Source: Enterobacter sp. R4-368
GTDB lineage: Bacteria; Pseudomonadota; Gammaproteobacteria; Enterobacterales; Enterobacteriaceae
NCBI RefSeq assembly: GCF_000410515.1
Contig: NC_021500.1
Coordinates: forward strand, 2,108,001-2,172,000
Direction: 5' to 3'
DNA: 64,000 nt
The translations under genes and the position numbers were made by a program. The notes beneath the pieces are model-generated. The model was not told the origin of the DNA, did not search any database, and saw only the letters and a program-made list of their open reading frames with translations. Position 1 is the stretch's first letter; every line of letters starts with the position of its first letter. Of the stretch, positions 1 to 64,000 are shown one piece after another.

Positions 1-297
1 TAAACGCAACATCATGCCACCGCGGATCATCCAGGGCGTACCGACAATATCCCACTCCACACCTTGCCAGCGCAGGCGGGAATCCATCAGCAATTTGATC
101 TCGCCATGGCAGGCGTTGATCCGCCGCTGGCTGCGCACACAGTCGAAAACCACGAGCGACAGCAGCAAAAGCCACAGCGGCGTATAGCTCAACGGCCAGG
201 GCATAAAAAGAATGAACGCCGCCACCAGCCCGTGCAGTAATAACGAAATCCATTGTGCGCGCCATGAGACGCGTAAATCAGATTGCCACAGGACCAC
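1..297 (-). CDS. cptA: CptA/YgfX inner-membrane protein, 3' end cut by window edge
   Basis: This is the N-terminal 99 codons of the small inner-membrane protein encoded just after sdhE. The frame starts at a GTG inside the last codons of sdhE, giving a 20-base overlap as in E. coli, and the first residues ([12 protein letters not shown]) match E. coli YgfX closely. Two hydrophobic segments at about residues 17-32 and 39-52 form a membrane hairpin, followed by a basic stretch (RSQRR) and a soluble part rich in Trp and Arg. In E. coli the protein has been described as the toxin-like partner of CptB/SdhE acting on FtsZ and MreB; the physiological role is less clear than that of SdhE. The gene runs off the left edge, so roughly the last quarter is not seen. 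Confidence 0.9.
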
Positions 298-544
298 GAT
301 CCCGATTCCGTGTCTGAATTAACTGCACCATTCGCTGCAACTCCGCGTCCTGGGGTTTGCCATGATTCATCAACCAGTTGAATAAATCCGGATCATCACT
401 CTCCAGCAGACGCACAAACAGGTGCTTGTCATGGTCGCTGAGCGAGTCGTACTCGTGTTCGAAAAAAGGCATGATGGAGATATCGAGTTCGCGCATTCCG
501 CGGCGACAGGCCCAATGGATACGGGCTTTATTATTAATATCCAT
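278..544 (-). CDS. sdhE: SdhE, FAD assembly factor for succinate dehydrogenase
   Basis: SdhE is a small cytoplasmic chaperone that promotes covalent FAD attachment to SdhA and FrdA. The 88-residue length is the usual one, and the signature RGxxE motif is present at residues 15-19 (RGMRE), followed by the acidic helical-bundle sequence typical of the family. It is the first gene of a two-gene unit with cptA, which overlaps its 3' end. The older name ygfY/cptB reflects a proposed antitoxin role; the flavinylation role is the better supported one for this family. The ATG at the 5' end of the frame fits the conserved N-terminus [11 protein letters not shown]. Confidence 0.95.
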
Positions 545-790
545 GTTCTTCTCCCTTCATAGGCATGAAGGCCTATTGTAACGTGTTTTTAATATTCCTT
601 TTGCGGAATATTTCGCTTCCCGGGCCAGCTTCCAGAATAAATCGCATCGTCTGCAAAATTATCACTGTGCTGCGTAGCGCCTCGCAATGCTCGCACAATG
701 GCACAAATCGCATGCTTTATCGCTTGCATTGAACAATGGCTCTTTTACCATTAAGTACCAACACAGCGTTAAGCTAATCAGGACATTATT

Positions 791-1774
791 ATGGCTTTTA
801 CTCCATTTCCTCCGCGTCAGCCGACCGCATCTGCCCGTCTGCCGCTGACGCTTATGACGCTCGATGACTGGGCGCTGGCAACCATTACCGGTGCGGATAG
901 CGAGAAATATCTGCAAGGCCAGGTTACCGCTGACGTATCGAAGATGGCGGCGGATCAGCATCTGCTGGCGGCGCATTGCGATTCTAAAGGCAAAATGTGG
1001 AGCAATATGCGGTTGTTTCACTATCAGGAAGGGTTTGCCTGGATTTTGCGCCGCAGCGTGCGTGAATCGCAGTTGCGCGAACTGAAAAAGTACGCCGTAT
1101 TTTCAAAAGTCACTATCGCCGCAGATGACGAACATGTGCTGCTGGGCGTTGCTGGTTTTCAGGCTCGCGCCGCGTTGGCTAATCTCTTCACAACCCTGCC
1201 GGACAGCGAAAAGCAGGTTGTACAAGACGGTGAAACAACCATTCTGTGGTTTGAACATCCGGGCGAACGGTTCCTGCTGGTTACCGATGTCGCAACAGCA
1301 GAACAGGTGACGGATAAACTGCGCGGTGAAGCACAGCTTAATAACAGCCAACAGTGGCTGGCGCTGAATATCGAAGCCGGGTTACCCGTAATTGACGAGC
1401 CAAACAGCGCACAGTTTATTCCGCAGGCGACCAACCTGCAGGCGCTGGGTGGCATCAGCTTCAAAAAAGGGTGCTATACCGGGCAGGAAATGGTTGCTCG
1501 CGCGAAATTCCGCGGAGCCAACAAACGTGCGCTGTGGTACCTGGCAGGCGCTGCCAGCCGCACGCCGGAAGCGGGTGAAGATCTTGAGTTAAAAATGGGT
1601 GAAAACTGGCGTCGCACCGGTACGGTGCTGGCATCAACTCAGTTAGATGATGGCCGCGTGCTGGTTCAGGTCGTGATGAATAATGACATGGAACCAGACA
1701 GCGTGTTCCGCGTACGCGACGACGCCAATACGTTAAGCATTGAGCCTCTGCCCTACTCGCTGGAAGAAGAATAA
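791..1774 (+). CDS. ygfZ: YgfZ, folate-binding Fe-S/tRNA-modification protein
   Basis: YgfZ is a soluble folate-binding protein related in fold to GcvT; it supports Fe-S cluster enzymes such as MiaB and so 2-methylthio modification of tRNA. The 327-residue frame has the family signature KGCYTGQE at residues 226-233, including the functionally important Cys228. The gene stands alone and diverges from sdhE-cptA across a 246-base AT-rich gap. The ATG at 791 follows an AGGACA-like ribosome-binding site and matches the E. coli start. Convergent yqfA lies downstream, separated by a GC-rich hairpin. Confidence 0.96.
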
Positions 1775-1803
1775 TCCGCGTTAACACATCCGCGCATGCT
1801 ACA

Positions 1804-1828
1804 GCCGGGCCGGCAAAAGCCGCCCGGC
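1804..1828. terminator. GC-rich hairpin between convergent ygfZ and yqfA
   Basis: A near-perfect stem (GCCGGGC, bulge, GGC, AAAA loop, GCC, GCCCGGC) lies between the ygfZ stop and the yqfA stop. It has no long T-run on either strand, so it may be a REP-like element or a weak bidirectional terminator rather than a strong intrinsic one. Confidence 0.5.
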
Positions 1829-1836
1829 GCTACCGT

Positions 1837-2532
<696 letters not shown>

Positions 2533-2734
2533 CTAGAGTAACTGAGAATGATTCCAGTGCACACCTGTACGCTAAAATAAATATCGTTGATGAATGTTTC
2601 ATGACGTGGGCTGCCCCCATGAATGCAAAAGTCAGGGAAACGGCGCCGGAGTTATGGCAGCATGTGGGCACGCAAAAAGCCTGCCGGGTTGTATTGGGCT
2701 ACGTTTACAGCAAGCAAAGGATATCGCCGTGACA

Positions 2735-3463
2735 ATGTTTACTCACTCCGCCATCGCCAGCCTGAATACTCTGGAGATGTTGGTTTACAACTTTGTCATC
2801 AAAAATCGCGACAAAGTGATGTACATGACCATTCGTGAACTGGCCGATGCAGCGGGCGTCTCCACCACGACCGTGTTGCGCTTTTGCCGCAAGCTCAACT
2901 GCGAAGGCTACTCTGAATTTCGCGTACGTTTTAAATTATATTTAGAGCAAAATGAGCCGCCACAAGCGAATTTTGGCGCCAGCGAAGTGATCAGCTTTTT
3001 TAAAAGCGTCAACAATGATGAGTTTGATAAATTATTAGATAACACCGTTGAGATTATATTATCTTCCGAGCGCGTTATATTTGTCGGCGCAGGCACATCG
3101 GGTGCACTGGCTAAATATGGTGCAAGATTTTTCTCAAATATCGGTAAGTTCAGTAACCATATCGACGATCCTTATTTCCCGGTTACCAATGATATGGCAA
3201 AAAATGCGCTGGCAATTGTCCTTTCAGTTTCTGGCGAGACGGAAGAGATCCTCCGTTTTGCCAGCCAGTTCAGCCTGCACCACTGCAAAGTGCTGTCGAT
3301 CACCAGCCACGAACACTCCCGACTGGCGAAACTGGCGGACTTTAATATCTCCTGGCATGTGCCGCAAATGCGCATTAGCGGCGGCTACGATATCACTACG
3401 CAAATCCCTGTTATTTATATTCTCGAGTCGCTGGGACGTAAACTGGCGAAGAAAATAGCATAA
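2735..3463 (+). CDS. MurR/RpiR family transcriptional regulator next to bglA
   Basis: This is a sugar-phosphate-responsive regulator of the RpiR family. Residues 1-77 form the HTH_6 domain (MTIRELADAAGVSTTTVLRF), and from about residue 105 there is a SIS domain with the phosphosugar-loop VGAGTSGALA and the VSVSGET-like second motif (LSVSGETEE). I started at ATG 2735 (MFTHSAIASLNTL); a GTG six bases upstream at 2729 has the better spacing from the AAAGG at 2716-2720 and could be the true start. The frame extends upstream with non-conserved residues. It precedes bglA in the same direction by about 116 bases, which suggests control of bglA or of aryl-beta-glucoside use. E. coli lacks this gene at this locus. 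Confidence 0.85.
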   Translation: MFTHSAIASLNTLEMLVYNFVIKNRDKVMYMTIRELADAAGVSTTTVLRFCRKLNCEGYSEFRVRFKLYLEQNEPPQANFGASEVISFFKSVNNDEFDKLLDNTVEIILSSERVIFVGAGTSGALAKYGARFFSNIGKFSNHIDDPYFPVTNDMAKNALAIVLSVSGETEEILRFASQFSLHHCKVLSITSHEHSRLAKLADFNISWHVPQMRISGGYDITTQIPVIYILESLGRKLAKKIA

Positions 3464-3489
3464 AAAAACAGTATGTTTTTTCGGTGTAA

Positions 3490-5013
<1,524 letters not shown>

Positions 5014-5021
5014 CGTTGTTA

Positions 5022-5047
5022 ACTCCTCTCCCTGGCGGGAGAGGAGT
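5022..5047. terminator. Hairpin between convergent bglA and ygfF
   Basis: A perfect 11-base stem (ACTCCTCTCCC / GGGAGAGGAGT, loop TGGC) fills the gap between the bglA and ygfF stops. No T-run follows on either strand. The same stem core recurs between fau and serA and between argP and yggE. Confidence 0.6.
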
Positions 5048-5049
5048 GC

Positions 5050-5793
5050 TTATCTGCCACCGGCTAAATCCAGAAAACTGCCGGTAACATACGACGCTTT
5101 GTCACTTAACAGCCAGACTATTCCCTGCGCCACCTCTTCCGGTTGCCCACCGCGCCGCATCGGGATCGCGCTGCTCACCCGGTCCACACGCCCGGGCTCG
5201 CCGCCGCTGGCATGCATCTCTGTATAGATAAAACCCGGACGCACGCCATTCACGCGGATGCCATCCGCCGCAACTTCCAGTGCCAGCCCGGTCGTTAGCG
5301 TATCGACCGCGCCTTTGGAGGCCGCATAATCCACATATTCACCGGGCGAACCGAGGCGCGCCGCAGCCGAAGAAACATTAACAATCGCGCCGCCGTGCCC
5401 ACCGTGTTGGGTGGACATCCGTTTGACCGCTTCGCGACAGCAGAGGAAATAGCCCGTCACGTTGGTCGCCAGCACGCGATTAATACGCTCTGCGCTCAGT
5501 TGCTCCACCCGGCTTTGCTGAAACAGGATCCCGGCGTTATTGACCAGCGCGGTAAGCGGTTCCGGTTTTTCATCTATACACGCGAACATGGCCTGTACCT
5601 GCGCTTCATCGCTGATATCGGCCTGCACCGCGAACGCATGACCACCCTGTGCGATGATTTCCGCCACCACGCCGTCGGCAGCGGGCTTGTTGCTGTGGTA
5701 ATTAACCGCAACGGTGTAGCCTTCCTGCGCCAGCAGCAACGCGGTCGCGCGACCGATTCCCCGGCTGCCACCGGTGATTAATGCAATCGCCAT
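5050..5793 (-). CDS. ygfF: YgfF, NAD(P)-dependent short-chain dehydrogenase
   Basis: A 247-residue classical SDR, matching E. coli YgfF in length and sequence. The cofactor loop TGGSRGIG is at residues 7-14, NNAG at 85-88, the catalytic Ser in NVSS near 141, and the YxxxK pair at Tyr156 and Lys160. The C-terminal SYVTGSFLDLAGG is the usual SDR ending. The Asn31/Tyr32 after the second beta strand (NYHSN) suggests NADP preference. The substrate is unknown; similarity is to glucose-1-dehydrogenase and 3-oxoacyl reductase types, which does not fix it. It lies downstream of gcvP on the same strand, but a strong terminator separates them, so it is probably transcribed on its own. Confidence 0.92.
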   Translation of the reverse strand: MAIALITGGSRGIGRATALLLAQEGYTVAVNYHSNKPAADGVVAEIIAQGGHAFAVQADISDEAQVQAMFACIDEKPEPLTALVNNAGILFQQSRVEQLSAERINRVLATNVTGYFLCCREAVKRMSTQHGGHGGAIVNVSSAAARLGSPGEYVDYAASKGAVDTLTTGLALEVAADGIRVNGVRPGFIYTEMHASGGEPGRVDRVSSAIPMRRGGQPEEVAQGIVWLLSDKASYVTGSFLDLAGGR

Positions 5794-5813
5794 CTGTGTC
5801 TCCTGAAAAGTAA

Positions 5814-5833
5814 AAGGGCGCCGAAGCGCCCTT
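5814..5833 (-). terminator. Intrinsic terminator of the gcvTHP operon
   Basis: Read on the minus strand this is AAGGGCGC-TTCG-GCGCCCTT followed by a T-rich run (TTTTACTTTT). The stem is perfect and is capped by a stable UUCG tetraloop, a textbook rho-independent terminator placed 22 bases past the gcvP stop. Confidence 0.9.
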
Positions 5834-5855
5834 AAAAGATAGCTTAATCAGTGTA

Positions 5856-8729
5856 TTACTGATATTCGCTCATCGGTACGCAGGAACAGAACAGATTACG
5901 ATCGCCGTACACATCGTCCAGACGCTTCACGGTCGGCCAGTATTTGTTGGCAAAACCAGCCGGGAACACCGCCAGTTCGCGGGTGTAACCGTGGTTCCAC
6001 TCAGCCACCAGCTCATTCTGCGTATGCGGAGCGTTAACCAGCGGGTTATCTTCCAGCGTCCACTCGCCCTGTTTCACACGTTCGATTTCCGCACGAATCG
6101 CCAGCATGGCATCGATAAAGCGATCCAGTTCGACTTTGCTTTCTGATTCAGTCGGTTCCACCATCAGCGTACCGGCAACCGGGAAGGACATGGTCGGCGC
6201 ATGGAAACCGTAATCGATCAGGCGCTTAGCGATATCCAGTTCGCTGATGCCGGTCTCTTCTTTCAGCGGGCGAATGTCGAGAATACATTCGTGCGCGACG
6301 CGACCATCGCGACCGGTATACAGCACCGGGAAAGCCTCTTTCAGACGGCTGGCGATGTAGTTGGCATTAAGGATCGCCACCTGGCTCGCTTGTTTCAGCC
6401 CTTCCGCGCCCATCATGCGGATATACATCCAGCTGATTGGCAGAATCGATGCGCTGCCAAACGGTGCCGCAGAGACCGCGCCCTGACGGGTGAGCATCCC
6501 TTCAATCTGCACCACGCTGTGACCCGGTACAAACGGTGCCAGATGCGCTTTCACGCCAATCGGCCCCATGCCCGGACCGCCACCGCCGTGCGGAATGCAG
6601 AAGGTTTTATGCAAGTTGAGGTGTGACACATCCGCGCCGATAAAGCCCGGTGACGTGATGCCCACCTGGGCGTTCATGTTCGCGCCATCCAGGTAAACCT
6701 GGCCGCCGAACTGATGCACCACTTCGCACACTTCGCGAATTGTCTCTTCATACACACCGTGGGTGGACGGGTACGTCACCATGATGCAAGAGAGGTTGTC
6801 GCCCGCCTGCTCTGCTTTCGCACGCAGATCGGCCAGATCGATGTTGCCGTTTTTATCACAAGCAACCACCACAACCTGCATCCCCGCCATCTGCGCCGAT
6901 GCCGGGTTGGTGCCGTGCGCAGAGCTTGGGATCAGGCAGATATCGCGGTGACCTTCATTGCGGCTTTCATGGTAGTGACGAATCGCCAGCAGGCCTGCGT
7001 ATTCACCCTGCGCGCCGGAGTTCGGCTGCATGCAGAGCGCATCATACCCTGTCAGTTTTACCAGCCAGTCGGAGAGCTGGGCGATCATCTGGTGATAACC
7101 TTCTGCCTGTTCCGGCGGGCAAAACGGGTGCAGTTCGGCAAATTCCGGCCAGGTGATCGGGATCATTTCCGCCGCCGCGTTCAGTTTCATGGTGCAGGAA
7201 CCCAGCGGGATCATCGCCTGGTTCAGCGCCAGATCTTTACGCTCCAGCGAATGCATGTAACGCATCATCTCGGTTTCGCTGTGATAGCGGTTAAACACCG
7301 GGTGCGTCAGGAAAGCATCCTCGCGCAGCATGCTCTGCGGGATAGAACGGCTGTCGAGCGCGACCTCTTTATCCAGCGCATCAATATCGAGGCCGTGTTT
7401 ATCGCCCAGCAACACGTTAAACAGCACCTGCACATCTTCACGCGTGGTGGTTTCATCCAGCGTGATGCCAACGGCGTTGAGAATGTCGCTACGCAGGTTG
7501 ATCTCCTGCGCTTCGGCGCGGGCCAGCACGGCGGCTTTGTCCGCGACATCAACACACAGGGTGTCGAAGTAGTGCGCGTGGCGCAGTTTCAGGCCGCCAC
7601 GCTGCAAACCGGCAGCAAGAATATCGGTCAGGCGATGAATACGTCCGGCAATGCGTTTCAGCCCGGCCGGGCCGTGGAACACCGCGTACAAGCTGGCAAT
7701 GTTGGCCAGCAGCACTTGCGAAGTACAGATGTTGGAGTTGGCTTTCTCGCGGCGAATATGCTGCTCGCGCGTCTGCATCGCCATGCGCAGCGCGGTGTTA
7801 CCGGCGGCATCTTTCGACACGCCGATAATGCGGCCTGGCATGGAGCGTTTGAATTCATCTTTTGCAGCAAAGAATGCCGCGTGCGGGCCACCGTAGCCCA
7901 TCGGCACGCCAAAGCGCTGCGCGGAGCCGAACACAATGTCGGCACCCTGTTTGCCCGGCGCAGTCAGTTGCACCAGCGCCAGCAAATCAGCGGCGACACT
8001 AACCACAATTTTGCGGGATTTCAGCTCATTAATCAGCACGCTGTAATCATGCACTTCGCCCGTGGTACCGACCTGCTGGAGCAGTACGCCGAACACATCC
8101 TGGTGATCAAGAACTTTGGCCGCGTCATCAACAATCACATCAAAACCGAAGGTTTCGGCGCGAGTGCGCACGACATCCAGCGTTTGCGGATGCACATCGG
8201 CGGCGACGAAGAAGCGGTTGGCGCCTTTCAGTTTGCTGACGCGCTTCGCCATGGCCATTGCTTCAGCCGCCGCAGTGGCTTCATCCAGCAGCGACGCGGA
8301 AGCGATATCCAGCCCGGTGAGATCGAGCGTAACCTGCTGGAAGTTGAGCAGCGCTTCAAGGCGACCCTGCGACACTTCTGGCTGATACGGGGTGTAAGCG
8401 GTGTACCAGCCCGGATTTTCCAGCATGTTGCGCAGAATAACTGGTGGCAGCTGCACGGCGGTGTAGCCCATGCCAATGTAAGACTTAAAGCGCTTGTTGC
8501 GGCTGGCAATCGCTTTCAGCTCGGCCAGGGCCGCGAACTCAGTGGTCGATTCCCCAACCTGCGGCGGTGTTGCAAGCTGGATGTCTTTTGGCACGATCTG
8601 GCCAATCAGTGCGTTTAACGAATCCGCGCCAACTGTGTTCAGCATCTCCTGCTGTTGCTGAGCATCCGGCCCGATGTGACGTCCAATGAAAGCGCCACGG
8701 TTTTCAAGCTGGCTTAAAGTCTGTGTCAT
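5856..8729 (-). CDS. gcvP: Glycine dehydrogenase (decarboxylating), P protein
   Basis: GcvP is the PLP-dependent decarboxylase of the glycine cleavage system. It releases CO2 from glycine and passes the aminomethyl group to the lipoyl arm of GcvH. At 957 residues it has exactly the E. coli length. The duplicated fold is visible, with the PLP-lysine motif [16 protein letters not shown] in the C-terminal half at about residue 705. I set the start at ATG 8729 ([18 protein letters not shown]); the open frame continues upstream into the intergenic palindrome but those codons are not conserved. It is the last gene of gcvTHP, separated from gcvH by an unusually long 173-base gap holding that palindrome, and followed by a strong terminator. 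Confidence 0.98.
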
Positions 8730-8789
8730 GAGCGATGGTTCCTGAAACGTGCAGTGAATCGATGTAGAAATTACCTGAATACGCTGAAC

Positions 8790-8891
8790 CCTTCGCGTTG
8801 CAGGAAGGCGGCGACGCAGCATATCCCCAGGCGCAAACATCAGTAAGCAACTGGGGATAGCGAGGAAGCCAACGCGTCTGCTACGCGAAGG
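8790..8891. repeat. ~102-bp imperfect palindrome between gcvH and gcvP
   Basis: Outer arms CCTTCGCGTTGCAG (8790-8803) and CTGCTACGCGAAGG (8878-8891) pair with one mismatch. Inner arms ATCCCCAG (8823-8830) and CTGGGGAT (8851-8858) pair perfectly. The left half shares the core TTGCA..AAGGCGGC with the inverted right half of the element between pgk and fbaA, so both look like copies of one dispersed enterobacterial palindromic element. I do not know a formal name for it. Inside an operon it would fold in the mRNA and may adjust gcvP relative to gcvTH. Confidence 0.75.
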
Positions 8892-8902
8892 ATAAGGCGT
8901 AT

Positions 8903-9292
8903 TTACTCGTCTTCGAGCAGTGCGGCGTAGGCTGTTGCGTCCAGCAGGGCGGCAATTTCTGCTTCGTCGCTGGCTTTAATTTTGAAGATCCAGCCTTCGC
9001 CATACGGCTCGCTGTTGACCAGCTCTGGTGAATCCGCCAGTTGGTCGTTGACTGCCACGATCTCACCGCTGATTGGCGCGTAGATATCAGAAGCCGCTTT
9101 TACCGATTCGGCAACGGCGCAATCATCGCCCGCGCTAACGGTCGTGCCCGCTTCCGGCAGATCGACAAACACCATATCGCCCAGCAGTTCCTGTGCGTGT
9201 TCGGTGATGCCAACGGTGTAGGTCCCGTCCGCTTCTTTGCGCAGCCACTCGTGTTCTTTGCTGTATTTCAGTTCGCCTGGTACGTTGCTCAT
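8903..9292 (-). CDS. gcvH: Glycine cleavage system H protein (lipoyl carrier)
   Basis: GcvH shuttles the aminomethyl intermediate from GcvP to GcvT on a lipoyl arm. The 129-residue protein matches the E. coli length, and the lipoylated Lys65 is seen in the motif [13 protein letters not shown]. The N-terminal KYSKEHEWL is the usual H-protein opening. It is the middle gene of the operon, starting 23 bases after the gcvT stop with an AGAGA ribosome-binding site, so the two are translated in step. Downstream, gcvP is separated by a palindromic repeat. Confidence 0.98.
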
Positions 9293-9315
9293 TTCATTCT
9301 CTCCAGATAAAAAGG

Positions 9316-10410
9316 TTACGCGACAGCTTTGCCAGCGCGCACAAAAACAGGTTTAGTGACTTTGACCGGCATTTCACGGTTGCGGATCTGTACAACGGCA
9401 TTTTCGCCGATCCCCGCCGGAACACGCGCCAGTGCAATACTGTAGCCGAGCGTAGGCGAGAACGTACCGCTGGTGATCACGCCTTTTTGCACATTGCCAT
9501 GCGCATCGGTGAAGTGCACCGGCAGTTCATTACGCAATACGCCTTTTTCCGTCATCACCAGGCCAACCAGCTGTTCGGTGCCTTTTTCACGCTGCAGTTC
9601 CAGCGCGTCGCGGCCAATAAAGTCTCGCTCCTGCGGCTCCCAGGCAATCGTCCAGCCCATGTTGGCGGCCAGCGGAGAGATACCTTCATCCATCTCCTGA
9701 CCGTACAGGTTCATACCCGCTTCCAGACGCAGCGTGTCGCGCGCGCCCAGGCCGCAAGGTTTCACGCCCGCATTGACCAGCGCCTGCCAGAAGCTGGGCG
9801 CTTTTTCGTTAGGCAGCGCAATTTCATACCCTGCTTCACCGGTATAACCGGTGGTCGCAATGAACAGATCACCGGCTTCAACGCCAAAGAACGGTTTCAT
9901 ACCTTCAACGGCGCGGCGCTGCTCGTCTGTAAACAGGCTGGCGGCTTTCGCCTGCGCGTTCGGGCCCTGGACCGCAATCAGCGACAAATCATCACGGACG
10001 GTGATGTCGATGGCATAAGGTTCAGCGTGTTGGGAAATCCAGGAGAGGTCTTTTTCGCGGGTGGCGGAGTTTACAACGAGGCGGAAGAAATCTTCGGTAA
10101 AGTAATAGACGATTAAGTCATCAATTACGCCGCCCGAGGCATTTAGCATACCGGAATAGAGCGCTTTACCGGGCTTCGTGAGTTTTGCGACGTCGTTTGC
10201 CAGCAAATAACGCAGAAACTCCCGGGTGCGGCTGCCTTTGAGATCGACGATGGTCATATGCGACACATCAAACATTCCGGCATCGGTGCGCACCGCATGG
10301 TGCTCGTCAATTTGCGAGCCGTAATGCAGCGGCATCATCCAGCCATGGAAGTCCACCATGCGGGCACCGTTTAGCGTGTGTTGTTCGTATAAAGGGGTCT
10401 GCTGAGCCAT
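9316..10410 (-). CDS. gcvT: Aminomethyltransferase (glycine cleavage T protein)
   Basis: GcvT transfers the one-carbon unit from the lipoyl arm of GcvH to tetrahydrofolate, giving 5,10-methylene-THF and ammonia. It is 364 residues, as in E. coli. Family motifs include [22 protein letters not shown] at the N-terminus (folate cleft), MFDVSHM, the [13 protein letters not shown] stretch carrying the catalytic Asp, and [11 protein letters not shown]. It is the first gene of gcvTHP and is preceded by a control region of more than 400 bases with a PurR-like box and several CTAAT motifs. Regulation by GcvA/GcvR, Lrp, PurR and CRP is known for the E. coli operon. Confidence 0.98.
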
Positions 10411-10501
10411 CTTTTCCTCGTCGAATAAGCTGAGCCATCACGTTTTTCGGCGGCGTGATTTGCGCCAAAACAACTGGTGCCGACACCGTTTTACGACGTC
10501 G

Positions 10502-10517
10502 ACGCAAACGTTCTCTT
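10502..10517. promoter_or_regulatory. PurR-like operator upstream of gcvT
   Basis: The 16-mer ACGCAAACGTTCTCTT matches 11 of the 12 fixed positions of the PurR consensus ANGCAANCGNTTNCNT, differing only at position 12. It lies about 92 bases before the gcvT start, as expected for the known PurR site of the E. coli gcv promoter. Confidence 0.7.
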
Positions 10518-10797
10518 TGGCCTGAACTTATCACCGAAAGCAGTGCTTAACCATAAGGAAAAATGGTCCATCACATTAGCTTATGACCCGTCACGCACAA
10601 AATGCCATTAGAGCATTATTCTGTTGAATAACGCCTCACCCTTCATAAAAAATCAGCATCAACGACAAACCAGAGGAGAGTGCAGCATTTCACTCTGTAA
10701 AAGAGTGGATTTTCCCGAAAAGAAAAAAACGTAACATGAGAAAATCTAATCCGAAAAATGAGGTGAAATTAGAATATTTCAAATGAGGTAGAGGTAT

Positions 10798-10821
10798 CCC
10801 TTCCCGGGACCGGGAAGGGAA
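10798..10821 (-). terminator. Hairpin downstream of ubiI
   Basis: A near-perfect stem of TCCCTTCCCGG against CCGGGAAGGGA lies about 13 bases past the ubiI stop. The T-run after it on the minus strand is poor, so termination strength is uncertain. Confidence 0.55.
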
Positions 10822-10833
10822 AGTGTGATGCAG

Positions 10834-12036
10834 TTAACGTAACCACTCAGGCAGATCGTTAAGACCCATCGCCTGGCGTAACAACCGCGTTTTCACACCG
10901 GGAAGGGTATCTGCCAGTTTCAGGCCGATATCGCGCAGCAGTTTCTTAGCCGGGTTTGCACCTGAGAAGAGTTCGCGAAAGCCCTGCATCCCGGCCAGCA
11001 TCAGCGCCGCGCTGTGTTTGCGGCTGCGCTCATAGCGGCGCAAATAAAGATGTTGACCAATGTCTTTACCTTCACGGCTCAGACGCTTCAGCTCGGTGAT
11101 CAACTCAGCGACATCCATAAACCCGAGATTAACACCCTGCCCCGCCAGCGGGTGAATAGTGTGCGCTGCATCGCCAACCAGCGCCAGGCGGTGCCCGGCA
11201 AACTGGCGCGCATAGCGGCCGGTGAGCGGATAGACCTGACGTTCGCTCTCAACACGGCACAGTCCAAGGCGATTATCGAACGCCACACACAGCGCCTGGT
11301 TGAATGCTTCATCGCTCGCCTGCTGCATAGCTTTCGCCTGCTCAGGCGGCAGCGACCAGACAATTGAGCACAAATGCGGATCGTTAAGCGGCAAAAACGC
11401 GAGAATGCCGTCGGCGTGAAACACCTGGCGCGCTACCGCCTGATGCGGCTCATCGGTGCGAATGGTCGCCACGAGCGCATGATGATGGTAATCCCAGAAC
11501 GTCAACGGAATATCGGCCTTGTTGCGCAGCCAGGAGTTCGCGCCATCTGCGCCAACCACCAGCCGTGCAGTAAGCATGGTGCCATCTTTTAAGGTCAGAA
11601 ACGCGTCGTTTTCGCCCCACGCCACCTGCTGCAACTCAGCCGGGGCCAGCAGGGTGACGTCCTTGCATTGGCGGGCTTTATCCCACAGTGCCTGGTGGAT
11701 CACCGCGTTTTCGATAATGTAACCAAGATGGCTGTAGCCCATGCTCTGGTCGTCAAACGCGATGCGGCCAAAACTGTCTTTGTCCCACACTTCCATGCCG
11801 TGATAGCGCCCGGCACGTTGGGCAATAATGTTTGACCAGACGCCAAGGTGCGTCAGTAACTTTTCGCTGGCAGCATTGATCGCTGACACGCGCAGCGCCG
11901 GAGGCGCATCCTCCGCCAGCGGTGTCGGTTCATTCTGCTCCAGCACCGCCACGCGCAACCCACTGCCCTGTAAACCACAGGCCAGCGCCAGCCCGACCAT
12001 ACCGCCGCCGACAATCGCAACATCAACACTCTGCAC
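10834..12036 (-). CDS. ubiI: 2-octaprenylphenol C5-hydroxylase UbiI (VisC)
   Basis: UbiI is a flavin monooxygenase that introduces the C5 hydroxyl in ubiquinone biosynthesis. It is 400 residues, the E. coli length. The FAD dinucleotide motif VGGGMVGLALA is at the N-terminus (from residue 9), and the second FAD motif GDAAHTIHPLAGQGVNLG is near residue 300. The start is a GTG (VQSVDVAIVGG), as in E. coli; no better ATG exists upstream. It follows ubiH by 18 bases in the order pepP-ubiH-ubiI, an operon that pairs two hydroxylases of the same pathway. It was formerly named visC. Confidence 0.96.
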   Translation of the reverse strand: MQSVDVAIVGGGMVGLALACGLQGSGLRVAVLEQNEPTPLAEDAPPALRVSAINAASEKLLTHLGVWSNIIAQRAGRYHGMEVWDKDSFGRIAFDDQSMGYSHLGYIIENAVIHQALWDKARQCKDVTLLAPAELQQVAWGENDAFLTLKDGTMLTARLVVGADGANSWLRNKADIPLTFWDYHHHALVATIRTDEPHQAVARQVFHADGILAFLPLNDPHLCSIVWSLPPEQAKAMQQASDEAFNQALCVAFDNRLGLCRVESERQVYPLTGRYARQFAGHRLALVGDAAHTIHPLAGQGVNLGFMDVAELITELKRLSREGKDIGQHLYLRRYERSRKHSAALMLAGMQGFRELFSGANPAKKLLRDIGLKLADTLPGVKTRLLRQAMGLNDLPEWLR

Positions 12037-12054
12037 TCTTCGCTCCTTTTGTCT

Positions 12055-13233
12055 TTAACGGGCAACCCAACCGAGGGTACGCTGCGCCAGCGCATCGCGC
12101 GCCGGAGTAAATAATTCCATTGCCATCAGCCCGGCATTCCGCCCGACGACCAACGGCATCCAGTGATTGGCAAACAGATGCACCAGCCCATCGGTGACGC
12201 CGATAGTGGCTTTTTTGTCCGCATGGCGGCGATCGCGGTAGCCCGTCAACACGGGATAGTAGCCAACATCTCGCTGAGCCGCCCACGCCTCAGCCAGCGT
12301 TTCCGCCAGCGTCATCACATCGCGCATGCCGAGGTTAAAACCCTGTCCGGCGATAGGATGCAGCGTTTGCGCGGCATTGCCGACCAGCACCGCGCGGTGC
12401 GAGACAGGCGAAGAGGCCGCGGTCAGCGTCAGCGGGTAAACGCTGCGTTTGCCCACGTGCAGGATGCGCCCAAGCCGCCAGCCAAAGGCTTTTTGTAACT
12501 CGTGGCAGAAACGTTCGTCAGACCAGGCGGCAATCTGCTGCTGTTTTTCCAGCGGATGACACCACACCAGCGAACAGCGACCTTGTGACATCGGCAACAT
12601 TGCCAGCGGGCCATGTTGGGTAAAACGCTCAAACGCCCGCCCCTGATGCGCCACAGAGGTGGTGACGTTGGCGATGACCGCCGCCTGGTGATAAGGCGCT
12701 TGCTGCCAGTCCACACCCAGTTGCTCGCCAATGCGTGAACGGGAGCCGTCTGCCGCCACCAATAACTGACCAGTAATCGATTCACCACTTTCCAGCGTTA
12801 CGCTCACCTGCCCCTCATCACGGGCAACCGCGCTGACTTTCGCCGGGCAATGCAGCGTAACGCCGGGCGCGTTTTGCAGTAGCGTGAACAGCCGCTGCCC
12901 AACGTCGTGCAGTTCGACAACGTAGCCAAGCGCATCGATGTGGTAATCCTGCGCATCCAGCGTGACAAAACCTGCATGGCCGCGATCGCTGACATGAACC
13001 GTTGAAATTGGCGTTGCGCAGGAAGCGATGGCTTGCCAGATGCCGATACGCGCCAGCTGCTGGCACGTGCCTGCCGCTAACGCAATGGCGCGGGCGTCAA
13101 ACCCCGGATGTGCGGATGCGCCGGGAACGCTGGCTTCTACCAGATGAACAGGTAATTTGCCGTGAGTAAGATGAGAAATCGCCAGCGCAAGCGTTGCGCC
13201 AGCCATGCCACCGCCAACGATAATCACACTCAT
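12055..13233 (-). CDS. ubiH: 2-octaprenyl-6-methoxyphenol hydroxylase UbiH
   Basis: UbiH is the C1 hydroxylase of ubiquinone synthesis and a flavin monooxygenase paralogous to the neighbouring UbiI. It is 392 residues long. The FAD-binding GGGMAGATLA motif opens the protein, and GNAAQTLHPIAGQGFNLG is the second FAD signature; Asn replaces the more common Asp in that GD motif, as in E. coli UbiH. Its ATG overlaps the pepP stop by four bases, so translation is coupled to pepP. E. coli UbiH acts in a cytosolic complex of Ubi proteins. Confidence 0.96.
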   Translation of the reverse strand: MSVIIVGGGMAGATLALAISHLTHGKLPVHLVEASVPGASAHPGFDARAIALAAGTCQQLARIGIWQAIASCATPISTVHVSDRGHAGFVTLDAQDYHIDALGYVVELHDVGQRLFTLLQNAPGVTLHCPAKVSAVARDEGQVSVTLESGESITGQLLVAADGSRSRIGEQLGVDWQQAPYHQAAVIANVTTSVAHQGRAFERFTQHGPLAMLPMSQGRCSLVWCHPLEKQQQIAAWSDERFCHELQKAFGWRLGRILHVGKRSVYPLTLTAASSPVSHRAVLVGNAAQTLHPIAGQGFNLGMRDVMTLAETLAEAWAAQRDVGYYPVLTGYRDRRHADKKATIGVTDGLVHLFANHWMPLVVGRNAGLMAMELFTPARDALAQRTLGWVAR

Positions 13234-14543
13234 GAACGTGATGCCGCCATCAGCGCTTCAATCTCGTCAGCGGTTTTCACGACGCTGGCGGTCAGATTTT
13301 CGTTGCCGTCTTCGGTGATGACGATGTCATCTTCAATACGAATACCAATACCGCGATACTGCTCCGGCACATCGGCATCCGGCGCGATGTAAAGACCTGG
13401 TTCAACCGTCAGCACCATGCCCGGTGCCAGCTCACGCGAGCGATCTTTGCCATAGACACCGACATCGTGCACATCCAACCCGAGCCAGTGGCTTAAGCCG
13501 TGCATAAAAAACGGGCGGTGGGCGTTTTTTTCCACCAGTTCATCGACTTCACCTTTCAGGATGCCGAGCTTCACCAGCCCGGTAATCATGATGCGCACCA
13601 CTTCGCTGGTCACTTCCTGGATGGACGTGCCTGGGCGGAAAAGCGCAAGGGCTCGTTCCAGCGAGGCCAGCACGATATCGTAGATTTCACGCTGCGCCGG
13701 GCTGAATTTACCGTTTACCGGGAAGGTGCGGGTGATATCACCGGCATATCCTTTGTATTCACAACCGGCATCAATCAACACCAGATCGCCGTCACGCATC
13801 TGGCTCTCATTTTCCGTGTAGTGCAGAATGCAGCCGTTGACGCCGGAACCCACAATGGTGTTATAGGAGGGAAAACGCGCGCCGTGGCGGTTAAACTCGT
13901 GCTGAATTTCACCTTCAAGCTGATATTCAAACATCCCCGGACGGCAAACCTGCATCGCGCGGGTATGCGCCAGCGCGGAGATCTCCCCGGCGCGACGCAT
14001 CACGTCTATCTCTTCGGCAGATTTAAACAGGCGCATTTCATGCACCATCGGCCGCCAGTCGGTTAACGTTGGCGGCGCAAGCAGATTCTGACGCGAGCCT
14101 TTGCGCAACTTATCCAGCGCAGTGAACACAATGGTGTCGGCATAGTCGAATTCACCCTGCGCGTGGTACACGGCATCAAGACCGTTAAGCAATTGATAAA
14201 GATGTTCGTTGATTTCCGGGAACGCCAGTGCGCGATCGACGCCCAGCTTTTCCGGCGCGGCTTCCTGACCCAGGCGACGACCAAACCAGATCTCGGCGGT
14301 TTTGTCGCGCACGCGGTTGAACAGCACGCTGTGGTTGTGGGTGTCATCACTTTTGATCAGCACCAGCACCGCTTCCGGCTCGTTAAAACCGGTGAAATAC
14401 CAGAAATCACTGTGCTGGCGGTACGGGTATTCACTGTCTGCGCTGCGGGTGGCTTCCGGTGCGGCGAAAATTAGCGCCGCGCTGCCCGGAACCATCTGCG
14501 CCAGCAATCCCTGGCGCCGACGGAGAAATTCAAGCTGTGTCAT
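13230..14543 (-). CDS. pepP: Xaa-Pro aminopeptidase (aminopeptidase P)
   Basis: PepP removes N-terminal residues that precede proline, using two Mn ions. The 437-residue protein has an N-terminal domain ending near residue 175 and a C-terminal pita-bread domain. Metal ligands are visible in order: IDAGCEYKGYAGDITRTF (two Asp), HGLSHWLGLDVHD (His), TVEPGLYI (Glu) and GIRIEDDIVI (Glu). It is four residues shorter at the N-terminus than the E. coli protein (MTQLEF rather than MSEISRQEF), a trivial difference. It follows ygfB by 24 bases and overlaps ubiH by four, so ygfB-pepP-ubiH-ubiI looks like one transcription unit. Confidence 0.96.
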   Translation of the reverse strand: MTQLEFLRRRQGLLAQMVPGSAALIFAAPEATRSADSEYPYRQHSDFWYFTGFNEPEAVLVLIKSDDTHNHSVLFNRVRDKTAEIWFGRRLGQEAAPEKLGVDRALAFPEINEHLYQLLNGLDAVYHAQGEFDYADTIVFTALDKLRKGSRQNLLAPPTLTDWRPMVHEMRLFKSAEEIDVMRRAGEISALAHTRAMQVCRPGMFEYQLEGEIQHEFNRHGARFPSYNTIVGSGVNGCILHYTENESQMRDGDLVLIDAGCEYKGYAGDITRTFPVNGKFSPAQREIYDIVLASLERALALFRPGTSIQEVTSEVVRIMITGLVKLGILKGEVDELVEKNAHRPFFMHGLSHWLGLDVHDVGVYGKDRSRELAPGMVLTVEPGLYIAPDADVPEQYRGIGIRIEDDIVITEDGNENLTASVVKTADEIEALMAASRS

Positions 14544-14567
14544 GACACCGACTCCCTACAAGGTGAA

Positions 14568-15146
14568 TTAATGTAACGTGGGCTTACGCACTTCCGGTGC
14601 GGTAGGCTGCGGGCGCGTGAACGTGTCGTGGCACAGCAGCGCCGCGACGCGGACGTACTCGACGATCTCTTCGAGCGACATTTCCAGCTCTTCTTGATCT
14701 TCGTCTTCGTCATAACCCAGTTGCGCAATATTGCGCAGATCGTCAATCGCTTCGCCGGTTTCACCCGTCACTTTATCGAGCTTCGGCTGGGTGACGCCCA
14801 GCCCCAGCAGGAAATGGTTCACCCAGCCCGCCAGCGCGTCGGCGCGGTCGAAAACGCTAACGTCGTCGCCATCCGGCAGATAGAGCTGAAACAAGAAACC
14901 GTCATCTTCCAGCGAGTCGCTGGTGGCTGAATGCATGCTGCGCAGCGCTTGCGCCAGCTCGTGACCGAATGCCAGACCGTCGTTGGTTAAATCATGCAGC
15001 AACGGCTGCCAGGAACTATCGTTGTTACCGCCGCAAAGGATCCCCGCGATAAGCCCGTGCATTTCAGCAGGAAGTAATCCCACGCCCTGTTGGTTGAGTA
15101 GCTGGGCTACATCGTTGTAACCAGGTATTTCGTTCTGTATAGACAT
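14568..15146 (-). CDS. ygfB: YgfB, UPF0149 family protein
   Basis: This is a 192-residue acidic cytoplasmic protein of the UPF0149/YgfB family. The sequence shows the family features [10 protein letters not shown] and [10 protein letters not shown], and a very acidic stretch near residue 150 ([11 protein letters not shown]). The function in enterobacteria is not established; a Pseudomonas homologue modulates an AmpC-linked regulator, which I do not extend to this gene. The start is ATG 15146 ([12 protein letters not shown]), giving the E. coli length; 15 upstream in-frame codons are not conserved. It is the first gene of the unit leading into pepP and diverges from zapA. Confidence 0.93.
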
Positions 15147-15259
15147 GCGCATTCGTCGTCGTTGGGGGGAATATTCATGATATGCTACCACTTTGGCCCC
15201 TGGTGATATACCCGTGATGCTTCACGTTCCATGCGTTTGCATGCACACCGAATCATTAA

Positions 15260-15703
<444 letters not shown>

Positions 15704-15746
15704 CGCTTCAGGGTCATCTGTGTTAGAGTGACCGTGAAGCCAAAAA

Positions 15747-15930
15747 ATATCTCTGAGATGTTTGCAAGCGGGCCAGTCCCCTGAGCCGATATTTCATACC
15801 ACAAGAATGTGGCGATCCATGGTTGGTGAGCATGCTCGGTCCGTCCGAGAAGCCTTAAAGCTATGACGACGCATTCACCTTGAACCAAGGGTTCAAGGGT
15901 TACAGCCAGCGGCGGCATCTCGGAGATTCC
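15747..15930 (+). ncRNA. ssrS: 6S RNA
   Basis: 6S RNA folds like an open promoter and sequesters sigma-70 RNA polymerase in stationary phase. The ~184-base sequence between zapA and fau follows E. coli 6S RNA almost base for base, including the 5' CTCTGAGATGTTTGCAAGCG segment, the conserved AGCATGCTCGGTCCGTCCGAG central region and the 3' CGGCATCTCGGAGATTCCC that pairs with the 5' end. Differences sit mainly in the apical part (GGCGATCCATGG, AAAGCTATGACGACGCATTC). The ends are set by alignment with E. coli from memory and could shift by a base or two. It is normally co-transcribed with fau. Confidence 0.96.
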
Positions 15931-15950
15931 CTTCTTTTTTTACAACCATC

Positions 15951-16547
15951 ATGACGCAACTTCCTGATTTTCCTTCGTCACGACAAGAAATCCGCAAAAT
16001 TATTCGCCAGCGCCGGCGTGAACTCACTCCTGAACAACAAACGCACTTCGCCCAGCAGGCCGCGGCACGCATGATAGCATATGCGCCGGTTGTGATGGCA
16101 CACAGCGTAGCGTTGTTTCTCTCTTTTGATGGTGAGCTGGATACCCAACCGCTGATTGAGCAACTCTGGTGTAGCGGTAAACGCGTTTACTTGCCGGTAT
16201 TGCATCCCTTTAGCCCCGGTAATTTGCTGTTTCTGCATTACCATCCGCACAGCGAGCTGGTTGTTAACCGTCTGAAAATTCAGGAACCGAAGCTGGATGT
16301 GCGTGATGTGTTGCCGCTCAGCCAACTCGACGTGCTGATTACGCCGCTGGTCGCCTTTGATGAACAAGGGCAACGCCTGGGCATGGGCGGTGGTTTTTAC
16401 GATCGCACGTTACAAAACTGGCGTGAGTATGGCCTGCAACCGGTGGGTTATGCGCATGATTGCCAGGGTGTGGAGAAGCTGCCAGTAGAAGAGTGGGATA
16501 TCCCGCTGCCTGCGGTGGTTACGCCATCCAGAATATGGCAATGGTAA
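15951..16547 (+). CDS. fau: 5-formyltetrahydrofolate cyclo-ligase
   Basis: The enzyme converts 5-formyl-THF to 5,10-methenyl-THF with ATP and so recycles a folate side product that inhibits serine hydroxymethyltransferase and GcvT reactions. The 198-residue protein has the family motif LGMGGGFYDRTL near residue 143 and the N-terminal basic KIIRQRRRELT. It lies 20 bases after the end of 6S RNA and is the coding half of the conserved ssrS-fau transcript. The start ATG at 15951 is the first of the frame; a shorter start is possible. The older name is ygfA. Confidence 0.95.
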   Translation: MTQLPDFPSSRQEIRKIIRQRRRELTPEQQTHFAQQAAARMIAYAPVVMAHSVALFLSFDGELDTQPLIEQLWCSGKRVYLPVLHPFSPGNLLFLHYHPHSELVVNRLKIQEPKLDVRDVLPLSQLDVLITPLVAFDEQGQRLGMGGGFYDRTLQNWREYGLQPVGYAHDCQGVEKLPVEEWDIPLPAVVTPSRIWQW

Positions 16548-16548
16548 C

Positions 16549-16574
16549 TTTCCCCTCCCTTGCGGGAGAGGAAA
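16549..16574. terminator. Hairpin between convergent fau and serA
   Basis: TTTCCCCTCCC pairs with GGGAGAGGAAA across a TTGC loop with one mismatch. It occupies the whole 36-base gap, where E. coli instead carries the sibC small RNA region. There is no T-run after it on either strand apart from the stem itself. Confidence 0.6.
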
Positions 16575-16583
16575 GCGCAACGT

Positions 16584-17816
16584 TTAGAACAGCAGACGGG
16601 AACGAATGGTGCCCGGAATCGCTTTCATGCTCTGCAGCGCTTTCTGCGCCACATCTTCATCCGCTTCAATATCAATAACCACATAACCCATATACGGCGT
16701 AGTCTGCAGGTACTGCGCGGCAATGTTGATATTCTGGCTGGCGAAAATCTGGTTGAGCGCGGTCAGCACACCAGGGCGGTTTTCGTGGATGTGTAGTAAA
16801 CGACGGCCACCGTGCAACGGCAAAGAAACTTCCGGGAAATTCACCGCAGAAAGCGTCGAACCGTTGTCGGAGTACTTGATCAGTTTACCGGCCACTTCCA
16901 GACCGATATTTTCCTGCGCTTCCTGCGTGGAACCGCCAATGTGCGGCGTCAGCAGGACGTTATCGAATTCACACAGCGGAGAGTCGAACGGATCGCTGTT
17001 GGTCGCCGGTTCAGTCGGGAACACGTCGATTGCCGCGCCCGCCAGATGTTTACGCTTCAGCGCATCGCACAGTGCCGGAATATCCACCACCGTACCGCGT
17101 GCGGCGTTGATCAGCAGTGCGCCCGGCTTCATCAGCGCCAGCTCTTCCGGCCCAATCATATCTTTTGTAGAAGCGTTTTCCGGCACATGCAGGCTCACGA
17201 CATCGCTCATATTCAGCAAGTCGGAGAGATGTTGCACCTGCGTTGCATTGCCGAGTGGCAATTTGCTTTCGATATCATAGAAATAGACGTGCATCCCCAG
17301 CGATTCCGCCAGAATACCGAGCTGCGTGCCAATATGGCCGTAACCGATAATACCGAGTTTTTTACCGCGCGCTTCATACGAACCAACTGCCAGCTTGTTC
17401 CAGATACCACGGTGCGCTTTGGCGTTCGCTTCAGGAATCCCACGCATCAGCAGCAGCAGCTCGCCAATGACTAACTCTGCCACCGAACGGGTGTTGGAAA
17501 ACGGTGCGTTGAATACCGGAATACCGCGCTTCGCCGCCGCATCCAGATTCACCTGGTTGGTACCGATACAGAAACAGCCGATAGCCACCAGTTTTTCCGC
17601 CGCAGCGATGATATCTTCAGTCAGTTGAGTACGGGATCGCAGGCCGATAAAGTGGGCATCACGGATGGACTCTTTCAGTTGCTCGCTATCCAGCGCGCCT
17701 TTGTGAAACTCAATGTTGGTGTAACCCGCAGCGCGAAGGCTATCCAGAGCTTTCTGGTGCACCCCTTCGACGAGCAGAAATTTAATCTTGTCTTTCTCCA
17801 GTGATACCTTTGCCAT
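16584..17816 (-). CDS. serA: D-3-phosphoglycerate dehydrogenase SerA
   Basis: SerA catalyses the first step of serine synthesis and is feedback-inhibited by serine through a C-terminal ACT domain. It is 410 residues as in E. coli. The NAD-binding motif GYGHIGTQLG lies at about residue 158; the catalytic Arg (INAARGTVVD), Glu (FPTEPAT) and His (LTPHIGGST) follow in order; the ACT domain spans roughly 338-410. The start is ATG 17816 (MAKVSLEKDKIKF). The gene is transcribed alone from a ~270-base AT-rich upstream region; E. coli serA is activated by Lrp, and no Lrp site can be fixed by eye here. Confidence 0.98.
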   Translation of the reverse strand: MAKVSLEKDKIKFLLVEGVHQKALDSLRAAGYTNIEFHKGALDSEQLKESIRDAHFIGLRSRTQLTEDIIAAAEKLVAIGCFCIGTNQVNLDAAAKRGIPVFNAPFSNTRSVAELVIGELLLLMRGIPEANAKAHRGIWNKLAVGSYEARGKKLGIIGYGHIGTQLGILAESLGMHVYFYDIESKLPLGNATQVQHLSDLLNMSDVVSLHVPENASTKDMIGPEELALMKPGALLINAARGTVVDIPALCDALKRKHLAGAAIDVFPTEPATNSDPFDSPLCEFDNVLLTPHIGGSTQEAQENIGLEVAGKLIKYSDNGSTLSAVNFPEVSLPLHGGRRLLHIHENRPGVLTALNQIFASQNINIAAQYLQTTPYMGYVVIDIEADEDVAQKALQSMKAIPGTIRSRLLF

Positions 17817-18056
17817 TTACCCGACCCTGTTTTTTGTCTTGACTGTGATGTTGTGCAGATTGCAATCCGCGTTAGTCAACATATCAAAAAAAACTATCGC
17901 GGCAATATGAACGTTTGCGTCAGGTATCTGAAGAAATGTCATACAGCGGGAAATGGCAGAGAAAAATGCTAAAAAACAAGACGCAAGCGGCAGGTAACGC
18001 ATGACGAGGGCGAAAACGTGACAGATATCACCAAATTTGCCCATTGCAGATTTTTT

Positions 18057-18080
18057 ACAGGGAGGCATGCGCCTCCCTGT
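18057..18080. repeat. Perfect inverted repeat downstream of rpiA
   Basis: ACAGGGAGGC and GCCTCCCTGT flank an ATGC loop four bases past the rpiA stop. On the minus strand the hairpin is followed by an A-run, not a T-run, so it is not a canonical intrinsic terminator; it may act in RNA 3'-end protection or in factor-dependent termination. Confidence 0.6.
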
Positions 18081-18084
18081 CAGA

Positions 18085-18744
18085 TCATTTCACGATAGTT
18101 TTCACGCCATCAGCGGTGCCGATCAGCGCCACATCCGCGCCACGGTTAGCAAATAACCCTACAGTCACTACGCCCGGCAACGCATTGATGCTGTTTTCCA
18201 ACGCAATCGGGTCGATGATCTCAAGACCGTAAACATCCAGGATGACGTTGCCGTTATCCGTCACCACGTTCTGGCGATATTCCGGGCGACCGCCCAGCTT
18301 GACCAGCTCGCGGGCAACAGCGCTACGCGCCATCGGAATCACTTCCACCGGCAGCGGGAATTTGCCAAGGATATCAACCTGTTTGGAGGCATCCGCGATG
18401 CAGATGAATTTATCCGCCACCGAGGCGATAATTTTCTCACGCGTCAGCGCCGCGCCGCCGCCCTTGATCATCTGCATCTGGCCGTTAATCTCATCCGCGC
18501 CGTCCACATAAATGCCAAGCCGGTCCACCTCGTTGAGATCGAACACGGTAATGCCAAGGCTTTTCAGTTTCTCGGTGGACGCGTCCGAGCTAGAAACCGC
18601 GCCTTCAATCTGGCCTTTCATCGTGCCCAGCGCGTCAATAAAATGTGCAGCGGTAGAGCCGGTGCCAACCCCTACAATGGTGCCAGGTTCTACATACTTC
18701 AGCGCTGCCCAGCCCACTGCTTTTTTGAGTTCATCCTGCGTCAT
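18085..18744 (-). CDS. rpiA: Ribose-5-phosphate isomerase A
   Basis: RpiA interconverts ribose-5-phosphate and ribulose-5-phosphate in the pentose phosphate pathway. It is 219 residues as in E. coli. The phosphate loop [11 protein letters not shown] is at about residue 25; SSDAST, the DGADEIN motif with catalytic Asp residues, and [12 protein letters not shown] with the catalytic Glu follow. I used ATG 18744 ([12 protein letters not shown]); the frame runs further upstream without conservation. It diverges from argP across a 164-base gap and works with tktA, also in this window, in the non-oxidative branch. Confidence 0.97.
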
Positions 18745-18908
18745 GGTCGTTTGCCTGTGGTGTGAAATTTCAGGCGCATTATAGACCAGCGTTACCCAAA
18801 ATGTCCCTGTGACCAGTGTCACATTACGCGACGTCCAATTTCGTCTGTACCGAACAAAAAATTATGTCATAGTGCTGAGTACGATTTTTTCAGGAGAATG
18901 CCCGAGCA

Positions 18909-19802
18909 ATGAAACGTCCGGACTACAGAACATTACAGGCGCTTGATGCGGTTATTCGTGAGCGCGGATTTGAACGTGCCGCACAAAAGCTGTGTATTAC
19001 CCAGTCCGCCGTGTCGCAGCGCATTAAGCAACTGGAAAATATGTTTGGTCAGCCGCTACTGGTGCGTACCGTTCCACCTCGTCCCACCGAGCAGGGGCAA
19101 AAGTTGCTGGCGTTGCTGCGCCAGGTCGAGCTACTGGAAGAAGAGTGGCTTGGCGACGAACAAACCGGCTCCACACCGCTGCTGTTATCGCTGGCGGTCA
19201 ACGCCGACAGCCTGGCGACCTGGCTGCTGCCTGCATTAGCTCCGGTACTGGCCGACTCACCAATTCGCCTGAATCTGCAGGTGGAAGACGAAACCCGCAC
19301 TCAGGAGCGTTTGCGTCGCGGTGAGGTCGTTGGCGCGGTGAGTATTCAGCCACAGGCGCTTCCCAGTTGCCTGGTCGACCAACTTGGCGCGCTGGATTAT
19401 CTGTTCGTCGGTTCGAAAGCGTTCGCCGAGCGCTATTTCCCGAACGGCGTCACCCGCTCCGCATTGCTCAAAGCACCGGCGGTCGCGTTTGATCATCTCG
19501 ATGATATGCATCAGGCGTTTTTACAGCAGTATTTCGACTTACCGCCGGGCAGCGTGCCTTGCCATATCGTCAACTCTTCCGAAGCGTTTGTTCAACTGGC
19601 GCGCCAGGGGACGACCTGCTGCATGATCCCACATCTGCAAATCGAAAAAGAGCTGAACAGCGGCGATCTGATCGACCTGACGCCCGGTTTGCTGCAGCGC
19701 CGGATGCTGTACTGGCACCGTTTTGCGCCGGAAAGCCGGATGATGCGCAACGTCACGGACGCACTGCTGGAATATGGGCATCGGGTGTTAAGGCAGGATT
19801 AA
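18909..19802 (+). CDS. argP: LysR-type regulator ArgP (IciA)
   Basis: ArgP is a LysR-type regulator that responds to arginine and lysine and activates argO, and in E. coli also affects dapB, lysC, gdhA and others. It is 297 residues. The winged helix-turn-helix is at about residues 4-60 ([23 protein letters not shown]), followed by the periplasmic-binding-like effector domain. The start ATG 18909 follows CAGGAGAATG-type ribosome-binding sequence. Its best-known target argO is less than 2 kb downstream on the opposite strand. The old claim of oriC inhibition (iciA) is not needed to explain the context. Confidence 0.97.
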
Positions 19803-19807
19803 TAAAA

Positions 19808-19834
19808 CGCCCTCTTCCCGGCCGGGAGAGGGCG
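19808..19834. terminator. Hairpin between convergent argP and yggE
   Basis: CGCCCTCTTCCCG pairs with CGGGAGAGGGCG over a GC loop, with one bulge. On the minus strand it is followed by TTTTATTAAT, so it can serve as the intrinsic terminator of yggE. Confidence 0.75.
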
Positions 19835-19841
19835 AAGAGGA

Positions 19842-20585
19842 TTACTTCGCCGGTGCCGCAGCCTGCGGCTGGCTCTGAGTCGGTTCCAGCTGGAATACGA
19901 CATCTACCTGATCAGCAAACTGAATCGACGGTTGCTCATAGGTTTCCTGTGCGGATGCGGCTTCTGGCGCATCCGCTTTCATCATGCGTACCATCGGGCT
20001 CGGCTGATAGTTGGACACATGGTAGCGCACGCTGTAGATCGGGCCGAGTTTAGCGTTAAAGCCCGCCGCTAACTGCTGCGCCTGGTGCGTTGCATCATCG
20101 ATAGCCGCTTTGCGCGCTTTATCTTTGAAAGACTCCGGTTGCGCAACGCCCAGCGATACAGAACGAATTTCGTTCAGCCCCGCTTTCAGCGCGCCATCCA
20201 GCAATGAATTAAGTTTATCCAGCTCACGCAGCGTGACTTCCACAGTACGCACTGCGCGGTAGCCTTTCAGAATACTTTTGCCGTTCTGGTAGTCATAATC
20301 AGGTTGTGTGCGTAAGTTCGCGGAATTAATGTCTTTCCGGGCAATGCCGTTTTGCTCAAGAAAGCTAAGATATTGCGCAACACGGTCATCGGCCTGTTTT
20401 TTGGCTGAGGCAGCGTCTTTCGCGGCGACATTAACCTCAATCGCCAGCGTGGCGATGTCCGGGGTCGCGTCCACGCTTGCCGTACCTGAGGTGACAATAT
20501 GCGGGCCGTCCGGCAACTCGCTCGCCTGTACCGCCATCCCGCTGAAACCGACCATTGCCGCCAGGGCCATCACTTTAAATTTCAC
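19842..20585 (-). CDS. yggE: YggE, periplasmic SIMPL-domain protein
   Basis: This is a 247-residue exported protein of the SIMPL/DUF541 family. A signal peptide is clear: basic start, hydrophobic core ALAAMVGFSGMA and likely cleavage after VQA at residue 21. The SIMPL domain follows (GTASVDATPDIATL, then YRAVRTVEVTLREL and NEIRSVSLGV). The C-terminus is low-complexity and Gln/Ala-rich. The start codon is GTG, as in E. coli. E. coli YggE has been linked to protection from oxidative stress; the molecular role is not known. It lies next to argO in the same direction, but the ~95-base gap leaves co-transcription open. Confidence 0.93.
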   Translation of the reverse strand: MKFKVMALAAMVGFSGMAVQASELPDGPHIVTSGTASVDATPDIATLAIEVNVAAKDAASAKKQADDRVAQYLSFLEQNGIARKDINSANLRTQPDYDYQNGKSILKGYRAVRTVEVTLRELDKLNSLLDGALKAGLNEIRSVSLGVAQPESFKDKARKAAIDDATHQAQQLAAGFNAKLGPIYSVRYHVSNYQPSPMVRMMKADAPEAASAQETYEQPSIQFADQVDVVFQLEPTQSQPQAAAPAK

Positions 20586-20680
20586 AGTTGCTCCTCCATG
20601 GTGCTTTTGTTACGCCCATAATTGCAGGACGCCTGGCAGCAAGCTTAGCGGCTAAGCGTGAATTGTCCATCGGACTTACC

Positions 20681-21316
20681 TTAACTGAATAATCCCTGCA
20701 TATGGTGCACGCCTTCGCGCGCCAGCTGGAAAGCGATAAACCACATCACCAGCCCCACCAGCGTGTTAATCACCCGCTGTGCTTGCACTTTGCGCAAACG
20801 TGGAGCAAGCCAGGCCGCAAGTAAAGCAAGGCTGAAAAACCACAGAAAGGAGGCGCTCACCGTGCCCAACGCAAACCAGCGTTTTGGCTCCGCATCCAGC
20901 TGACCGCCCAAACTGCCGAGCACCACAAACGTATCGAGGTAAACGTGGGGGTTCAACCAGGTAACCGCCAGCATCGTGGCGATTATGCGCCAGCGCCCCT
21001 GGCGCATTGCTTCAGCATTCGCCAGTTCAATGGTGCTACCGAACGCCGTTTTCAGTGCACCAAAGCCGTACCACAACAGAAACGCTACGCCCCCCCACGT
21101 CACCAGTACCAACAGCCACGGCGACTGCATCAGCAATGCGCTCCCACCGAAAATACCCGCACAAATCAGTAATACATCGCTGAGCGTGCAAAGCGCTGCG
21201 GTCATGATATGGAACTGCCTGCGGATGCCCTGATTCATGACAAAGGCATTTTGTGGCCCAAGCGGCAGGATCAACGCAGCCCCAAGCATAAGGCCTTGAA
21301 AATAATAAGATAGCAC
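20681..21316 (-). CDS. argO: Arginine exporter ArgO (LysE family)
   Basis: ArgO exports L-arginine (and canavanine) and belongs to the LysE/RhtB superfamily. The 211-residue sequence has about six hydrophobic segments and the family N-terminal motif [36 protein letters not shown] is the conserved NP motif region. The start is GTG (VLSYYFQG), matching the E. coli start. Activation by ArgP, encoded 1 kb away, is established in E. coli; the upstream region 21317-21454 is AT-rich (ATGGATAATATTAATCG) as ArgP sites are. Confidence 0.95.
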
Positions 21317-21429
21317 GAGGTGATTCCATCAGAGTTGTTTCGAACACTGACTATAGCGCGGGACAATCATTAGATGAAATGGATAATATTAATCGTTAAT
21401 AAGCATTCCTAATACAGAAGAGCACCAAT

Positions 21430-21449
21430 AAGGCCGGAACCCCGGCCTT
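21430..21449 (-). terminator. Hairpin downstream of mscS
   Basis: AAGGCCGG and CCGGCCTT form an eight-base perfect stem five bases past the mscS stop. The T-run on the minus strand is weak, so the strength is uncertain. Confidence 0.55.
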
Positions 21450-21454
21450 GATGT

Positions 21455-22315
21455 TTACTGCTCTGTGGAATTTTTCACGCGTTTGAAATTCACGTCCATC
21501 TGTGGATACGGGAAACTGATACCGTGTTCGTCAAAACGGCGTTTGATAAGTTCCAGCACATCCCAATAAACGTTTTGCAGATCGCTGCTTTTGCTCCAGA
21601 CGCGAACTACAAAATTGATCGATGAAGGTCCTAATTCATTGAGGCGTACCGTCATTTCGCGATCTTTGATAATGCGTTCGTCAGCCTGAATAATTTCAGT
21701 CAGGATGCGTTTCACCTCATCAATATCTGAATCATACGCCACGCCAATAATAAACTCGTTGCGCCGCACCGGTTCACGGGAGAAGTTAACAATATTCCCG
21801 GCGATGATTTTGCCATTCGGTATAACCACAATACGCCCATCGACAGTGCGCATGGTGGTGGAGAAAATCTGCACCTGCAATACCGTACCGGCCACACCAC
21901 CCAGATCAACATACTCGCCTGAGCGGAACGGGCGGAAAGTTACCAGCAGCACGCCAGCAGCAAGGTTAGAGAGCGAGCCTTGCAACGCCAGACCGATGGC
22001 CAAACCGGCGGCGCCAAGAACCGCGATCACTGAGGCGGTTTGCACGCCAACGCGCCCCAGTGCGGCAATCAAAGTGAACGCGATAATACCGTAGCGCACC
22101 AGCGCGGAAAGGAAATCCGCCACCGTCGCGTCAATGTGGCGCGCCACCATCAGGCGGTTAACAGTATTCGAGACAATGCGCGCCACAATCATCCCGACAA
22201 TGATGATAGCAATAGCCGCCACGATATTAACGGCATAGCTCAATAGCAGCGCCTGGTTGTTCACCAGCCATGAACCTGCATTATTAATGCTGTCGACAAC
22301 GTCAAGATCTTCCAT
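21455..22315 (-). CDS. mscS: Small-conductance mechanosensitive channel MscS
   Basis: MscS is the heptameric inner-membrane channel that opens under membrane tension during hypo-osmotic shock. It is 286 residues as in E. coli. Three membrane segments lie at about 28-56, 65-90 and 95-127; the pore helix TM3 has the alternating Gly/Ala pattern [24 protein letters not shown]. The vestibule beta domain follows ([25 protein letters not shown]). ATG 22315 ([14 protein letters not shown]) is the conserved start; eight upstream in-frame codons are discarded. It lies between argO and the fbaA terminator and is probably transcribed on its own. Confidence 0.97.
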
Positions 22316-22454
22316 TCGAGCTTCCTTATGTTGTTCCAAAACGGGAAAACCACCCCTTCCAGCAAGGAGAGATCCCTAAAGGGTAAACAATAAGCCGCCA
22401 TTTCGCCAAGTTGATCACATTTTGTGTTCGCAGGCATTTTGTTGAATTCACAAT

Positions 22455-22483
22455 AAAAAAGGCCCGCAAAATGCGGGCCTTTT
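22455..22483. terminator. Bidirectional-looking terminator after fbaA
   Basis: GGCCCGCA-AAA-TGCGGGCC with an A-run before and T-run after it lies 20 bases past the fbaA stop. On the minus strand the hairpin is followed by TTTTTTATTG, a strong intrinsic terminator for the epd-pgk-fbaA operon. Confidence 0.92.
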
Positions 22484-22502
22484 CAGACAGAAGCAGTGTA
22501 AA

Positions 22503-23582
22503 TTACAGAACGTCTACCGCGTTCAGCTCTTTGAAAGCCTGCTCCAGACGAGTCACCATGCTGGTCTGCGCAGCACGCAGCCATACACGCGGATCGTAGT
22601 ATTTTTTGTTCGGCTGGTCTGCGCCTTTCGGGTTACCCAACTGGCCCTGCAGATAGCCTTCGTTTTCTTTGTAGTACTTCAGAATACCTTCCCAGGTTGC
22701 CCATTGGGTGTCGGTATCGATGTTCATTTTGATAACGCCGTAGCTTACGGAGTCTTTGATTTCCTGAGCGGAAGAACCGGAACCACCGTGGAATACGAAG
22801 TTCAGGCTGTTGTGCGGCAGGTTATGTTTCTTAGAAACATATTCCTGAGAGTCGCGCAGGATAGTCGGGGTCAGTTTCACGTTACCCGGTTTGTACACGC
22901 CGTGTACGTTACCGAAGGAAGCGGCGATGGTGAAACGCGGGCTGATTTTGTTCAGCTCGGTGTATGCGTAATCAACGTCTTCCGGCTGGGTGTACAGTGC
23001 AGACGCGTCCATATGGCTGTTGTCTACGCCGTCTTCTTCACCACCGGTGCAACCCAGTTCGATTTCCAGCGTCATGCCCATTTTGGCCATACGCGCCAGG
23101 TATTTGGAGCTGATCGCGATGTTCTCTTCCAGAGACTCTTCAGACAGGTCAATCATGTGAGAAGAGAACAGCGGTTTACCGGTAGCTGCGAAGTGTTTTT
23201 CACCCGCGTCCAGCAGGCCGTCGATCCACGGCAGCAGTTTTTTCGCGCAGTGGTCGGTGTGCAGGATAACCGGTACGCCGTAGTGCTCTGCCATCTGGTG
23301 TACGTGATGCGCACCAGAGATAGCCCCCAGAATTGCCGCGCCCTGAGGAACGTCAGTTTTCACGCCTTTACCCGCGATGAACGCTGCGCCGCCGTTAGAG
23401 AACTGAACGATAACAGGCGCTTTAACTTTCGCTGCAGCTTCCAGAACAGCGTTAATGGAGTCAGTACCTACGCAGTTAACCGCAGGCAGAGCGAAGTTGT
23501 TTTCTTTAGCTACCTGGAACACTTTCTGAACGTCATCACCAGTGATCACGCCAGGTTTTACGAAATCAAAAATTTTAGACAT
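22503..23582 (-). CDS. fbaA: Class II fructose-bisphosphate aldolase
   Basis: FbaA cleaves fructose-1,6-bisphosphate to DHAP and glyceraldehyde-3-phosphate, using zinc. It is 359 residues, the E. coli length. Zinc ligands are visible in LHTDHCAKK (His), ELGCTGGEEDGVDNS (Glu region), FGNVHGVYKPG (His) and FHGGSGSS (His). I used ATG 23582 (MSKIFDFVKPGVI); 13 upstream in-frame codons are not conserved. It is the last gene of epd-pgk-fbaA. A palindromic repeat and a hairpin separate it from pgk, consistent with separate mRNA ends or differential expression within the operon. Confidence 0.98.
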   Translation of the reverse strand: MSKIFDFVKPGVITGDDVQKVFQVAKENNFALPAVNCVGTDSINAVLEAAAKVKAPVIVQFSNGGAAFIAGKGVKTDVPQGAAILGAISGAHHVHQMAEHYGVPVILHTDHCAKKLLPWIDGLLDAGEKHFAATGKPLFSSHMIDLSEESLEENIAISSKYLARMAKMGMTLEIELGCTGGEEDGVDNSHMDASALYTQPEDVDYAYTELNKISPRFTIAASFGNVHGVYKPGNVKLTPTILRDSQEYVSKKHNLPHNSLNFVFHGGSGSSAQEIKDSVSYGVIKMNIDTDTQWATWEGILKYYKENEGYLQGQLGNPKGADQPNKKYYDPRVWLRAAQTSMVTRLEQAFKELNAVDVL

Positions 23583-23619
23583 GTTACGTAGTCCTGTATC
23601 TTCGGCCGTTGTACACATC

Positions 23620-23726
23620 ATCCTTCAAGCTGACTCGGCGCTGGCTGCCTTCGCTTACATCAGAGACTTATTGCAGTCAGTTCCTGATGATTCACTCCGT
23701 TGCCGCCTTGATGCAACTTGAATGAT
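23620..23726. repeat. ~107-bp imperfect palindrome between pgk and fbaA
   Basis: Outer arms ATCCTTCAAG (23620-23629) and CTTGAATGAT (23717-23726) pair with one mismatch, and inner arms CATCAG (23658-23663) and CTGATG (23684-23689) pair exactly. The inverted right half reads TTCAAGTTGCATCAAGGCGGC, which resembles the left half of the gcvH-gcvP element, so both seem to belong to one dispersed family. Confidence 0.75.
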
Positions 23727-23769
23727 TTTGTGTAGAGAATTAAAGCGAGCCCGAAAGCGCGCTGAAAAC

Positions 23770-23789
23770 AGGGCAGGTTTCCCTGCCCT
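23770..23789 (-). terminator. Hairpin just after pgk
   Basis: On the minus strand AGGGCAGG-GAAA-CCTGCCCT is followed by GTTTTCAG. The perfect stem with a GNRA tetraloop lies nine bases past the pgk stop and before fbaA, so it could partly terminate or protect the epd-pgk message. Confidence 0.65.
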
Positions 23790-23797
23790 TGAATGTC

Positions 23798-24961
23798 TTA
23801 CTTCTTAGCGCGCTCTTCGAGCATGGCTACTGCCGGCAGTACTTTGCCTTCCACAAATTCGAGGAACGCGCCACCGCCAGTGGAGATGTAGGAAATCTTG
23901 TCAGAGATACCAAACAGGTCAATCGCCGCCAGAGTGTCGCCGCCGCCTGCGATGGAGAACGCGTCGCTGTCTGCAATCGCGTTAGCCACAATTTCGGTAC
24001 CTTTACGGAAGTTCGGGAATTCAAACACGCCAACCGGACCGTTCCACAAAATAGTTTTGGCGTTTTTCAGGATTTCAGCCAGTTTTTGTGCAGAAACGTC
24101 GCCCAGATCCAGAATTTGCTCATCATCTTTGATGTCAGAAACAGATTTCAGGGTTGCAGTTGCGGTTTCAGAGAACTCAGTCGCAACGCGAACATCTGTC
24201 GGAACCGGGATATCGCAAGTACCGAGCAGGCGTTTGGCTTCATCAACCAGGTCAGCTTCGTACAGCGATTTGCCAACATTATGGCCTTGAGCAGCAACGA
24301 AGGTGTTAGCGATGCCGCCGCCAACAATCAGCTGGTCAGCGATTTTGGACAGAGAGTCCAGAACAGTCAGTTTAGTGGAAACTTTAGAACCACCCACGAT
24401 AGCAACCATCGGACGAGCCGGTTCTTTCAGCGCTTTACCCAGCGCTTCCAGTTCGTCTGCCAGCAGCGGGCCTGCGCAAGCGACATCAGCAAATTTACCG
24501 ATACCATGCGTAGACGCCTGAGCGCGGTGTGCAGTACCGAATGCGTCCATCACGAACACGTCGCACAGTGCAGCGTATTTTTTAGACAGTGCTTCGTCGT
24601 CTTTCTTCTCGCCTTTGTTAAAGCGAACGTTTTCCAGAACGACCAGCTCACCCGCAGCAACTTCTACGCCGTCCAGGTAATCTTTAACCAGGCGAACCGG
24701 GTTGGACAATTTGTCTTTCAGATAGTTAACAACCGGCAGCAGAGAGAATTCTTCGTTGTACTCGCCTTCGGTCGGACGACCCAGGTGGGAAGTCACCATT
24801 ACTTTCGCACCCTGCTTCAGCGCCAGTTCAATGGTCGGCAGAGAAGCACGAATACGCGCGTCGCTGGTCACTTTGCCATCTTTAACCGGCACGTTCAGAT
24901 CAGCACGGATGAAAACGCGTTTACCAGCCAGATCCAGATCGGTCATCTTAATTACAGACAT
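23798..24961 (-). CDS. pgk: Phosphoglycerate kinase
   Basis: Pgk makes ATP in glycolysis by transferring the phosphate of 1,3-bisphosphoglycerate to ADP. It is 387 residues as in E. coli. The N-terminal substrate domain shows RADLNVP and TSHLGRP; the C-terminal nucleotide domain shows the GGSKVSTK motif and GGGDTLAAI plus [10 protein letters not shown]. The start is ATG 24961 ([15 protein letters not shown]), preceded by GAGAGGATT; five further upstream codons are not conserved. It is the middle gene of epd-pgk-fbaA, 48 bases after epd. Confidence 0.98.
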
Positions 24962-25009
24962 GGTGAATCCTCTCAATGATTCTTAAAGTTTTGCGAGCGC
25001 TGTTGCGCC

Positions 25010-26029
25010 CTACCTGAAACCAATAGCCGCCATTGCTAACGTCGTGTCGAGCATTCGGTTAGCAAAGCCCCATTCGTTATCGCACCATACCAGGGTTTTA
25101 ATCAGGTGCGCGCCACTGACCCGTGTCTGCGTGCCATCAACAATGGCACTATGCGGATCGTGGTTAAAATCGGTTGAAACCAACGGTAATTCCGTATAGT
25201 CAACTATACCATGAAATGTTCCCTGCGCTGCTTTTTGCAGCAACGCATTGACTTCACTGGCTTTTACCGGTTTCTTCACCGTTACACTCAGATCGATAGC
25301 GGTGACATTAATTGTCGGCACACGTACCGCTATCGCTTCAAATCTGTCATTAAACTGCGGGAAAATTCTCGTGATGCCTGCCGCCAGTTTTGTATCCACC
25401 GGGATGATGGACTGACTGGCCGCGCGCGTACGCCGCAAATCGGGATGGTAGGCGTCAATCACTTGCTGGTCGTGCATCGCCGAGTGAATCGTTGTCACGG
25501 TTCCTGACTCAATGCCATACGCATCGTCGAGTAGTTTTATGACCGGAATAATACAGTTTGTCGTACAGGACGCGTTAGAAACCAGCAGATCGTCGGCTCG
25601 CAGCGTGTTTTGATTGACGCCGAAAACGATAGTTGCATCAAGGTCGTTGCTGCCAGGATGGGAGAAGAGCACTTTTTTTGCCCCCGCCGCCAGATGCGCC
25701 TCGCCATCTTCACGGTTGCCGTACACGCCTGTACAGTCGAGCACCACATCAACGCCTAACTCACGCCACGGCAGCGCATCGATAGCACGCTCATGCAGAA
25801 TGCGAATAACGTCATCGCCGACTATCAGTTGTTCACGCTCCTGGCGAACATCCCATGCGAAACGCCCATGGCTGGTGTCATATTTCAACAAATGCGCCAT
25901 GCCCACGGCATCGGCCAGTTCGTTGATTGCCACCACGGTGATTTCCGCCCGACGTCCGGATTCATATAAAGCACGAACCACATTGCGCCCGATGCGACCG
26001 AAACCATTAATCGCTATGCGTACGGTCAT
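25010..26029 (-). CDS. epd: D-erythrose-4-phosphate dehydrogenase
   Basis: Epd oxidises erythrose-4-phosphate to 4-phosphoerythronate, the first step of pyridoxal-5'-phosphate synthesis. It is a GAPDH paralogue of 339 residues. The NAD motif [13 protein letters not shown] is at residues 8-20, and the catalytic Cys155 is in [10 protein letters not shown]. Epd is told from GapA by the context (pgk and fbaA downstream) and by sequences such as [12 protein letters not shown] and [18 protein letters not shown]. It is the first gene of the operon, with a CRP-like site about 200 bases upstream. Tkt, also in this window, makes and uses erythrose-4-phosphate. Confidence 0.96.
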
Positions 26030-26221
26030 AACTCTCCTGCAAGGCTAGCCAGCCTGAAGTGGATGACAGAGTAATCCAGCAACCACAGAAGGGGAATCCT
26101 CGCCTGCTTAAACTGCGTCTGTTTGATTATTTGTCGAACATTTAGCCGACTGAAACGCTTCAGCTAGAATAAGCGAAACATGGAATAAAAGGAATGATTG
26201 TCCAGACGGTTTCGCCAGTAA

Positions 26222-26237
26222 TCTGACCTGCATCACA
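26222..26237. promoter_or_regulatory. CRP-like site upstream of epd
   Basis: TCTGACCTGCATCACA read on the minus strand is TGTGA-N6-TCAGA, one mismatch from the CRP core. It lies about 195-210 bases before the epd start. A CRP-dependent distal promoter is known for E. coli epd. The rest of the 353-base gap 26030-26382 shows no gene. Confidence 0.55.
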
Positions 26238-26382
26238 TTTTCACTGGAATAATTGGCGCGTCCGAAGGGCTTGTTGCTGAGGTTAAGAATTAATAGAAAG
26301 GGGAACAAGCGCAACAACGCATCCCTGCGTGATGTGTTGATAAAGGAAGATTGATCCCGGCAAAACGCTTTACTGGGGATGA

Positions 26383-27132
26383 TTAAAACCAGCTACGTTC
26401 CGCTATTTTTGGTTCGGTGCGCTCTGCACGCGGCATCTCAACCGGCAGCGAGGAGAGTTGTTTAGCCCACAGATCGGCTACCCATTTCACGCCCCTGGCG
26501 GTAAAACGCGCCTGAGACCAGCTACGTTTGTTTTCCCCTACGCCGCCGTGGACGGTAAAGTAGCCCGCATCGATATGGTACTGCGGCGGCATCAGCGCAC
26601 CGTCGACGCGCTGCATAATGTTGCGCTCAAGCAAAAAGCTCCGGAACAGAGACTCCTTCACCCGTAGCATCTTACAAAGCTGCCGGAAACCAAGCGACTC
26701 CTCAACCCTGACATACCGGTCAAAGAACTCCGCCTTTGGGGCAGAAACGGCAAGCAGCGCTTCCGCACGCTGGCGCTTTTCATACTGTTCGGCCCATGCG
26801 CGCGCCGCGGCTGCGGGATTAGTGAAATCGGGCAGGCTGATATCTTTTTCTTTCTCCTGCCAGCGATCGAGCATCTCTGCAGTAAAGCCTGGCGAGAGGC
26901 GCGAAACCGTCAGCAGTGAGTCCCGCTTATTGAGCAAAAACTCCTGTCGCATCTCACCTTCCCGCTCATACACATGTTCGTTCACCGGCTGGGAGAGTCG
27001 TTGCGCAGTCTCCAGGCTTTTCACCATCCGTTTCACTTCGGTGTGAGTCAGGCCTGTCAACTTCGCGATTTCGCGGCTGCTGACCGTCGCCAGAGCCTGT
27101 TGGGAATTGAAATTTTCACCAGGAATTACCAT
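26383..27132 (-). CDS. Orphan phage-type regulator: Rha-like N-domain plus KilAC antirepressor domain
   Basis: This 249-residue protein has the architecture of phage antirepressors. Residues ~14-95 look like the Rha family (VSSREIAKLTGLTHTEVKRM, then EFLLNKRDSLLTVSRL and the RWQEKE end); residues ~132-225 look like KilAC/ANT (EFFDRYV, QLCKMLRVKESLFRSFLLER, YFTVHGGV, FTARGVKWVADLW). A charged linker joins them. The ATG has an AAGGAG ribosome-binding site seven bases upstream. No other phage gene flanks it, and E. coli has yggC/D/F/P-cmtAB at this position. Its promoter carries a strong LexA-type box, so it is probably SOS-induced. A role in inducing or tuning resident prophages is my inference; a domesticated DNA-binding regulator is the alternative. 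Confidence 0.8.
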   Translation of the reverse strand: MVIPGENFNSQQALATVSSREIAKLTGLTHTEVKRMVKSLETAQRLSQPVNEHVYEREGEMRQEFLLNKRDSLLTVSRLSPGFTAEMLDRWQEKEKDISLPDFTNPAAAARAWAEQYEKRQRAEALLAVSAPKAEFFDRYVRVEESLGFRQLCKMLRVKESLFRSFLLERNIMQRVDGALMPPQYHIDAGYFTVHGGVGENKRSWSQARFTARGVKWVADLWAKQLSSLPVEMPRAERTEPKIAERSWF

Positions 27133-27177
27133 AGGTTCACTCCTTACACATACTCACCCTGGATAATCTGTAGAATT

Positions 27178-27206
27178 ATTATACGACTTACTGTACAAAT
27201 ATCCAG
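27178..27206 (-). promoter_or_regulatory. Promoter of the Rha/KilAC gene
   Basis: On the minus strand a perfect TATAAT -10 hexamer (27183-27178) is preceded 17 bases upstream by CTGGAT (27206-27201) in the -35 position, a weak -35. The expected start is near 27171, about 40 bases before the ATG. Confidence 0.65.
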
Positions 27207-27208
27207 TA
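27189..27208. promoter_or_regulatory. LexA (SOS) box overlapping the Rha/KilAC promoter
   Basis: TACTGTACAAATATCCAGTA matches 17 of 20 bases of the E. coli consensus TACTGTATATATATACAGTA. The CTGT and CAG half-site cores are intact, with CCAG in place of ACAG as in some E. coli SOS boxes such as recN and dinI. It covers the -35 region and spacer, so bound LexA would block the promoter. Confidence 0.8.
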
Positions 27209-27404
27209 TATTTTTTATGCACAAATCAACGGCGTAGAGGTTGTTCTGTAAAAAGAGGGCTAAAAATGGGAAGTAAACGGCTGGAGACGCTAACGCAGCG
27301 GTATGGCTGATTGAGGGGGATAGGGGTGGATAAAACTATGTTTAGCTGGCCTGCAAATCTGTGGCCTTGATAAAACCCAGGCACAATGGGAAATGGTGGT
27401 CATG

Positions 27405-27436
27405 CTGGCCCGGCAGGACTTGCGCCGCCGGGCCAG
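27405..27436. terminator. GC-rich hairpin after tktA
   Basis: CTGGCCCGGC and GCCGGGCCAG form a perfect ten-base stem over a 12-base loop, eight bases past the tktA stop. No T-run follows on the minus strand. The rest of 27133-27443, apart from the SOS promoter, holds nothing I recognise. Confidence 0.6.
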
Positions 27437-27443
27437 AGGATGA

Positions 27444-29435
27444 TTACAGCAGCGCTTTCGCTTTTTCTACAACATTGTCGACGGTGAAACCAAACTCCTC
27501 GAACAGCTGCTCTGCCGGGGCGGACTCACCAAAGGTGGTCATACCGACGATAGCGCCGTTCAGGCCGACATATTTGTACCAGAAGTCAGCAATACCGGCT
27601 TCAATCGCCACGCGAGCAGAGACCGCTTTCGGCAGTACGGACTCACGGTAAGCCGCATCCTGTTTGTCGAATGCGTCGGTGGACGGCATGGAAACCACGC
27701 GCGCTTTCACGCCTTCGGCAGAGAGTTTTTCCCATGCCGAGACAGCAAGCTCAACTTCTGAGCCGGTGGCAATCAGGATCAGCTGCGGCTGACCTGCGCA
27801 ATCTTTCAGTACGTACGCACCGCGGGAGATATCTGCCAGCTGCTGCGCGGTACGCTCCTGTTGCGCTAGGTTCTGGCGGGAGAGGATCAGCGCAGTTGGG
27901 CCGTCATGGCGCTCAACACCGTATTTCCACGCCACCGCAGATTCTACCTGGTCACACGGACGCCAAGTGCTGACGTTCGGAGTAACGCGCAGGGAAGCGA
28001 CCTGCTCTACCGGCTGGTGAGTCGGGCCGTCTTCGCCCAGACCAATCGAGTCGTGGGTGTAAACCAGCACCTGACGCTGTTTCATCAGCGCTGCCATACG
28101 CACCGCATTACGGGCATATTCAACGAACATCAGGAAGGTGGAGGTGTACGGCAGGAAACCGCCGTGCAGAGCGATACCGTTAGCAATCGCGGTCATGCCG
28201 AATTCGCGCACGCCGTAGTGAATGTAGTTACCGGCAGCGTCTTCGTTAATCGCTTTCGAACCGGACCAGAGAGTCAGGTTAGAAGGCGCCAGGTCAGCGG
28301 AACCGCCGAGGAATTCCGGCAGCAGCGGACCGAAGGCTTCGATAGCATTTTGAGAGGCTTTACGGCTGGCGATTTTCGCCGGATTGGCCTGCAGTTTTTC
28401 AACAAACGCCTGCGCTTTAGCATCGAAGTCAGACGGCAGCTCGCCCTTCATACGGCGGGTGAATTCAGCCGCTTCCTGCGGGAAGGCTTTCGCGTAAGCC
28501 GCGAACTTGTCGTTCCACGCCGCTTCTTTCGCCTTGCCAGCTTCTTTTGCATCCCACTGAGCATAGATTTCAGACGGGATTTCAAACGGTGCGTATTTCC
28601 AGCCAAGCTGCTCACGGGTCAGCGCGATTTCCGCATCGCCCAGCGGCGCACCGTGGGAGTCGTGGGTACCTGCTTTGTTCGGCGAACCGAAACCGATGAT
28701 AGTTTTGCACATCAACAGGGACGGTTTATCCGTCACGCTACGAGCTTCTTCAACGGCGCGTTTGATAGCATCCGCGTTGTGGCCGTCAATGCCGCGAACC
28801 ACGTGCCAGCCATAGGCTTCAAAGCGTTTCGCCGTATCATCGGTAAACCAACCTTCCACGTGACCGTCGATGGAGATGCCGTTGTCATCATAGAACGCCA
28901 CCAGTTTGCCCAGCTTCAGCGTACCGGCCAGCGAGCAGGCTTCGTGGGAGATGCCTTCCATCATGCAGCCGTCGCCCATAAAGGCGTAGGTGAAGTGGTC
29001 AACAATGTCATGCCCAGGACGGTTGAATTGCGCTGCGAGAGTTTTCTCCGCAATCGCCATACCTACCGCGTTGGCAATGCCCTGGCCCAGCGGACCGGTA
29101 GTGGTTTCAACACCTGCGGTGTAACCCACTTCCGGGTGACCTGGCGTTTTTGAGTGCAGCTGACGGAAGTTCTGCAGCTCAGACATCGGCAGATCATAGC
29201 CGGTGAGGTGCAGCAGGCTGTAAATCAGCATTGAGCCGTGGCCGTTAGACAGCACAAAGCGGTCACGGTCAGCCCAGGCCGGATTTGTCGGGTTATGGTT
29301 CAGAAAATCACGCCACAGCACTTCGGCGATATCGGCCATCCCCATCGGGGCTCCCGGGTGACCGGATTTGGCTTTCTGTACCGCGTCCATGCTCAGCGCA
29401 CGAATAGCATTAGCAAGCTCTTTACGTGAGGACAT
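27444..29435 (-). CDS. tktA: Transketolase A
   Basis: TktA moves two-carbon ketol units between sugar phosphates in the pentose phosphate pathway and makes erythrose-4-phosphate for aromatic and PLP synthesis. It is 663 residues, the E. coli length. The thiamine diphosphate motif [18 protein letters not shown], ending in the conserved Asn of [10 protein letters not shown], is in the N-terminal domain; the pyrimidine domain has the catalytic Glu in [11 protein letters not shown], and [16 protein letters not shown] follows. ATG 29435 ([14 protein letters not shown]) is the conserved start; the open frame continues 73 codons upstream without conservation. It diverges from loiP across 279 bases. 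Confidence 0.97.
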
Positions 29436-29714
29436 TTTGACTCCAGATCGGACTGTTAAGGGCTGTTCCCGTAACGACTTGACGACAGCGCGTTTTGGGC
29501 TACGCCGGAAAAAAGTGCCAACAATGTAACCTAAGCGACAAGTCATGTACATGGAGCATCCTTTTGCCGATTCAGAAATCTCTGGAAGCTGCTCGCATGT
29601 TGCGCAATCTCCTCGCCCGCCTTCTGTTCTGTTCCTTATACTTAGGCTCACCACCGGTTCGCCTGAATTGGTGTATGAACAGAATAGCTATCCAATCATT
29701 GCGGAAGAGAACAA

Positions 29715-30473
29715 ATGAAAATTCGCCCAGCCCTGCTTGCTCTGGGAATGACCACCCTGCTTGCCGGGTGTCAGAACATGAACTCCAACGGTTTTCTCAG
29801 CTCAGGAGCGGAAGCGTTCCAGGCCTATACGTTGAGCGACGCGCAGGTAAAAGCGCTAAGCGATGACGCCTGTAAGCAGATGGACAGCAAAGCGACTATC
29901 GCCCCGGCGAGCAGCCCGTACACGCAGCGTTTGAATAAAATTGCCACCGCTCTGGGTGACAACATCAATGGCCAGCCGGTGAACTACAAAGTCTACGTGG
30001 CGAAAGACGTCAACGCCTTCGCCATGGCGAATGGCTGCATCCGTGTTTACAGTGCGCTGATGGACATGATGACCGATAACGAAGTTGAAGCGGTGATTGG
30101 CCACGAAATGGGCCACGTGGCGCTAGGCCATGTGAAGAAAGGCATGCAGGTTGCGCTCGGCACCAATGCGGTGCGCGCGGCGGCGGCCTCCGCCGGCGGG
30201 ATTGTGGGCAGCTTGTCGCAGTCGCAGCTTGGCGCACTGGGCGAGCAACTGGTTAACTCCCAGTTCTCTCAGCGCCAGGAAGCCGAAGCGGATGACTACT
30301 CTTATGATCTGCTGCGCAAACGCGGCATCAGTCCAGCCGGGTTAGCCACCAGCTTCGAAAAACTGGCGAAGATGGAAGAAGGCCGTCAGAGTTCGATGTT
30401 TGACGATCACCCCGCCTCGGCTGAACGTGCGCAGCATATCCGCGATCGCATGGCGGCAGATGGCATTAAATAA
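29715..30473 (+). CDS. loiP: Metalloprotease LoiP (YggG), M48 lipoprotein
   Basis: LoiP is an outer-membrane-associated zinc metalloprotease of family M48 that is induced at low osmolarity in E. coli. The 252-residue precursor has a lipoprotein signal peptide with lipobox LLAGC and Cys19 as the lipidated residue. The HEXXH zinc site is HEMGH at residues 130-134, and the third ligand Glu lies in QEAEADDYSYD. The ATG follows a GGAAGAGAAC ribosome-binding region. It is a single gene with its own terminator. E. coli LoiP is processed by DegP and works alongside BepA (YfgC). Confidence 0.95.
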   Translation: MKIRPALLALGMTTLLAGCQNMNSNGFLSSGAEAFQAYTLSDAQVKALSDDACKQMDSKATIAPASSPYTQRLNKIATALGDNINGQPVNYKVYVAKDVNAFAMANGCIRVYSALMDMMTDNEVEAVIGHEMGHVALGHVKKGMQVALGTNAVRAAAASAGGIVGSLSQSQLGALGEQLVNSQFSQRQEAEADDYSYDLLRKRGISPAGLATSFEKLAKMEEGRQSSMFDDHPASAERAQHIRDRMAADGIK

Positions 30474-30479
30474 TGCATT

Positions 30480-30506
30480 GGGAGGCAATCTTGCCTCCCT
30501 TTTTTT
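30480..30506 (+). terminator. Intrinsic terminator of loiP
   Basis: GGGAGGCAA pairs with TTGCCTCCC and is followed by seven T residues, seven bases past the loiP stop. Confidence 0.92.
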
Positions 30507-30685
30507 CTATGGCTGAAACCGCCTCTCGCTGAACGAAGCAGAGTGACTGCCGCATTGCGCCGTTATCACAGGATCACTACACGTTGTTCCTTCCCGGCCT
30601 CTTTGATCCATCTGCGGCGATGCAAAGGAAGCAGATCGCGAGTAACACCGCTTTCGCGCAACGCTCTTTGTGTCGAGCCTTAGAT

Positions 30686-30725
30686 AAAAAAATCCCTTCC
30701 GCACCGTGCTGGCGAGGAAGGGATT
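30686..30725 (-). terminator. Intrinsic terminator of speA
   Basis: On the minus strand AATCCCTTCC pairs with GGAAGGGATT over a 15-base loop and is followed by a run of T residues. It lies 33 bases past the speA stop, facing the loiP terminator. The stretch between the two holds no gene. Confidence 0.88.
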
Positions 30726-30758
30726 CAGTTCGTTACCGGTCAGACGCTATAACCTGCG

Positions 30759-32735
30759 TTATTCGTCTTCCAGATAGGTGTAGCCGTAAAGCCCGGCTTC
30801 GAACTCTTCGAGGAACTGCTGTTGCAGCGTCTCATCAAGCCCGGTCTGTTTCACCTGATCGCGGAACTGCGTCAGCAGCGTGTTCGGATCGAGCTGCACG
30901 TACTGCAGCATATCCGCCACGGTGTCGCCTTCATCAGAAAGCTCCACTTCAACGCTACCATCCGGGAAGACAAACACGTCCACCGCTTCGGTATCGCCGA
31001 ACAAGTTATGCATGTTACCAAGGATCTCCTGGTAAGCACCGACCATAAAGAAGCCCAGCATCGGCGGGTTCTCCGGATCGTATTCCGGCATCGGCATGGT
31101 GGTCGCAATCCCGTCGCCATCCACGTAGTGATCGATAGCGCCATCGGAATCACAGGTGATATCCAGCAGCACCGCACGACGTTCCGGGGCATGGTTCAAC
31201 CCTTCCAGCGGCAGAACCGGGAAAAGTTGATCGATCCCCCACGCATCCGGCATCGACTGGAACAGCGAGAAGTTGACGTACATTTTGTCCGCCATGCGCT
31301 CCTGCAACTCATCAATGATCGGACGATGCGCGCGGTTGCTCGGATCGAGTTGCTTCTGCACTTCGTGGCACATATTCAGATAAAGCTGCTCAGCCCACGC
31401 GCGCTCTTGCAAACTGAACGTGCCGGAGGAGTAACCGACATGGATATCGTGCAGATCCATCTGGCTGTCGTGCAGCCATTCGCGTAGCGAACGGCGGGTA
31501 CCCGGTTCATGCATCTCCTGCCAGGTTTCCCACATGCTCTGCAATGCGCGCGGCGCGTCTTCAGCCGGTGGCGTCGCTGGCGTGTACTCGTTACGCTCAA
31601 CGCCAATAATGTTGGAAACCAGCACGGTATGGTGCGCGGTGACGGCACGGCCAGACTCGGTGATCACCGTCGGGTGCGGCAGACCGTGCTCTTCACAAGC
31701 ATCGCCAATCGCCCAAATGATGTTGTTGGCGTATTCATTCAGGCCATAGTTGACTGAACAATCGGACTGGGAACGCGTACCTTCATAGTCCACGCCAAGG
31801 CCGCCGCCCACGTCAAAGCACTGAATATTGACGCCAAGTTTATGCAGCTCAACATAGAAGCGCGCCGATTCGCGCACGCCAGTGGCGATATCACGAATGT
31901 TCGCCATCTGCGAACCGAGGTGGAAATGCAGCAGTTGAATGCTGTCTAAGCGTCCGCGCTCACGCAGAATTTCCACCAGTTGCAGTACCTGGGTCGCCGC
32001 CAGACCGAATTTGGATTTTTCGCCACCGGAGGACTGCCATTTACCGGAACCCTGCGATGCCAGACGCGCACGCACGCCAAGACGCGGTACCACGTTCAGG
32101 CGCTCGGCTTCTTCCAGCACAATGGCGATTTCGGTCATTTTCTCAATCACCAGATAGACCTTATGGCCCATCTTTTCGCCAATCAGCGCGAGGCGAATGT
32201 ATTCACGGTCTTTATAACCATTACACACAATCACCGAACGGGTCATGCCCGCATGCGCCAGAACCGCCATCAGTTCCGCTTTGGAGCCCGCTTCCAGCCC
32301 CAGCGGTTCGCCGGAATGGATCAGGGACTCAATCACGCGGCGATGCTGGTTCACCTTGATCGGGTAAACGAGGAAATAGTCACCGTTGTACCCGTAGGAT
32401 TCACGCGCACGTTTGAAAGCGGCGTTAATCGAACGCAGACGGTGTTGCAGGATCTGCGGGAAACAGAACAGCGCGGGCAGACGTTGCCCCTGCGCTTCAC
32501 GCGCTTTTACCAGCTGCGCCAGGTCGACACGGGCTTGTGGGACGTCCGGATCCGGGCAAACGCTGATATGGCCCAGCTCGTTGACGTCGTAGTAATTATT
32601 GCCCCACCAGGCAATGTTATAAGTACGAAGCATCTTGCTGGCTTCCTGGGAGCTCATCGCAACCTCCTGCATGGAACGTAGTACACCTTGTTCGCCTGCT
32701 GACGAAGGCGAAACCGAAGACATGTCGTCAGACAT
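30759..32735 (-). CDS. speA: Biosynthetic arginine decarboxylase SpeA
   Basis: SpeA decarboxylates arginine to agmatine, the first step of the arginine route to putrescine; it needs PLP and Mg. It is 658 residues, identical in length to E. coli SpeA. The PLP Lys127 lies in [13 protein letters not shown], and the motifs HLGSQ and [13 protein letters not shown] of the alanine-racemase-like barrel are present. ATG 32735 ([16 protein letters not shown]) is chosen; the first four in-frame codons upstream are not conserved. Just upstream on the same strand is yqgB. speB, usually next to speA in E. coli, should lie at 3' side there but is not here: loiP is the neighbour. Confidence 0.97.
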
Positions 32736-32743
32736 AACGAACC

Positions 32744-32926
32744 TCAATAGATGAAAGTGTATACCCTGTGCACATCACGACGCCCAAAGGCGGCCGCGCG
32801 AAAATGCATACGGATAAAATAGTTGACTACTATCGCAGTGACACATAGCGATAACAACCCATAAACAGCCTGACTTTTCAGCGCAATATGCTGAAGCACC
32901 GACTGCGCGACCGGTTTCTTATTCAT
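32744..32926 (-). CDS. yqgB: YqgB, small acid-stress-linked protein upstream of speA
   Basis: This is a 60-residue frame whose start (MNKKPVAQ) and middle (VYGLLS, then AIVVNYF) align with the 43-residue E. coli YqgB (KKKPVAQ, AYGLLS, AIVVNCF). The C-terminal 17 or so residues (rich in Arg and Phe) extend past the E. coli end. It lies eight bases before the speA start on the same strand, so it is probably co-transcribed as a leader gene of speA. Function unknown; in E. coli it is listed among acid-responsive small proteins. Its conservation here supports a real coding gene. Confidence 0.75.
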
Positions 32927-33601
32927 ATCATTGTAAAACACGTATCGGGACTCGAGTATGACAGCCCGGCGAAACCACGAGAAAACCCCTGATCTAACAG
33001 GAGAGCCCTTGTTCAGTTATCACAATGCCTTACCGGCTCTGGAGTCCTGAGAAGCGCCGAAATGGGTATAACATCGGCAGGTTTGCAGATTTGAAATGCA
33101 GGTTGCGGGGAATAAACGCACGTCAGAACGACGCGACAGGTCCTGTAGAAAACAGCGCTTCATTATCTCTTATCACCTCCACGCAAGCCGTTAAGACCCG
33201 CGACAAGCCAAAGCCATTAAATTCACTGCTTAACCCGGCTGGAAGTGGCGACACAGCGTTTCTGCCGTGCGCTTTTTTAATGAGCCGCGCGCGGCGTTTT
33301 ATACCGAGAACGGGGTGAAAATGCAAAATAAAAAAGCTGTGTTTGCCGCATTGCCAGGAAAATTTTCCGTCACTATTTGTGACAGGATGTGGCGAGCATC
33401 AAAAAACGCTGGCAATAGGGTCAAGAATTAACCTAGAATAGCCATCCAGATGTTAATCCGTCCATACGTGAAGAATGTATGCGCAGACCGATTAACACGC
33501 AGACTTCATGTGTCACCTTCTGCAGTCCGCGTCCGCCAGACGCGAAGACCTCCGGACACAGAATTCGAGCTAACCGTATTACTCCAGGGTGAAAACTTAC
33601 T
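32927..33601. promoter_or_regulatory. Long intergenic region before metK
   Basis: This 675-base gap holds the yqgB/speA and metK promoters. Weak short frames on both strands around 33025-33326 lack ribosome-binding sites and I do not call them. A TAGAAT -10 (33434-33439) with TGGCAA at -35 (33410-33415, 18-base spacer) is a plausible metK promoter, directly followed by met boxes. Confidence 0.5.
33440..33471. promoter_or_regulatory. Four tandem MetJ boxes of metK
   Basis: Four adjoining 8-mers, AGCCATCC, AGATGTTA, ATCCGTCC and ATACGTGA, resemble the MetJ box AGACGTCT. They begin one base after the putative -10, where bound MetJ-SAM would block transcription. MetJ repression of metK is known in E. 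coli, so this closes a feedback loop through SAM, the MetK product. Confidence 0.75.
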
Positions 33602-34756
33602 ATGGCAAAACACCTTTTTACGTCCGAGTCCGTCTCTGAAGGGCATCCTGACAAAATCGCTGACCAAATTTCCGATGCCGTGCTGGACGCTATCCTTGAG
33701 CAGGATCCGAAAGCACGCGTTGCTTGTGAAACCTACGTCAAAACCGGCATGGTACTGGTAGGTGGTGAAATCACCACCAGCGCGTGGGTAGATATCGAAG
33801 AGATCACCCGTAACACCGTCCGTGAAATCGGCTATGTGCATTCTGACATGGGCTTTGACGCGAACTCCTGCGCCGTACTGAGCGCAATTGGTAAACAGTC
33901 TCCGGATATCAACCAGGGTGTTGACCGTGCAGACCCGCTGGAACAGGGCGCTGGCGACCAGGGCCTGATGTTTGGCTATGCGACCAATGAAACCGACGTG
34001 CTGATGCCAGCACCGATCACCTATGCTCACCGTCTGGTTCAGCGCCAGGCTGAAGTGCGTAAAAACGGCACGCTGCCGTGGCTGCGTCCGGACGCGAAAA
34101 GCCAGGTGACGTTCCAGTATGACGACGGCAAAATCGTCGGCATCGACGCGGTAGTTCTGTCTACTCAGCACGCAGAAGAGATCGATCAGAAATCCCTGCA
34201 AGAAGCGGTGATGGAAGAGATCATCAAACCGATCCTGCCGACCGAATGGCTGAACGCCTCAACCAAATTCTTCATCAACCCGACTGGCCGTTTCGTTATC
34301 GGTGGTCCAATGGGCGACTGCGGTCTGACCGGGCGTAAAATCATCGTTGATACCTACGGCGGCATGGCTCGTCACGGTGGCGGTGCATTCTCCGGTAAAG
34401 ATCCATCAAAAGTTGACCGTTCTGCGGCATATGCTGCGCGTTACGTGGCGAAAAACATCGTTGCGGCTGGCCTTGCCGATCGCTGTGAAATCCAGGTTTC
34501 TTACGCTATCGGCGTGGCTGAACCGACCTCCATCATGGTGGAAACGTTCGGTACGGAGAAAATTGCCATCGAACAGCTGACGCTGCTGGTGCGCGAGTTC
34601 TTCGATCTGCGTCCGTACGGCCTGATTCAGATGCTGGATCTGCTGCATCCGATCTACAAACAAACCGCCGCATACGGTCACTTTGGTCGTGAAACTTTCC
34701 CATGGGAAAAAACCGACAAAGCGGCGCTGCTGCGTGAAGCAGCCGGTCTGGAATAA
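33602..34756 (+). CDS. metK: S-adenosylmethionine synthetase
   Basis: MetK makes SAM from methionine and ATP and is essential. It is 384 residues as in E. coli. The N-terminal [16 protein letters not shown] holds the ATP-binding His and Asp; [12 protein letters not shown] is the flexible gate motif and [19 protein letters not shown] the phosphate-binding P-loop. The ATG follows a region TTACT-poor ribosome-binding site (GTGAAAACTTACT) as in E. coli. It is a single gene with MetJ boxes upstream and its own terminator. Confidence 0.98.
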
Positions 34757-34778
34757 TTCTCTGACCGCGTTGCCGTTC

Positions 34779-34809
34779 AGGCCAGCCTTGTGCTGGCCTT
34801 TTTATTTTT
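34779..34809 (+). terminator. Intrinsic terminator of metK
   Basis: AGGCCAGC pairs with GCTGGCCT over a CTTGT loop and is followed by TTTTATTTTT, 23 bases past the metK stop. Confidence 0.92.
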
Positions 34810-34876
34810 GACACCTGTTCATTCCGCCGCGATTTTTTCCAGCGCCTATACTCACTTATCCCGCACCGCACTTATC

Positions 34877-34891
34877 TGAAAGCGATTACAC
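34877..34891. promoter_or_regulatory. Distal gal-type operator upstream of galP
   Basis: TGAAAGCGATTACAC fits the GalR/GalS operator pattern (GTGnAAnCGnTTnCAC) in its right half exactly. It lies about 183 bases upstream of a second operator at 35060, which would allow looping as at the gal operon. Confidence 0.5.
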
Positions 34892-35059
34892 CGCTGCGCT
34901 TCGCTGATTTTTCAGACTTTTCCTTTTGAAAAACGAACATAACATGACTGTTACATTCCGTTTCGGTTTAGTCTGAAACTCACCGCGCCCCCTCTCCTTT
35001 ACCGCCCAACAATTCTATAATAATTAACACTTTTATTTACATTGACGGCCTTATTGCAA

Positions 35060-35074
35060 TGTAACCGATTACAC
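35060..35074. promoter_or_regulatory. Proximal GalR/GalS operator of galP
   Basis: TGTAACCGATTACAC is a near-palindromic gal operator placed four bases before a CRP site. GalR/GalS repression and CRP activation of galP are known in E. coli. Confidence 0.75.
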
Positions 35075-35077
35075 TCA

Positions 35078-35093
35078 TGTGATGTAAATCACG
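35078..35093. promoter_or_regulatory. CRP site of galP
   Basis: TGTGATGTAAATCACG has the TGTGA-N6-TCACA core with one mismatch at the end. It lies 66 bases before the galP start and beside the gal operator, so cAMP-CRP activation and galactose repression meet here. Confidence 0.8.
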
Positions 35094-35158
35094 TATTTTT
35101 AGAGATGAGTGGCCTACCTTTTACATCGAAAAAACCAATGACATGAATGGAGGGCATA

Positions 35159-36553
35159 ATGCCTGACAATAAAAAACAGGGGTATTCAAACAAGGCAATG
35201 ACCTTCTTTGTTTGTTTCCTCGCTGCACTGGCAGGACTGCTTTTTGGCCTGGATATTGGGGTAATCGCTGGTGCGTTGCCCTTTATTACCAAAGATTTTC
35301 AGATTAGCGCACACACGCAGGAGTGGGTGGTCAGCTCAATGATGTTCGGTGCCGCCGTCGGCGCCGTCGGCAGCGGCTGGCTCTCCTGGCGCCTCGGGCG
35401 TAAAAAAAGCCTGATGATTGGCGCGATCTTGTTTGTCATCGGTTCGCTCTGTTCTGCGGCCGCACCAAACGTGGAAGTGCTGATTATTTCCCGCGTACTG
35501 CTCGGTCTGGCGGTTGGTATTGCCTCTTATACCGCGCCGCTGTATCTCTCTGAAATCGCGCCGGAAAAAATTCGCGGCAGCATGATTTCCATGTATCAGT
35601 TGATGATCACTATCGGGATTCTGGGCGCTTATCTCTCTGACACCGCGTTCAGCTATAGCGGCGCATGGCGCTGGATGCTGGGCGTTATCATCATTCCGGC
35701 GATTTTGCTGCTGATTGGCGTGTTCTTCCTGCCGGACAGCCCGCGCTGGTTTGCCGCCAAGCGCCGCTTCCATGACGCCGAACGCGTGTTGTTGCGCCTG
35801 CGCGATACCAGCGCCGAAGCGAAAAACGAGCTGGAAGAGATCCGCGAAAGCCTGCAGGTAAAACAGACCGGCTGGGCGTTGTTCAAAGAGAACAGCAACT
35901 TCCGCCGCGCGGTGTTCCTTGGCGTGTTGTTGCAGGTGATGCAGCAGTTCACCGGGATGAACGTCATCATGTATTACGCGCCGAAGATCTTTGAACTGGC
36001 GGGCTACACCAATACCACTGAGCAGATGTGGGGCACGGTGATCGTCGGTCTGACTAACGTACTGGCGACCTTTATTGCCATCGGTCTTGTCGATCGCTGG
36101 GGACGCAAACCCACGCTGGTGCTGGGCTTCCTGGTGATGGCGGCTGGTATGGGCATTTTGGGTACCATGCTGCATCTGGGTATCCATTCGCCATCGGCAC
36201 AATACTTTGCTGTCGCCATGTTGCTGATGTTTATTGTTGGCTTTGCCATGAGTGCCGGTCCGTTGATTTGGGTACTGTGTTCCGAAATTCAGCCGCTGAA
36301 AGGCCGCGACTTCGGTATCACCTGCTCCACCGCGACCAACTGGATTGCCAACATGATTGTCGGCGCAACCTTCCTGACCATGCTGAACACGCTGGGCAAC
36401 GCCAACACCTTCTGGGTCTACGGCGGTCTGAACGTCTTGTTCATCGTGCTGACGCTGTGGCTGGTGCCGGAAACCAAACATGTTTCGCTGGAGCACATTG
36501 AGCGTAACCTGATGCGTGGCCGCCCGCTGCGCGAAATTGGTTCTCACAACTAA
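35159..36553 (+). CDS. galP: Galactose/H+ symporter GalP
   Basis: GalP imports galactose, and also glucose, with protons; it is a major-facilitator sugar porter. It is 464 residues with 12 hydrophobic segments. Family signatures are present: GFDIG-like [15 protein letters not shown] in TM1, RLGRKK after TM2, the DSPRWF motif before the central loop, [14 protein letters not shown] in TM7, DRWGRKP after TM8 and PETKH at the end. ATG 35159 ([14 protein letters not shown]) follows GGAGGGC and matches E. coli; four earlier codons are not used. It carries its own control region and terminator. Confidence 0.97.
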
Positions 36554-36557
36554 CCTT

Positions 36558-36592
36558 AAAGGCTTCCTCTGCGGAGGAAGCCTTTGCTTTTT
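36558..36592 (+). terminator. Intrinsic terminator of galP
   Basis: AAAGGCTTCCTC and GAGGAAGCCTTT form a perfect 12-base stem over TGCG, followed by GCTTTTTG, five bases past the galP stop. Confidence 0.9.
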
Positions 36593-36634
36593 GCCTGTTG
36601 CACTCCTGCCCCGCCCCACCTATTCTCTGCACTT

Positions 36635-37141
36635 ATGAAAACTCCCCGTCTTCCAATCGCTCTTCAGCAAGCCGTGATGCGCAGCCTGCGGGATAAACTC
36701 GCGCAAGCGAACCTGAAACTGGGGCGCAACTACCCGGAACCGAAACTGGTATATCAACAGCGCGGCACGGCGGCAGGCACCGCCTGGCTGGCTGATTACG
36801 AGATCCGACTTAACCCCGTATTGCTACTCGAAAACCAGCAGGCCTTTATTGAAGAGGTGGTTCCTCACGAGCTTGCCCACTTGCTGGTGTGGAAGCACTT
36901 TGGTCGCGTCGCGCCGCACGGTAAAGAGTGGAAGTGGATGATGGAGAGCGTGCTCGGTGTGCCCGCTCGCCGCACACATCAGTTCGAACTGGAATCTGTG
37001 CGGCCCAATACTTTCCCATACCATTGCAAATGCCAGCAGCACCAGTTAACGGTACGGCGACACAATCGCGTGCTGCGCGGCGAGGCGGTTTACCGCTGCG
37101 TACACTGCGGCGAGCCGCTGGCTGCCGGCGCGAGTAACTGA
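36635..37141 (+). CDS. sprT: SprT family zinc protein
   Basis: SprT is a 168-residue cytoplasmic protein of the SprT/Spartan-like zincin family. The HEXXH motif is HELAH at residues 78-82, and a C-terminal zinc ribbon is visible (CKCQ then CVHC). E. coli lists it as a SprT domain protein; the Spartan relatives cleave DNA-protein crosslinks, but the substrate of bacterial SprT is not settled. ATG 36635 ([10 protein letters not shown]) gives the E. coli-like start; the frame extends upstream into the galP terminator with non-conserved sequence. endA follows in the same direction. Confidence 0.93.
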
Positions 37142-37228
37142 ATCCATTAAGAAGTTTTCCGCGCGAACTGATTGCATCAGGCAACAGCTTCCGCTACGTT
37201 GCGAACTCGTTTTGACAGGGAGTTCGCC

Positions 37229-37927
37229 ATGTTTCGTTTTATCTCACTCTTCTTCGCGCTGATAGCAGTTCCCGCCTTCGCAGCGGACGGTATCAACAGT
37301 TTTGCCCAGGCCAAAGCAGCGGGCGTCAAAATTAACGCCGATGTGCCGGGAGATTTTTACTGCGGCTGTAAAATTAACTGGCAGGGTAAAAAAGGGGTTA
37401 TCGACCTCGCGTCTTGCGGCTATCAGGTGCGTAAAAACGAAAACCGCGCCAGCCGGGTCGAATGGGAACATGTCATGCCCGCCTGGCAGTTCGGCCATCT
37501 GCGCCAGTGCTGGCAGGATGGCGGGCGTAAAAACTGCGCCAACGATCCGGTGTACCGTAAAATCGAAAGCGATATGCACAACCTGCAACCCGCCGTCGGC
37601 GAGGTAAACGGCGATCGCGGCAACTTTATGTACGGTCAATGGAACGGCGGTGAAAGCCAGTATGGCCAGTGCGGCATGAAAATCGATTTCAAAGAAAAAC
37701 TCGCCGAGCCGCCGGAACGCGCTCGCGGTGCGATTGCCCGTACCTATTTCTATATGCGTGACCAGTACCAACTCAGCCTTTCACGCCAGCAAACGCAGCT
37801 TTTCACCGCCTGGGACAAGCTTTATCCGGTAACCGACTGGGAGTGCAAACGTGACGAGCGCATCGCCAACGTGCAGGGCAACCATAACCCTTACGTGCAG
37901 CGCGCTTGCATGGCGCGAAAGAGCTAA
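37229..37927 (+). CDS. endA: DNA-specific endonuclease I
   Basis: EndA is a periplasmic double-strand DNA endonuclease of the beta-beta-alpha-Me (HNH-like) family. The 232-residue precursor has a signal peptide with cleavage after AFA (residue 18). The active-site segment [14 protein letters not shown] carries the catalytic His, and the eight Cys residues spread through the mature protein are consistent with an exported disulfide protein. ATG 37229 follows a GACAGGGAG ribosome-binding site; the upstream 19 in-frame codons are not conserved. It sits between sprT and rsmE, as in E. coli. Confidence 0.96.
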
Positions 37928-38008
37928 CCTACACTAGCGGCATTTGTTACAGTCCGCCCCGCCCGTTAATTCCGGCCGGGGCTGCAACCTAAGCGGATTC
38001 GAAATACC

Positions 38009-38740
38009 ATGCGCATTCCCCGCATCCACCACCCAGAACTTATCCAGCCAGGCCATGATATCGCCCTCAGCGAAGATGCCGCCAACCATGTCGGCCGCGT
38101 GCTGCGTATGGGGCAAGGCCAGGCCATTCAGCTTTTCGACGGCTCCAATCAGGTGTTTGAGGCCGAAATTATCCGCGCCGATAAAAAAAGCGTGGTGGTG
38201 AAAATTCTTGGCAGTGAAGTGGACGATCGTGAATCGCCGCTGCATATTCACCTCGGCCAGGTGATGTCGCGTGGTGAAAAAATGGAATTCACTATCCAGA
38301 AATCGATTGAGCTTGGGGTAAGCCTCATTACGCCACTTTTTTCTGAGCGCTGCGGGGTTAAACTGGATGCTGAACGCCTGAACAAGAAGCTTCAGCAGTG
38401 GCAAAAAATTGCCATTGCCGCTTGTGAACAGTGCGGCCGCAACCGGGTGCCGGAAATACGTCCGGCCATGGATCTCGAAGCCTGGTGCGCCGAAGAGGAA
38501 GCAGGCTTAAAGCTGAACCTGCATCCGCGCGCCAGCCAGAGTATCAACACGCTGCCGCTGCCCGTTGAACGCGTGCGCTTACTGATTGGCCCGGAGGGCG
38601 GGTTATCCGCCGACGAGATTGCGATGACCGCGCGTTATCAGTTCACAGATATTTTGTTAGGCCCCCGTGTGCTACGCACAGAGACTACGGCGCTTACCGC
38701 CATCACCGCGCTTCAGGTGCGCTTCGGCGACCTGGGTTGA
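38009..38740 (+). CDS. rsmE: 16S rRNA m3U1498 methyltransferase RsmE
   Basis: RsmE methylates U1498 of 16S rRNA at N3 and is a SPOUT/trefoil-knot enzyme. It is 243 residues, the usual size. An N-terminal PUA-like domain (residues ~1-70) is followed by the knot domain; SAM-binding motifs [10 protein letters not shown] and [13 protein letters not shown] are at the C-terminus. It starts at ATG 38009 and is followed 13 bases later by gshB, with AAGGAG for gshB just past its stop, so the two are probably co-transcribed. Confidence 0.96.
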
Positions 38741-38753
38741 AAGGAGAAGCAGA

Positions 38754-39701
38754 ATGATCAAGCTCGGTATCGTGATGGATCCCATCGCGGACATCAATAT
38801 CAAAAAAGACTCCAGCTTCGCCATGCTGCTGGAAGCTCAGCGCCGCGGCTACGAGCTGCACTATATGGAGATGGCGGATCTTTATCTGATTAACGGTGAA
38901 GCCCGCGCCCGTACCCGCACGTTGTCCGTCGAACACAATTACGACAAATGGTATGAATTCGGCAGCGAACAGGATCTTGCTCTCGCTGAGCTGGACACCA
39001 TCCTGATGCGTAAAGATCCGCCGTTCGATACCGAATATATTTATGCGACGTACATCCTTGAACGCGCGGAAGAAAAAGGCACGCTGATCGTTAACAAGCC
39101 GCAGAGCCTGCGCGACTGCAACGAAAAACTGTTCACCGCCTGGTTCCCGGAGTTAACCCCGGAAACGCTGGTTACGCGCAACAAAGCACAACTGAAAGCC
39201 TTCTGGCAGAAGCACTCCGACATCATTCTTAAGCCGCTGGACGGCATGGGCGGTACCTCAATTTTCCGCGTTAAAGAAGGCGATCCAAACCTCTCGGTTA
39301 TCGCCGAAACGCTCACAGAGCTTGGCAGCCGCTACTGCATGGCGCAAAACTACCTGCCCGCCATCAAAGATGGCGACAAACGTGTGCTGGTCGTTGATGG
39401 CGAACCGGTGCCTTACTGTCTGGCGCGCATTCCGCAGGGCGGTGAAACTCGCGGTAACCTCGCCGCAGGTGGACGCGGCGAACCGCGTCCGTTAAGCGAA
39501 AGCGACTGGGCTATCGCGCGTAAAGTCGCGCCGGTGCTGAAAGCCAAAGGGTTGATCTTTGTCGGACTGGATATTATCGGCGATCGCCTGACTGAAATTA
39601 ACGTCACCAGCCCAACCTGCATTCGCGAAATCGAAGCGGAATTCCCGATCTCCATTACCGGTATGTTGATGGACGCTATCGAGAAACGCCTCGGAAAATA
39701 A
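38754..39701 (+). CDS. gshB: Glutathione synthetase
   Basis: GshB joins gamma-glutamylcysteine and glycine with ATP to make glutathione; it belongs to the ATP-grasp superfamily. It is 315 residues as in E. coli. Visible motifs are the N-terminal IKLGIVMDPI, the phosphate-clamp loop KPLDGMGGTSIFR, and the C-terminal EINVTSPTCIREIE with Mg-binding Glu and Asn. ATG 38754 with AAGGAGAAGCAG upstream is clear; an overlapping longer frame into rsmE is not used. It lies in the conserved rsmE-gshB-yqgE-ruvX order. Confidence 0.97.
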   Translation: MIKLGIVMDPIADINIKKDSSFAMLLEAQRRGYELHYMEMADLYLINGEARARTRTLSVEHNYDKWYEFGSEQDLALAELDTILMRKDPPFDTEYIYATYILERAEEKGTLIVNKPQSLRDCNEKLFTAWFPELTPETLVTRNKAQLKAFWQKHSDIILKPLDGMGGTSIFRVKEGDPNLSVIAETLTELGSRYCMAQNYLPAIKDGDKRVLVVDGEPVPYCLARIPQGGETRGNLAAGGRGEPRPLSESDWAIARKVAPVLKAKGLIFVGLDIIGDRLTEINVTSPTCIREIEAEFPISITGMLMDAIEKRLGK

Positions 39702-39821
39702 CTGTCATAGAAAGGTGCGGGACGGATCCCGCCCCTCGCCAGCTTTGGCTAGTGACAGCACTCCGCTTTCCCCCCATACTAGGCTGTCGCTTTTTTGAAC
39801 CAGGAAACAGAACCTCTGACA

Positions 39822-40385
39822 ATGAATTTACAGCATCACTTTCTTATTGCCATGCCTGCTCTTCAGGATCCCCTCTTTCGTCGCTCCGTGGTTTACATTT
39901 GCGAGTACAACGATGAAGGTGCGATGGGGCTGATTATTAATAAGCCTCTGGAAAACCTGAAAGTGGAAGGTGTTCTGGAAAAACTCAAAATCCAGCCCAC
40001 AGAACGCGATCCGGCAATCCGCCTGGATAAACCGGTGCTGCTTGGCGGCCCGCTGGCTGAAGATCGCGGTTTTATTCTGCACACGCCACCAGCGGCATTC
40101 TCGTCGAGCATTCGCGTGTCGGATAACACCGTGATCACCACCTCGCGCGATGTGCTGGAGACGCTTGGCACGGCAGAGCAACCGAGCGAAGTGCTGGTAG
40201 CGCTGGGTTATGCCTCGTGGGAGAAAGGGCAGCTTGAGGAGGAGATCCTTGATAATGCCTGGCTCACTGCGCCTGCGGATCTCAACATTCTGTTTAAAAC
40301 GCCGATCGCCGATCGCTGGCGTGAAGCGGCCAAACTTATCGGTATCGATATCTCTACCATGCCTGGCGTGGCAGGGCACGCCTGA
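39822..40385 (+). CDS. yqgE: YqgE, UPF0301/AlgH-like protein
   Basis: A 187-residue protein of the YqgE/AlgH family (UPF0301), full length. The family features [31 protein letters not shown] and [15 protein letters not shown] are all present. The role is not firmly known. The ATG at 39822 ([12 protein letters not shown]) is the E. coli start; nine in-frame codons upstream are not conserved. Its stop overlaps the ruvX start (TGATG), and this translational coupling is conserved in many gammaproteobacteria, suggesting related work with RuvX. Confidence 0.95.
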
Positions 40386-40801
40386 TGAGCGGAACCCTGT
40401 TAGCCTTTGATTTCGGTACCAAAAGCATTGGCGTTGCCATCGGGCAGCGTATCACGGGCACCGCTCGCCCACTCAGCGCGCTGAAAGCGCAGGACGGCAC
40501 ACCGGACTGGAAGCTTATCGAAAAGCTGTTAAAAGAGTGGCAGCCCGAGTCTGTCATTGTGGGTTTGCCGTTGAATATGGACGGCACCGAGCAACCCCTC
40601 ACCGCCCGTGCCCGTAACTTTGCCAACAAAGTTCATGGCCGTTTTGGCGTGCAGGTGACGCTGCATGATGAGCGCTTAAGCACCGTAGAAGCCCGCGCCG
40701 GGCTGTTTGAACGCGGCGGTTTTCGCGCGCTCGACAAAGGAAGTGTCGATTCCGCTTCCGCAGTCATCATCCTTGAGAGCTACTTCGAACAACATTTCTG
40801 A
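40385..40801 (+). CDS. ruvX: RuvX/YqgF, RNase H-fold nuclease for 16S rRNA 5' processing
   Basis: YqgF/RuvX is an essential RNase H-like nuclease implicated in 16S rRNA 5'-end maturation and, in some bacteria, Holliday junction cleavage. It is 138 residues as in E. coli. Catalytic motifs are [10 protein letters not shown] at the N-terminus (Asp), VGLPLNMDG, and DERLSTVEA (Asp and Glu). It shares one base with the yqgE stop and ends the rsmE-gshB-yqgE-ruvX run. In E. coli yggR follows; here a regulator and an oxidoreductase are inserted in between. Confidence 0.96.
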
Positions 40802-40841
40802 ACCTGTCCCGACCAGCCGTTCTCCCTGTTCCTGACCCAAC

Positions 40842-40868
40842 GAAAGCCGCGACCTGTTCGCGGCTTTC
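40842..40868 (+). terminator. Hairpin after ruvX
   Basis: GAAAGCCGCGA and TCGCGGCTTTC form an 11-base perfect stem over CCTGT, 41 bases past ruvX. The following sequence TGCCG is not T-rich beyond the stem's own TTTC. Confidence 0.65.
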
Positions 40869-40954
40869 TGCCGATCGTTCTCACAGTTTCTGGCTATGCT
40901 TTTTGCATTTCATCGCGTGTTTCTATAAAAGAAACATAATGGCGTTAGCCAGCG

Positions 40955-41647
40955 TCAGGATTTTTCCGTCAGGCGTTCGACCAGCGCGTGAAGTGCCTGC
41001 AGCCGTGTGTCGACGACCGTGTCGTCAACGTGCCACATTCCGGCAAAGGCAAGTGCGGCGGAGTGCGCACCAAGCGGTTTTGCCATCGAGACTTCACCGT
41101 CATCATGGTGCCAGACCACATGGCCGCGCTCGCGTTGCTCGGCAACATGCGGACCAAGCAGTCGCCACTGCTCTTCGCTAAAGCGCTGTTGCAGGGTTTC
41201 ATCACTTTCTGCCGCCAGTAAGGCCATGCCGATGACAGACTGCCAGGCCGGAAGCATATGAAAACCAGCCAGCGCCTGGCTGACCTGGCTACCGGGCTCG
41301 GAGTGATAGATATAGATCACCTGATCCTCCCAGAGCACGCCCATTGCCACCACGATATCTTTCGGGGCATGGCTTTCCAGTAGTGGCAGCGCCTGGGAAA
41401 ACAGTGCCGAACCACGAATAGCCTGCGCTGCCAGCGCATGGATACCGGGACCGGGCAGATAGCGGCGCTGTGCGTCCTGCATCGTCAGGCCAATAGAAGC
41501 CATAGTCATCAACAACCGGTTTACACGGGTTGTGTTAATGCCCATCAGGCGAGCCAGTTCGCGACAGCCAATGGCGCGATCGCTGGAAACCAGATACTGC
41601 AGGCAGCGAATGCCGTCGATCAGGCTTTGATTGGGTTGTGAAGACAT
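40955..41647 (-). CDS. IclR family transcriptional regulator of the adjacent oxidoreductase
   Basis: A 230-residue regulator with an N-terminal winged helix (residues ~8-65: SLIDGIRCLQYLV, CRELARLMGINTTRVNRLL) and an IclR effector domain (residues ~75-225). The start ATG 41647 (MSSQPNQSLIDGIRC) gives the standard IclR N-terminus; the open frame runs 40 codons further into the divergent gene's region and is not used. It diverges from a 752-residue FAD oxidoreductase across only 66 bases, the usual layout for a regulator of its neighbour. The effector ligand cannot be read from sequence. This gene is absent from the E. coli ruvX-yggR junction, so it belongs to an accessory island. Confidence 0.82.
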   Translation of the reverse strand: MSSQPNQSLIDGIRCLQYLVSSDRAIGCRELARLMGINTTRVNRLLMTMASIGLTMQDAQRRYLPGPGIHALAAQAIRGSALFSQALPLLESHAPKDIVVAMGVLWEDQVIYIYHSEPGSQVSQALAGFHMLPAWQSVIGMALLAAESDETLQQRFSEEQWRLLGPHVAEQRERGHVVWHHDDGEVSMAKPLGAHSAALAFAGMWHVDDTVVDTRLQALHALVERLTEKS

Positions 41648-41683
41648 TGCAGGTTCACTTTTCAGGTTGCTCGAAAAACCGAT

Positions 41684-41698
41684 TTTACCGCCAGTAAA
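41684..41698. promoter_or_regulatory. Inverted repeat in the IclR/oxidoreductase divergent promoter
   Basis: TTTAC-N5-GTAAA lies 16 bases before the oxidoreductase start and 37 bases from the IclR start. It is the only clear palindrome in the 66-base divergent gap and a candidate operator for the IclR protein. Confidence 0.4.
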
Positions 41699-41713
41699 GA
41701 AGGAAACAAGGTT

Positions 41714-43972
41714 ATGAAAATCTTTCCTCAAACCGATGCCAGAACATTTCCAACGCAGCAACTGCACGCAGACCTGTTAGTTGCGGGTGGCGGACTGGCG
41801 GGGCTTTGCGCTGCACTGGCGGCAGCGCGAGATGGCTTGCAAGTGGTGCTTGTTCAGGACAGGCCGGTGCTTGGCGGAAATGCCTCCAGCGAAGTGCGTC
41901 TGTGGGCCAACGGCGCAACCTCCCATATGGGTAATAATAACCGTTGGGCACGCGAAGGCGGCATCATGGGCGAAATCATGGAAGAGAACCTCTGGCGGAA
42001 CAAAGAGGGAAACCCGGTGATGTTCGACCTCGTGTTGCTGGATCTTGCCAAAAGCCAGCCGGGGCTGACATTGCTGCTCAATACCGCCGTCTTTGAGGTC
42101 GAAAAAACGGAAAATACCCTCACTGCGGTAAAAGCCTTCAACCCGATTAACGAGACCTTTTACAGCGTAAGCGCCGCGCAGTTCTGCGATGCTACCGGCG
42201 ACGGCGTGCTCGGTTTTCTGGCGGGCGCAGAATACCGTGAAGGCGCGGAAGAAGCGGAAGAACTGGGTGAAAAAATGGCGCCCGGTGACAATTTTGGCCA
42301 TAAGCTGGGCCACTCCATCTATTTCTACACGAAGCAAACCGCCGGGCCGGTCAACTTTGTTCCCCCCTCTTTCGCCCTGAGAGATATCACCGCAATCCCG
42401 CGCTACAAGCGCCTGACGTCAACGCTGAACGGCTGCGATTTATGGTGGCTGGAGTGGGGAGGCCGCCTCGATACCGTGCACGAAAGTGAAGAGATCAAAT
42501 GGGAACTGTGGAAGATTGTCTGGGGCGTCTGGGATCATATTAAAAACTCTGGCGAATTCCCTGAAGCTGCCAGTATGACTATCGAATGGGTCGGCGCGAT
42601 CCCCGGCAAACGCGAAAGCCGCCGTTTCCTTGGCGATCATTTGCTGTGCCAGCAGGACATTATTGAGCAACGCGATCACTATGACGCCGTGGGTTATGGC
42701 GGTTGGTCGATAGATTTGCACCCGGCTGATGGCGTGTACAGCACCCACGACGGCTGTCGGCAGTTTCACAGCAAAGGAACCTACACCATTCCGTTTCGCA
42801 GCCTCTACAGCCGCTCGCTCGATAACTTATTGCTTACCGGGCGGCTCATCTCCGCCTCACATGTCGCCTTCGGCAGCGCCCGCGTAATGTGTACCTGCGG
42901 TCTGCTGGGCGAAGTGGTCGGACGCGCCGCTGCGCAGTGTAAGGCACTTAACCTGCTGCCGCGTGAACTGGCGCAGCGGGAGCATATCAGCGCTTTGCAG
43001 CAACATTTACAGGCCACTGGCTGTTATATCCCACGCCAGTGGCTGAACGACCCGGCGCAAGGTGCCACCGTCAGCGCCAGCAGCGAATACCAACTGAGCG
43101 AGCAGGAACCCAACGGCAACTGGCAGTCGCTTTCGGAGCGCATGGCGATACTGTTACCCGTACGCGCAGGCGCGCAACTGCCCGAAATGACGCTGCGTTT
43201 ACGGGCATCAACACCGCAGCCACTGGCGGTTTCGCTGATTGGCAGTGCACGCACCGGGAACTTCACCCCGGACTATCAATACGATGAAAACGTGCTTCAG
43301 GTCTCCGGCGAAGCAGAGCACACCCTGGCCTTCCAGTGGCAAAGCGATCGCGATCAGTACGTATTTGTCGCTTTCGAAGCGCAGGAAAATATCGAAATTG
43401 CGCTCACGAATACCCACCTGCCAGGCCTTATGACGGTCTTTAACAGCCTTAACGCCCGTGTGGCAAAACACACCCGGCAGGTCGCAGATGGCGATTATGG
43501 CGTCGACGAGTTCGATTTCTGGCTGCCACGCCGCCATCCGCAGCAGATCTTCCCCGCCCTGCGTTTCAGCCAGCCACTGAATGGCTGGTGTGCGCAGAAT
43601 GTATTAAATGGCCGCTTGCGTCCGGAGCAGCAAATCAACGCATGGACACCGGCCGCAGATGATGTCGCCCCGGAGATCATCTGGCGCTGGGCGGAGCCGC
43701 AAACGCTGCGGCATCTGACGCTGGTGCAGGACAACGACTTCGATAACGCGATGGAGTCGGTCCAGATGGGCCACCACTATGCTGTAACGCCGCATTGCAT
43801 CACCCACTACCGTTTGTGGGCCGATGAACAGCTCCTGGCCGAGGTAGATAATAACCACCACTCGGTGTGCCAGCACAGGCTCGAAGTGCCGCTAGCGGTG
43901 CGCAGCGTCAGGCTGGAGATCCTGAAAACGGCGGGCGCGCTGCCTGCGGTTTACTCGCTAAACATCCGCTAA
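41714..43972 (+). CDS. FAD-dependent oxidoreductase (FAD_oxidored-like) with a C-terminal beta-rich extension
   Basis: A 752-residue protein. Residues ~20-460 look like an FAD_oxidored-type flavoprotein: LLVAGGGLAGLCAALAAARDG (GxGxxG at 25-30), GGNASSEVRLW at 54-64, the FAD segment DATGDGVLGFLAGAEYREG, and LLLTGRLISASHVAFGSARVM with CTCGLLGEVVGRAAAQC near residue 395. Residues ~470-752 are beta-rich with no catalytic motif I recognise, perhaps a carbohydrate-binding-like module. No signal peptide is seen, so it is probably cytoplasmic. The substrate is unknown; the family often sits in carbohydrate-use loci, which is only a hint. Its stop overlaps the convergent yggR stop by four bases (CTAA). 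An IclR gene divergent from it is the likely regulator. Confidence 0.75.
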   Translation: MKIFPQTDARTFPTQQLHADLLVAGGGLAGLCAALAAARDGLQVVLVQDRPVLGGNASSEVRLWANGATSHMGNNNRWAREGGIMGEIMEENLWRNKEGNPVMFDLVLLDLAKSQPGLTLLLNTAVFEVEKTENTLTAVKAFNPINETFYSVSAAQFCDATGDGVLGFLAGAEYREGAEEAEELGEKMAPGDNFGHKLGHSIYFYTKQTAGPVNFVPPSFALRDITAIPRYKRLTSTLNGCDLWWLEWGGRLDTVHESEEIKWELWKIVWGVWDHIKNSGEFPEAASMTIEWVGAIPGKRESRRFLGDHLLCQQDIIEQRDHYDAVGYGGWSIDLHPADGVYSTHDGCRQFHSKGTYTIPFRSLYSRSLDNLLLTGRLISASHVAFGSARVMCTCGLLGEVVGRAAAQCKALNLLPRELAQREHISALQQHLQATGCYIPRQWLNDPAQGATVSASSEYQLSEQEPNGNWQSLSERMAILLPVRAGAQLPEMTLRLRASTPQPLAVSLIGSARTGNFTPDYQYDENVLQVSGEAEHTLAFQWQSDRDQYVFVAFEAQENIEIALTNTHLPGLMTVFNSLNARVAKHTRQVADGDYGVDEFDFWLPRRHPQQIFPALRFSQPLNGWCAQNVLNGRLRPEQQINAWTPAADDVAPEIIWRWAEPQTLRHLTLVQDNDFDNAMESVQMGHHYAVTPHCITHYRLWADEQLLAEVDNNHHSVCQHRLEVPLAVRSVRLEILKTAGALPAVYSLNIR

Positions 43973-44949
43973 AGCCAGCCTTGCAACACTCGCTGTTGGT
44001 GGCTTTGTGCAAAGGTTTGCATCCCCGCCTGTTGCCCGGTTTGCATTACGCCGGGCAACTGGTGGGTTTTGCCTTCGCGGATCAAGCTCGCCACCGCCGG
44101 AGAGTTGATCAGCAACTCGAATAATGCCACTCGCCCTCCCCGCTTGTCCGCCTCAAGTTTTTGCGCCAGCACCGCCTGCAGGTTTCCCGCCAGTTGGCTG
44201 CGCACAGGATCTTTTTCTTGCGCCGGAAAGGTATCGACCAACCTCTCTACCGCTTGTGCCGCACCGCGCGTATGCAGCGTCGCCAGCACCAGATGCCCGG
44301 TTTCTGCGGCGGTCAGGGCCAGACGGATGGTCTCGCTGTCGCGCAACTCACCGAGCAGGATCACATCCGGATCCTCACGCAGCGCCGCGCGCAGGCCGTC
44401 GGCAAATGACATGCAATGTAGACCCACTTCCCGCTGCTGAATCAGGCAGCAGTTGCTGGTGTGAACAAACTCGATCGGATCTTCCAGCGTCAGAATATGC
44501 GCATCGTTATGCTGATTCAGATAATCCACCATGGCTGCCAGAGTGGTGGATTTGCCGCTGCCGGTCGCGCCCGTCACCAGAATCAGGCCGTTTTCCCGCC
44601 CAAGTAACTCGCTCAACGGCGCAGGGGCGTCCAGCTCGCTGAGCAGTGGGCAGCTTTGCGGCAGCAAGCGTAACGCCAGCGAAACACCACCGTGACGCGT
44701 AAAGGCTCCTGCCCGCAGCCGGTGCCCCGCGGCTGTCGTCAGGGCAAAATCGACCTGCCCCCGCTCTCGCCACAGACGCTGCTGAGCCGTATTGAGGTGC
44801 AAATCAATCAGCCCGGCGAGATCCGCTATTTCAAACGGCGCAGGTTCCAGACGGCCTTGCTGCCGCCAGCGCGGCACAGAGCCACTGCACAGGTGTAGAT
44901 CCGAGACATTATGCTTTACACTAAGCGCCACTATTTCTTCTATATCCAT
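43969..44949 (-). CDS. yggR: YggR, PilT-like twitching ATPase
   Basis: This is a 326-residue secretion-type ATPase similar to PilT. The Walker A motif is GATGSGKSTT, the Asp box and Walker B follow (LEDPIEF, ILLGELRD), and the His box is in LATLHTRGAAQAVERL. It lacks the full type IV pilus operon around it, as in E. coli, and whether it powers retraction of any pilus is unknown. The N-terminal domain (VSDLHLCSGSVPRWRQQG) is the usual PilT one. It diverges from yggS across 17 bases and converges on the accessory oxidoreductase. Confidence 0.93.
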   Translation of the reverse strand: MDIEEIVALSVKHNVSDLHLCSGSVPRWRQQGRLEPAPFEIADLAGLIDLHLNTAQQRLWRERGQVDFALTTAAGHRLRAGAFTRHGGVSLALRLLPQSCPLLSELDAPAPLSELLGRENGLILVTGATGSGKSTTLAAMVDYLNQHNDAHILTLEDPIEFVHTSNCCLIQQREVGLHCMSFADGLRAALREDPDVILLGELRDSETIRLALTAAETGHLVLATLHTRGAAQAVERLVDTFPAQEKDPVRSQLAGNLQAVLAQKLEADKRGGRVALFELLINSPAVASLIREGKTHQLPGVMQTGQQAGMQTFAQSHQQRVLQGWL

Positions 44950-44966
44950 ATAGCCATCCTGGAATC

Positions 44967-45671
44967 ATGAACGATATTGCGCATAACCTGGCACAGGTCC
45001 GGGACAAAATCTCAGCCGCCGCAGCGCGCTGCGGCCGTGCTTCAGAAGAAGTGACGTTGCTTGCAGTGAGCAAAACCAAACCTGCGAGCGCTGTCGCAGA
45101 AGCGATCGACGCCGGGCAACGTGCTTTTGGCGAAAACTATGTTCAGGAAGGGGTGGATAAAATTAACCACTTCAGGCAACTGGGCGTTCAGGGTCTGCAA
45201 TGGCACTTTATTGGCCCGCTACAGTCCAACAAAAGCCGTCTGGTGGCGGAGAACTTCGACTGGTGCCACACGGTAGACAGGTTGCGTATTGCCAGTCGTT
45301 TAAGCGAGCAGCGCCCGGCAACGTTAGCGCCGCTGAATGTGCTTATCCAAATCAACATCAGTGATGAGCAGAGCAAATCCGGTATCGCGCTCAGCGAGCT
45401 GGATGCGCTGGCCGCTCAGGTAGCCGAGCTACCCGGCGTTTGCCTGCGCGGGTTGATGGCAATACCTGCGCCGGAAACAGATTACGAACGCCAGTTTGCC
45501 GTGGCACGGCAAATGGCTGTAGCATTTGAAGCGTTGAAAACACGCTATCCGACGGTGGATACCCTGTCGTTGGGCATGTCCGACGATATGACCGCCGCCA
45601 TTGCGGCGGGAAGCACGATGGTGCGCATTGGTACGGCCATTTTTGGTGCGCGCGATTACACGAAAAATTAA
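44967..45671 (+). CDS. yggS: YggS, PLP homeostasis protein
   Basis: YggS (PLPHP/YBL036C family) binds pyridoxal-5'-phosphate and keeps B6 and amino-acid pools balanced; no catalytic reaction is established. It is 234 residues. The PLP Lys36 is in LLAVSKTKPAS, the barrel motif HFIGPLQSNKS follows, and SLGMSDDMTAAIAAGSTMVRIGTAIFG is the phosphate-binding end. It starts the run yggS-yggT-yggU-rdgB-hemW in one direction, which is conserved widely. Confidence 0.97.
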   Translation: MNDIAHNLAQVRDKISAAAARCGRASEEVTLLAVSKTKPASAVAEAIDAGQRAFGENYVQEGVDKINHFRQLGVQGLQWHFIGPLQSNKSRLVAENFDWCHTVDRLRIASRLSEQRPATLAPLNVLIQINISDEQSKSGIALSELDALAAQVAELPGVCLRGLMAIPAPETDYERQFAVARQMAVAFEALKTRYPTVDTLSLGMSDDMTAAIAAGSTMVRIGTAIFGARDYTKN

Positions 45672-45689
45672 GGAAAACTGAGGAACGCC

Positions 45690-46256
45690 ATGAAGACGTT
45701 GACTTTCCTGCTCTCGACAGTGATTGAACTCTACACAATGGTTCTGCTGTTACGTGTTTGGATGCAGTGGGCACGCTGCGATTTTTACAACCCGTTTTCG
45801 CAGTTCGTGGTCAAGGCCACGCAGCCGATTGTCGGGCCGCTGCGCCGCGTGCTGCCCGCGATGGGGCCGCTGGATAGCGCCTCGCTGCTGATTGCTTTTG
45901 TTCTGTCGTTTATTAAAGCGATACTGATCTTTATGGTCATCACCTTCCAGCCGATTATCTGGGCCTCCGCCCTGCTGATTTTACTCAAAACCATCGGCTT
46001 GATGATTTTCTGGGTGCTGCTGGTTATGGCCATCATGAGTTGGGTCAGTCAGGGACGCAGCCCGGTGGAGTATGTGCTCATGCAGTTGACCGAGCCGCTG
46101 CTGCGCCCAATCCGCAGTTTGCTGCCGGCCATGGGCGGCATCGATTTTTCACCGATGATTCTGGTGCTGCTGCTGTATGTTCTGAATATGGGGATTGCGG
46201 AATTGCTGCAATCTACCGGCGATATTCTGCTGCCGGGGCTGTGGATGGCACTATGA
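45690..46256 (+). CDS. yggT: YggT family integral membrane protein
   Basis: A 188-residue inner-membrane protein of the YggT family, with two repeats of about 90 residues, each with two hydrophobic helices and a conserved loop ([26 protein letters not shown], then [23 protein letters not shown]). Family members are linked to cation tolerance in some bacteria, but function here is not established. It lies 18 bases after yggS and overlaps yggU by four bases (ATGA), so the operon is translationally coupled. Confidence 0.93.
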
Positions 46257-46543
46257 GTGCCGTTGTTACCTGTGAAGACGGGCTGGTGTTGCAGCTGTAT
46301 ATTCAGCCTAAAGCCAGCCGTGACGCCATTATCGGGCTGCATGGCGACGAGTTAAAAGTCGCCATCACCGCCCCGCCAGTGGACGGCCAGGCTAATGCGC
46401 ACCTGGTAAAATTCCTCGCTAAGCAGTTCCGCGTGGCGAAAAACCAGGTCGTGATTGAAAAAGGCGAACTGGGCCGCCACAAACAGATTAAAATCTCACA
46501 TCCGCAACAGATCCCGACGGAAGTCGCGGCGCTGATACATTAG
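46253..46543 (+). CDS. yggU: YggU, UPF0235/DUF167 protein
   Basis: A 96-residue small soluble protein of the YggU/DUF167 family. The family signature [40 protein letters not shown] is complete, with the VDGQAN core at about residue 43. The start codon overlaps the yggT stop. Function unknown. Nine bases later rdgB begins. Confidence 0.94.
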
Positions 46544-46551
46544 GATCCGCT

Positions 46552-47145
46552 ATGCAAAAAGTTGTCCTCGCTACCGGTAATGCCGGTAAGGTGCGCGAGC
46601 TGGCCTCGCTGCTGAATGATTTTGGCTTTGATGTTGTCGCACAAACTGAGTTGGGCGTGGAGTCCGCCGAAGAGACCGGCCTGACGTTTATTGAAAACGC
46701 GATCCTCAAAGCGCGCCACGCAGCGCAAGTTACTGGCCTGCCTGCGATTGCCGACGATTCAGGCCTTGCTGTCGATGCCCTCGGCGGTGCGCCGGGCATT
46801 TATTCCGCCCGTTATTCCGGCGTTGATGCCAGCGACCAGCAGAACCTGGAAAAACTGCTCGACGCGCTAAAAGATGTGCCGGACGCTGAGCGCAAAGCAC
46901 AATTCCATTGCGTACTGGTCTATATGCGTCATGCGGATGACCCGACCCCGCTGGTATGCCACGGCCGCTGGCCTGGCGTGATTACGCGGCAGCCTGCCGG
47001 TAACGGCGGCTTTGGCTACGATCCGATTTTCTTTGTCCCTGCTGAGGGCAAAACCGCAGCGGAGCTCACCCGCGAAGAAAAAAGCGCGATCTCCCACCGT
47101 GGACAAGCGTTGAAACTGTTACTGGAAGCACTGCGTAATGGCTGA
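46552..47145 (+). CDS. rdgB: RdgB, dITP/XTP pyrophosphatase
   Basis: RdgB hydrolyses non-canonical purine nucleotides (dITP, dHAPTP, XTP) and so keeps deaminated bases out of DNA. It is 197 residues. The HAM1 family opens with [40 protein letters not shown] is the active-site loop with Asp residues, and [12 protein letters not shown] the second conserved motif. It begins with the SD-like AGGATCC region nine bases past yggU and overlaps hemW by eight bases. Confidence 0.97.
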
Positions 47146-48274
47146 TTTGCCGCCTCTGAGCCTTTATATACATATTCCGTGGTGCGTGCAGAAATGCCCG
47201 TACTGCGATTTCAATTCCCACGCATTAAAGGGCGAAGTACCGCACGACGACTACGTTCAGCATTTGCTTAGCGATCTCGATGCCGATGTCGCCTACGCGC
47301 AGGGACGTGAAATAAAGACCATTTTTATTGGTGGCGGTACGCCGAGCCTGCTCTCTGGCCCGGCAATGCAAGCATTACTGGACGGTGTACGTGCGCGTTT
47401 GCCGCTCGCACTGGATGCAGAAATAACCATGGAAGCCAACCCCGGAACCGTGGAAGCCGACCGCTTTGTCGACTACCAGCGTGCCGGCGTGAACCGCATT
47501 TCCATTGGCGTACAAAGTTTTAGCGAAACGAAGTTGCAGCGCCTGGGGCGTATTCACGGCCCGCAGGAAGCCAAACGCGCCGCACACCTGGCGAGCGGGC
47601 TGGGGCTACGCAGCTTTAACCTTGATTTAATGCACGGCCTGCCGGATCAGTCGCTGGAAGAAGCGCTGGACGACTTGCGCCAGGCGATTGCGCTCAACCC
47701 GCCGCATCTGTCGTGGTATCAGCTCACCATTGAACCTAATACGCTGTTTGGATCACGCCCTCCGGTGCTGCCAGACGACGATGCGCTCTGGGACATTTTC
47801 GAACAGGGCCACCAGATCCTGACCGCCGCCGGGTATCAACAATATGAAACCTCGGCTTACGCGAAACCTGGCTACCAGTGTCAGCACAATCTCAACTACT
47901 GGCGTTTTGGCGACTATCTGGGGATTGGTTGCGGTGCGCACGGTAAAGTGACGTTGCCGGATGGGCGTATCCTGCGCACGGCAAAAACCCGTCATCCACG
48001 CGGTTATATGCAGGGCAATTACCTGGATAAGCAGCACGATGTGGAGACGCAAGATAAACCGTTTGAATTCTTTATGAACCGTTTCCGCCTGCTGGAACCC
48101 GCACCGCGTGCAGATTTTTCACGCTATACCGGCCTGGATGAGCGCGTTATTCGCCCGCAAATTGAGGAAGCACTGAAGCTGAATTATTTGACGGAAAGTG
48201 AAGAGAGCTGGCAGATAACAGAACACGGTAAATTATTTCTTAATTCCCTGCTGGAACTATTTCTTGCCGAATAA
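47138..48274 (+). CDS. hemW: HemW, heme chaperone (radical SAM family)
   Basis: HemW is a radical-SAM-family protein that binds heme and inserts it into respiratory proteins; it was long annotated as an oxygen-independent coproporphyrinogen oxidase. It is 378 residues. The Fe-S motif CxxxCxxC is at Cys16, Cys20 and Cys23 ([11 protein letters not shown]). The extra Cys of HemN is not in this motif, consistent with Hem[11 protein letters not shown] and EANPGTV are the SAM-binding region. It overlaps rdgB by eight bases and ends the operon. Confidence 0.95.
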
Positions 48275-48282
48275 TTCCGGTA

Positions 48283-48310
48283 CTGGCTGTTCGGTTATTT
48301 GAACAGCCAG
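48283..48310 (+). terminator. Hairpin after hemW
   Basis: CTGGCTGTTC pairs with GAACAGCCAG over a GGTTATTT loop, 9 bases past the stop. The downstream T-run is weak (CCAGATAATT). Confidence 0.6.
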
Positions 48311-48420
48311 CCAGATAATTATCGGGCAATTCCAAAGAATACCCTGTCACCACAGAACATAATCCCGCTGCTCAACGCCGTCAGGATGAAGGCACCGCGA
48401 GAAAGAGTGGCGCGGAAGGT

Positions 48421-48452
48421 AAAAAAACACAGCCTTCGTACAAAGAAGGCTG
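48421..48452 (-). terminator. Intrinsic terminator of yggN
   Basis: On the minus strand CAGCCTTC/GAAGGCTG with a seven-base loop is followed by a run of seven T, 11 bases past the yggN stop. Confidence 0.9.
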
Positions 48453-48462
48453 CTGATTGCGG

Positions 48463-49182
48463 TTACTTAAGTCCTGAGGTTAACGCCTTCCGGCTCTCTT
48501 CCAGCGTCACTACACGCTTACAAACATCTTTCCCGAACTGCTGGAAATCCGCTTCCTGGTTTTTCCACTCGTTCTGGATAGCGGTCTGTAAACCGCCGAG
48601 GCTGCCTAAGACGTTTTGTAATGGGTTACCGCCGCTTTTCAGCACCGCTTTCGCGCCCATTTCATTAATGCTGTCCTGCAGAATGCCGCCCATCGCCTGG
48701 TTCACCAGTTGCTGGCCGTCCGCACGCACTTGCTCAATCGCTTTATAGTGGAAGGTCAGGCCATCGCTACGATGCTCAATAATGCGATTCATCTGCTCTT
48801 TTAATTGCGCATCTAGCTTGGTCAGGCGATTACGCATGCTGCTGCTTTCACCGACCTCTTTGACGATGATTTTATCCAGCGCAATGCGGTTTTTCTCCAC
48901 GCGGCTACGCGCACCATTGTCAATCCACGGCAGCGCGCTGCGCAGTTCTGCCTGGTAATCTTTTGCCTGCTCGCGCTGAGCGGCGCTAAGGGTCGGTTGT
49001 TTGCCGTTGAACATCACGTTGCCATCCGGTGTGATAACCAGATTGCCGTTCTCGCCTTTCACCTGCACGGTTTGCGGATTGATGATCACATCGTCACGCG
49101 GCGTGACGCTACATTGATAGTCGGCCTGAGCCGCGAATGCTGTAAGCGTTAGAGCCGCCGCCAGTAGCGTTTTGCGCATCAT
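48463..49182 (-). CDS. yggN: YggN, exported DUF2884 protein
   Basis: A 239-residue exported protein that matches E. coli YggN in length and most of its sequence. A signal peptide is clear (MMRKTLLAAALTLTAFAAQA, cleavage after QA at residue 20), and the mature protein is mostly helical with a DYQCSVTPRDDV start. Function unknown. The pair of ATG codons at 49182 and 49179 both fit the AGGAG upstream; I used the first, as in E. coli. yggM and ansB, which lie between hemW and yggN in E. coli, are missing. Downstream is a good terminator; upstream, yggL has its own terminator. Confidence 0.9.
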   Translation of the reverse strand: MMRKTLLAAALTLTAFAAQADYQCSVTPRDDVIINPQTVQVKGENGNLVITPDGNVMFNGKQPTLSAAQREQAKDYQAELRSALPWIDNGARSRVEKNRIALDKIIVKEVGESSSMRNRLTKLDAQLKEQMNRIIEHRSDGLTFHYKAIEQVRADGQQLVNQAMGGILQDSINEMGAKAVLKSGGNPLQNVLGSLGGLQTAIQNEWKNQEADFQQFGKDVCKRVVTLEESRKALTSGLK

Positions 49183-49206
49183 AAAAACTCCTGTAGAGAC
49201 AAAACG

Positions 49207-49224
49207 GGCCAGCAAATGCTGGCC
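49207..49224 (-). terminator. Terminator of trmB-yggL
   Basis: GGCCAGC-AAAT-GCTGGCC is followed on the minus strand by CGTTTTGTCTC, 13 bases past the yggL stop. Confidence 0.8.
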
Positions 49225-49237
49225 CCTTATGTTTTAG

Positions 49238-49564
49238 TTAGTCCCACCAAACGTCGAAAAGTTCGCTCACGCGCACCTCGGTCAACTGGTGTTCTTCAAG
49301 CCATTTACGCACGATGGCCTGATGCTCTTCAGTACATTTGCCAATCTCTTGCAGGCAAATCAGACCATCCCACGCCAGATAACCGCTACCGTCAAACGCC
49401 AGCTTGTTCGGCTCAATCACTTCCTGAATAAAGTCATCAACCGTTTTATCAATCTGCTCTTCGCTGGTGCCTTCCGGGAAGCGCCATGCAACAGAAAAAC
49501 CCAGTTCCTGAAATTCATCGATATGCATTTTTTTACGCAAACGACGGCTGCGGTTCGTTGCCAT
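49238..49564 (-). CDS. yggL: YggL, 50S ribosome-associated DUF469 protein
   Basis: A 108-residue acidic protein, the E. coli length. The family N-terminus ATNRSRRLRKKMHIDEFQELGF is basic, followed by an acidic C-terminal half with SELFDVWWD at the end. E. coli YggL has been described as associated with the 50S subunit and ribosome assembly; the detailed role is unclear. ATG 49564 shares a base with the trmB stop, so the two genes are coupled. The frame continues upstream within trmB and is not used. Confidence 0.92.
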   Translation of the reverse strand: MATNRSRRLRKKMHIDEFQELGFSVAWRFPEGTSEEQIDKTVDDFIQEVIEPNKLAFDGSGYLAWDGLICLQEIGKCTEEHQAIVRKWLEEHQLTEVRVSELFDVWWD

Positions 49565-50283
49565 TATTTCACCCTCTCGAACATTAAGTCCCATACGCCG
49601 TGACCAAGACGATGGCCACGCTGTTCAAATTTGGTTACCGGGCGCGACTCTGGACGCGGCACAAAGTCGTTTGTCGCCGACAGGTTTTTGTAACCGTCGA
49701 TGGAAGTCATCACTTCCAGCATATGCTGCGCGTAGGCTTCCCAGTCTGTCGCCATATGAAACACGCCGCCCAGCTTGAGCTTGCTTTTCACCAGTTCAGC
49801 AAAGGGTACCTGAACGATGCGGCGTTTATTATGACGCGCTTTGTGCCACGGGTCAGGGAAAAAGAGCTGCACCATATTCAAAGAATTGTCAGGGATCATC
49901 TTGTGCAACACTTCTACAGCGTCGTGGCACATTACGCGCAGGTTTTCCACGCCCTCTTCATGTGCGGAGGAGAGGCAAGCGCCAACGCCCGGTGAATGTA
50001 CTTCAATGCCGAGGAAATCCTGCTCCGGTCGCGTTTTTGCCATTTCAACCAGCGACGCGCCCATACCAAAACCGATCTCCAGCGTGACAGGAGCTGTGCG
50101 GCCAAACAGCGTGGCGAAATCCAGCGGCTGCTCAGTGAACTCAACGCCCATCACCGGCCAGTAATTATCCAGCGCGTGTTGCTGCCCTTTCGTCAGGCGG
50201 CCCTGGCGACGGACAAAGCTGCGAATGCGGCGCAACGGGCGGCCGTTTTCATCAAATTCCGGTGAAATGACGTCGTTATTCAT
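49564..50283 (-). CDS. trmB: tRNA (guanine-N7)-methyltransferase TrmB
   Basis: TrmB puts m7G at position 46 of tRNA, using SAM. It is 239 residues. The SAM motif [15 protein letters not shown] is at about residue 70; the catalytic motif [14 protein letters not shown] follows, and the C-terminal [15 protein letters not shown] is the tRNA-binding end. It starts the trmB-yggL unit and diverges from mutY across 142 bases, as in E. coli. Confidence 0.97.
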
Positions 50284-50425
50284 AAAGTGATCTGCTTGTG
50301 AGAGTGTTCAGGAAACGGGCATTATCCAAAGTTCATCGCCCGATGCAAGCACCGGAAAGTTCCGGTTTACAGCTCAGCGCCTCTGTGCTGCAATCTTCGC
50401 CCCTGATTACGTGATTCTGGTGACC

Positions 50426-51776
<1,351 letters not shown>

Positions 51777-51884
51777 GCCGCTGTTCACGCGCAATCACTG
51801 GTAATGCTGCGAAAGCATGGGAAGGCATTGCCAGTGCGCAGAGACACCGGCGCTAACACACCAACACGATTGCATCCCGGAATG

Positions 51885-52967
51885 ATGAAAAAATATTTAG
51901 CGCTAGCGATTATTGCGCCGTTGCTGATTTCTTGTTCCAGTTCGAATAAAACGGGTGACGACTACAACGAAGCCTGGATTAAAGACACCAACGGTTTTGA
52001 CATCCTGATGGGTCAATTTGCCCATAATATTGAGAATTTATGGGGATTTAACGAGGTTCTGATCGCAGGCCCGAAAGACTACGTTAAATACACCGACCAG
52101 TACCAAACCCGCAGCCACATCAACTTCGATGAGGGGACGATCACCGTCGAGACTATCTCCGGCACCGAACCTGCGGCGCATTTGCGCCAGGCGATTATCA
52201 AAACCCTGCTGATGGGCGACGATCCGGGTTCAATCGATCTTTACTCCGATGTCGATGATATTCAGATCTCGAAAGAGCCGTTCCTCTACGGCCAGGTGGT
52301 GGATAACAACGGCGAAGCCATTCGCTGGCAATGGCGTGCAGCGCAGTTTGCGGACTATTTACTGCAAACACGTCTGAAAAGCCGCAGCAACGGCTTACGG
52401 ATGATCTACAGCGTGACCATTAACCTGGTGCCAAACCACCTGGATAAACGCGCGCATAAATACGTCGGTATGGTGCGCAAAGCGGCGCATAAATATGGCG
52501 TCGACGAATCGCTGATTCTGGCGATTATGCAAACCGAATCCTCCTTTAACCCATACGCCGTCAGCCGCTCCGATGCGCTCGGTTTAATGCAGGTTGTGCA
52601 GCACAGCGCCGGTAAAGATGTGTTCCGCGCGCAGGGGAAATCTGGTACGCCCGATCGCAGTTATCTGTTTGATCCGCAAAGCAACATCGATACCGGCACC
52701 GCCTATCTGGCGATGCTGAACAATATTTATCTCTCCGGTATTACTAACCCTACATCGCGTCGCTATGCGGTTATTACCGCTTATAACGGCGGTGCCGGCA
52801 GCGTGTTACGCGTCTTTTCCGCCGATAAAGTGCAGGCGGCAAATATCATCAACACCATGACGCCGGGAGATGTGTACCAAACCCTGACCACACGCCACCC
52901 CTCGGCGGAATCCCGCCGCTATCTCTACAAAGTTAACGCTGCGCAGAAAACTTACCGTCGCAACTAA
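51885..52967 (+). CDS. mltC: Membrane-bound lytic murein transglycosylase C
   Basis: MltC cleaves peptidoglycan to 1,6-anhydro-muropeptides. It is an outer-membrane lipoprotein of 360 residues: lipobox LISC with Cys17 as lipid anchor, a DUF3393 region (residues ~20-190), and the Slt-type lysozyme domain with catalytic Glu in [13 protein letters not shown] and GLMQV. The ATG pair at 51882/51885 was resolved in favour of the second, matching the E. coli start (MKKYLALA). It follows yggX and is followed by the nupG control region. Confidence 0.95.
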
Positions 52968-53023
52968 TCTGTTGCCTCTTTCGTCTGTACCAATGAAAGA
53001 GGCATAAGGTATTCATGTGAATG

Positions 53024-53039
53024 ATGCAAACGGTTGCGC
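53024..53039. promoter_or_regulatory. PurR-like box upstream of nupG
   Basis: ATGCAAACGGTTGCGC matches 11 of 12 fixed positions of the PurR consensus ANGCAANCGNTTNCNT, with only the last base off. It lies just before the CRP site of nupG. CytR, also a LacI-family regulator, could bind part of it. Confidence 0.55.
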
Positions 53040-53044
53040 TAAAG

Positions 53045-53060
53045 TGTGAGATACGTCACC
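53045..53060. promoter_or_regulatory. CRP site of nupG
   Basis: TGTGAGATACGTCACC is one base off the TGTGA-N6-TCACA core. CRP with CytR control of nupG is known in E. coli. Confidence 0.75.
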
Positions 53061-53067
53061 ATATAAA

Positions 53068-53092
53068 AATGCAATCAGAGGAAGTTTGCATT
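53068..53092. promoter_or_regulatory. Possible CytR half-sites
   Basis: AATGCAAT (53068-53075) and TTTGCATT (53085-53092) form an inverted pair of 8-mers similar to the CytR half-site GTTGCATT, placed next to the CRP site. Confidence 0.45.
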
Positions 53093-53205
53093 TTTATGTC
53101 GGGCATAACAAATTCGCCACCCCGTAGATGGTAGAATCCTGACACATAACAAACGCAATTGTGCCCATTCCAACATCTATCACTCTCCTTTGTGAGGAAA
53201 TTAGC

Positions 53206-54459
53206 ATGAATCTTAAGCTGCAGCTGAAAGTCATTATCTTTCTGCAGTTCTGCCTGTGGGGAAGCTGGCTGACTACGCTTGGCTCTTATATGTTCGTTAC
53301 CCTGAAATTCCAGGGCGCGGAAATTGGCGCGGTATATAGCTCGCTGGGTATTGCATCACTGCTGATGCCAACGCTGCTCGGTATCGTTGCGGACAAGTGG
53401 CTGAGCGCAAAATGGGTGTATGCCCTGTGCCATCTGGTTGGCGCGATTACATTATTTATCGCCGCAGGCGTCACCACGCCAGGCGCAATGTTCGCCATCA
53501 TCCTGCTTAACTCGCTGGCCTACATGCCAACGCTGGGCCTGGTGAACACCATTTCTTACTTCCGCCTGAAATCCGCAGGCCACGATATCGTGACCGATTT
53601 CCCACCGATTCGTATCTGGGGCACCATCGGCTTTATTCTGGCGATGTGGGCGGTGAGCTTCTCCGGTTTCGAACTGAGTCATATGCAGCTCTACATTGGC
53701 GCGGCGCTGTCGCTGGTGCTGAGCCTGTTCTCTCTGACGCTGCCGCATATGCCGGTTGCTAAAAGCAAGGAGAAACAGACCTGGGTGGAAATGCTGGGCC
53801 TGAACGCTTTCGCGCTGTTTAAAAACAAGCGCATGGCGATCTTCTTTATCTTCTCGATGCTGTTAGGCGCCGAGCTGCAGATCACCAACATGTTCGGCAA
53901 CACCTTCCTGCACAGCTTTGACGCGAACCCGCTGTTCGCCAACAGCTTCATCGTGACACATGCGTCGGTGATGATGTCGATTTCGCAGATTTCCGAAACC
54001 GCATTTATCCTGGCGATCCCGTTCTTTATGAGCCGTTACGGCATCAAGAACGTCATGCTGATCAGTATCATCGCCTGGGTGCTGCGTTTTGGTCTGTTTG
54101 CTTATGGCGACCCGACGCCGTTCGGCACCGTACTGCTGGTTCTGTCGATGATCGTTTACGGTTGTGCATTCGACTTCTTCAACATCTCCGGTTCGGTATT
54201 CGTGGAGAAAGAGGTGAATCCGGCTATCCGCGCCAGTGCGCAGGGTATGTTGCTGATGATGACCAACGGCTTCGGCTGTATCCTCGGCGGGATGGTGAGC
54301 GGCAAAGTGGTGGAGATTTACACCACTGCGGGCATCACCGACTGGAAAACCGTGTGGCTGATTTTCGCCGGTTACTCGCTGGTGCTGGCCTTCGCCTTCG
54401 TGATGCTGTTTAAGTATAAACACGTGCGTGAGCCAGAAGGCGTGGCGCAGAAAGCCTGA
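53206..54459 (+). CDS. nupG: Nucleoside/H+ symporter NupG
   Basis: NupG imports purine and pyrimidine nucleosides with protons; it belongs to the NHS family of the major facilitator superfamily. It is 417 residues with 12 hydrophobic segments; conserved stretches include LQFCLWGSWLTTLGSYMF in TM1, GTIGFILAMW, and a TM7-10 region with FDFFNISGSVFVEKEVNPAIRASAQG. ATG 53206 (MNLKLQLKVIIFLQF) is conserved; 15 upstream in-frame codons are not. In E. coli speC follows; here the citrate cluster does. Control region with CRP, CytR-like and PurR-like sites precedes it. Confidence 0.97.
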   Translation: MNLKLQLKVIIFLQFCLWGSWLTTLGSYMFVTLKFQGAEIGAVYSSLGIASLLMPTLLGIVADKWLSAKWVYALCHLVGAITLFIAAGVTTPGAMFAIILLNSLAYMPTLGLVNTISYFRLKSAGHDIVTDFPPIRIWGTIGFILAMWAVSFSGFELSHMQLYIGAALSLVLSLFSLTLPHMPVAKSKEKQTWVEMLGLNAFALFKNKRMAIFFIFSMLLGAELQITNMFGNTFLHSFDANPLFANSFIVTHASVMMSISQISETAFILAIPFFMSRYGIKNVMLISIIAWVLRFGLFAYGDPTPFGTVLLVLSMIVYGCAFDFFNISGSVFVEKEVNPAIRASAQGMLLMMTNGFGCILGGMVSGKVVEIYTTAGITDWKTVWLIFAGYSLVLAFAFVMLFKYKHVREPEGVAQKA

Positions 54460-54503
54460 AACTGATAACCATCTCCTGAAGGTGGTTAACGATGCAAAGA
54501 CAA

Positions 54504-54530
54504 AACCCGGCCTGAGCGCCGGGTTTTTTA
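54504..54530 (+). terminator. Intrinsic terminator of nupG
   Basis: ACCCGGC and GCCGGGT with a short loop are followed by TTTTTTA, 45 bases past the nupG stop. The remaining ~170 bases before citG hold no gene. Confidence 0.88.
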
Positions 54531-54700
54531 TGGCCATTTAACCATCTCTTTTTGCGAAGGTGGTCAGCAACAGGCGTTGGCTTATTATCTTTTGCTTTAA
54601 ATCGTGCAGAACAGGCTGAGGCTTTTATTAATGCTTTTAGCGCTCGCCTCCTGGGCGCGATCAATACCATCTGCTATACAGATGATTTTTTATAACCTAC

Positions 54701-55528
54701 TTACAGCCCGGCAAGAACCCAGGCCACCGCCAGCAGATCGGCACTCCCGCCGGGGCTTAACCGACGAGCCATTAACGCCCGATCCATTTCGCGCAGCGCG
54801 TCGCTATCCCAGCCAGTTACCAGCAACCTCGCCGCATAATCCTGTACGTAGTGCAGCCCTTCAATACCGCCGCGAGATACCAGATTGCTGTCGCGGTTCG
54901 CGGCCATCAGGCGCAGCAGCGCATTGTGTAACCGCCGCTCCCCTTGCTCCTGATGCCAGAACGGCAACACCGCGCGGCGCACAGTGATAAACCCCTGCTC
55001 GGCTTCACCGCGTGCCCCCGTCAGCCCATACTGGCGAAACTGTTTTTCACCCGCCGTGATAGCCTGTGGGCGACCATCAAGCTCACGCGCCACTAATCCA
55101 CAGCAGATTTCACTGACCTGCTGGCAAAGCGCGTCAGCGCTAACCCTGCGCTCTTGTCCCTGCAAACGCCCGGCGGCGAAACAGAGCAGACCAAGCGAAA
55201 AAATGCCGCCCTTATGGGTGTTCACGCCCCCTGTCGCCGTGAACATCGCTTGCTCGCAGGCGATACCCATCGGGCGCAGCAGCCGTAGCTGCTCGCTGGC
55301 CGATTTCTGCGCATGGTTTTTTCCTGCTTCGGCAAAGACCCTGAACCACGGCGTAATCGCCGCAATACTCTTTAAAAACAGCGCATGATCCATATCCTGG
55401 TGCGAGCCGTTATTGGCTCTGTCCACCAGCCCCGGTTTGGGGGTTAAATCCAGCTCAAGACGCAACGCCTGCGCCGCAAGCTCAGGCACATCAGCAATGG
55501 CGGATTTAGTCGCGAGCAAACCAGCCAT
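54701..55528 (-). CDS. citG: CitG, triphosphoribosyl-dephospho-CoA synthase
   Basis: CitG makes 2'-(5''-triphosphoribosyl)-3'-dephospho-CoA from ATP and dephospho-CoA, the precursor of the prosthetic group of citrate lyase. It is 275 residues. Family motifs are visible in TPKPGLVDRANNGSHQDMD near residue 30 and the C-terminal SPGGSADLLAV. The ATG at 55528 overlaps the end of citX by 23 bases; a TTG just before it is not used. It is the last gene of the citrate operon, converging on nupG. Confidence 0.93.
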   Translation of the reverse strand: MAGLLATKSAIADVPELAAQALRLELDLTPKPGLVDRANNGSHQDMDHALFLKSIAAITPWFRVFAEAGKNHAQKSASEQLRLLRPMGIACEQAMFTATGGVNTHKGGIFSLGLLCFAAGRLQGQERRVSADALCQQVSEICCGLVARELDGRPQAITAGEKQFRQYGLTGARGEAEQGFITVRRAVLPFWHQEQGERRLHNALLRLMAANRDSNLVSRGGIEGLHYVQDYAARLLVTGWDSDALREMDRALMARRLSPGGSADLLAVAWVLAGL

Positions 55529-56045
55529 CAATTAATTTCTCCACGCGAGCCACTACATCTTCTAACGAATGGCGACGCGAACGGGCGCAGCCGTGTGCAG
55601 GTTCATCACATACCAGACAGCGGCGAGTATTTAGATCCAGCGAATGTCGCCCCACCTGCCCTGCTTTCGGGCAAAACACATCGAAATCCCACAATCTGCC
55701 AAGCGGATGGGTCTGTTCCATCTCCACGCACTGCGCTTTGATTTCCACCGCCGGGTGCTCCACGCACCACAACGCTTCTGCGCCGGTTGGCAGCCACAAT
55801 ACCTGCCTGTCCAGCACGCGCCAGCGGTTTTGCCACAACAACTGGTCGCAGGCCTGGAGTGCCACGCCCATGGTATTGCGGTAACGAATACTGTCTTTTA
55901 CCGCTCCGGGGGTAACCAGCGTCAGCGAAATAACGGGTTGTTGATAATGAGTGAGCCAGTCAGCCTGACGCGCCGCGCGGCTATCTTTAGCCGCCAGCAG
56001 CGCTTCGAGGCTGACGCCCGCTCTCACGGGCGTCAGTGTGGTCAT
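55506..56045 (-). CDS. citX: CitX, apo-citrate lyase phosphoribosyl-dephospho-CoA transferase
   Basis: CitX transfers the prosthetic group made by CitG to the acyl carrier CitD, giving holo-citrate lyase. It is 179 residues with the family motif LGRLWDFDVFCP and RHSLDLNTRRCLVCDEPAHGCARSRRH, which carries conserved Cys and Arg residues. CitX and CitG are separate genes as in E. coli rather than a fused citXG. It overlaps citF by four bases upstream and citG by 23 bases downstream. Confidence 0.94.
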   Translation of the reverse strand: MTTLTPVRAGVSLEALLAAKDSRAARQADWLTHYQQPVISLTLVTPGAVKDSIRYRNTMGVALQACDQLLWQNRWRVLDRQVLWLPTGAEALWCVEHPAVEIKAQCVEMEQTHPLGRLWDFDVFCPKAGQVGRHSLDLNTRRCLVCDEPAHGCARSRRHSLEDVVARVEKLIDGWFARD

Positions 56046-57568
56046 AGATTGTCCTCTTTAACCTGACGAACCACATCGATCACGCTGCCGTCACGATAGC
56101 GGATCACACCAACAATGCGGTCAGTAAAAGCGATCGGTTTCGGTTCGCCGGTCAGTGAAATCGCACGCTGATAAAGCGCTTCGATGTCGACGATTTTCAG
56201 GCCCGCCGCCAGCAAACGCTCGCGAATATCCGGACGCGCCGGGTTAACAGCAATACCATGATCGGTGACCAGCACGTCGATGCTTTCCCCTGGCGTCAGC
56301 AACGTGGTCACGCGTTTTACAACGGTTGGAATGCGGCTGCGTAGCAAAGGAGCCACGACAATGGTGAGGTTGGCAGCTGCCGCGACATCGCAGTGACCGC
56401 CGGATGCGCCACGCATCACGCCATCAGAACCGGTGATGACGTTAACGTTGAAGTCGACATCGATCTCCAGCGCGCTGAGGATCACCACATCCAGTTGATC
56501 GCAGCTGGCAGCCTTACCGCCCGGGTTGGCATAGACGTTAGTAGAGATCTCGACATGATTCGGGTTACGGCGCAGCGAAGCCGCCGCTTCGCCATCGAAA
56601 CACTGCGTATCCAGCAGTTTTTCAATAAGCCCTTTCTCATGCAGATCCACCAGGCTACCGGTGATGCCGCCAAGCGCGAAGCGGGCTTTCACCCCGTGGC
56701 GCTCCATTTTTTCTTCCATGAAGCGCGTCGCTGCGGTCGCTGCTGCGCCGGAGCCGGTCTGCATGGAGAAACCGTCTTTGAAATACCCCGAATGTTCAAT
56801 GACATCTGCCGCGTAGCGGGCAATCATCAGCTCGCGCGGATTGCTGGTGACGCGGGCCGCACCGACGCTGATTTTCGCCGGATCGCCCACGCTTTCTACC
56901 TGCACGATCAGATCAACCTGATCCTGACCAAGGCTCGCAGGCATGTTCGGGAACGGCACCAGCTCTTCGGTCAGTAACACCACTTTTTTGGCGAACTGCG
57001 CGTCCACCATCGCGTAACCCAGCGAGCCACAGCAGGTTTTCCCCTGAGTGCCGTTGGCGTTACCGAACTCATCGCTGCACGGCACGCCGAGGAAAGCGAC
57101 ATCAATGTTCAGCTCGCCATCCTGCAACAGCTTCACGCGGCCGCCGTGTGAGTGGATCTGAACCGGTTCCGCCATCAGGCCGTGAGAGATTGCATCCGCC
57201 AGCTTGCCGCGCATCCCGGAGGTGTAAATGCGTGAGATCACACCATTCTGAATATGCTCGATCAGCGCATCGTTGCAGGTCATCAGCGAGCTGGAAGCCA
57301 GCGTCAGGTTTTTAAATCCCAGACGCGCCAGCGTTGCCACGACGTTGTTGATCACACGATCGCCTTCGCGAAATGCGTGGTGGAAAGAGATGGTCATGCC
57401 GTCTTTCAGACCACTGCGGGCAATCGCGTCTTCCAGCGTCGCGCACAGTTTGCGCGTGTGTTTGGTGTTGATATCCGCCAGCCACGGTGTTGCCGCATGC
57501 GCGCTTTCAAAGGGTTTTAAATCACGCAGATGGGGAAAATTAACGTGAAGAAGCTCTGTTTGATTCAT
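56042..57568 (-). CDS. citF: Citrate lyase alpha subunit (citrate CoA-transferase)
   Basis: CitF exchanges the acetyl group on CitD for citryl, starting citrate cleavage. It is 508 residues, the usual length. Conserved features include LKDGMTISFHHAFREGD, SHGLMAEPVQIHSHGGRV, and MRGASGGHCDVAAAAN in the C-terminal half. ATG 57568 (MNQTELLHVNFPHL) is conserved; the open frame continues 27 codons upstream into citE without conservation. It lies 10 bases after citE and overlaps citX by four. Confidence 0.95.
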   Translation of the reverse strand: MNQTELLHVNFPHLRDLKPFESAHAATPWLADINTKHTRKLCATLEDAIARSGLKDGMTISFHHAFREGDRVINNVVATLARLGFKNLTLASSSLMTCNDALIEHIQNGVISRIYTSGMRGKLADAISHGLMAEPVQIHSHGGRVKLLQDGELNIDVAFLGVPCSDEFGNANGTQGKTCCGSLGYAMVDAQFAKKVVLLTEELVPFPNMPASLGQDQVDLIVQVESVGDPAKISVGAARVTSNPRELMIARYAADVIEHSGYFKDGFSMQTGSGAAATAATRFMEEKMERHGVKARFALGGITGSLVDLHEKGLIEKLLDTQCFDGEAAASLRRNPNHVEISTNVYANPGGKAASCDQLDVVILSALEIDVDFNVNVITGSDGVMRGASGGHCDVAAAANLTIVVAPLLRSRIPTVVKRVTTLLTPGESIDVLVTDHGIAVNPARPDIRERLLAAGLKIVDIEALYQRAISLTGEPKPIAFTDRIVGVIRYRDGSVIDVVRQVKEDNL

Positions 57569-57578
57569 TGTTCTGTCC

Positions 57579-58454
57579 TTAACGACGCACGCCGGACGCA
57601 GCTGCACGTTCCAGCACCATCTGCGCGTGATTAATAATCGGGGCGTCAATCATTTTGCCGTTCAGCGAAACCACGCCGAGGCCATTGCGTTCGCCCTCTT
57701 CCGCCGCTTCGATAACCACTTTCGCGTGGTCGACTTCCTGCTGGGTTGGCGCATAGGCGTTATGCAGCAGATCGATTTGGCGTGGGTTGATCAGCGATTT
57801 GCCGTTGAAACCCATTTTGCGCACCAGATCGACTTCACGCAGGAAACCGGCTTCATCATTGACGTCTGACCACACCACGTCGAACGCGTCAATTCCGGCG
57901 GCACGCGCGGCGTGCAGCACAGCGCAGCGCGCGTAGAACAGCTCGGTGCCGTCGCCACGTTCGGTTTGCATATCCATCACGTAGTCAAACGCGGCCAGCG
58001 CGATACCAATTAAGCGCTGCGAACTGCGCGCAATCGCGACGGCGTTAATGACGCCAACCGCCGACTCAATCGCCGCCATTATGCGGGTTGATCCCACTTC
58101 GCGCCCGCAGGCCAGTTCAATGCGCTCCAGGTGACGTTCCAGCTCGTAGATATCTTCCGGGGTATCGGTTTTCGGCAGGCGTACTACATCAACACCGGCG
58201 CGCACTACCGCTTCCAGATCAGGCAGGCCAAACGGCGTGTTCAGTGGGTTAATACGCACCACGGTTTCCATATCCTGATACATCGGGTGTTGCAGCGCGT
58301 GGAACACCAGCAGGCGCGCGGTGTCTTTTTCACGCAGCGCTACCGCGTCTTCCAGGTCGAACATGATCGAATCAGGGCGGTAGATAAAAGCGGTGGAGAG
58401 CATGGCGGCGTTGGCGCCTGGCAGGAACAGCATGCTACGACGTAGTTTTTTCAC
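57579..58454 (-). CDS. citE: Citrate lyase beta subunit (citryl-CoA lyase)
   Basis: CitE cleaves the citryl thioester on CitD to acetyl-CitD and oxaloacetate. It is 291 residues with the HpcH/HpaI barrel fold. MFDLEDAV with acidic residues, [10 protein letters not shown], and [17 protein letters not shown] with the catalytic/Mg Glu are visible. The start is GTG ([16 protein letters not shown]) overlapping the citD stop by four bases (GTGA), so the subunits are made in step. It is in the conserved citD-E-F order. Confidence 0.95.
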
Positions 58455-58744
58455 AGCAGTTTCCCCCAGTCGATTTCGGTGCCTTCGGCGGCGCGCAGAA
58501 TGGCGCTTTGCAGACGGGCTCGGATTACGCAGTCCAGTGCGCCTTTGTCTTCAATGATGATTAAGCCCTGGCGGACCTCCATCGCGCGCAGCGTGGCATC
58601 CACCACCTTGCGGATTTGATCGCCGAACTGCTTCATCACCTCGCTATGGATAACAATATCCAGCTCGCCTTCTGCGGGGGCGATTTTCACCATCAGGTCG
58701 CTGGACTCCATCGTCCCGGCCAGCGCCTCCCTTACAATTTTCAT
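58451..58744 (-). CDS. citD: Citrate lyase gamma subunit (acyl carrier protein)
   Basis: CitD carries the 2'-(5''-phosphoribosyl)-3'-dephospho-CoA prosthetic group. It is 97 residues. The attachment Ser is the second of the pair in AGTMESSDL (Ser14 or 15 by position; Ser14 is the conserved site by alignment). The remainder ([29 protein letters not shown]) is the typical helical CitD body. It lies 17 bases after citC and overlaps citE. Confidence 0.95.
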
Positions 58745-58761
58745 AGTTATTTTCCTGATTT

Positions 58762-59781
58762 TTAAGCGACTTCCGCGCTGTAATGAGACTCAAGGTGCGC
58801 AAAAGTGGTATCCGGTACAATTTCCCGAATACGGGAAAACTGGTGTGTTTTAAGTAAACGGCGCACTTCCGAAGCAGAGATGGCGGTGCCGGTCGCTTTA
58901 ATGCGCGGAACTTCCACCACCTCGACTGAACCTGCCAGCAACTGATGCATAGTCTGGTTGTACTGGCGGGTGATATCGCAAAACGGCTCGCTGCCGATAA
59001 AGCGGTGGGTAACACCGAGCGCCGGGGCAATATGGTTACGGAAGATGAGCAGGTCGATTTCGCTCCACGCCTGCTGCACTTTGCCGGTCTCTTTGAGGAA
59101 ATAGGCCGGAAAGGTAGCGCGGGAAATAATGTACTGAGAGCCTTCGTGAACCGTGACATTAGGCAGATGCGCCACGCCCGCCTTCACCATTTTCAGCCGT
59201 GCGGAGAAAGGAAAGAACGAGGCATCTTCCCGCACCACAAACAGGTGCAGCCAGTCGCAGGCCTGTGCAGCCTGCTCCACCAGATGCCGATGGCCAAGCG
59301 TGAAGGGATTGGCGTTCATCACAATAGAGCCAATGCGCTTTCCGGCAACGCGGCGCGCCTGCAACGTGCGGCAGTAACGCTGAATGCCAGACGGTGTATT
59401 TTCCATCAATATCGCATTGTTGCCGCTCTGGGCAACCGGCCAAAAGCCGCTGTGCTGGAAACGCTCACGATTGCAAGGGCGCGTGCACAGGAACAGATGA
59501 AAATGTCCACGCGCCAGCGCCAGATGCTCAACTTCTGCCAGCAGCCGCGCACTGAGGTTTTCCCCACGCAACTGCTCTTCAACCGCTACACACTTGATGA
59601 CGTTGGCGGCGAGACCTGCACAACCCACCAGCCGGTTTCCCGACCAGGCTTCAACGAAGGTGGTGATATCGCTGTCCATACCTAAACCACTGTCAGCGAG
59701 CAACGCGCGGATAGAGGCCAGCCGTTGAGTATTGCCGTTGACTTCCGCAACGCGGAAGTCGATGGAGGGTCGTGCTTGCAT
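58762..59781 (-). CDS. citC: Citrate lyase ligase (acetate:SH-citrate lyase ligase)
   Basis: CitC acetylates the thiol of CitD with ATP and acetate and so activates citrate lyase. It is 339 residues: an N-terminal GNAT-like region (residues ~5-130, WSGNRLVGCAGLAAN) and a C-terminal nucleotidyltransferase domain (SIVMNANPFTLGHRHLVEQAA near residue 155, TGTAISASEVRRLL at ~300). It lies 17 bases before citD and 16 bases after the FAH-family gene, in one operon with citS. Confidence 0.94.
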   Translation of the reverse strand: MQARPSIDFRVAEVNGNTQRLASIRALLADSGLGMDSDITTFVEAWSGNRLVGCAGLAANVIKCVAVEEQLRGENLSARLLAEVEHLALARGHFHLFLCTRPCNRERFQHSGFWPVAQSGNNAILMENTPSGIQRYCRTLQARRVAGKRIGSIVMNANPFTLGHRHLVEQAAQACDWLHLFVVREDASFFPFSARLKMVKAGVAHLPNVTVHEGSQYIISRATFPAYFLKETGKVQQAWSEIDLLIFRNHIAPALGVTHRFIGSEPFCDITRQYNQTMHQLLAGSVEVVEVPRIKATGTAISASEVRRLLKTHQFSRIREIVPDTTFAHLESHYSAEVA

Positions 59782-59797
59782 CGTATTGCCTTCGTCC

Positions 59798-60661
59798 TTA
59801 GTGCGCTGCTGTCAGCGCATGGGCTGGCGCATCAATGATCACATTGCTGAGGTGACCGATATTTTCGATCTCCACTTCGATGCGATCGCCTGCTTTCATA
59901 AACAGCGGCGGATTGCGTTTTTTACCAACGCCGCCCGGTGAGCCGGTGATGATGACGTCGCCCGGCGTCAGGCTGGTAAAGGTACTGATGTACTCGATAA
60001 GCTCGGCGACCTTGTGGATCATGCTGGCGGTGTTGTCGTCCTGCACCATGCGGCCATTCAACCATGTGCGGATCGTGAGCTGATGCGGATCGGGGATCTC
60101 ATCGGCCGTGGTCATCCAAGGGCCGAACGCGCCGGTTTGCCGCCAGTTTTTCCCGGCGGTGAACCAGGTGTGCTGCCAGTCACGCGCAGAGCCATCCATA
60201 TAGCAGCTGTAACCTGCGACATGGCTTAACGCCACGTCACGAGAGATGTTTTCGCCACCTTTACCGATGATCACCGCCAGCTCACCTTCGTAGTCGAATT
60301 CGCTGGAGTGGCGCGGTTTCAGCACCGGCGCGTTATGCCCGGTTTGCGAGTCGGCGAAGCGCACAAACAGCGTCGGTGCCGGGTTATGTTGATCGAACTC
60401 TTTGCGTTTTTCGGCGTAGTTCATGCCGACGCAGAGAATTTTCCCCGGGTTTTCAATAACCGGCAGGAAGTTGAGATCGTCAAAGCGCAGATCCGTCGCT
60501 TCACCACTCAGCTGTTGTGCCTCACTCAGCGCGTCGGCCGCGAGCAACGATTTCAAATCACCGTAGCGGTCTCCCAGACGCTGACCCAGATTGATGACGC
60601 CATCAGCCTTGACGATGCCGTAGCTACGGACCCCCTGATGGACAAAGCTTGCGAGTTTCAT
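59798..60661 (-). CDS. Fumarylacetoacetate hydrolase (FAH) family protein in the cit operon
   Basis: A 287-residue soluble enzyme of the FAH superfamily. The metal triad is present as Glu125 and Glu127 (SSEFDYEGELAVIIG) with Asp156 (CYMDGSARDWQ), and GKNWRQTGAFGPW, NGRMVQDDN and GDVIITGSPGGVG are family motifs. The lid motif NYAEKRKEF keeps Glu88 but has Lys85 where human FAHD1 has its catalytic His. It lies between citS and citC, 16 bases before citC and 21 bases after citS, so it is co-transcribed. FAHD1-type enzymes can decarboxylate oxaloacetate, the product of citrate lyase, and oadGAB are not in this window; an oxaloacetate decarboxylase or tautomerase role is a reasonable inference but unproven. 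Confidence 0.85.
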   Translation of the reverse strand: MKLASFVHQGVRSYGIVKADGVINLGQRLGDRYGDLKSLLAADALSEAQQLSGEATDLRFDDLNFLPVIENPGKILCVGMNYAEKRKEFDQHNPAPTLFVRFADSQTGHNAPVLKPRHSSEFDYEGELAVIIGKGGENISRDVALSHVAGYSCYMDGSARDWQHTWFTAGKNWRQTGAFGPWMTTADEIPDPHQLTIRTWLNGRMVQDDNTASMIHKVAELIEYISTFTSLTPGDVIITGSPGGVGKKRNPPLFMKAGDRIEVEIENIGHLSNVIIDAPAHALTAAH

Positions 60662-60682
60662 ATCAGTTCCTGTAGTGCTTAA

Positions 60683-62047
60683 TCAGACGAGGAAATTGCC
60701 AAGAACCAGCAGCGATACCGACACGTTGATCGCACCGCCAATACGGGTGGCAATCTGTGCAAACGGCATCAGGCTCATACGGTTACCGGCAGTCAGGATG
60801 GCAACATCCCCTGTACCACCCTGGCCGCTCTGGCAGCAGGAAACGATGGCGACATCAATCGGATGCATGCCAATCTTTTTACCTACGAAGAAACCAGTGG
60901 CAACCAGTGCGGAAACGGTACTCACGATCACCAGCAAGTTATCGAGAGTGAAAGCGTGAACCAGCTCTTCCCACGGCGTAATGGCAACGCCCACGGCGAA
61001 GAGGATTGGGTAAGTCACAGAGGTCTGGAAGAATTTGTACACCACCTGAGAACCTTCCAGCAGGCGCGGAGAAACACCGTGCGCCAGCTTAACCAGCACG
61101 GCGGCAAACAGCATGCCGACCGGTGCAGGCAGGCCAATCAGTTTGTGGCCGAGCATGCCGATCATGTACAGCAATACTGCCAGCAGTGCGCCCGCCGCGA
61201 TGGTAGTAACATCAGTTTTACCGGAAAACGCAGGGGCAGCCGCCGCTTGTTCATCACCGTTGCTGCGGTTAGGCATCAGTTGGCCTTCGCCGGTCAGATG
61301 CGGGAAGCGTTTACCCAACTGGTTCAGGCAGCCGGAAATAATGATTGCGGTCAGACCGCCCAGCATCACCATCGGCAGTACACGGCCCAGCGCGACGCCC
61401 TGATCCATGTGCAGCAGCGTGGCGTAACCAATGGAGAGCGGAATCGCACCTTCACCTACACCACCCGCCATGATTGGCAGAATGATAAAGAAGAAGATCT
61501 GGAACGGTTCCATACCCAGCGCCAGGCCTACGCCCATCCCCACCAGCATGCCAACCACTTCGCCGCAAACCATCGGGAAGAAGATACGCAGGAAACCCTG
61601 AATCAGGGTGGTGCGGTTCATGCTCATGATACTGCCGACAATGATGCAGCAGATGTAGAGATAGAGTATGTTGGTTGATTTGTAGAATTTCGTTGTGGAC
61701 TCGACCACCACGTCCGGCAGCAAACCGTAATAAACCATTGCTGAAGGAATAAAGGTGGCACAAATCGCCGCTGCGCCCAGTTTGCCGACGATTGGCAGAC
61801 GTTTGCCGAACTCACCGCAGGCAAAGCCGAAGAACGCCAGCGTCGCCACCATCACGACGATATCGCTCGGCAACTTGCCGCCAAGACAATCGATAGCAAT
61901 TAACGCACCGGCCAGCAGGAATAATGGCAGTGGAATAATCCCAACTTTCCACGTATCCATAATGTGCCACCACTTATCCTTCAGTGATGTTTTTTGAATC
62001 GCCAGCGATTCAGAGGTAACAGAGAATGAATCGTCAGTTGTGCTCAT
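60683..62047 (-). CDS. citS: CitS-type citrate:Na+ symporter (2HCT family)
   Basis: CitS imports citrate with sodium ions and belongs to the 2-hydroxycarboxylate transporter family. It is 454 residues with about 11 hydrophobic segments. The two conserved re-entrant GGxG motifs are present: MAGGVGEGAIPLSIGY in the N-terminal half and SGQGGTGDVAILTAGNRM in the C-terminal half. The C-terminal Arg in AQIATRIGGA, involved in substrate binding in K. pneumoniae CitS, is present. The ATG at 62047 is clear. It is the first gene of the operon and diverges from citA across a 335-base AT-rich control region. E. coli uses the unrelated CitT here. Confidence 0.93.
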   Translation of the reverse strand: MSTTDDSFSVTSESLAIQKTSLKDKWWHIMDTWKVGIIPLPLFLLAGALIAIDCLGGKLPSDIVVMVATLAFFGFACGEFGKRLPIVGKLGAAAICATFIPSAMVYYGLLPDVVVESTTKFYKSTNILYLYICCIIVGSIMSMNRTTLIQGFLRIFFPMVCGEVVGMLVGMGVGLALGMEPFQIFFFIILPIMAGGVGEGAIPLSIGYATLLHMDQGVALGRVLPMVMLGGLTAIIISGCLNQLGKRFPHLTGEGQLMPNRSNGDEQAAAAPAFSGKTDVTTIAAGALLAVLLYMIGMLGHKLIGLPAPVGMLFAAVLVKLAHGVSPRLLEGSQVVYKFFQTSVTYPILFAVGVAITPWEELVHAFTLDNLLVIVSTVSALVATGFFVGKKIGMHPIDVAIVSCCQSGQGGTGDVAILTAGNRMSLMPFAQIATRIGGAINVSVSLLVLGNFLV

Positions 62048-62147
62048 AATTAAGCCCCTTGGTTATTTTGTGCCTGTAGAGTAAAGGGCTAAATGCGTAC
62101 TTTATGTGAGGAATAGCATATTAAAACCGGAGTTTTAATGGCTCCTA

Positions 62148-62162
62148 TGGTTTTTATGGTTT
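62148..62162. promoter_or_regulatory. 15-bp direct repeat, copy 1, in the citS-citA control region
   Basis: TGGTTTTTATGGTTT occurs here and again exactly at 62200-62214, 52 bases apart centre to centre. A degenerate third copy (GTTTTAATGGCT) is at 62132-62143. The repeats lie in the AT-rich gap between citS and citA and are candidates for the response-regulator sites (CitB/DpiA). Confidence 0.6.
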
Positions 62163-62199
62163 CTTTTATTTTGTGTGATTTACGCCTTAATTATTGGCG

Positions 62200-62214
62200 T
62201 GGTTTTTATGGTTT
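62200..62214. promoter_or_regulatory. 15-bp direct repeat, copy 2, in the citS-citA control region
   Basis: This is an exact second copy of TGGTTTTTATGGTTT. The 52-base spacing from copy 1 equals about five helical turns, so proteins on both would face the same side of DNA. See copy 1. Confidence 0.6.
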
Positions 62215-62291
62215 TTTTAAATAGAAACACAAGTTAATAACATTTCCAAAAAAGAATATTTAACAGACCATTTTTCCGCTTCAGCGCTGGC

Positions 62292-62307
62292 TGTGCAAGG
62301 GATCACA
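62292..62307. promoter_or_regulatory. CRP-like site between citS and citA
   Basis: TGTGCAAGGGATCACA differs from TGTGA-N6-TCACA at one position. It lies 76 bases before the citA start. CRP control of cit genes is known in K. pneumoniae. The rest of the gap has no gene. Confidence 0.65.
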
Positions 62308-62382
62308 AGTTTCCAGTAAACTGCGTACGCGTGCGCAAAAAGATGCTACATTGGCGCTTTGCTGGCTGCTGTGCGAACCGTC

Positions 62383-64000
62383 ATGAAAGTCTCTTTCCAA
62401 ATCAAACTTTTTATTTCGCTGGTGCTTTTTTTCTCCGGTTTGTTCGTTCTGCTTGGCGTTTATTATTATAAGGATGTCGGCCGTCAGCTATATCAGGAAA
62501 TGAGTGCCCGGGCAAAAATACAGGCTGAGGAAATAGCGATTATTCCGAATTTACGCCAATCGGTTGCCAATAAAGATATTCGAGCCATCGCGCAATTTAT
62601 GCATAAAGTGGTGGCGCATAGCGACGCAAGCTTTATTGTTATTGGCGATGACAAAGGCCTGCATTTATTTCATTCAGTCCATTCTGATGTGGTCGGAAAA
62701 ACATTAGTGGGTGACGATAATACCGAGGTGTTGCACGGGAAAAGCATCACCACTATCCGCAAAGGCGGGCTGGGTATTTCGTTACGTAGTAAAGCGCCGA
62801 TTTTTGATGATGCCGGGCGCGTTATCGGGATTGTGTCAGTGGGGTATCTGACCAGTTATCTCGATACCATCACGCTCGGTAAAGTGATCAACATTTTTAT
62901 TGCCGCTGTATTGCTGCTGGCAGCGCTGTTTATTTTTTCCTGGTTCTTTACCCGCAGCATTAAAAAACAGATCTTCTCCCTTGAGCCGCGGGAGATTGGC
63001 CTGCTGGTGCGCCAACAAAAAGCGATGATGGAATCGATCTACGAAGGGGTGATTGCGATTGACAGCGAACTGCACATTGAAGTGATCAATCAGGCCGCAC
63101 GCAAACTTCTGGGGTTAAGCCAGCCGACGCGCGAGCTGCGCGGGCAAACTATCGATGAAGTCATTGCCCCGGTGCCGTTTTTTGACCGTTCGATGATGCT
63201 GGAAAACGACACGCATGATGAGATTTGCCGTTTTAATCAGTTAACGGTGATTGCCAGCCGGGTACGCATCATGCTGGAGAATAAATTGCAGGGTTGGGTG
63301 ATTACCTTTCGCGATCGCAACGAGATAGACACGCTGAGCGCGCAACTCAGCCAGGTGAAGCGCTACGTTGATAACCTGCGCATTATGCGCCATGAGCAAC
63401 TCAACCGCATGAACACGCTCTCTGGCCTGCTGCATATGGAGCGCTACGATGAAGCCGTGCGCTACATTCAGGCGCAGTCAGAGCATGCGCAGGAGTTGCT
63501 GGATTTTATCTCTTCGCGCTTTAGCTCACCCACGCTGTGCGGTTTGCTGCTGGGGAAAGCGGCGCGCGCCCGTGAAAAAGGTGTCGAACTGGCCTTTGAT
63601 CCGCTGTGTCAGATGGACAGAGCCTGCCGGTTGTTGGGTGAAGCGGAGCTTATCTCCATCATCGGTAATCTGTTGGATAACGCGATTGAAGCAACCCAGC
63701 GAGCCACGCTGCCTCACGAACCGGTTGAAGTGCTGATTTTGCTGAACGAACGGGAGTTGATTATTGAAGTGGCGGATCGCGGTATCGGCATTGATCCGGC
63801 GATTCGCGATCATATTTTTGAACGCGGGATGACCACCAAGCGCAGTGGCGATCATGGCATTGGTCTGTACCTGATCGCCAGCTATGTCACGCAGGTGGGC
63901 GGATCGATTGAAGTCTCCGCTAACACGCCTCGCGGCACAATTTTCTCTTTGTTTATTCCTGAAACGGGTAACGTACCGCGTCCCGTGCCGACCCTGGAAG
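62383..64000 (+). CDS. dpiB: CitA/DpiB citrate sensor histidine kinase, 3' end cut by window edge
   Basis: This is the first 539 codons of a citrate-responsive sensor kinase. The ATG at 62383 starts MKVSFQIKLFISL. There are two membrane segments (~9-29 and ~167-190) around a periplasmic PAS-like sensing domain (residues ~30-165), a cytoplasmic PAS domain (~210-320), the dimerisation His337 in MRHEQLNRMNTLSGLL, and the ATPase with the N box NLLDNAIEAT, G1 box DRGIGID and G2 box GDHGIGLYL. E. coli DpiB is about 552 residues, so only a few residues are missing. Known partners are CitB/DpiA regulators, expected just beyond the edge. Divergent transcription from citS supports control of the citrate operon. 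citA is the Klebsiella name. Confidence 0.92.
   Translation, partial: MKVSFQIKLFISLVLFFSGLFVLLGVYYYKDVGRQLYQEMSARAKIQAEEIAIIPNLRQSVANKDIRAIAQFMHKVVAHSDASFIVIGDDKGLHLFHSVHSDVVGKTLVGDDNTEVLHGKSITTIRKGGLGISLRSKAPIFDDAGRVIGIVSVGYLTSYLDTITLGKVINIFIAAVLLLAALFIFSWFFTRSIKKQIFSLEPREIGLLVRQQKAMMESIYEGVIAIDSELHIEVINQAARKLLGLSQPTRELRGQTIDEVIAPVPFFDRSMMLENDTHDEICRFNQLTVIASRVRIMLENKLQGWVITFRDRNEIDTLSAQLSQVKRYVDNLRIMRHEQLNRMNTLSGLLHMERYDEAVRYIQAQSEHAQELLDFISSRFSSPTLCGLLLGKAARAREKGVELAFDPLCQMDRACRLLGEAELISIIGNLLDNAIEATQRATLPHEPVEVLILLNERELIIEVADRGIGIDPAIRDHIFERGMTTKRSGDHGIGLYLIASYVTQVGGSIEVSANTPRGTIFSLFIPETGNVPRPVPTLE

Follow-up and report, generated by a model that had tools for sequence, protein, structure and literature searches.

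A solitary Rha/KilAC-type regulator gene of Enterobacterales under a conserved LexA-type box: a putative phage-derived component of the SOS response

Antirepressors under the control of LexA, some of which act on other prophages, are described in the main text of PMC3121763 for GfoA, GftA, Tum and AntC. According to that account these are prophage genes and the Gifsy and 186 proteins are short, Tum, with 146 aa, being nearly twice the size of GfoA and GftA (PMC3121763). The antirepressor Rem belongs to the Qin cryptic prophage of E. coli K-12, and its inducing condition is given as not known in the main text of PMC10448788. Among the SOS genes of Salmonella, nlhH shows a 15-fold induction, its box lying 13 bp ahead of the ATG, in the account of this gene in PMC8072944.

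The present analysis concerns a gene in a 64-kb stretch of DNA from Enterobacter sp. R4-368, the whole of which is hereafter referred to as the window. A first-pass annotation, made from the sequence alone, had described it as an orphan Rha/KilAC antirepressor-like gene placed by itself between epd and tktA under an apparent LexA box. The features of the locus are collected in Table 1.

Table 1. Features of the orphan gene locus, in window coordinates
Feature	Position	Strand	Remark
Orphan Rha/KilAC-type regulator gene, 249 aa	26383..27132	-	ORF with ATG start
Ribosome-binding site AAGGAG	27140..27145	-	read off the sequence
N-terminal domain, residues 14-95, Rha-like, predicted winged helix	26848..27093	-	
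C-terminal KilAC/ANT domain, residues 125-224	26461..26760	-	
LexA-type box TACTGGATATTTGTACAGTA	27189..27208	-	17/20 LexA consensus
Predicted -35 hexamer TGGATA, within box	27200..27205	-	
-10 hexamer TATAAT	27178..27183	-	
A-tract adjoining box on upstream side	27209..27218	-	
tktA, upstream neighbour	27444..29654	-	
epd, downstream neighbour	25010..26029	-	

Comparison of the encoded protein with Pfam recovered the KilAC domain claimed by the first-pass annotation well above its cut-off (KilAC/ANT, PF03374; 75.7 bits vs 25.3, E 4.2e-21), while the Rha domain, claimed alongside it, was matched below the cut-off (Phage_pRha, PF09669; 26.7 bits vs 29.9, E 8.8e-6). PF09669 is assigned in precomputed Pfam to a 98% identical relative and to many, not all, of the relatives. 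The top profile matches are phage anti-repressor families, PHROG 63 'anti-repressor Ant' matching at 3e-46, and sources that name a close homologue mostly call it 'phage antirepressor KilAC domain-containing protein' or something close to that. The N-terminal domain is predicted to consist of helices 18-25 and 29-41 and strands 50-56 and 59-66, and within the KilAC/ANT domain a predicted MerR-like winged helix begins at about residue 144. The product probably binds DNA.

The LexA-type box is the sole 20-mer in the window within three mismatches of the LexA consensus, and such a 20-mer occurred in none of 100 shuffles. As had been claimed, it covers the predicted -35 hexamer and the spacer of the orphan gene promoter. 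The promoter, TGGATA-16 bp-TATAAT on the minus strand (27205-27178; 10/12), is the only sigma-70-like match between 26000 and 27460; taken alone it is not significant, since shuffles average 1.2 such matches, but it lies under the box. The A-tract upstream of the box is a possible UP element.

Conservation of the box with the gene in homologous loci had been named beforehand as a check, and it was borne out. At protein identities of at least 55%, a CTGG...CAG box was the best or tied best upstream LexA match in all 86 loci (62 distinct genes), with scores of 14-18 of 20; the tie is with another 20-mer at one locus, L027. Before the homologues at 40-46% identity it was found at none of 12 loci (10 distinct genes, comprising six phage records and four paralogues from same-genus genomes), the best scores there being 9-12. 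Of the 40 family genomes with a match, the test covered the 30 best, the ten weakest, one of them at 48% identity, lying outside it. Ten of the 86 loci were retrieved through the box pattern, and each duplicates a gene also retrieved through the protein search; the 62 distinct genes are therefore unbiased by the pattern. Across 52 distinct promoter rows the 5' half-site is CTGG throughout, the 3' half-site is ACAG in 33 and CCAG in 19, and three core positions of the A-tract are A in 50, 50 and 51 rows. In most of these rows TATAAT or TATACT follows the box at a near-constant spacing. A box over the promoter that is conserved in orthologous loci is one mark of a LexA regulon gene, and both features were found for the orphan gene.

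The constant CTGG stands where LexA prefers CTGT, and the occurrence of the box elsewhere was therefore surveyed. A search of the R4-368 genome allowing three mismatches gave 46 matches vs 13 for a reversed control. Ten other sites lie within two mismatches, six of them at SOS-type genes (recA, sulA, a umuD-type gene, cho, a DinI-like gene and dinB); the other four, an alpha/beta-hydrolase gene (L038) together with L037, L042 and L043, are unassigned. This comparison is in part circular, as the pattern itself looks like the LexA consensus, and its informative members are the CTGG forms at cho (TACTGGATAGGTAAACAGTA) and at the DinI-like gene (TACTGGCTTTTCATCCAGTA), the DinI match of the latter, at 37 bits, being under the cut-off. 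The box of ruvA reads CGCTGGATATCTATCCAGCA in E. coli and GGCTGGATATCTATCCAGCC in R4-368. An exact search for ACTGGATATNNNNMCAG in 14 same-genus genomes gave 34 sites vs 3 for the reversed control. The tally of positions covers 33 of the 34: 12 lie before the orphan gene, one per genome in all 12 genomes that carry it (three of them placed there by coordinates alone). Of the rest, 8 precede an nlhH-like esterase gene that follows fdhE and 1 precedes dinI, while 4 coincide with the start of a prophage methyltransferase gene and 8 fall within other genes.

Three of these sites deserve mention in their own right. The nlhH-like esterase gene downstream of fdhE, with its CTGG-type box in eight same-genus genomes, is presumably the orthologue of Salmonella nlhH. 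The LexA-type box at the start of the prophage methyltransferase gene has the CTGT form in R4-368 and the CTGG form in others, and provides a natural comparison of the two half-sites. In R4-368 a strong LexA-type box, TACTGTATATAAAAACAGTA (C2:391962-391981), stands immediately ahead of the alpha/beta-hydrolase gene, which is on this basis a candidate SOS gene.

The solitary position of the gene between epd and tktA held up on examination of its surroundings. The seven flanking genes tested are all bacterial: fba, mscS and a phosphoglycerate kinase gene (under the cut-off of its model) beyond epd, loiP and speA beyond tktA, and the two immediate neighbours themselves. The stated lack of an integrase was likewise upheld, the nearest PF00589 recombinase in the R4-368 genome, of 302 aa and from its size presumably of XerC/D type, being about 27.5 kb off and the next about 227 kb. 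With seven bacterial flanks and no PF00589 recombinase within 27 kb, the gene does not appear to be encoded inside a prophage. A prophage remnant was also considered, and is rejected in view of the bacterial neighbours, the distance to the recombinase and purifying selection (dN/dS 0.08). None of the PADLOC defence families matched the protein at E 0.01.

The tktA-epd interval (26030-27443), which holds the orphan gene here, is empty in two of 15 same-genus genomes, where the spacer measures 325 and 358 bp and contains no ORF of more than 42 residues; in E. coli, according to the first-pass annotation, it holds yggC/D/F/P and cmtAB. The interval looks like a site of gene turnover. Searches by megablast, which needs about 85% identity, found the gene in none of 5,426 E. 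coli genomes; of the stretch that separates it from epd, only some 140 bp had a match, in three of them. An E. coli control genome does have a KilAC-domain match.

The gene is confined neither to this locus nor to this species, its family being found in many genera of the Enterobacterales and at some ten distinct positions. At E <= 1e-55, 40 of 295 family genomes, from 20 of 154 genera, have a single match apiece, which in one of them is only 48% identical. Judged by rough ORF calls, ten contexts account for the 33 loci, and none extends beyond one genus or a group of close genera, such as Leclercia, Silvania and Pseudenterobacter, which have one in common. A Pantoea agglomerans plasmid represents a further context, with a toxin-antitoxin pair about 4 kb from the orphan gene, and of the 211 plasmid records that were matched, 94 come from Pantoea. 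The named neighbours elsewhere include an FDH-like dehydrogenase, a K+/H+ antiporter, a phosphoketolase, a chemotaxis receptor, regulators of the AraC, LysR and GntR types and the T6SS protein VipA. No phage genes were seen among the named neighbour proteins in two scans of 10 proteins each, some of them in both; most of the scanned proteins gained a name, L016:6742-7512 being without a match. A plasmid labelled Acinetobacter venetianus (CP060162) carries a dehydrogenase gene, the orphan gene and carotenoid genes; its species label may be wrong, since the replicon cluster is that of the Pantoea agglomerans plasmid. Possible decaying copies are a Pantoea persica match that contains a stop and a Leclercia adecarboxylata row with a long branch.

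In a tree of 72 proteins, the 53 close homologues form one clade with a support of 100/100, separated by 0.66 changes per site from the remaining 19 rows; 7 of these come from phages or prophages, and the other 12, at 43-47% identity, have no assigned context. In the midpoint-rooted tree of the named loci, drawn without L031 (the Pantoea persica match), Sodalis and Chimaeribacter branch first, followed by Mixta and Pantoea and then by the Enterobacteriaceae. The branching of the close homologues thus appears to match the host families broadly, an agreement judged from family labels on this tree. Around the recognition helix and wing the clade is marked by residues of its own, with the majority sequence EVKRxIKSLETAQRL, at which the other rows differ.

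The orphan gene is under purifying selection. Simple Nei-Gojobori counts gave a dN/dS of 0.084 for the whole gene and 0.042 for the KilAC part in nine of 13 same-genus sequences, the four without the anchor motif being left out. In eight strains the value is 0.080, somewhat above those of seven neighbour genes (0.016-0.064).

A second KilAC gene, a paralogue at 40% identity and the only other one in the R4-368 genome, lies in a prophage-like stretch downstream of a 112-aa protein matching only the N-terminal DNA-binding part of LexA (L048:9951-11409). ORFs of this stretch were read as lysozyme-like, methyltransferase-like and integrase-like, and it encodes a phage-type repressor with an HTH that matches DicA and a C-terminal part that matches LexA. 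Among the four same-genus paralogues (40-41%), the prophage setting was checked for one, L002.

The constancy of CTGG prompted the consideration that the box may be an operator for the orphan protein itself or for another regulator, resembling a LexA site by chance. The half-site is more fixed in the 52 rows than LexA requires, and the element is asymmetric. This reading is weakened, however, by the recurrence of the same core before ruvA, dinI and the nlhH-like genes and, in slightly altered form, before cho, on account of which LexA is the likely reader of the box. Moreover, the invariant G of CTGG falls inside the predicted -35 hexamer TGGATA, which would explain the absence of drift, and the prophage methyltransferase box has CTGT in one genome and CTGG in others. 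Binding of LexA and induction of the orphan gene in the SOS response are therefore regarded as very likely on sequence grounds, and an operator unrelated to LexA as most improbable.

The reading preferred here, with a probability of roughly 0.55, is that of a long-resident phage-derived regulator gene retained by the host under LexA as a second-tier SOS effector. In the undamaged cell, LexA on the box over the -35 hexamer and spacer would keep the gene off or low; DNA damage would activate RecA, LexA would be cut and the TGGATA-16-TATAAT promoter would fire. The product, in which a helical linker joins a Rha-type winged helix to a KilAC winged-helix domain, would bind specific DNA and alter transcription there. 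What it would act on is the point of difference from a trans-acting antirepressor that removes prophage repressors upon DNA damage and so couples the SOS response to prophage induction. Such a role is suggested by the phage anti-repressor families at the top of the profile matches, by the LexA control known for GfoA, GftA, Tum and AntC from the main text of PMC3121763, and by the DicA/LexA-type repressor in the prophage-like stretch. Several observations argue against it. In none of the six phage homologues, three of which lie downstream of cI in the early region and three elsewhere among phage genes, is the gene preceded by a LexA box; in the account of PMC3121763, GfoA, GftA and Tum are shorter; and a repressor with a LexA-type C-terminal part may cleave itself, in which case an antirepressor would be unneeded. 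Pursuit of changing repressors should also diversify the protein, and both of its domains are constrained. This constraint in the two predicted DNA-binding domains suggests a stable host target at least as readily as it does prophages. Because the constraint and the recognition region are common across genera, we infer, on a balance only slightly in its favour, that the target is a stable one within the host and not a changing assortment of prophages, as would befit a domesticated second-tier SOS regulator. The prophage antirepressor is accordingly considered unlikely.

Less probable still is an SOS-triggered function that blocks phages, whether incoming or induced, or slows the growth of the damaged cell. 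It would suit a gene that is solitary, patchily distributed, in single copy and behind a damage-type promoter, and would be in keeping with the behaviour of phage Rha/Roi relatives, which disturb phage growth in IHF mutants. It is opposed by the absence of a PADLOC match and by the named neighbours, which have housekeeping, metabolic, regulatory or secretion roles rather than defence, apart from the one plasmid toxin-antitoxin pair. The retention of the gene as a second-tier effector thus remains the preferred reading. A more ambitious form of it, in which an ancient domesticated phage regulator became an SOS transcription factor of a part of the Enterobacterales, carried with its SOS promoter at about ten chromosomal or megaplasmid positions and controlling fixed chromosomal sites through its two DNA-binding domains, is offered tentatively, the odds being somewhat against it.

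If the control by LexA is true, the SOS regulon of many enterics, including the megaplasmids of Pantoea, gains a DNA-binding regulator, one that DNA searches did not find in E. coli. The orphan gene would serve as a test case for the recruitment of phage switches to the host damage response as against prophage control. No earlier description of the family was found in the open-access literature, most subscription papers being outside the scope of the search.

Among known systems, the antirepressors of Gifsy, Fels, 186 and N15 resemble the orphan gene in being phage-type regulators made on DNA damage under LexA (main text of PMC3121763), a control that is here predicted. Those are parts of prophages; the present one is a host gene, conserved and solitary, that has a damage-type promoter at every site looked at, occurs in single copy in many genera and encodes a 249-aa protein of the KilAC type. 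The similarity is thus not one of membership, since the described antirepressors are prophage-borne and GfoA, GftA and Tum shorter. The parallel with Salmonella drawn by the first-pass annotation holds for the control logic and is at most conjectural for the protein, as neither KilA nor Rha occurs in the main text of PMC3121763. The phage Rha/KilAC proteins (PHROG 63) have the two-domain layout in common with the orphan protein, the six phage homologues being 40-46% identical; these are found among phage genes without a LexA box, and the orphan clade branches off separately and has an N-terminal DNA-contact region of its own. The genes ruvA, dinI, cho and nlhH-like share the same or nearly the same box core, but their products are repair, RecA-modulating or esterase proteins and not phage-type regulators. 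The main text of PMC10448788, in which KilAC and Rha do not occur, describes Rem as a prophage-derived antirepressor kept in the chromosome that alters host behaviour, and in this it is like the orphan gene; unlike it, Rem was found through its homology to GfoA and is still inside a cryptic prophage (PMC10448788).
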